A stretch of 23,611 nucleotides of DNA from a virus: positions 1 to 23,611 of the IMG/VR virus record IMGVR_UViG_3300032334_000033, one strand, 5' to 3'. Shown here in pieces: positions 1 to 23,611 of the stretch. Each line of letters starts with the position of its first letter. The stretch's first letter is position 1. The notes under the pieces are model-generated. The model made no database searches. It had not been told where the DNA came from and was given only the letters and a program-made list of their open reading frames with translations. The position numbers and the translations under genes are program-made.

Positions 1-21
1 ACAATGAATGGGAGATGGACT

Positions 22-495
22 ATGTCCAATTTCGAGTATGAGGACGACGAAGACGACATTACTACCAATAGTAATGACGGCAATGATCTCGTCAAACAAT
101 TGCGTAAAGCAAATAAGCAAAAGGAAAAAGAACTCGCAGAGCTAAAGGCTCAATTTGAGGGAGTTTCCAAAGCGCAGCGTGAACGAAACATTAAAGACGT
201 TCTCGAATCTCGCGGGGTAAACAGCAAAATTGCAAAGTTTATCCCATCGGACTTAGACCCAACTGAGGAGTCTTTGTCTAAGTGGCTTGACGATAACGGA
301 GACGTTTTCGGATATCAAACCACTGAATCCAACCAGCCAGTGGTTGACCCAAAGCAAGCAGCAGACTATAACCGTATGAATAATGCTACTGGTCAGGCTC
401 AAACGCCTGATTCGTCAGATGACCTTCTACGTAAACTTATGTCTGCAAACTCGAAAGAGGAGCTTGACGAAGTCATTCGTTTGTCTGGACTCTAA
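22..495 (+). CDS. Putative capsid scaffolding protein
   Basis: A 157-residue protein directly upstream of the major capsid gene, the usual place for the scaffold that shapes the prohead and then leaves it. The N-terminus is very acidic (runs of Glu and Asp in the first 15 residues), followed by a charged Lys/Glu-rich helix at about residues 30-60 that looks like a coiled coil, and a Gln/Asn/Ser-rich linker before a short C-terminal helix. This composition is typical of phage scaffolds, which diverge too far for a family motif. The frame opens at position 4, but I chose ATG 22 because GGGAGATGG lies just upstream at ribosome-binding distance. The call rests on position and composition, not on a recognised domain. 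Confidence 0.65.
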   Translation: MSNFEYEDDEDDITTNSNDGNDLVKQLRKANKQKEKELAELKAQFEGVSKAQRERNIKDVLESRGVNSKIAKFIPSDLDPTEESLSKWLDDNGDVFGYQTTESNQPVVDPKQAADYNRMNNATGQAQTPDSSDDLLRKLMSANSKEELDEVIRLSGL

Positions 496-522
496 ACCAA
501 CTAACCGAAAGGCACATCCTAA

Positions 523-1461
523 ATGGCAATTCCATCAGGTACGCTGACCGGCACCTCCGCAATTAGCAACTTAGTACAGACAGCGTACGATCAGTACGTT
601 CGTATGGCACTACGTAGCATCCCAGTGATGCGTGCTCTTGCAGACGTTAAGCCAGTACAGCAAGCAATGCCAGGTTCATCAGTTGTATTCTCTATCTATT
701 CTGACCTCGCACAAGCGACAACGACTTTGACAGAAGCATCAGATGTATCTTCTATTGCACTAGGTAATCCAAACCAGATTACAGTAACACTACAAGAATA
801 CGGCTCAGCCGTAACAACAACAAAGAAGTTGAACCTAACTTCATTCAACGATGTTGATTCAGCTCTTGCTGACATCATCGCATACAACGCTGCAGACTCT
901 ATTGATGCTGTAGTTGCTTCAGTTCTTACTTCAGGTACTAACATTATCTACGGTGGAAACACAGCAACTTCATACAACACAATCACATCAGCAGCAACAA
1001 TGGCAGTTTCTGATATCCGTCAGGCTGTTACAGAGCTTCGCACAAACAAGGCATTGCCTCGTATTGGCGAGCTATACGCTGCATACCTACACCCACGTCA
1101 GACAGCCGATCTTCGCGCTGAAACTGGTACTGGTGGATTCCAGGCATTGACACAGTACACAGACCGCACACCATTCGTGGCTGGTGCAGTTGGTGTAATT
1201 GAAGGTGCGTTCGTTGTTGAGACACCTCGTGTGCCTTACGCAGCTAACACACAGTCACCTGCAGTTAACGTCTACAAGGCAGTTGTAGCAGGTCGCGAAG
1301 CACTAGCAGAAGCACAAGGACAGGACATCTCAACAGTTGTCGGTCCTCAGATCGATGCTTTGCGTCGTTACCACACAATCGGTTGGTACTACTTCGGTGG
1401 CTTCAACCTATTGCGTACATCTGCTCTATACCAGATCGCAACATCTGCATCTAACGGATAA
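523..1461 (+). CDS. Major capsid protein, N4-gp56 family
   Basis: A 312-residue shell protein. The N-terminal part carries the pattern I associate with the N4-gp56 family of HK97-fold capsid proteins: an AYDQYVRMALRSIPVMRAL stretch near residues 22-40, then PVQQAMPGSSVVF, a Thr-rich strand (TTTLTEASDV), and the TVTLQEYGSAVTTTKKL segment, followed by an ADIIAYNAADSID helix. The length is normal for the family. It starts at ATG 523 after GAAAGG, 27 nt behind the scaffold gene. Codon choice is tidy, with many Ala/Thr/Val codons ending in A or T, as expected for a highly expressed virion gene. A stable hairpin follows the stop codon. Confidence 0.9.
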   Translation: MAIPSGTLTGTSAISNLVQTAYDQYVRMALRSIPVMRALADVKPVQQAMPGSSVVFSIYSDLAQATTTLTEASDVSSIALGNPNQITVTLQEYGSAVTTTKKLNLTSFNDVDSALADIIAYNAADSIDAVVASVLTSGTNIIYGGNTATSYNTITSAATMAVSDIRQAVTELRTNKALPRIGELYAAYLHPRQTADLRAETGTGGFQALTQYTDRTPFVAGAVGVIEGAFVVETPRVPYAANTQSPAVNVYKAVVAGREALAEAQGQDISTVVGPQIDALRRYHTIGWYYFGGFNLLRTSALYQIATSASNG

Positions 1462-1480
1462 TCATTTAGTTGATTAACGC

Positions 1481-1506
1481 GGTGGCAGGGGGCAACCCCT
1501 GTCACT
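1481..1506 (+). promoter_or_regulatory. Strong intercistronic hairpin behind the capsid gene
   Basis: GTGGCAGGGG (1482-1491) pairs with CCCCTGTCAC (1496-1505) across a GCAA loop, a GNRA tetraloop. There is one G-U pair, and a further wobble extends the stem to 1481/1506. No T-run follows, so it is not a standard intrinsic terminator. It may protect the 3' end of the capsid transcript or partly attenuate read-through, which would help explain higher expression of the capsid than of the next genes. The structure is seen; the role is inferred. Confidence 0.5.
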
Positions 1507-1530
1507 GAGTCAGTTCACTAAGGAGAACTA

Positions 1531-1857
1531 ATGGCATATCAAGCAACAACACCTTGGGAGTACCAGACCTGGGGCGCAGGCTTACCCTGGCCTGATAAGT
1601 ACTCACGCATTGCAGCACGTCAGATTGTTGGTGGTACTTACACTGGTGAGATCAACCCATACATTACTGATATTGCCCGTGGTGTAACTTTTATCGTTAA
1701 TGGATCTACAGTTACAACAACTATGTATCCATACCAGAACGATCTAGCCGATGCAGACTGGTATGTTCTTGGTGGTCATCAGCAAGTAATTACAGATGAG
1801 CAAGCAGCAGTTCTTATTGCTGCAGGCTACGGAGATTATGTGGAGCCAATCGTATGA
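1531..1857 (+). CDS. Hypothetical virion-module protein
   Basis: A 108-residue protein I do not recognise. It begins after a good ribosome-binding site (AAGGAGAAC, spacing about 5 nt). It is rich in Tyr, Trp, Gly and Thr (WEYQTWGAGLPWPDKY near the start) with alternating hydrophobic residues that suggest beta structure, then an acidic C-terminal helix (DEQAAVLIAAGY). No signal peptide, membrane segment or Cys motif is present. It lies between the capsid gene and a small Cys protein with which it overlaps by 4 nt (ATGA). The position would fit a head decoration or head completion protein, but nothing in the sequence proves this. Confidence 0.6.
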   Translation: MAYQATTPWEYQTWGAGLPWPDKYSRIAARQIVGGTYTGEINPYITDIARGVTFIVNGSTVTTTMYPYQNDLADADWYVLGGHQQVITDEQAAVLIAAGYGDYVEPIV

Positions 1858-2114
1858 GTTTACATAGACGCACAAAGCACCCAGAGTATGTAGAAGGTTG
1901 CTTTGGATGCAAGGTGGGAGATCTACAGTTATCTGTAGGTGAAGCCCGCCACGATGGTGTACCAACAGCTAAGCAGCACGACAAAGAATTAGGTTCCTAT
2001 TACAGCGCAATACGCCAAGGAATCGAACCAATCTCTACTAAGCAAAAAGATATTGATGCTGCAGTGAGATTGAGCAACGACACAGGCGCTGCCTTCAACG
2101 GCAACGCACTATAA
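1854..2114 (+). CDS. Small protein with His/Cys cluster
   Basis: An 86-residue protein coupled to the previous gene by an ATGA overlap. The N-terminus carries H4, H9 and a C16-x2-C19 pair (EGCFGCKVGDLQL), a possible metal-binding knuckle; the rest is hydrophilic with a helical middle (YYSAIRQGIEP). I associate a short CFGCK-type protein next to the capsid gene with actinobacterial phages, but its function is not known to me. The very short gap to the next gene, with an AAGGAG site in it, keeps it within the capsid operon. Confidence 0.6.
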   Translation: MSLHRRTKHPEYVEGCFGCKVGDLQLSVGEARHDGVPTAKQHDKELGSYYSAIRQGIEPISTKQKDIDAAVRLSNDTGAAFNGNAL

Positions 2115-2129
2115 CCAAGGAGAAAAAAG

Positions 2130-2291
2130 ATGGCAGATAAAGGCGACAAGTCACAGTCAACTGACTTCGTTCCATTCGACAGAGTAAACAAGGGTGGCAT
2201 CACTCCTTCAATGCCTGCAGGTGGACAGTCACAGACTACTAAGGGAAGTATGGCTCACTTTGCTCACGGAAAGAAATCGGTGACTAAGTAA
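2130..2291 (+). CDS. Small hypothetical protein (53 aa)
   Basis: A 53-residue open frame starting at ATG 2130 behind an excellent AAGGAGAAAAAAG site. It is hydrophilic and rich in Ser, Thr, Gly and Lys, with a FVPFDRVNKGG segment and a Lys-rich C-terminus. No domain is recognised. The strong ribosome-binding site, the tight packing and the 1-nt overlap with the following start (TAATG) support it as a real gene. Confidence 0.6.
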   Translation: MADKGDKSQSTDFVPFDRVNKGGITPSMPAGGQSQTTKGSMAHFAHGKKSVTK

Positions 2292-2404
2292 TGTGTGCTA
2301 ATTGCGGTTGCGGATATGCAACATATGATGACCTTGAGACGGGTGCTCCTAAGAACGAAATGGGATACATCAATGAACTCACAGAAAAGTCGGAGATGGA
2401 ATAA
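2291..2404 (+). CDS. Small CxxCxC protein (37 aa)
   Basis: A 37-residue frame joined by TAATG overlaps to the genes on both sides. It starts MCANCGCGYATYDD, giving a C2-x2-C5-x-C7 cluster that could bind a metal, and continues with an acidic, polar tail. Similar Cys-rich micro-proteins are a recurring feature of actinobacterial phage capsid operons. The function is unknown. Confidence comes from the exact stop/start coupling on both sides. Confidence 0.55.
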   Translation: MCANCGCGYATYDDLETGAPKNEMGYINELTEKSEME

Positions 2405-2589
2405 TGGCAGAGAAGAAAGCACACCCAGGATTCAAGAAGGCAGCAGCAATGATCGCAAAGAAGCAGGGCGTATCTAAGGATCGCGCTGGTGCAATCCTTG
2501 CAGCAGGTGCACGTAAGGCTTCTGCTAAGGCAGTCAAGGCTAACCCTAACCTCAAGAAGGTTAGCGGTATGAAGAAGAAGATGGGCTAA
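2404..2589 (+). CDS. Lysine/alanine-rich small basic protein
   Basis: A 61-residue, strongly basic protein (MAEKKAHPGFKK...). Residues 10-45 form a likely amphipathic helix rich in Ala and Lys, with a GVSKDRAGAILAAGARKAS core, and the C-terminus ends in a Lys cluster. This resembles small basic proteins found in many phage structural operons, whose role is unknown; DNA binding or packing within the head is a reasonable guess from charge alone. It overlaps the upstream stop by 1 nt and abuts the next gene without a gap (stop, then ATG). Confidence 0.65.
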   Translation: MAEKKAHPGFKKAAAMIAKKQGVSKDRAGAILAAGARKASAKAVKANPNLKKVSGMKKKMG

Positions 2590-2853
2590 ATGCCTAAGTC
2601 TCCAGCGTGGCAACGCAAAGAAGGACAAAACCCTAATGGTGGATTAAACGCCAAGGGACGCGCTAGTGCTAAGGCACAAGGTAGCAACCTCAAGCCACCA
2701 GTGAAAAAGGCAGAGGCTGCTAAGTCTCCAAAGGCAGCAGCACGTAGGAAGTCATACTGTGCTAGATCAGCAGGTCAAGCAAAGATGTTTCCAAAGGCTG
2801 CTAAAGATCCAAACAGCAGATTGAATAAAGCAAGAAGGGCTTGGGATTGCTAA
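2590..2853 (+). CDS. Basic phage protein of the DUF6321 type
   Basis: An 87-residue basic protein beginning at the base after the preceding stop. The order SPAWQRKEGQNPNGGLNAKGRAS, then SPKAAARRKSYCARSAGQ, and a C-terminal KARRAWDC matches my memory of the DUF6321 family, found in several groups of phages and of unknown function. The family tends to lie in structural regions. Cys at about residue 57 and the terminal Cys are conserved-looking. The gene shares its last base with the next start (TAATG). The family name is from memory and could be confirmed by a profile search. Confidence 0.65.
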   Translation: MPKSPAWQRKEGQNPNGGLNAKGRASAKAQGSNLKPPVKKAEAAKSPKAAARRKSYCARSAGQAKMFPKAAKDPNSRLNKARRAWDC

Positions 2854-3014
2854 TGGCAAAGAAGGAATTCTGGGATAAACCAAATCCTAATAAGAAGTCA
2901 AAGGCTTTAACTCCAGCACAAAAAGCATCAGCAAAAGCAAAGGCAAAAGCTGCAGGTCGACCATATCCAAATCTGGTAGATAACGCAGCAGCCAAAAAAT
3001 CAAAGAAGAAGTGA
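2853..3014 (+). CDS. Small lysine-rich protein (53 aa)
   Basis: A 53-residue frame starting in a TAATG overlap. It is dominated by Lys, Ala and Pro, with an acidic/aromatic N-terminal patch (EFWDKPNPNKK) and an AQKASAKAKAKAAGR helix. The composition is like that of the two genes before it, so these form a run of three basic proteins. No family was recognised. Confidence 0.55.
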   Translation: MAKKEFWDKPNPNKKSKALTPAQKASAKAKAKAAGRPYPNLVDNAAAKKSKKK

Positions 3015-3022
3015 GGTAGTAG

Positions 3023-3309
3023 GTGTCCTACGGTACAGCAGGTTCAACACTTAACGACGAGTTAAATCGTCTAGCAAACGGGGGCACCTACCCTGCTATC
3101 TCTGCCTACAAGGATCAAGCAGGTGCAGCTCAGGCTTGGGCTACAGCTAAGTCAGTATCTTTGAATGGTGTCACAGATCTAGTAGGCGTTATTAACTATG
3201 TTGGTGGTATTACTAACCGCACACAGATGTTAGATATCGCTGGTATCTGCAATAGAATTGCTGGCACTACAGGGTTAGAACCTGCAGCAGCACTTCGTGA
3301 GGTAGCCAA

Positions 3310-3313
<4 letters not shown>
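3023..3313 (+). CDS. Hypothetical protein, GTG start
   Basis: A 96-residue protein opened by GTG at 3023, behind a GAGG motif. It is mostly helical and rich in Ala, Asn and Gly: TLNDELNRLANGGTYPAIS, then KDQAGAAQAWATAKS and a C-terminal AGICNRIAGTTGLEPAAALREV. I associate this arrangement with actinobacterial phage structural modules, but have no function to offer. Its stop overlaps the TTG start of the next gene (TTGA), a pattern of translational coupling. Confidence 0.6.
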
Positions 3314-4937
<1,624 letters not shown>

Positions 4938-4946
4938 ACTTCTCGT

Positions 4947-5525
4947 ATGAGAGTCAACGAGTATTTTGATAAGGTTGTGGTGATAAACCTTGACCGCAGG
5001 AAAGACAGACTTGAAAAGGTCAACGCTCAGCTAGAAGAACTGGGAATCCAGTACGAACGCTTTAGCGCAGTAGATGCTAAAGCATTGGGCATAGATCCAA
5101 TACAAGCGTGTAAGCAAAGCCACTTACAGGTACTAGAAGAGTCAGTAGGTAAGACGCTCATCCTAGAAGATGACGCTTACTTTATGGAAGGCTTTAATGA
5201 GCGCTTTACTGAGTTCATTGAACTACTACCTGCAGACTGGCACATCTTTTATCTAGGCGCAGTACTGCTTAACAGTGAGCGTTGCAACGACATAATGGTC
5301 AGAGCAATGGATACATCATCACTGCACGCTTACTGTGTAAATCCTGAGTTCAAAGAGATTGCACTAGAACAGGGTAGAGATTACCCAGAGCACATAGATG
5401 TTGCTTATAGATTGTTACATCGCCAGTACAGATCATATGCTGCTAAGCCACCAATGGTTAAGCAGTATCCAAGTTACTCAGATCTGATGCTAGAAGATGT
5501 TGATTATATGAGTTGGTACAAATGA
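4947..5525 (+). CDS. Glycosyltransferase, GT25 family type
   Basis: A 192-residue protein with the marks of family 25 glycosyltransferases (LPS galactosyltransferases and collagen galactosyltransferases). Residues 10-25 read VVVINLDRRKDRLEKV, the typical first strand and loop; CKQSH at 55-59 is the family's acceptor/donor helix start; LILEDDA at 71-77 is the acidic metal/nucleotide-sugar site; FYLGA follows at 101-105. It would transfer a sugar from a nucleotide donor in the cytoplasm. The acceptor is not shown by sequence. No clear ribosome-binding site precedes ATG 4947, only 9 nt after the fibre stop. It overlaps the next glycosyltransferase by ATGA. Confidence 0.85.
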   Translation: MRVNEYFDKVVVINLDRRKDRLEKVNAQLEELGIQYERFSAVDAKALGIDPIQACKQSHLQVLEESVGKTLILEDDAYFMEGFNERFTEFIELLPADWHIFYLGAVLLNSERCNDIMVRAMDTSSLHAYCVNPEFKEIALEQGRDYPEHIDVAYRLLHRQYRSYAAKPPMVKQYPSYSDLMLEDVDYMSWYK

Positions 5526-6604
5526 AGATAGCCGTATACACAATTGCACTAAACGAGGAGAAGCACGTTGAACGATGGTATGAGTCTTGTAAAGACGCAG
5601 ACTATCTCCTCATTGCAGACACAGGATCAACAGACCGAACAGTTGAGATTGCACGAAGTCTTGGCATTGAAGTTTACAAGATCTTTGTTTCGCCATTTAG
5701 ATTCGACGATGCTAGGAATGCGTCGCTAGCATTACTACCAGCTGATGTTGACTACTGCATCGCTTTGGATATGGATGAAGAGTTAACACCTGGTTGGCGT
5801 GAAGCATTAGAAAAGATTGACCCTAGTATCGATAGACCGTACTACCGTCGTATCGAAGCGTTCAATGAAGATGGAACTGCAAACCTAGAGTTTAATGGGT
5901 TTAAGATCCACAGACGAACAGATGTACGGTGGAAGTATCCTATCCACGAAGTACCACACTGGGACTCAGAACGTGAAGAGATCAAGGGCGAAGTACCAGG
6001 ACTTGAGATCCATCACCGTCAAGATAAAGCTAAGTCCAGAGCACAGTACTTAGAGATGCTAGAGATGGCAGTCAAAGAAAACCCAGATGCTCGCAACTCT
6101 TATTACTTAGGTAGAGAATACTTTTACTACAAAAGATTTGATGAAGCAGCCAAGATGCTTAAAGCATACTTGACTATCTCAGTCTTCCCAGAGGAACGCA
6201 GTGCAGCGTGTAGAACACTGTCATTCTGTGAACCTCATATGGCAGAAGAGTGGTTGATTAAAGGTACAGAAGAGCACGCTAACCGTGAATCTGTACTAGG
6301 ACTTGCTCACCATTATTACAAGACCCAGCAATGGGAAGAGTGTTTGCTTGTTGCTAAGAAGGCACTGGAGTTTACTGAAAGACCTATGGGTTTCTTATCA
6401 GAAAACTGGGCGTGGACTCATATGGCTCACGACCTAATAGCAGTATCAAGTTGGCAGCTGGGAGATTTCCCAACTGCACTTGAGCACGGAGTCAAAGCGT
6501 TAGAGATATCGCCTGATGATGAAAGATTACAAACCAACGTAACGTTCTATAGGAGCAAGATAGATGCCAAATCTGGGACAACTAGTAAGCGAAGTCCAAA
6601 GTAA
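5522..6604 (+). CDS. Glycosyltransferase family 2 protein with TPR-like C-terminus
   Basis: A 360-residue protein. The N-terminal GT-A domain shows NEEKHVERW (11-19), IADTGSTDRTVEIA (31-44) and LDMDEEL (82-88), with the D83-x-D85 pair expected to bind the divalent metal and sugar nucleotide. From about residue 180 it becomes helical with repeats of the TPR style (YYLGREYFYYKRFDEAAKML, SSWQLGDFPTALEHGVKAL), a combination seen in GT2 proteins that modify proteins. The frame extends to TTG 5513, but ATG 5522 overlaps the GT25 stop exactly (ATGA). The C-terminal 13 codons overlap the next gene by 41 nt. Together with GT25 it probably decorates a virion protein or the host surface. Confidence 0.85.
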   Translation: MKIAVYTIALNEEKHVERWYESCKDADYLLIADTGSTDRTVEIARSLGIEVYKIFVSPFRFDDARNASLALLPADVDYCIALDMDEELTPGWREALEKIDPSIDRPYYRRIEAFNEDGTANLEFNGFKIHRRTDVRWKYPIHEVPHWDSEREEIKGEVPGLEIHHRQDKAKSRAQYLEMLEMAVKENPDARNSYYLGREYFYYKRFDEAAKMLKAYLTISVFPEERSAACRTLSFCEPHMAEEWLIKGTEEHANRESVLGLAHHYYKTQQWEECLLVAKKALEFTERPMGFLSENWAWTHMAHDLIAVSSWQLGDFPTALEHGVKALEISPDDERLQTNVTFYRSKIDAKSGTTSKRSPK

Positions 6605-7466
6605 CCTGCAGGGTTACACACTTCGTCAAGACCGCATTACTTGGCTTGCCACAACAGGCGGCATCTCAGCTACTGCGCTGACCATCAAGATTGGTTCATC
6701 AGATAACCTTGCTAAAGGTATTGTCCAGATCGATAATGAACTTATCTGGGTTAACTCATTTGATAAGCAGAACCTTACACTTAATGTTGCTCCTGGCTTT
6801 GGTCGTGGCTATATGGGTACTACTCCTAGCCCACACGCTGAAAACGCACAAGTAATTTTAACTCCGACATTCCCAGTAACAATGATCCAGCAGGCTCTTA
6901 ACGATACGATCAACTCACTGTATCCAAAGTTGTTCGGTGTAGCGCACACTACATTCCAGTACAACGCAGCACAGATTGCATACCCACTACCAGATGATGC
7001 TAGAGATGTACTGTTTATCTCTTGGCAAACACCTGGGCCATCACGTGAATGGCTACCAACTAATCGTTGGCGTATGGACCGTATGGCAAACGTTGCATCT
7101 TTCAACACTACAAAGACGGTGAATATCTATGACAAGATTGTCCCTGGTCGTACGGTCCAAGTCTATTATTCCATTATCCCAAATAACCTCACTAACCTCA
7201 ATGATGACTTTGCTACTGTTACAGGCTTGCCGGAGTCATCAAGAGATGTCGTTACTCTTGGAGCTGCATACAGGCTCCTGTCTTACATTGATACAGGTCG
7301 GATCAACCTATCCTCAGCCGAAGCAGATCTAGCAGATACTAAGTTACCTTCTACTGCTGGTGCATCTGCATCTAAATATATCTTTGCTCTTTATCAGCAA
7401 CGTCTGCAAGAAGAGTCAGTTAAGTTACAAGATCGCTTCCCAATTCGCGTTCACTACACCAAGTAA
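6564..7466 (+). CDS. Putative head-tail adaptor / neck protein
   Basis: A 300-residue protein starting MPNLGQLVSEVQSNLQGYT. The first part is beta-rich with an IVQIDNELIWVNSFD strand pair and a GRGYMGTTPSPHAENAQV loop, the barrel-type module of phage connector and fibre proteins. Then come MIQQALNDTINSLYPKLFGV and a C-terminal helical part ending in ALYQQRLQEESVKLQDRFP, like the adaptor helices of head completion proteins. I infer a neck or tail-adaptor role with moderate confidence; a general virion structural protein is the safe call. It begins 41 nt before the end of the glycosyltransferase gene, without a strong ribosome-binding site, so translation is probably coupled. Confidence 0.6.
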   Translation: MPNLGQLVSEVQSNLQGYTLRQDRITWLATTGGISATALTIKIGSSDNLAKGIVQIDNELIWVNSFDKQNLTLNVAPGFGRGYMGTTPSPHAENAQVILTPTFPVTMIQQALNDTINSLYPKLFGVAHTTFQYNAAQIAYPLPDDARDVLFISWQTPGPSREWLPTNRWRMDRMANVASFNTTKTVNIYDKIVPGRTVQVYYSIIPNNLTNLNDDFATVTGLPESSRDVVTLGAAYRLLSYIDTGRINLSSAEADLADTKLPSTAGASASKYIFALYQQRLQEESVKLQDRFPIRVHYTK

Positions 7467-7475
7467 GGAAAGACA

Positions 7476-8000
7476 ATGACACGCCTGTACTCCTCGATCT
7501 CAGTAGAGACAATCCTCTCTGCTGCTATTAACAGCTCGCAGACATCCTTTGCTGTATCAACTGGTACTGGAGCAGCACTCCTAGGTGGAGTGACCCTTGC
7601 TGCCGGTAACGTCGATCAGTTCACTGTTGCTATTGACCCAGATACTGCCAATGAAGAAATCGTATTCATCACCGGTAACTCAGGTGATACCTTTACAATT
7701 GTCCGTGGTCGTGCAGGATCTACTGCAATTACCCACGCATCAGGTGCCACAGTCAGACACGTACTGACCTCTGATGATTTAACTTATTTTAATACTACTT
7801 CACCTGCAACCCTATCTACTGCTAAAGGCGACATTGTCGCAGCTACTGCTGCAAACACTGTAACGCGAGTAGGTGTTGGAACAAACGGGCAGGTGCTCAC
7901 AGCAGACTCAACTGCAACCCCAGGAATTAGATGGACTACTCCCACTTCAACAAGTGGCAGCGGTTCATTGCCCGATGTATTTATGCTAATGGGCGCTTAA
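7476..8000 (+). CDS. Tail fibre-type virion protein
   Basis: A 174-residue protein behind a GGAAAG site. Residues 20-95 form a beta module with EEIVFITGNSGDTFTIVRG and AGSTAITHASGATV, a signature I know from many phage tail and fibre proteins. It continues with AKGDIVAATAANTVTRVGVG and NGQVLTADSTATPGIRW, a fibre repeat style. The last residues LPDVFMLMGA closely match the end of the collagen-like fibre, as if both share a C-terminal assembly tag. It lies between the adaptor gene and a small fibre gene. Probable part of the adhesion apparatus; the exact place is unknown. Confidence 0.7.
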   Translation: MTRLYSSISVETILSAAINSSQTSFAVSTGTGAALLGGVTLAAGNVDQFTVAIDPDTANEEIVFITGNSGDTFTIVRGRAGSTAITHASGATVRHVLTSDDLTYFNTTSPATLSTAKGDIVAATAANTVTRVGVGTNGQVLTADSTATPGIRWTTPTSTSGSGSLPDVFMLMGA

Positions 8001-8030
8001 CAAACCAACAACTAATAAGGAGAAACACAA

Positions 8031-8360
8031 ATGGCAACAACTTACAAAGTGTTGGGACAAGTAAACCCAGCAGCAACAACAGCAACAACTCTATACACAG
8101 TACCGTCTGCAACTAACACAGTAGTATCAACTATTGTTATCTGTAACCAAGCAGCATCTGCTGCTACGTTCCGTATTGCAGTACGTCCAGCTGGTGCAAC
8201 ACTGGCTGCGATCCACTATGTTGCATATGATGTAACAGTGGGTGCATCTGACTCAACTGCTTTAACCCTTGGTTTAACACTTGCTGCTACAGATGTAGTA
8301 ACTGTTTATGCTTCAACTGCAACAGTTTCATTCAACGCCTACGGTTCAGAAGTTGCGTAA
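8031..8360 (+). CDS. Small fibre-type beta-sandwich protein
   Basis: A 109-residue protein with a clear AAGGAG site. It starts TTYKVLGQVNPAATTATTLYTVPSATNTVVSTIVICNQ and continues RIAVRPAGATLAAIHYVAYDV and ALTLGLTLAATDVVTVYAST, a pattern I recognise from many environmental phage tail regions (cyanophages, actinophages). It is almost wholly beta-strand, without Cys pairs or helices, consistent with a single beta-sandwich domain that sits on a fibre or capsid. The specific function is unknown. The next gene starts 3 nt after its stop. Confidence 0.65.
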   Translation: MATTYKVLGQVNPAATTATTLYTVPSATNTVVSTIVICNQAASAATFRIAVRPAGATLAAIHYVAYDVTVGASDSTALTLGLTLAATDVVTVYASTATVSFNAYGSEVA

Positions 8361-8362
8361 TA

Positions 8363-9247
8363 ATGGCTGTATCGAGAGTAACACTTTCATCCATTAAACA
8401 AGGTTTTCCTAAGAGCAGGTCAATGCTTGCTGGTAATGCTTTTTACAACCCATTTTCTGCAACAGGTGGAACAACCTATACTTCAGGCGGATACAAATAC
8501 CATAAATTTAACTCAAGTGGTGATTTTGTTGTTGTTGGTGCTAAAGCAATGGAAATCATTATGGTTGCAGGCGGTGGTTCAGGCGGAAATTCTGGAGGCA
8601 ACATTCAAACAGGTGGTGGTGGTGCAGGTGGGTTTACTTATCAAACATTCACATCAAGTACACAAACTTACACAGTAACCATTGGCGGTGGTGGCGCTGG
8701 CGTTGGCAATACAAGAGGTAACCAAGGCACTGATACATCATTTACTACATTGACAACAGCAATTGGTGGCGGTGGAGGTGCTCAGGGAACGGGTGCTACA
8801 AACGGCGGCTCAGGCGGCGGTGGTGCAACAGATGGTGATAACACTTATGCCAGAGGTTTTGCAACTTCAGGTCAAGGTAATGATGGCGGTACTGCAAACG
8901 CTCCAAATGGTTCAGGCGGTGGTGGCGGTGGCGCTGGAGCGGCTGGCACAAATGGTGGAACAAATGGTGGCGCTGGTGGTGCGGGAACAAATACTTACTC
9001 AACTTGGGCATCTGCAACATCATCAGGTGCAAGTGGTTATTACGCTGGCGGCGGTGGTGGTGCAAACGGTGGTGGTGGTTCACCTGGTGCGGGCGGCGCA
9101 GGTGGTGGTTCTGCAGGATCAGCAGGCGTAGGTATCAATGCAACTGCTAACACAGGTGGCGGTTCAGGTGGTAACAGAGACAATTCAGCTGGTAGGACTT
9201 CAGGTAATGGCGGATCAGGAATTGTTATTGTGAGGTATTTAGTATGA
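8363..9247 (+). CDS. Glycine-rich tail adhesin
   Basis: A 294-residue protein. Residues 9-31 form an N-terminal segment (SIKQGFP... GNAFYNPF) that recurs in the protein at 9518. Residues 35-75 are a beta domain (YKYHKFNSSGDFVVVG, then MEIIMVAGGGSGG), and from about 70 to 285 long glycine stretches alternate with short polar patches, ending in SGIVIVRYLV. This is the glycine-rich adhesin architecture, in which polyglycine helices hold variable loops that touch the receptor, as known for T-even gp38-type adhesins. It likely sets host range. The DNA is dominated by GGTGGTGG/GGCGG strings. It overlaps the next gene by ATGA. Confidence 0.8.
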   Translation: MAVSRVTLSSIKQGFPKSRSMLAGNAFYNPFSATGGTTYTSGGYKYHKFNSSGDFVVVGAKAMEIIMVAGGGSGGNSGGNIQTGGGGAGGFTYQTFTSSTQTYTVTIGGGGAGVGNTRGNQGTDTSFTTLTTAIGGGGGAQGTGATNGGSGGGGATDGDNTYARGFATSGQGNDGGTANAPNGSGGGGGGAGAAGTNGGTNGGAGGAGTNTYSTWASATSSGASGYYAGGGGGANGGGGSPGAGGAGGGSAGSAGVGINATANTGGGSGGNRDNSAGRTSGNGGSGIVIVRYLV

Positions 9248-9531
9248 GTCATTGGGCAGAGATTGATGAAACAAGCACAGTACTTCGCGTACTTGTTGGA
9301 GACAATAATGATCCAGCAGGCGATGAAGGATACCAATGGTTACTAGATAATCTTGGTGGTACTTGGGTTAAGACTTCATACAACGGTAACATCCGTAAAA
9401 ACTTTGCTGGTATTGGATACACCTATGACCCAGTACGCGATGCGTTTATTGCACCAAAGCCAGAGCAAGGTGAATGGATACTTAATGAAGATACTTGTCA
9501 ATGGGAAGCGGTGACAGATGGCAATAACTAG
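9244..9531 (+). CDS. Fibre-associated protein (possible assembly chaperone)
   Basis: A 95-residue protein starting MSHWAEIDETSTVLRVLVGDNND. The RKNFAGIGYTYDPVRDAFIAPKP core and the EDTCQWEAV end match a small protein family that I know from cyanophage, pelagiphage and actinophage tail regions, always beside fibre genes. The role is not established; an assembly chaperone or a baseplate piece is possible. The gene overlaps the glycine-rich adhesin by 4 nt and the next gene by 14 nt, so it is translated in step with both. Confidence 0.65.
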   Translation: MSHWAEIDETSTVLRVLVGDNNDPAGDEGYQWLLDNLGGTWVKTSYNGNIRKNFAGIGYTYDPVRDAFIAPKPEQGEWILNEDTCQWEAVTDGNN

Positions 9532-10120
9532 CATCAAGACAGGCTCTAGTTTTACTAACCTGCAAAAGTATGACACATTCCTTGGGCCTAATGCAGCCTA
9601 CAATCCAAGCTCATTTGAATCCATCGCTAGCGTAACCGCTGCTGGTGGAGAAACCTCTTTAACTTTTTCCAGCATCCCTAGCACTTATAAGCATTTACAA
9701 ATCAGAATGACACACAGAGATACTGCAGCTGGAACATCTATAAACATTGTGCGTTACACATTTAATTCAGATTCTGGCTCGAATTACTCTATCCATTTCC
9801 TTAGAGGAGATGGAAGCACTGTTTCAGCCGGTGCAGCAACATCTAACACTTTTGGGTATTTTGGAAGATTTCCTTACGATGGAAATACTGCTAATGTTTT
9901 TGGTACAGCAATTATGGACATTCAAGATTATTCTTCTACCACAAAAAATAAAACTGTAAGAGTTATTTCAGGTGTAGATACAAATGGAACAGGCGGAATT
10001 GATTTAGATTCTAACGCTTGGTATTCGACTTCTGTAATTAACACTATTGCATTTACACCTAATGGAACAGCTTTCAAAGCAGGTTCGACATTTTCACTAT
10101 ACGGAATCAAGGGGGCATAA
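9518..10120 (+). CDS. Tail protein, paralogue 1 of 3 (SIPSTY family)
   Basis: A 200-residue protein. Residues 4-33 are a short anchor (SIKTGSSF... GPNAAYNPSSF) shared with the glycine-rich adhesin. The rest is a beta domain that recurs in the next two genes: LTFSSIPSTYKHLQIR, then NSDSGSNYS, GDGSTVSAGAA and a closing FSLYGIKGA. Proteins with FxSIPxTYxxL and a YGIK-like end are frequent in environmental phage tail regions and are taken as fibre or receptor-binding parts. Start ATG 9518 lies 14 nt inside the previous gene. Adjacent stop and ATG (10120/10121) join it to paralogue 2. Confidence 0.7.
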   Translation: MAITSIKTGSSFTNLQKYDTFLGPNAAYNPSSFESIASVTAAGGETSLTFSSIPSTYKHLQIRMTHRDTAAGTSINIVRYTFNSDSGSNYSIHFLRGDGSTVSAGAATSNTFGYFGRFPYDGNTANVFGTAIMDIQDYSSTTKNKTVRVISGVDTNGTGGIDLDSNAWYSTSVINTIAFTPNGTAFKAGSTFSLYGIKGA

Positions 10121-10627
10121 ATGCCAGCAACATACGAGCCAATCGCTACCACGACTTTAAGTACAACAGCAAGTGTTATTACATTTAGTAGCATACCTAG
10201 CACTTACACAGATTTAAGATTAGTCTGGACAGTAAGATCAACTGCTGGTGGCAATTATCCAACAGTTAGATTCAACAACGATTCAGGAAGCAACTACTCT
10301 TGGACTCGGATTTACGGAGATGGTACATCTGCCGCATCCCAAGCTAATACTTCACGCTCTGGAATAGGTATTTTGTGGCTTACTGAAGTATCAAGTGCGG
10401 CAGATACATTTAATCTACTTACTTTAGATGTGTTTTCCTATGCTGGCTCTACCTATAAAACCTCACTAACGACAGCAAGTGCAGATAAAAATGGTAGCGG
10501 CACAGTCGAAAGAGCGGTTGCTTTATGGCAATCTACATCTGCAATTAACCGCCTTGACCTTACTGCTTCATCTAGCACTTTTACTGCTGGCACAACCGCT
10601 ACTTTGTATGGGATAAAAAATGCCTAA
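10121..10627 (+). CDS. Tail protein, paralogue 2 of 3
   Basis: A 168-residue protein with the same order of motifs as the genes on either side: ITFSSIPSTYTDLRLV near residue 20, FNNDSGSNYSWTRIYGDG, a Ser/Thr-rich middle, and ATLYGIKNA at the end. It lacks the N-terminal anchor of paralogue 1 and opens directly with PATYEPI. The start codon follows the previous stop with no gap, and the end overlaps paralogue 3 by 8 nt. Probably a fibre or receptor-binding subunit; duplication would let one copy drift while others keep function. Confidence 0.65.
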   Translation: MPATYEPIATTTLSTTASVITFSSIPSTYTDLRLVWTVRSTAGGNYPTVRFNNDSGSNYSWTRIYGDGTSAASQANTSRSGIGILWLTEVSSAADTFNLLTLDVFSYAGSTYKTSLTTASADKNGSGTVERAVALWQSTSAINRLDLTASSSTFTAGTTATLYGIKNA

Positions 10628-11138
10628 TACCTACACACTCATTTCATCCAATGTCCTTAGCAGTTCTGCTGCATCTGTGACTTTTTCCGCTATTCCTAGC
10701 ACTTATACAGATTTAGTTGTAAAGATTAGTGCGCGTTCAGATCGTGCAACTTATCCTGCTGGCTACAATTTAAGAGTCAATGCTTCTACAACAGATGGAT
10801 CAAGCACTTACATTTACGGAGATGGAGCTGCTGCTGGCTCAGGCAGACAAACATCTAACTGGATACAAATTGGTCAAATTAGTGGTGCAAATCAAACAGC
10901 TAATACTTTTACGAATGCCGAGATTTACATCCCTAATTATGCAGGATCTACAAAAAAACCTGTAAGCATTTTTAATGCCCAAGAAGAAAACTCAGCGGCT
11001 ACCTATGTTGAAATAGACGCAACCGCTGGTTTATACAATCAAACAACAGCAATCACCAGTCTAGTTTTTGGATTTACTGGTGCTTACAATTTTGTATCAG
11101 GTTCATCTTTCTATCTATACGGGATACGGTCCGCTTAG
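10620..11138 (+). CDS. Tail protein, paralogue 3 of 3
   Basis: A 172-residue protein with VTFSAIPSTYTDLVVKISARSD near residues 22-43, a TYIYGDGAAAG turn, IYIPNYAGSTKKPV and a FYLYGIRSA end. It aligns in motif order with the two preceding genes and shares with paralogue 2 a nearly identical DNA stretch around CCTAGCACTTA. The N-terminus is short (PNTYTLI), without an anchor. It is the last gene before an HNH endonuclease with its own promoter, so the tail operon may be interrupted here. Confidence 0.65.
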   Translation: MPNTYTLISSNVLSSSAASVTFSAIPSTYTDLVVKISARSDRATYPAGYNLRVNASTTDGSSTYIYGDGAAAGSGRQTSNWIQIGQISGANQTANTFTNAEIYIPNYAGSTKKPVSIFNAQEENSAATYVEIDATAGLYNQTTAITSLVFGFTGAYNFVSGSSFYLYGIRSA

Positions 11139-11140
11139 GG

Positions 11141-11146
11141 TATAAT
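11141..11146 (+). promoter_or_regulatory. Probable -10 box for a leaderless HNH transcript
   Basis: A perfect TATAAT lies just after the stop of paralogue 3 and 6 nt before ATG 11153. A start site the usual 6-7 nt beyond the hexamer would fall on or next to the A of that ATG, giving a transcript without a leader, common in actinobacteria. No good ribosome-binding site stands before the ATG and no clear -35 is visible, both in keeping with this reading. Confidence 0.5.
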
Positions 11147-11152
11147 AAACTT

Positions 11153-11857
11153 ATGCCATATAAAAATACATATCCTTGTAAAGTAGAAAACTGCACACAA
11201 CCTAAACGATCTAAAGATTACTGCGCTAATCATCAGGTGAAGTTTAAGAGGTGGGGTGACCCATTAGCTGGTCCAGGTTCTGGACGTAAGATTCAATATA
11301 CACATTGTATGGTTGAAGATTGTGGAAAGAAACATACCGCTATTGGATTGTGTCAGTCTCACTACAGATCCTTTAGAACATTTCTTGATAGACATAAAGA
11401 GCCAATTGATTGGCAGTCATATTCAAAGATCGTTCATAAAGGTTACGTAGATATATATGCACCATCACATCCAATGGCCAGTAAGAGCGGTATTGTTAAA
11501 GAACATCGCCTTGTAATGGAAGAAGTTGTTGGTCGTTATTTAGAACGACACGAAAATGTCCATCATAAGAACGGTAACAGGGCAGATAACAGGCCTGAAA
11601 ACCTAGAACTTTGGTCAGTCAAACAACCCAAAGGCCAACGTATCGAAGATAAAATTGAATACGCAATAGAGATATTAAAACAATACGCACCACACTTATT
11701 AGAGGAGAATACAAATGACAACAGCAATCGAAATCAACTGCGAAACAGGCGAGGTCATCGAACGTCCTTTGACAGCAGAAGAAATCGCAGCAAACGAGGC
11801 AGCACAAGCAGAGGCTGCAGCGGCAGCACACGAAGCAGAAGCAAAAGCAGCAGCTGA
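11153..11857 (+). CDS. HNH homing-type endonuclease with two zinc knuckles
   Basis: A 234-residue frame. Two matching Cys/His repeats open the protein: C9-x4-C14-x9-C24-x2-H27 and C52-x4-C57-x9-C67-x2-H70. The nuclease follows: EHRLVMEE at 117-124, then VHHKNGNRADNRPENLEL at 136-153, with H137/H138 and the Asn residues of the HNH site. Such genes cut DNA and often spread as free-standing homing endonucleases inserted between phage genes. The natural protein seems to end near residue 187; the remaining Arg/Ser-rich tail is the other-frame reading of the next gene (143-nt overlap). It breaks the tail operon and seems to carry its own promoter, both signs of later insertion. Confidence 0.85.
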   Translation: MPYKNTYPCKVENCTQPKRSKDYCANHQVKFKRWGDPLAGPGSGRKIQYTHCMVEDCGKKHTAIGLCQSHYRSFRTFLDRHKEPIDWQSYSKIVHKGYVDIYAPSHPMASKSGIVKEHRLVMEEVVGRYLERHENVHHKNGNRADNRPENLELWSVKQPKGQRIEDKIEYAIEILKQYAPHLLEENTNDNSNRNQLRNRRGHRTSFDSRRNRSKRGSTSRGCSGSTRSRSKSSS

Positions 11858-11930
11858 CGCTGAGGCTAAGGCAGCGCTGCTTGCCAAGTTAGGCATCACC
11901 GCAGACGAGGCTAAGTTACTTCTAGCGTAA
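11715..11930 (+). CDS. Small Ala/Glu-rich helical tail-module protein
   Basis: A 71-residue protein. MTTAIEINCETGEVIERPLTAEEIA is followed by a long Ala/Glu helix (residues 22-55) and a closing LLAKLGITADEAKLLLA. Small proteins of this shape (a GE-x-x-x-RPLT motif, an Ala-rich helix and an LGIT..EAKLLL end) occur beside fibre genes in many phages; the role is unknown. GAGGAGAA stands at ribosome-binding distance, which argues that this frame, not the HNH frame, is the true one over 11715-11857. The deduced helix is coherent, while the overlapping HNH tail is low-complexity. Confidence 0.7.
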   Translation: MTTAIEINCETGEVIERPLTAEEIAANEAAQAEAAAAAHEAEAKAAADAEAKAALLAKLGITADEAKLLLA

Positions 11931-11933
11931 CTC

Positions 11934-11958
11934 AATAGCGTTGTTTAAGTGCGCTATT
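11934..11958 (+). promoter_or_regulatory. Small hairpin in the 108-nt gap before the large tail gene
   Basis: AATAGCG (11934-11940) pairs with CGCTATT (11952-11958) over an 11-nt loop, starting 3 nt after the stop of the 71-residue gene. No T-run follows. The gap to 12038 is the longest in the structural region and otherwise holds only an AAGGAG site for the next gene. It may be a weak attenuator or a processing site; it could also be chance. Confidence 0.25.
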
Positions 11959-12038
11959 AGAAGTTGTACTGCATACGCTGTAATTAAAGGAATGTGCGCT
12001 AAGCACGATAAACAATACCGACAATCAAGGAGTTAGCA

Positions 12039-13997
12039 ATGGCCTATGGCGATGACATCACGGACGCAATTCCCTATCCACTGTCCAACCCAGCAGGTAC
12101 ACAAACCTTTGCGACAACTGGTATTGCATACGATGTGTCCTTTGGCGGGCTACCGTTCTTTCTAACTACTGGTGATGACAACCCTTATCGTCGTGTCACT
12201 GCTCAGTACCGTAAGAACCAAGTTGATATGAGCCGCGAGCCAGGTGAGCAGACACTTACTGGTTGGTGGCTACGATCACAGTCTAGTTTCCACCTTGGTC
12301 AAGGCATCAAGTTCTTTGAACCACAACAGGATGAGTCTTTACGCTTTCAGTTCACTTTCAGCAAGGGCTTGGATGTCTGGACCAAGGGACAGGCAACATT
12401 GCTTAAAGATGTAAGTTCATACTCATCAATAACCAACGGCTTGCAGACTAACAAGCGCCCATACCAGGCTGCTAGATCTATTCGATACAGCAGTAAGGAT
12501 GCAGTCCTTGTTTGGGATGGCTACAAGATTGACAAGGTAGAAGCAGATGGAACTGTTGTTTCATTTGTCAGCTATACACCTGGTACTGACTACCCAATTC
12601 TTTCTGTCTGTGATGATGGAACTTATGCTTATTGGGTAACCAACAAGGTTGGAACTAACAGGTTACAAGTCAACAAGCGACCATTAGATTCAAGTTCAGC
12701 AGCATCTGAGATGTTTACCAGTGCGACTATCACAGCAACTAATGCTGTCATTGAATTTACTAAAGAGCGCCTTGTTATGGCTGTCAACAACAGCATCTAT
12801 GAGTTTGCAACATCTGCAGCAGTACTACCAACTGCAGTCTACAGCCACCCCAACGCAACCTTTACCTATACAAGCATTACTTCATCCGGTGCTGCGATTT
12901 ACCTATCAGGGTTTAATGGCATCCAGTCAACTATCCAGAAGTTCACATTAACTACAGCTGGCGCTATGCCAACGCTGACATCTGCAATTACTGCAGCTGA
13001 ACTTCCAGTAGGTGAAGTTGTCTTTAAGATCTATTACTACCTTGGCTATATGGCTATTGGTACAAACCTTGGTCTTCGTGTTGCAGATGTATCTGTATCA
13101 GATGGATCTATTGCCTATGGCCCACTGATCTTTGAATCAGAGCAACCAGTCTATGACGTTGCAGGTTATGACAAGTACCTATGGTGTACTACAAATGTAG
13201 ATGGAGCACCTGGTGTTAGCCGCGTTGACTTAGGTCAACAAGTAGGCACACAGTTAGTCTTTGCTTACGCTTGGGATCTGTATGACCCAAACCTTACAGG
13301 TTTCTACACAACAGCCTGTGCTTTTGTAGGCAACACTGATCGCCTAGCATTTGTCACATCTAATAACGGTACGACAAATGGCAAGGTATACATTCAAGAG
13401 TTAACAAGACTTGCTGCCCTTGGCACAATGCGTGTGGGCTACATCCGATACAACACACTTGAGAACAAGATCTTTAAGTTCTTACAGCCACGCTATGACT
13501 CAGCCAATGGTGCGCTTAACATCTACTCTATTGATGCAGAAGGCAACCAATACAAGATTGGTTCCTTTGACCAAGGCGCAGACATTACCCAGATCGGTAT
13601 TCCATACCCTGCTACACCTCAGCAGTATCTTGGTTTTAAGTTTGAAATGAGTCGCTCATCTACTGATACATCTAAGGGGCCATTGTTTACTGGCTACCAG
13701 GTACGAGTGCTGCCATCTATTCCACGTCAGCGTTTGATTCAATACCCAGTAGAACTCTACGACTACGAGATGGATAAGTTCAACAACCCTGCAGGTTATG
13801 AAGGTGGAGCATACGACCGCTTGATGAATATGCAGACACTTGAAAACCTTGGAGACTTAATCAAGGTAGAAGACTTCCGTACTGGTGAGTCCTACCTTGG
13901 TCTGATTGAAGAGATGGACTTTATTAACAAGACACCAACCGACAAGCGCTACTCAGGCTATGGCGGACTCCTACTAGTAACGATTCGGACAGCATAG
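12039..13997 (+). CDS. Large tail structural protein (possible nozzle/beta-propeller)
   Basis: At 652 residues this is the largest protein of the window. It has a GDDITDAIPYPLSNPAGTQTF opening, a TAQYRKNQVDMSREPGEQTLTGWWLRSQSSFHLG section near 53-90, and then many repeated strand pairs with aromatic and Gly/Asp turns (VLVWDGYKIDKVEADGT, YAYWVTNKVGTNRLQV, YLWCTTNVDGAPGVSRVD), as in beta-propellers. The C-terminal third returns to mixed beta (LGFKFEMSRSSTD, FTGYQVRVLPSIPRQR). Propeller proteins of this size form the tail nozzle in short-tailed phages, and the gene is the last before lysis, so that role is plausible, but not proven. It starts after AAGGAG. The stop shares one base with the next GTG. 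Confidence 0.6.
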   Translation: MAYGDDITDAIPYPLSNPAGTQTFATTGIAYDVSFGGLPFFLTTGDDNPYRRVTAQYRKNQVDMSREPGEQTLTGWWLRSQSSFHLGQGIKFFEPQQDESLRFQFTFSKGLDVWTKGQATLLKDVSSYSSITNGLQTNKRPYQAARSIRYSSKDAVLVWDGYKIDKVEADGTVVSFVSYTPGTDYPILSVCDDGTYAYWVTNKVGTNRLQVNKRPLDSSSAASEMFTSATITATNAVIEFTKERLVMAVNNSIYEFATSAAVLPTAVYSHPNATFTYTSITSSGAAIYLSGFNGIQSTIQKFTLTTAGAMPTLTSAITAAELPVGEVVFKIYYYLGYMAIGTNLGLRVADVSVSDGSIAYGPLIFESEQPVYDVAGYDKYLWCTTNVDGAPGVSRVDLGQQVGTQLVFAYAWDLYDPNLTGFYTTACAFVGNTDRLAFVTSNNGTTNGKVYIQELTRLAALGTMRVGYIRYNTLENKIFKFLQPRYDSANGALNIYSIDAEGNQYKIGSFDQGADITQIGIPYPATPQQYLGFKFEMSRSSTDTSKGPLFTGYQVRVLPSIPRQRLIQYPVELYDYEMDKFNNPAGYEGGAYDRLMNMQTLENLGDLIKVEDFRTGESYLGLIEEMDFINKTPTDKRYSGYGGLLLVTIRTA

Positions 13998-14248
13998 TGA
14001 CAGCAACTCTTATCAACAATGGCAGCTTATTGTTCTCAGGTATCTGGGCCTTCTGTGAAACAATCGTTATCTTCACAGCAGCGTACAAGTTCTTTAGCAA
14101 GATGAACCGTCGCTTAGACCGTATCGAGTACCAGTTGTATGAAAACGGTGGTGGGTCTATGAAGGACCAGATCAATGCTATCTGTGAAGACATTACTGAG
14201 TTGAAGATTAACCAAGCAATTATCAAGACAAAGGTAGAGGCACAATGA
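13997..14248 (+). CDS. Single-pass membrane protein with coiled coil, lysis cassette
   Basis: An 83-residue protein opened by GTG in a 1-nt overlap with the tail gene. Residues 10-32 (SLLFSGIWAFCETIVIFTAAYKF) form one membrane helix; residues 34-83 are charged and helical (MNRRLDRIEYQL, then DQINAICEDITELKINQAIIK), probably a coiled coil. Its stop overlaps the endolysin start by 4 nt. The location points to lysis, as a holin partner or regulator, but a tail membrane-contact role cannot be excluded. Confidence 0.6.
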   Translation: MTATLINNGSLLFSGIWAFCETIVIFTAAYKFFSKMNRRLDRIEYQLYENGGGSMKDQINAICEDITELKINQAIIKTKVEAQ

Positions 14249-14694
14249 TTCCATTAGTAAAGAAGGCTACCCCTGCTGCTATCGCAGTGCTACGCCAGGC
14301 AACAGCGCTATGCCCACAACGTAAGAAGGCAAGTGATGGACTACTTCCATCTGCTGCCCACGTTAAGCAGAACCCAAACTCTGACCACAACTCAGGTTTT
14401 GCAGTAGATCTAACACACGACAAGCTCGGTGGTATTGATTGCTTTGATCTGTTTCAGAAGTTACGTAAAGATCCACGAGTGAAGTACTTGATTTTCTCTG
14501 GTCGCATTTGGTCAGAGGAAAAGGGTGAGCACGAGTACACAGGTCCCAACAAGCACCCGCACCACATTCACATCTCTATCAAAGAGGGTTGTGGAAATGA
14601 CACCTCGCCTTGGTTCCCTTGGCTTGGAGATGTAAAGACACTAGCAAAAGTAAAGGCAGCAGTTAAGCCTTTGCCTAAGAAGGAGATCAAATGA
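14245..14694 (+). CDS. Endolysin, M15-family peptidase
   Basis: A 149-residue enzyme expected to cut peptide cross-bridges of cell-wall peptidoglycan to free progeny phage. The zinc site is plain: S46-D-H48-N-S-G51-F-A-V-D55, the SxHxxGxAxD motif of M15 peptidases, and HPHHIHI at 104-110, which supplies the general base and the third zinc ligand. The family's usual single-domain length is close to this. No wall-binding domain follows; the C-terminus is a Lys-rich tail. It has no signal peptide, so it needs the neighbouring holin to reach the wall. It is flanked by ATGA overlaps on both sides. Confidence 0.85.
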   Translation: MIPLVKKATPAAIAVLRQATALCPQRKKASDGLLPSAAHVKQNPNSDHNSGFAVDLTHDKLGGIDCFDLFQKLRKDPRVKYLIFSGRIWSEEKGEHEYTGPNKHPHHIHISIKEGCGNDTSPWFPWLGDVKTLAKVKAAVKPLPKKEIK

Positions 14695-14897
14695 AGATCA
14701 ATGTAAAGATGTTTGAGGTATGGGGTAAGTACCTTGTATTCTCACTAATCTCAGCCATCGGTATCATCGGTAAGTCACCACTAGATTTCACAGGTCACGA
14801 CTGGAAGCAGTGCGTTAACGCAATCTGGATTTCATTAGTACCAGTAATCATCAAGTGGGCAAACCCTAAAGATGAAATGACTTTCTTGAAGAAGTAA
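14691..14897 (+). CDS. Holin
   Basis: A 68-residue protein with two hydrophobic segments (about residues 13-28, YLVFSLISAIGIIG, and 41-57, CVNAIWISLVPVIIKWA) separated by a short polar loop, and a charged Lys-rich C-terminus. Size, topology and position right behind the endolysin (ATGA overlap, AAGGAG site) fit a class II-type holin that opens the membrane at lysis. A strong terminator follows 20 nt later, closing the late operon. Confidence 0.75.
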   Translation: MKINVKMFEVWGKYLVFSLISAIGIIGKSPLDFTGHDWKQCVNAIWISLVPVIIKWANPKDEMTFLKK

Positions 14898-14916
14898 GTT
14901 TGACTGCAAGGCATAC

Positions 14917-14955
14917 AGGAGGTCGGTCCCTACGGGGACCGGCCTTCTTTTTTTG
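14917..14955 (+). terminator. Intrinsic terminator of the late operon
   Basis: AGGAGGTCGGTCCC (14917-14930) pairs with GGGACCGGCCTTCT (14935-14948) around a TACG loop, which as RNA is a very stable UNCG tetraloop; two pairs are G-U. A T-run continues to 14954. It stands 20 nt after the holin stop, and just beyond the 3' end of the minus-strand gene, so the hairpin may also stop that convergent transcript, though there is no T-run on that side. Confidence 0.9.
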
Positions 14956-14958
14956 TGC

Positions 14959-15297
14959 CTAAATTTTGTCTACTGAACAGGGAACAACTACTAAATTGCC
15001 ACAGGAAACACAGGTAGCATCAAGGAAATACCAGACTAGCTCGTAGTCTTCAAAGGAGCACATAACGTTAAAGACTTGTGAGCCACACGGACAGACGTGG
15101 ATGGGTCCTAAACCCCGCAGATCGGCTCCAAACGGCTCAGGAATGCCATCGTAGGGCTTGCGCCTGCGGTTCATTCTTGGCAGGGTGAGTAGACGGAGTA
15201 CCATATTGCCTGGCACGGCTCCCTCCTGCGGGTCGGTCGCCTCTCGGCTTTCAGCCTCGGCCCCGTAAGGGGCCACTGTAAATTCGCTATCGCTCAT
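14959..15297 (-). CDS. Zinc-ribbon protein on the minus strand
   Basis: A 112-residue protein and, apart from the window-edge methyltransferase, the only minus-strand gene. The N-terminus is acidic (SDSEFTVAPYGAEAESREATD), the middle basic (RMNRRRKPYDGIPEPF), and the C-terminal part holds HVCPCGSQVFNV and CVSCGNLVVVPC, two Cys pairs that would form a zinc ribbon around a FEDYELVWYFLDA strand. I recall small proteins with this ribbon in actinobacterial phages, of unknown function; nucleic-acid or protein binding is plausible. It is divergent from the protease-like gene, with 57 nt between the starts, so both may be controlled from one region. Confidence 0.7.
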   Translation of the reverse strand: MSDSEFTVAPYGAEAESREATDPQEGAVPGNMVLRLLTLPRMNRRRKPYDGIPEPFGADLRGLGPIHVCPCGSQVFNVMCSFEDYELVWYFLDATCVSCGNLVVVPCSVDKI

Positions 15298-15313
15298 ATT
15301 GTAATCGGCGAGC

Positions 15314-15349
15314 CTAGTATGTGTCTTACGACACGCCGTAGTAGACTAG
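15314..15349. promoter_or_regulatory. Divergent control region with nested inverted repeats
   Basis: In the 57 nt between the divergent starts (15297 minus, 15355 plus) an inner GTGTC-TTAC-GACAC repeat (15321-15334) is flanked by CTAGT (15314-15318) and ACTAG (15345-15349). TAGACT at 15342-15347 fits the actinobacterial TANNNT -10 form and lies 7 nt before ATG 15355, where a leaderless start would be expected. A repressor bound to the repeats would cover this region. No convincing -35 is seen. This is inference from symmetry and spacing. Confidence 0.35.
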
Positions 15350-15354
15350 TAACT

Positions 15355-15909
15355 ATGACAACATTGGTAGGGATCTCTAGTAACGACTTCGTCGTAATGG
15401 CAGCTGACTCGCAGATCACCGATGGTGACCAGCGCATCATCTCAATGGAAACTCCCAAGATAATCTCGGTGGGTAAATACCTATTAGGTCTTACCGGTGA
15501 CTCACGTCCTGGTGACATCCTTGCTTACGCGTGGAAGCCACCGCTATATCGTGGTGAAGATCCTGTGCGTTTTATGGGTAGCAAACTATTACCTAGTATG
15601 TCAGCTGCGTTCAAAGAGAATAACTATGAACCAGATCAGAAGGAAATGAATTTTGCTTTCCTTGTATCTTTCGATGCCAACCTGTTCTCAGTAGGTGGGG
15701 ATCTATCCTTCAACGCTAGTGAGCGTGGTCTATTTGCAGCAGGCTCAGGTGGTAACTATGCACTGGGCTTCTTGTATGGATTAGACAAGCGTATGTACAA
15801 GACACCAGAGATGGCAAAGATTGCTGCAGAAAAGGCAGTAAAGATTGCGTCGGTTCTTGACATCAACACTAGCCCACCCATACAGTTAGAGATCCAGGAA
15901 AGGAGTTGA
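15355..15909 (+). CDS. HslV/20S proteasome beta-like Ntn protease
   Basis: A 184-residue protein of the threonine-protease fold. It begins MTTLVGISSNDFVVMAADSQ: loss of Met leaves the catalytic Thr at the N-terminus, with Asp at mature position 17 as in proteasome beta subunits and HslV, a Lys at mature 34 (ETPKIISVG) close to the usual Lys33, and FAAGSGGNYALGFLYGL at 127-143, matching the GSGG loop and helix of HslV with Ser near mature 130. No propeptide is needed at this start, as in HslV. The frame opens at GTG 15319, but ATG 15355 puts Thr directly second. No HslU or other unfoldase is visible. It could process phage or host proteins, or act on regulators. Confidence 0.8.
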   Translation: MTTLVGISSNDFVVMAADSQITDGDQRIISMETPKIISVGKYLLGLTGDSRPGDILAYAWKPPLYRGEDPVRFMGSKLLPSMSAAFKENNYEPDQKEMNFAFLVSFDANLFSVGGDLSFNASERGLFAAGSGGNYALGFLYGLDKRMYKTPEMAKIAAEKAVKIASVLDINTSPPIQLEIQERS

Positions 15910-15910
15910 A

Positions 15911-16009
15911 ATGTTATTAGGAATTGCTATCGGTTTTTTAATTGGCTTCGTTGCAGCTTATGGTTTTGATACTTGGCTACAGTGGAAGGATGACCACCAA
16001 TGGAAATAA
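15911..16009 (+). CDS. Small membrane protein (32 aa)
   Basis: A 32-residue frame 1 nt after the protease stop, with an AGGAG site. Residues 2-20 are hydrophobic (LLGIAIGFLIGFVAAYGF), with the small-residue pattern of a single membrane helix, followed by a Trp/Asp/Lys-rich tail. The function is unknown. The ribosome-binding site and operon spacing support it as real in spite of its size. Confidence 0.5.
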   Translation: MLLGIAIGFLIGFVAAYGFDTWLQWKDDHQWK

Positions 16010-16020
16010 AGGGAATCCAT

Positions 16021-16125
16021 ATGACAGATGAGTACGCTGCTCATTACTTTTTACAGCAGGGTTACTTAGCAGCACGAGTTGAATACATACAAGCAGAACG
16101 TGAGAAGGAAAACAATGGCGATTGA
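16021..16125 (+). CDS. Small hypothetical protein (34 aa)
   Basis: A 34-residue frame (MTDEYAAHYFLQQGYLAARV...) with AAAGGGA upstream. It is one amphipathic helix ending in a charged Glu/Lys stretch. It overlaps the start of the nuclease gene by 11 nt, and its 3' end contains that gene's AGAAGGAAA ribosome-binding site. It may be only a leader peptide coupled to the nuclease gene. Confidence 0.45.
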   Translation: MTDEYAAHYFLQQGYLAARVEYIQAEREKENNGD

Positions 16126-17074
16126 AGACCCAAAGGAATTACTGCTGCACGTACTGCATAACAAAGATGCAAGTCGTGATCGAAGTATGCAGACTGAGGT
16201 TGGTCCGTCAGAGATCGGTAGTTGCAAGCGCAAGGTCTGGTATAGATTAAACGCACAGCCACATACCAATGAGAACCAATCAAAGCTGGCTGCCATTATG
16301 GGTACTGCAATTCACGCAGCAATCGAAGAGGCTATTGGTCACATAGATCCAGAAGGCAAAGAGTATCTAGTTGAAACCTCTGTTGCCTACGGTGATATGA
16401 AAGCACACGTAGATTTATTTATACCTAGTACCGGTGCAGTCATTGACTGGAAGACCAGCAAGATAAAGAACCTGAGCTACTTCCCATCCAAGCAACAGCG
16501 TTGGCAGGTACAGGTTTATGGATACTTACTATCAAAGAATGGATACAATGTTAAAACGGTTAACCTTGTTGCTATTGCTCGTGATGGTGCTGAGAAAGAT
16601 GTCAAAGTACATACAGAACCTTATGATGAAAGCATCGCTTTAGAAGCACTTGAGTGGTTAGCAAATGTCAAGGCAAGTCCAACCTTGCCAGAGCCTGAGA
16701 AGGACCAATCATTTTGTAAAGACTATTGCCAATACTATGATGAGTCTGAGACTATGGGTTGCGGTGGCTTAAAAAAAGAACGTATCGTCCTTAGTGAATT
16801 GATTATTGAGGACGAAGCAGTTGACAAGAACGCACTGCTTTACTTACAGTTAGACAGCAAGATCAAAGAGTTAGAAAAAGAAAAAGATTCCTTGAAGGCA
16901 TCCTTTGAGGGAACTACTGGAGTAACACCTAGTGGTGTAGAAATCAGCTGGTCTACTGTTAAAGGTAGAGAAACAGTTGATGCAAAAGAAGTTGAGAAAC
17001 TTCTAGGGTTTGTACCGAAGGTTGTCGGTAATGAATCTGTACGACTTAACATCAAAACTATCGGAGGAAAGTAA
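16115..17074 (+). CDS. PD-(D/E)XK exonuclease, Cas4/RecB type with Fe-S cysteines
   Basis: A 319-residue nuclease. The core motifs are in order: GTAIHAAIEEAI at 63-74 (H67 and a Glu), HVDLFI with D100, AVIDWKTSK with D111 and K113, and QVQVYGYLL at 131-139. Four cysteines, C37 (GSCKRKVWY), C201, C205 and C216, are placed like those that bind a 4Fe-4S cluster in Cas4 and AddB. The C-terminal third (235-319) adds a coiled coil (KIKELEKEKDSLKASF) and a small beta part. It probably resects double-strand ends in phage recombination. I chose ATG 16115 over the earlier 16079 because of the AGAAGGAAA site. It is followed directly by a zinc protein, as in recombination cassettes. Confidence 0.85.
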   Translation: MAIEDPKELLLHVLHNKDASRDRSMQTEVGPSEIGSCKRKVWYRLNAQPHTNENQSKLAAIMGTAIHAAIEEAIGHIDPEGKEYLVETSVAYGDMKAHVDLFIPSTGAVIDWKTSKIKNLSYFPSKQQRWQVQVYGYLLSKNGYNVKTVNLVAIARDGAEKDVKVHTEPYDESIALEALEWLANVKASPTLPEPEKDQSFCKDYCQYYDESETMGCGGLKKERIVLSELIIEDEAVDKNALLYLQLDSKIKELEKEKDSLKASFEGTTGVTPSGVEISWSTVKGRETVDAKEVEKLLGFVPKVVGNESVRLNIKTIGGK

Positions 17075-17449
17075 ATGGCTGCAAACGAAAACACAAAGTT
17101 CCAGATCAACTACAAGTTAGCTGACGGAACTCTTATCAATATTTACGCAACAAGTGCAACAGAACTAGAAGCAGGTCTTGCAGATATTGCAATGAACGCT
17201 GCAAATATCCACACAACTGGTCAAGAATTAAATGGTAAGTTAGCCCAATCTGCAGCACCAGCACGTGCTGTTGCAGACATCCAGGCACAGTTCAATGCAC
17301 CTGCTGCAGAGGCACCAGGGTCTAAGTCTTGTAAGCACGGACCAATGGCATTTAAGTCAGGAACATCAGCAAAGGGTCCTTGGCAGGGTTATATGTGTAA
17401 CTCACCAAAGGGTTCACCAGATAAATGTGAGACTATCTGGGTCCGTTAA
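17075..17449 (+). CDS. Protein with C-terminal zinc-binding motif, beside the exonuclease
   Basis: A 124-residue protein that starts at the base after the nuclease stop, with GGAGGAAAG upstream. Residues 1-58 are a mixed beta/helix part (FQINYKLADGTLINIYA, ELEAGLADIA), followed by an Ala/Pro-rich linker and a C-terminal motif SCKHGPMAFKSG...YMCNSPKGSPDKCETIWVR with Cys-x2-His and Cys...Cys in finger spacing. I have seen this C-terminal motif in actinobacterial phage proteins next to nucleases. DNA binding, possibly as a single-strand-binding partner of the nuclease, is a guess from context. Confidence 0.6.
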   Translation: MAANENTKFQINYKLADGTLINIYATSATELEAGLADIAMNAANIHTTGQELNGKLAQSAAPARAVADIQAQFNAPAAEAPGSKSCKHGPMAFKSGTSAKGPWQGYMCNSPKGSPDKCETIWVR

Positions 17450-17452
17450 TCA

Positions 17453-17713
17453 GTGCGAGGACCTTGGAATTTCGAGGACCCACGCTGTAGGGGCATAGAC
17501 ACAGAGATGTTCTACCCACCAGAGGCAGAGCATCCACGAGAGATAGTACAAATCCTTTCTCTTTGCAATAACTGCGTACACAAAACAGAGTGTGCTGAGT
17601 GGGGAATTAAAAACGAACGCTTTGGTATCTGGGGTGGGTTAACCCACGGCAAGAGAGCAAGGATTCGTACACTAAGAGGTATCACTATTCCGTTTGGGGA
17701 GTTTAATGCTTAG
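17453..17713 (+). CDS. WhiB-family transcription regulator
   Basis: An 86-residue protein with the family's marks: C12, then C38-x2-C41-x5-C47 (SLCNNCVHKTECAEWG), which bind a 4Fe-4S cluster, and the FGIWGGLT turn at 57-64, followed by basic residues for DNA contact (GKRARIRTLRG). WhiB proteins are found only in actinobacteria and their phages, and act with the primary sigma factor to change promoter choice. The start is GTG, 3 nt after the previous stop. The last bases overlap the ATPase gene by 8 nt. It may direct host RNA polymerase to phage promoters or shut off host whiB genes. Confidence 0.92.
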   Translation: MRGPWNFEDPRCRGIDTEMFYPPEAEHPREIVQILSLCNNCVHKTECAEWGIKNERFGIWGGLTHGKRARIRTLRGITIPFGEFNA

Positions 17714-18584
17714 CTTACAGCGTGCGTGGGGAACAGTCCTCACCAAAGCAACTCCCCTGCCGGATGTATGGAAAGATCTTGTACCTAAACAGATCAAGTT
17801 CCGACGAGGGCAAGTGTGTATGGTAGCTGCTGCGCCCAACGTAGGTAAGTCGATGTTTGCTTTGGTCTATACCATCAGAGCAAAAGTACCTACGTTGTTC
17901 TTTTCAGCAGATACCGACACAGCAACAGTAATGTTGCGATCTGCTGCACATACATCTGGTCACAACCAGGTGACAGTAGAACAGAACCTATCTGGCAACT
18001 CCCATTACTATGACAAACACTTTGAGAAGTTAAGTCATATCAAGTGGGTCTTTGACTCAAGCCCGTCCCTTGATGATATTGAGTTAGAGATTAAGGCATA
18101 CGTTGAACTCTATGGCATTGCTCCAGAACTCATTGTCATAGATAACTTAATGAACGTAGCAGCTGAGACAGATAATGAATGGGCTGGTCTTCGTGCAATT
18201 ATGATGGAGCTTCACGATATGGCACGCAAGACAGAAGCCTGTGTACTAGTTCTACACCACGTCTCTGAACAGTCTGAGTATGGTTCACCTACCAGACCAC
18301 CAGCCAGACGTGCTATCCACGGTAAGGTCAGTCAGTTGCCAGCGTTGATCCTAACGTTAGGCTTTGACCCAGCCAATGGTGATCTTAATATCGCAGCGGT
18401 GAAGAACCGCTTTGGTAAGCACACAGCAGATGCTTCTGATTATGTAACCTTAATAGCCAACTATGCTGCTTGTCAGATCTCTGACAAAGACGCATATGGA
18501 ACTATGCTAGGTAAAGATGTGCGTGCTGGGTACAATGGTAGTTATACACCAGTTGATGAGTGGCGAGAGGCGTCAGGACAATGA
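17706..18584 (+). CDS. RecA/DnaB-type ATPase (putative replicative helicase)
   Basis: A 292-residue P-loop protein. The Walker A motif is at 41-50 (AAAPNVGKSM; K48, S49), a strand with LFFSADTDT follows, Walker B is ELIVIDNL at 141-148 (D146), and LVLHHVSE at 181-188 is the sensor strand of the RecA/DnaB/RepA group. Only the ATPase core is present, with no DnaB N-terminal domain, as in compact phage helicases. It lies a few genes before the split primase, so it probably unwinds DNA at the fork or loads on single strands; a RadA/Sak4-type recombinase is the main alternative. ATG 17706 is preferred to TTG 17694, with GGGGAG upstream. Confidence 0.75.
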   Translation: MLSLQRAWGTVLTKATPLPDVWKDLVPKQIKFRRGQVCMVAAAPNVGKSMFALVYTIRAKVPTLFFSADTDTATVMLRSAAHTSGHNQVTVEQNLSGNSHYYDKHFEKLSHIKWVFDSSPSLDDIELEIKAYVELYGIAPELIVIDNLMNVAAETDNEWAGLRAIMMELHDMARKTEACVLVLHHVSEQSEYGSPTRPPARRAIHGKVSQLPALILTLGFDPANGDLNIAAVKNRFGKHTADASDYVTLIANYAACQISDKDAYGTMLGKDVRAGYNGSYTPVDEWREASGQ

Positions 18585-18835
18585 CACACGATGAGTTATT
18601 AGAAAAGATTAGATTAAAGTTTTTTGTCAATGAAGAAGGTGCCACAGGATCTGGTTACAAAGAATCACAATTACGTAATGCTGTTTATGCGGTAGTGGAA
18701 TTACATTCATATATTATCTATAAGAATACAGAGACAGATGAGATGTACGAACAGTGCCACGAATGTTCTGGCAATGGTTACCACGAACTGTATCCTTGCG
18801 AAACTATTCAGGCTATTGAAAAGGAGTTAGCGTGA
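18581..18835 (+). CDS. Small protein with CxxC zinc knuckle
   Basis: An 84-residue protein linked by ATGA to the ATPase gene. The first half is helical (THDELLEKIRLKFF, then ESQLRNAVYAVVELHSYI); the second half has EQCHECSGNGYHELYPC, a Cys-x2-Cys plus His and Cys set like a single DnaJ-type knuckle. No enzyme motif is seen. The frame extends upstream to 18560, but the ATGA overlap decides the start. The stop overlaps the next start (GTGA). Confidence 0.6.
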   Translation: MTHDELLEKIRLKFFVNEEGATGSGYKESQLRNAVYAVVELHSYIIYKNTETDEMYEQCHECSGNGYHELYPCETIQAIEKELA

Positions 18836-18963
18836 GAGCCACAATAACAATAGCCAAAGGTGATGCTTGGGGATTGGGAATAGAGTTTTATCCTAGCGAA
18901 TGGGCTATTAGTTTTAATTTTATTCGTTGGTACCTACTTATAGAAAAGGCTTACAATGGCTGA
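18832..18963 (+). CDS. Small hypothetical protein (43 aa)
   Basis: A 43-residue frame opened by GTG in a GTGA overlap, with AAAGGAG upstream. It reads MRATITIAKGDAWGLGIEFYPSEWAISFNFIRWYLLIEKA..., which resembles short proteins of actinobacteriophages with an LGIx-YxxxxW pattern and an aromatic end, of unknown function. The 3' end overlaps the next gene by 8 nt. Confidence 0.55.
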   Translation: MRATITIAKGDAWGLGIEFYPSEWAISFNFIRWYLLIEKAYNG

Positions 18964-19126
18964 CACAGAGATCCAGTATGTTAAGAAGCGTATCAAACAA
19001 CTAGAAGCTGATATGGCTAACCTAGTAATGGCGTTGATTGAACTTAAAGTATTTAAGATTAAGATTGATAAAGACGGCAACGCTATCTACGACACTGGTA
19101 AAGATGAGCAGTCCGAAGTACAATAA
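18956..19126 (+). CDS. Small coiled-coil protein (56 aa)
   Basis: A 56-residue frame starting at ATG 18956. Residues 5-32 form a heptad-like helix (IQYVKKRIKQLEADMANLVM), then come KVFKIKIDKDGNAIYD and an acidic end. It overlaps the previous gene by 8 nt and the resolvase gene by 23 nt. It may be a dimerising accessory protein. No family was recognised. Confidence 0.55.
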   Translation: MADTEIQYVKKRIKQLEADMANLVMALIELKVFKIKIDKDGNAIYDTGKDEQSEVQ

Positions 19127-19460
19127 AGCAAAAGGTGCTGCCTTTGAGATTGATGTAATGAAATGGTTTCGTGGTCTTGGTGTGCTGGCTGAAAGACTTA
19201 GGCTGGCAGGCAAGGATGACGAAGGGGATCTGGTGTGTGTGATATCGGGGAAGACATACATACTAGAACTCAAGAACACTGCAAAACTCAGCTTGCCTGA
19301 GTTCTGGAGACAAGCAAATGTTGAGGCGCTTAACTATGCGAAGGCAAGAGATCTTGGGGAAGTTCCTCTGTCTTATGTTGTAGTTAAGCGTCGCAACGCT
19401 TCAATAGATCAAGCCTGGGTTATTCAAGACCTAGCACAATGGATAAAGGAGAAACAGTAA
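19104..19460 (+). CDS. Hjc-like Holliday junction resolvase
   Basis: A 118-residue nuclease of the PD-(D/E)XK fold. KGAAFEIDVMKWFRGLG at 10-26 places the first Glu (E15); GKDDEGDLV has D42; TYILELKNTAKL has E55-x-K57; a helix with WRQANVEAL follows. This order matches archaeal-type Hjc resolvases, which cut four-way junctions, and many phage relatives. Role: resolving recombination or replication intermediates before packaging. ATG 19104 fits the first conserved helix; the frame reaches back to 19038 without a better site. It lies 23 nt inside the preceding gene and shares one base with the next start. Confidence 0.75.
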   Translation: MSSPKYNKAKGAAFEIDVMKWFRGLGVLAERLRLAGKDDEGDLVCVISGKTYILELKNTAKLSLPEFWRQANVEALNYAKARDLGEVPLSYVVVKRRNASIDQAWVIQDLAQWIKEKQ

Positions 19461-19642
19461 TGCCAGTACCAGAAGGAATTATCAGCACATCAACAGGTCC
19501 AGCAGAAGCGGTACAAGAAGTTGTACCAGTAGCAGAAGCAATTGAAATCATCAAAGAAGAAGATGCAGAGTTGCTTGAAAGATTAAAAGAAGCAGACGCA
19601 GAAGAAGCGGTAGAAGAATATGATTTGCCAGAACTGTCATAA
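19460..19642 (+). CDS. Small acidic protein (60 aa)
   Basis: A 60-residue protein beginning in a TAATG overlap, with AAAGGAGAAA at perfect spacing. It is extremely acidic: the second half is almost all Glu, Asp, Ala and Leu (EIIKEEDAELLERLKEADAEEAV), probably a helix, ending YDLPELS. Acidic micro-proteins in phage early modules sometimes mimic DNA or bind host proteins; no direct evidence exists here. The last 23 nt also encode the start of the next gene in another frame. Confidence 0.6.
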   Translation: MPVPEGIISTSTGPAEAVQEVVPVAEAIEIIKEEDAELLERLKEADAEEAVEEYDLPELS

Positions 19643-19799
19643 AGGCGGAGAAGAGAACCAAGCTAACCACTTAAAGCGTGCTGCTGCTTGGCACGATAAG
19701 TGCGATGATAAGGGGTGCGTATGCCAGCACAAAACTGGTCCAGGGTACGTAAAGCGGGCAGATACAAAGGTTCCGTTGATGCAAACTCAATCCCCATAG
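19620..19799 (+). CDS. Small Cys/His zinc-binding protein (59 aa), overlapping both neighbours
   Basis: A 59-residue frame beginning at ATG 19620. It reads MICQNCHKGGEENQANHLKRAAAWHDK and then CDDKGCVCQHKTGPGYVKR: C3-x2-C6, H7, H17, H25, C28, C33, C35 and H37 make a dense metal-binding set. The CxCQHKTGxG motif is one I associate with small actinobacterial phage proteins. The gene overlaps the acidic protein by 23 nt and the primase zinc-finger gene by 79 nt, so its C-terminal third may not be fully constrained. The upstream ribosome-binding site is weak (AGAAGAA), so translation may be coupled. Confidence 0.6.
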   Translation: MICQNCHKGGEENQANHLKRAAAWHDKCDDKGCVCQHKTGPGYVKRADTKVPLMQTQSP

Positions 19800-20098
19800 G
19801 ACCAATCGTTGCCAACTATGGCGGTGAAGTAAGAGAAGGCAAGTCCTGTTCGGTGCGATGCGTACTGCACAGTGATTCCCGCAGGAGTGCGGTAATAAAT
19901 ACTGTAGATAATTTATACTTCTGTCACACCTGCGGTAAGGGCGGTAACGCTGCTAACTTGGTGTGCATACTAGAGAATATGGAGTTCAACGATGGCCTCA
20001 AACGTGCAATCGAAATCGCTACTGGAAGCGGCGCAGCGATACGCACAGGAAATAACTCCAGAGGTTCTAGTCGCACTCGACGAACGTGGGATCTCTGA
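19721..20098 (+). CDS. Primase zinc-finger subunit (CHC2 type)
   Basis: A 125-residue protein. Its core GPIVANYGGEVREGK...CSVRCVLHSDSRRSAVI...YFCHTCGKGGNAANLV matches the zinc-binding domain of DnaG-type primases: C47-x2-H50 and C68-x2-C71. The usual helix after the finger (FNDGLKRAIEIA) is present, and the frame then turns to low-complexity Arg/Ser sequence that is out of frame with the Toprim gene. The catalytic half is a separate gene starting inside this one (107-nt overlap). ATG 19721 has AAGGGG upstream; GTG 19715 is an alternative. It would recognise the template for primer synthesis. Confidence 0.8.
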   Translation: MPAQNWSRVRKAGRYKGSVDANSIPIGPIVANYGGEVREGKSCSVRCVLHSDSRRSAVINTVDNLYFCHTCGKGGNAANLVCILENMEFNDGLKRAIEIATGSGAAIRTGNNSRGSSRTRRTWDL

Positions 20099-20645
20099 AC
20101 GTGTAGCTGCACGCTACCAGTTAGGAGCAGTCGTTGATCCTGCCAATGGTCACGAGATGCACGAAGGATGGATCTCTATTCCCTACATTACTGCCAGTGG
20201 TAGTTGCGTAGGCTTTAAGTTTAGACGAACAGATGATGCTAAGCCTAAGTATGGTTCACCTACTGGGCAGAAGGCACACCTGTATAACGTTACTGATGTA
20301 ACCATTATGTCACCATACATTGTGGTGTGTGAAGGTGAGTTAGACACAGTCATAACTAGTGGAGTGCTTGGTATCCCAGCTGTTGGTGTACCTGGAGTGC
20401 AGGCTTGGAAGCCACACTTTGCCAAACTCTTTGGCGGTTATGAAACTGTGTATGTAGTAGGAGATAACGACATCAAAGAAGATGGATCTAATCCTGGTGC
20501 CGAGTTTAGTAAGCGCGTGGCGAACGAGATATTAAACTCACAAATTGTTACACTACCACCAGGTATGGATATCAACGACTACTACCTAGCACACGGGGCA
20601 GATGCCACGCGTGCTTTGCTAGTGGGTGAGAAGACAGGTGAGTAG
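19992..20645 (+). CDS. Toprim primase catalytic subunit
   Basis: A 217-residue protein. Residues 9-50 (SLLEAAQRYAQEITPEVLVALDERGISERVAARYQLG) are the linker helices of phage primases; the Toprim fold follows with VVCEGELDTVIT (E114) and VVGDNDIKEDG (D158 and D160), the acidic residues that bind metal. The TLPPGMDINDYYLAHG end is typical. Together with the upstream zinc-finger gene it makes a split primase. ATG 19992 has GGAG 7 nt upstream, which supports independent initiation. It may act with the ATPase at 17706 in the phage replisome. Confidence 0.85.
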   Translation: MASNVQSKSLLEAAQRYAQEITPEVLVALDERGISERVAARYQLGAVVDPANGHEMHEGWISIPYITASGSCVGFKFRRTDDAKPKYGSPTGQKAHLYNVTDVTIMSPYIVVCEGELDTVITSGVLGIPAVGVPGVQAWKPHFAKLFGGYETVYVVGDNDIKEDGSNPGAEFSKRVANEILNSQIVTLPPGMDINDYYLAHGADATRALLVGEKTGE

Positions 20646-20651
20646 AGACGA

Positions 20652-21053
20652 ATGGTTACAGATGGCACAGATTTTGCAGCATATGGGCTTCCAGATCCTA
20701 GAGATCAATACGGAAACCGAGACACTCTTGATTCGACCTATACAGACAAGATAGATGCAGCTTTCATAACAGATGTCTGGCGTATTATGGACCAAGCAGG
20801 TAACCTGCTGGTGCGTAAGCACCACGACTACGGCCCAAAGAACATTGCTCACTCACCTGGTGGACCACTCAATGGTTTGCGTGTGCGTATTTGGGATAAA
20901 ATCGCAAGAATCAATAATCTTTTAGACTCTGGTGTTAAGCCTAGTAACGAGTCACTGCGTGATTCATTCCTTGATCTGCTGAACTACTCAGCTATTGCAA
21001 TGATGGTATTAGATGGCGTATGGCCAGAGGTTGACGGCCCAGATTGTGACTGA
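20652..21053 (+). CDS. Nucleotide modification-associated domain 1 (DUF1599) protein
   Basis: A 133-residue protein. LVRKHHDYGPKNIAHSPGGPLNGLRVRIWDKIARINNLL at about 52-91 and NESLRDSFLDLLNYSAIAMMVL at 98-120 carry the HxDYGxxNI and RxxDKxxRxxNL signatures of the family named nucleotide modification-associated domain 1, found in phages, often near thymidylate synthase or base-modification genes. The fold is thought to be like helical nucleotide pyrophosphohydrolases; the reaction is not certain. No base-hypermodification enzyme is visible here. It starts 6 nt after the primase stop and overlaps the sigma-like gene by 8 nt. Confidence 0.8.
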   Translation: MVTDGTDFAAYGLPDPRDQYGNRDTLDSTYTDKIDAAFITDVWRIMDQAGNLLVRKHHDYGPKNIAHSPGGPLNGLRVRIWDKIARINNLLDSGVKPSNESLRDSFLDLLNYSAIAMMVLDGVWPEVDGPDCD

Positions 21054-21678
21054 ACTGAACCCAGCTATCTATGAGATAGCACCCAGTGTGGCTTACTCTG
21101 TAGCTCAGCGTTACCCAAAGTTTGTTGAGCGTGATGATGTAAAGCAAGAGTGTTTGCAATGGGCATTGACTCGTGCTGCATACATTAACGATCAACTGGG
21201 TGAACTTGATACTGATAAGCGCAGGCACAACGAGCAGAAGATTGCTTGGCAGATGCTACGCGTAGCAGAACGTTACGCACGCAAGGAGAAGGCAACTAGA
21301 TCTGGGTATCAGACAGGGGATGAGGCGTACTATGAGCGTGCAACACTTGCTCAGTTACTACCCTTTGTTATCGCATCTGTCATTGACGGAACAGTATTAG
21401 AACAAGCACAAGATATGGTCAAGGATGGTCAGCCACGTGGGTCATCATCTCCTGCAGAAGGTGGCAACCTACTTGCTATCTTGTTAGACATTAAGAAGGG
21501 TTATGTCAAGTTAGATAAGGAAGAGCAACAGCTTCTTACTTGGCGTCATCACGAGAGCCTTACCCTTGCACAGATTGCAGGGTTACTAGAGTGTGCAGTA
21601 TCTACCGCTGATCGCAGGTGCATCAACGCACTGCGTGCTTTGCAGAAGCAACTAGGTGGGGAGAACCCATTCAGATGA
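21046..21678 (+). CDS. Sigma factor-like protein
   Basis: A 210-residue protein. Its N-terminal half has helices like sigma region 2 (YSVAQRYPKFVERDDVKQECLQWAL), and the C-terminal 45 residues hold a helix-turn-helix of the sigma region 4 type: LDKEEQQLLTWRHHESLTLAQIAGLLECAVSTADRRC..., the LTLAQIAxxLxxxxSTxxRR pattern. It may recruit host RNA polymerase to late promoters. Two starts are possible: ATG 21013, which would overlap the previous gene by 41 nt, and GTG 21046 (8-nt overlap), which I prefer for its position; neither has a strong ribosome-binding site. An antitermination or HTH regulator role cannot be excluded. Confidence 0.65.
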   Translation: MTELNPAIYEIAPSVAYSVAQRYPKFVERDDVKQECLQWALTRAAYINDQLGELDTDKRRHNEQKIAWQMLRVAERYARKEKATRSGYQTGDEAYYERATLAQLLPFVIASVIDGTVLEQAQDMVKDGQPRGSSSPAEGGNLLAILLDIKKGYVKLDKEEQQLLTWRHHESLTLAQIAGLLECAVSTADRRCINALRALQKQLGGENPFR

Positions 21679-21830
21679 CATACAGTTTCAAATGTATCTG
21701 TGGTGTTATTATTAACGCTGACACCGAACTTCAATTAGAGAAGTTACTTAATCGTCACTCTAAGAATAGCTCTATCCATAAAAGACAGGGCTGGGATGGA
21801 CATAGTGGGATTGGTGATGGTACAGCGTGA
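21675..21830 (+). CDS. Small protein with Cys/His motif (51 aa)
   Basis: A 51-residue protein in ATGA overlap with the sigma-like gene. It begins MTYSFKCICGVIINADTE with a C7-x-C9 pair and has a helix LQLEKLLNRHSKNSSIHKR with two His residues, so a one-finger zinc site of the C-x-C...H...H kind is possible. No family was recognised. The frame opens further upstream at 21618, but that part is only the out-of-frame reading of the sigma-like gene. Confidence 0.5.
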   Translation: MTYSFKCICGVIINADTELQLEKLLNRHSKNSSIHKRQGWDGHSGIGDGTA

Positions 21831-22210
21831 AAGAGCAAGATCTATTCGACTTCCTTAAAGCAGACTTGTACCCTGATCTAGTAAAGAGTCCTGGTATCTA
21901 TGATGCCTTTGACTGTATCTCGCAAGCGGCAGGTCATTACATTGAACTCAAGTGTAGATACACCCACTATCCCACGTTGCTGATCGAAGAGATGAAGTAT
22001 CGCAAGCTGATTACGCAAGCAGCAGAGCGAGACTTAGTCCCCTTCTACATTAACTCGACACCGCTAGGTGTCTTTTCTTTTGACCTGATGGATGTAGCAG
22101 AACCTGAGTGGGTAAGTCATTGGATGCCAGCCACCACCGAGTTCTCACGTTCTAATAAAGTAAGTAAGTTAGTAGGGTATTTACCGATTGAGGAGGCAGT
22201 ACGCTTATGA
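21827..22210 (+). CDS. Putative PD-(D/E)XK-fold nuclease-like protein
   Basis: A 127-residue protein opened by GTG in a GTGA overlap. GIYDAFDCISQAAGHYIELKCRYTHYPTLLIEEMKY (23-58) resembles the core of restriction-type nucleases, with D26 or D29 and E40-x-K42, and a conserved-looking EEMKY helix. The C-terminus (MPATTEFSRSNKVSKLVGYLPIEEA) is a pattern I know from small phage proteins of unknown function. The active-site set is short compared with known enzymes, so a nuclease activity is an inference. It overlaps the FmdB-type gene by 4 nt. Confidence 0.6.
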   Translation: MKEQDLFDFLKADLYPDLVKSPGIYDAFDCISQAAGHYIELKCRYTHYPTLLIEEMKYRKLITQAAERDLVPFYINSTPLGVFSFDLMDVAEPEWVSHWMPATTEFSRSNKVSKLVGYLPIEEAVRL

Positions 22211-22380
22211 TGTATGACTATCGTTGCACCGAGTGCAAGGGTGAGTTAACAGTTGAACGCAAGATAACAGATGAGGCATTGACTCCCTCTTGTTTTGACT
22301 GTCACATACCAATGATACGTAAGTGGGATGCACCTAGCATCCAGTTCAAGGGCAAAGGGTTCTACTCGAATGGGGGCTAA
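22207..22380 (+). CDS. FmdB-type zinc ribbon protein (57 aa)
   Basis: A 57-residue protein. MMYDYRCTECKGELTVERKITDEALTP followed by SCFDCHIPMIRKW and FKGKGFYSNGG gives the FmdB regulator-like zinc ribbon: C7-x2-C10 and C29-x2-C32, with the usual KGxGFYS end. Such ribbons occur widely in phages and bacteria as small nucleic-acid-binding or regulatory proteins with no firm function. The start overlaps the previous stop by ATGA; a second Met follows at 22210. The 3' end overlaps the HNH gene by 11 nt. Confidence 0.75.
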   Translation: MMYDYRCTECKGELTVERKITDEALTPSCFDCHIPMIRKWDAPSIQFKGKGFYSNGG

Positions 22381-22774
22381 AACTCCAGATGAAAAGAAAA
22401 AGCACGCTGATTATATGCGTTCTTATCATAAGCGTTTTCCTGAAAAGAAGAAGAGATCGAGAGTTGCTTACAGAGAAAAGCACATAGCTAATCAATTAAG
22501 AATCAGATACAACATAACACCTGATGATTACAAGGCTATGCTTGAAAAACAAAATGGCGTATGTGCTTTGTGCGGTTTGCCAGAAACAGTTAAGATATCA
22601 AAAGGTCCTGGAATCAGAAGCCTAGCAGTGGACCACGACCACGATACCGGTAAGGTTCGTGCGCTTTTGTGTAATAAATGTAACGTTATGTTAGGCACAT
22701 ATGAAAACAACAGAGAGTTATTCATAAAGTTTGATGAGTATATTAAAGAACACGGAGAGTCCAATGGCGGGTGA
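22370..22774 (+). CDS. Endonuclease VII-like HNH nuclease
   Basis: A 134-residue protein. A Lys/Arg-rich N-terminus (residues 1-45) precedes RYNITPDDYKAMLEKQNGVCALCGLPE and LAVDHDHDTGKVRALLCNKCNVMLGTYENN. C65-x2-C68 and C101-x2-C104 hold a structural zinc and DHDH at 88-91 is the catalytic part, the layout of the T4 endonuclease VII family. The T4 enzyme resolves branched DNA before packaging; related free-standing genes act as homing endonucleases. The N-terminus Lys/Arg stretch would hold DNA. ATG 22370 overlaps the preceding gene by 11 nt. A second resolvase type is at 19104. Confidence 0.85.
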   Translation: MGAKTPDEKKKHADYMRSYHKRFPEKKKRSRVAYREKHIANQLRIRYNITPDDYKAMLEKQNGVCALCGLPETVKISKGPGIRSLAVDHDHDTGKVRALLCNKCNVMLGTYENNRELFIKFDEYIKEHGESNGG

Positions 22775-23330
22775 GTTTCCAGATTGGTTCAGCGCATACG
22801 CTAAGCCTAACTTTGAGAAGTACCTACTGCCACTAGCAGGCGTGGATAATTTACACTTCCTTCAGCTCGGTGCATACACAGGGGACGCTAGCGTGTGGAT
22901 GCTAGAGAACATTAAACCTTTGATGCTAACAGATGTAGATACTTGGGAGGGTAGTGACGAAGAGGTACATAAGAAGATGAACTTCTCTGAGGTTGAACTT
23001 GCTTATGATGAGAAGGTCAAGGGTCGTACAAACAAGTATAAGTGCACAACTTTTGATTACCTATTTAAGTATTCAATACCAGGTTTCATTGAGTATGAGT
23101 TTATCTATGTGGACGCAGACCACACCGCATCCTCTGCGTTGATCGATGGTGAATTATCTTGGCCTTTGCTCAAGTCCGGAGGACTACTAGCCTTTGATGA
23201 TTACCAATGGGGCGCAGACCTGCCTGCCTCTAAGTCTCCCAAGCTAGGCATAGATCTCTTCCTTGAGCGACACGCTGGTGAGTACGAGATACTGGAGCAG
23301 GGTTTACAAGTGTGGATACGCAGGCTATAA
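22764..23330 (+). CDS. Class I SAM-dependent methyltransferase
   Basis: A 188-residue enzyme. Motif I is FLQLGAYTGDASVWML at 32-46; a DVDTWEGSDEEVH acidic segment follows motif II; FIYVDADHT near 113-121 and LLKSGGLLAFDDYQWG near 137-152 are motifs of the Methyltransf_24-type group, which often methylate sugars or small molecules. The substrate is unknown; it could alter a nucleotide, a glycan or a protein. ATG 22764 has GGAGAG upstream and overlaps the HNH gene by 11 nt; the frame reaches to 22731 without a better start. It is the last plus-strand gene. Confidence 0.75.
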   Translation: MAGEFPDWFSAYAKPNFEKYLLPLAGVDNLHFLQLGAYTGDASVWMLENIKPLMLTDVDTWEGSDEEVHKKMNFSEVELAYDEKVKGRTNKYKCTTFDYLFKYSIPGFIEYEFIYVDADHTASSALIDGELSWPLLKSGGLLAFDDYQWGADLPASKSPKLGIDLFLERHAGEYEILEQGLQVWIRRL

Positions 23331-23331
23331 T
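23303..23331 (+). promoter_or_regulatory. Near-consensus sigma70-type promoter
   Basis: TTTACA (23303-23308), one base from TTGACA, is separated by exactly 17 nt from a perfect TATAAT (23326-23331). It lies across the 3' end of the methyltransferase gene. Transcription would begin near 23338, with no plus-strand gene before the terminator ending near 23403. As both boxes lie within coding sequence, chance must be considered, but spacing and match are the best in the window. Confidence 0.5.
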
Positions 23332-23337
23332 TTAAGT

Positions 23338-23403
23338 ACGTCGTGTCGCCCGACACGGAGTGCTAGCAAGAAGCCCCCGCCAGTTACGGCGAGGGCTTTT
23401 TGT
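23338..23403 (+). ncRNA. Candidate small RNA (about 65 nt)
   Basis: From the expected start of the promoter at 23303-23331 to the terminator there are about 65 nt with no reading frame of note. The RNA would hold a short hairpin, CGTGTC (23342-23347) with GACACG (23352-23357) over GCCC, a single-stranded linker around GGAGTGCTAGCAAG, and the terminator stem. Promoter, one stem, linker and terminator is a classic small-RNA plan. No known family was recognised. The simplest alternative is a plain terminator region for the methyltransferase operon. Confidence 0.35.
23371..23403 (+). terminator. Intrinsic terminator, end of plus-strand operon
   Basis: AAGCCC-C-CGCC (23371-23381) pairs with GGCG-A-GGGCTT (23388-23398), with one C-A mismatch and a 6-nt loop, followed by a T-run to 23401. 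It closes the early/middle operon and faces the convergent minus-strand methyltransferase gene. Read on the minus strand, the stem is the same and a weak CTTCTTG tract follows, so it may act in both directions. Confidence 0.85.
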
Positions 23404-23420
23404 TTGGCTAAGCGAAAGGG

Positions 23421-23611
23421 TTAGAAACTCTCAGCCACATCTACTATGTTTTGTATGATCCACTCTACTACAGGTACAGCTACTGCATTACCCATCTGCT
23501 TATACCGGGTGGAGTCTGACTGTCCAGCAGTCCAGTCATCAGGGAAACCCTGCAATCTTTCACACTCTACTGGAGTTAGGCGACGTACGTTTGATTCCAT
23601 TTGTGCAGCCA
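23421..23611 (-). CDS. DNA (cytosine-5) methyltransferase, C-terminal part
   Basis: The last 63 codons of a minus-strand gene that continues past the right edge; its stop is TTA on the plus strand at 23421-23423. The visible part reads RRLTPVECERLQGFPDDWTAG, then STRYKQMGNAVAVPVVEWI, which are motifs IX-X of cytosine-C5 methyltransferases: the R-LTxxECxRLQGFP block and the YKQxGNAVxVPV block that completes the SAM pocket. It would methylate cytosine in a short target site, most likely to protect phage DNA from host restriction. The catalytic Pro-Cys motif and target domain lie outside the window. Confidence 0.92.
   Translation of the reverse strand, partial: AAQMESNVRRLTPVECERLQGFPDDWTAGQSDSTRYKQMGNAVAVPVVEWIIQNIVDVAESF

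Follow-up and report, generated by a model that had tools for sequence, protein, structure and literature searches.

A candidate proteasome-superfamily threonine peptidase in an exchangeable gene slot of freshwater actinophages

Introduction

What does a phage gain from a peptidase of the proteasome superfamily? Phage-borne proteasome homologues of this kind have been published and are uncharacterised: 22 new proteasome homologues, the groups PPH and AAH among them, were reported by Fuchs, Alva and Lupas (2021), who found for them neither an AAA+ partner nor a genomic context suggestive of function (PMC8665760). Catalogued without surroundings that hint at a role (PMC8665760), they can now be read against the context supplied by the gene family described here, which belongs to a large and abundant group of freshwater actinophages. 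In these phages the gene stands at the start of an operon and has a conserved membrane microprotein coupled to it; an unrelated, predicted metallopeptidase is its one-for-one alternative.

We analysed a stretch of 23,611 nucleotides (IMG/VR record IMGVR_UViG_3300032334_000033), referred to below as the window. With a probability of roughly 0.55, we propose that its peptidase gene encodes an early-made N-terminal-threonine peptidase of the proteasome superfamily, carried in an exchangeable slot. The locus is laid out as follows.

14917-14948, + strand: intrinsic-terminator-like hairpin closing the late/lysis module (14-pair stem with a T run)
14959-15297, - strand: divergent small gene with Cys pairs, on the far side of the promoter region (no Pfam or PHROG match)
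15321-15334, + strand: GTGTC-TTAC-GACAC dyad in the promoter region (read from the sequence)
15330-15338, + strand: conserved GACACGCCG element upstream of the putative early operon (84 copies in family loci)
15342-15347, + strand: -10 box TAGACT, 7 nt before the start codon (leaderless-type start)
15355-15909, + strand: proteasome-like Ntn peptidase P0001, 184 aa (Pfam, PHROG and PDB matches, conservation, model)
15911-16009, + strand: unannotated 32-aa single-pass membrane microprotein, MLLGIAIGFLIGFVAAYGFDTWLQWKDDHQWK, directly behind the peptidase gene
16021-16125, + strand: 34-aa ORF in the interval from microprotein to exonuclease (read from the sequence)
16115-17074, + strand: Cas4/RecB-type PD-(D/E)XK exonuclease, the next large gene of the operon (Pfam 6e-10, phrog_1674 6e-32)
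17453-17713, + strand: WhiB-like regulator, an actinobacterial host marker (PF02467 1.7e-12; 14 of 15 records)

A threonine peptidase candidate with conserved catalytic residues

The mechanically called reading frame begins at 15319; the start kept among relatives is 15355, from which the protein (MTTLVGISSNDFVVMAADSQITDGD...TPKI...AAGSGGNYALGF) opens with Met-Thr-Thr and carries no propeptide. It scores above the gathering threshold of Pfam PF00227 Proteasome (E 1.8e-8; 34.7 bits against 22.4), matches phrog_1040, 'peptidase HslV family' (E 6.5e-25, covering 144 of 277 profile positions), and matches PDB chains of HslV, the proteasome beta subunit and the beta-proteobacterial proteasome homologue BPH. 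In mature numbering, where Thr2 becomes residue 1, this threonine together with Asp17, Lys34, Gly44 and Ser130 aligns with the proteasome set Thr1/Asp17/Lys33/Gly47/Ser129. Mature Asp168 and Thr171 align with the Asp-x-x-Ser of BPH, a position that we take to be that of proteasome Asp166/Ser169.

The original prediction, made from the letters alone, had pointed to a ready-made N-terminal Thr (MTTLVG), an Asp17 in mature numbering, a nearby Lys and the GSGGNYAL loop of HslV, and each of these is upheld. The loop is identical in Staphylococcus aureus HslV, and the Lys lies at mature position 34, shifted by one residue from position 33 of HslV. Counted with the initial Met, Thr2, Asp18 and Lys35 were never lost in 157 distinct phage and plasmid relatives (157/157 for each), and neither were Gly130 and Gly132 of the GxG loop; Gly45, in the place of the oxyanion Gly, is kept in 154 of the 157. 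Loss of the N-terminal Thr or the Lys among relatives had been named as evidence against the prediction, and both are invariant. The codons of invariant residues vary (for Thr2, ACA 98, ACT 28, ACC 17 and ACG 14), so their conservation goes beyond chance. Even across 15 diverse phage proteins, which share 21-33% identity beyond the two nearest, Met1, Thr2, Asp18, Lys35, Gly45, Gly130 and Gly132 form invariant columns. The dN/dS of the window gene against nine relatives is 0.07-0.18, and the loop behind the first helix pair is acidic and pore-loop-like (mean charge -2.3).

Profiles, fold and PDB alignment thus bear out the earlier proposal of a proteasome/HslV-superfamily peptidase in an actinophage, as a threonine peptidase candidate. 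From its sequence the protein is very probably a threonine hydrolase of this superfamily, and it is likely that this candidate enzyme cleaves peptides.

Relationship to known proteasome homologues

An AlphaFold2 monomer model built from 45 sequences (pLDDT 92.8, pTM 0.88) contains two helices, H1 (51-59) and H2 (70-88). With this model, Foldseek returned Thiobacillus BPH as the top match (E 9e-12) and HslV second, and VIA-align gave Z scores of about 20 for archaeal proteasome beta, about 20 for BPH and 18.9 for HslV. Experimentally active rings are among the matches, which suggests a common fold without proving ring assembly.

The identification as HslV itself, also part of the original prediction, did not stand: the protein scores 33.4 and 35.2 bits against NCBIfam HslV cut-offs of 157.75 and 137, and its top match by both structure and profile is BPH instead. 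An HslV equivalog is ruled out by scores more than 100 bits under these cut-offs and by the lack of an HslU-type ATPase in the relatives. The protein has the HslV fold, equivalents of Thr1/Asp17/Lys33 and the GSGGNYAL loop in common with HslV, yet falls in a separate clade and occurs without HslU.

BPH (PDB 5ovs/5ovt/5ovu) is, according to the literature, a ring protease apparently unregulated by an unfoldase. In addition to the Foldseek result, it is the top profile match (E 1.1e-9; Z about 19.9 across 173 residues), and it shares the acidic loop and an Asp-x-x-Ser/Thr close to the C-terminus. However, BPH is only about 22-25% identical to the phage peptidase, is a bacterial chromosomal enzyme, and forms a deep separate branch.

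Like AAH, the window peptidase is a Group I proteasome-like protein of about 175-195 aa, phage-borne, with an MT start and no propeptide (PMC8665760). AAH proteins range over alpha-proteobacteria, actinobacteria and phages, and none was found in actinobacteria-specific phages (PMC8665760), a reported gap that the actinophage peptidases would fill. A clade that we call AAH-like, a label of our own based on taxonomy, contains proteins from Streptomyces, Rhizobium and other plasmids and from Vibrio, Aeromonas and T5-like phages. The window peptidase falls outside it, and the clade branches separately from the actinophage group (100/99), in trees that leave out the published AAH and CPH sets and hold several long branches. 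Most AAH-like members have S or V where the actinophage group has an invariant Asp169 and a near-invariant Thr172.

PPH is a phage group with a core of about 140 aa that lacks helix H2 (PMC8665760). Its members in phi92, ESCO5 and Plateaulakevirus resemble the window peptidase in being phage-borne, in their MTT start, in Thr, Asp and Lys, and in the PHROG assignment 'peptidase HslV family', whereas the window model has both H1 and H2. The PPH proteins of phi92, ESCO5 and phiA047 form a clade apart from the actinophage peptidases (97/92). Overall, PPH, the AAH-like clade and the actinophage proteins are mutually apart. The window family, the protein of phage E7 and the large-phage type of DSL-LC01 make up the actinophage group, which as a single clade is weakly supported, at 92/82 in one tree and unresolved in another. 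By sequence, the window peptidase appears to belong to an actinophage group that adjoins the published phage homologues AAH and PPH and stands apart from them.

Among the wider relatives, Sinorhizobium americanum carries an AAH-like homologue within a nitrogen-fixation cluster (L110:6001-6546), flanked by nifQ and an Fe-S accessory gene/nifS. Aeromonas phage 2L372X has tandem proteasome homologues, one AAH-like and one of PPH type (L025:2959-3921). In Vibrio phages a peptide deformylase gene lies one to two genes upstream of the proteasome-like gene (L024:2283-3528, L028:1498-3531), and its product could help to expose the N-terminal Thr.

Not every enzyme on this scaffold is a protease, and connectase, a proteasome-like family, is a ligase (PMC8665760). 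A specific transpeptidase, ligase or amidase of connectase-like character is nonetheless improbable here: connectases are marked by an insertion between strand 3 and strand 4 that the model lacks, and the exchange with a predicted metallopeptidase described below points towards peptide cleavage.

Search for a partner unfoldase

That no partner ATPase is visible had been remarked from the sequence, and wider searches agree: neither the window-family records nor the genomes of four named phages contain one of the ClpX/HslU type. HslU (AAA_2) was found in 0 of 14 records including DSL-LC01 and in 0 of 12 including the four named phages, IMG/VR records being possibly incomplete. All 13 IMG/VR relatives tested lack AAA (PF00004), which only DSL-LC01 has. 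A mechanism that relies on a phage-encoded ClpX/HslU-type unfoldase is therefore rejected for the window family.

The peptidase might then be an ATP-independent enzyme that clears unfolded host protein, for general proteostasis or amino-acid supply, as has been suggested for uncapped 20S particles, an idea raised for the whole family (PMC8665760). BPH as the nearest fold and profile, the acidic, pore-loop-like loop and the lack of a co-located unfoldase all agree with such general proteostasis. However, it leaves unexplained both the substitution by a small HExxH metallopeptidase and the coupled microprotein, and we regard it as unlikely.

Competition with the host proteasome, which the original prediction also offered, or a role as a decoy for it or for the Pup pathway has a single point in its favour, the actinobacterial host indicated by WhiB. 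An alpha-type subunit and an Mpa/ARC-like ATPase are absent from the window-family records, and the gene family also occurs in phages of Vibrio and Aeromonas, hosts that are not known to have a Pup system. We consider a decoy or competitor highly improbable.

Host and distribution

The window derives from a lake-dwelling phage of actinobacteria. WhiB is confined to actinobacteria and their phages, and the window is among the 14 of 15 records that encode it. At least 536 IMG/VR stretches code for relatives of the peptidase. Scans of genome contigs confirmed no bacterial homologues, no named phage gave a close DNA match to the window, and the freshwater-actinophage papers searched do not mention the protease.

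An orthologue is present in cultivated phages. Accessions OX376640 and OX376641, entered as 'Caudovirales sp. ct2KA10', bear the assembly name LanE43-AprE7, which is that of a phage isolated on 'Ca. Planktophila' (PMC10202952). This phage, E7, and phage F5 belong to the same phage family as the window, and their peptidase is 31% identical to that of the window. E7 shares with the window family its terminase (46% identity), portal (49%), major head protein (51%), lysin (61%) and helicase (43%). From these identities, a related freshwater actinobacterium probably serves as host to the window phage. With orthologues in cultivated Planktophila phages, the question of the substrates of phage proteasome homologues becomes testable.

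Position in the genome

A lysin gene, a gene for a small membrane protein and a terminator close the late module of the window family and are followed by an oppositely oriented small gene; minus-strand ORFs related to that small gene occur in 86 of 90 loci. The peptidase is then the first gene of a rightward replication module that continues with exonuclease, gp49-like, WhiB, DnaB-like, primase and sigma-like factor genes, an arrangement syntenic across 90 loci. Judged by gene order and promoter resemblance, the peptidase gene would open an early operon.

E7 and F5 differ from this pattern, their orthologue lying directly behind the portal in the late module, without the membrane microprotein. 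Since these genomes are otherwise collinear with the window family, the gene has moved between modules. Elsewhere, it adjoins WhiB in DSL-LC01, sits within a tRNA/ThyX cluster in Pumpernickel and lies among nucleotide-metabolism genes in AAS21. Such widely differing locations fit a trans-acting factor.

The late position in E7 and F5 would argue against an early role, and it raises the alternative of a capsid or scaffold maturation protease, which would degrade the scaffold, or trim head proteins, as the head is built. The place directly behind terminase and portal is the usual one for a prohead protease, and in one window-family genome no other such protease was recognised in the interval from portal to major head protein. 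Against this, the window-family gene lies outside the late module, at the putative early operon start, some 15 kb away from the head genes; a scaffold-like gene of its own is present in the window, whose major head protein appears to lack an N-terminal delta-like domain. Further, a cytosolic metallopeptidase takes the place of the gene in sister phages with the same operon. Maturation of the capsid is accordingly a reading that we think has little chance of being correct.

The promoter and the membrane microprotein

A TANNNT box ending 6-9 nt before the start codon occurs in 54 of 62 distinct upstream regions, against a background of 8%, and most of the 62 lack a Shine-Dalgarno sequence. A -10 box so close to the start codon, mostly without a Shine-Dalgarno sequence, indicates a leaderless start. 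Of the 84 GACACGCCG copies present in 872 kb of family loci, 73 lie no more than 60 nt upstream of the protease start. The left half of the GTGTC-TTAC-GACAC dyad is retained in many, not all, relatives. New here is a peptidase gene that apparently opens an early operon and is preceded by a conserved promoter of leaderless type with the element GACACGCCG. A multi-copy operator was considered for this element and rejected, as it is essentially single-copy.

GACAC is the WhiA site in Streptomyces, where WhiA and WhiB act jointly (PMC3781837, PMC4850268). By analogy, a WhiA-type link in phages that encode WhiB is putative, GACAC being short. At the late/early junction of E7, one TTGCGACACGCCG (L206:1495-1510, - strand) is identical to the window-family element and lies on the opposite strand.

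HNH/endonuclease VII-like genes of two kinds are inserted exactly between promoter and peptidase in L031, L042, L045, L062, L063 and L075, and have captured the leaderless promoter of the peptidase. The element GACACGCCG marks the operon start, since it sits upstream of the inserted gene where one is present. As these genes also insert at the promoter-proximal site, that site may serve accessory genes in general as a landing place. In five relatives (L031:8001, L040:1438, L045:8001, L063:8001, L075:7028) the codon at the start position reads ATA or ATC; GGAG(G) precedes it by 6-8 nt, and the stop codon of the inserted upstream gene overlaps it. Insertion of an HNH/endonuclease VII-like gene exactly there may have led to natural non-canonical initiation. 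A propeptide was considered for the ATC/ATA-start genes and rejected for L040 and L075, where no other start lies in frame.

The apparent coupling of the peptidase to an unannotated membrane microprotein is likewise new. The microprotein family (28-36 aa) has a single hydrophobic segment and a charged tail, with the consensus LLxGFVxAYxFDxWLxxRD. It occurs in 54 of 78 distinct loci, with G-F-x-x-A-Y-x-x-D-x-x-L-x-x-x-D invariant and a pN/pS of 0.38, and its start often overlaps the peptidase stop as ATGA. A motif scan found it beside the peptidase only, with 0 matches in reversed sequence. The L083-L107 group, a distant subclade of the window family, has a different ORF of about 60 aa in its place (MxKDFxxxTxHxN...LGFDYY).

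Exchange with a predicted metallopeptidase

When IMG/VR was scanned with the microprotein as anchor, 57 of 80 loci had the proteasome-like gene directly upstream, 22 had another gene, and one was cut off. The alternative gene encodes 87-113 aa with an HExxH motif (MHEVTHAVIHE) in 22 of 22 cases. It matches phrog_1233 and, weakly, DUF6782 and M78/IrrE metallopeptidases, with best scores just under the Pfam gathering scores (DUF6782 26.5 of 27 bits; M78 21.5 of 22). We predict an HExxH metallopeptidase, of a fold unrelated to the proteasome type. It mostly has the same GACACG element, -10 box and microprotein coupling.

To counter the bias of microprotein anchoring, the exonuclease was chosen as a neutral anchor. 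Among the 69 loci that extend 900 nt or more upstream, drawn from the best 80 of 577, the proteasome type occurred in 52 and the metallopeptidase in 17, with both in none and neither in none; these loci are related, not independent, and close relatives dominate. In these 69 loci from the best 80 of 577, the slot holds exactly one peptidase, of one of two unrelated kinds. On an exonuclease tree (best 80 of 577) the slot label changes at least three times, with 3-4 changes in bootstrap trees. Three pairs of loci have flanks about 84% identical, counted from the microprotein onward, and yet differ in their peptidase gene.

The occupation of the slot by an unrelated HExxH metallopeptidase in related phages, as predicted from sequence, is new. 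Since a peptidase of unrelated fold replaces the proteasome-like one in the same slot, the job of the slot is best explained as proteolysis. Such one-for-one replacement would speak against the gene product being structural or a decoy, and to a weaker degree against maturation of the capsid. The exchange suggests that such phages need some protease at the start of infection. IrrE/ImmA-type metallopeptidases cleave regulators. In addition, host proteins have been suggested as the targets of patchily distributed phage peptidases (PMC7824862).

A possible mode of action

We speculate that host methionine aminopeptidase would remove the initial Met and free Thr1, and that the subunits would assemble as a ring or smaller oligomer. 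This oligomer could dispense with a dedicated unfoldase or borrow one from the host, and would cut one or more host (or phage) proteins early in infection; the membrane microprotein possibly directs the cleavage. We see about even chances that the enzyme acts in trans, early in infection, on proteins of the host or on regulators. A more elaborate version is tentative and rather doubtful: a two-part early cassette of freshwater actinophages, in which an interchangeable peptidase and a microprotein guiding it to a membrane-bound or defence-related host target would be expressed from a leaderless WhiA-type GACAC promoter readable by host WhiA and phage WhiB.

Other features of the window

The tail region of the window encodes a 430-aa protein with long G-x-T/collagen-like GPTG repeats (3645-4937). 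Two adjacent glycosyltransferase-like genes lie within the tail module (4947-6604), and such a pair is also reported for E7/F5 and related actinophages (PMC10202952).
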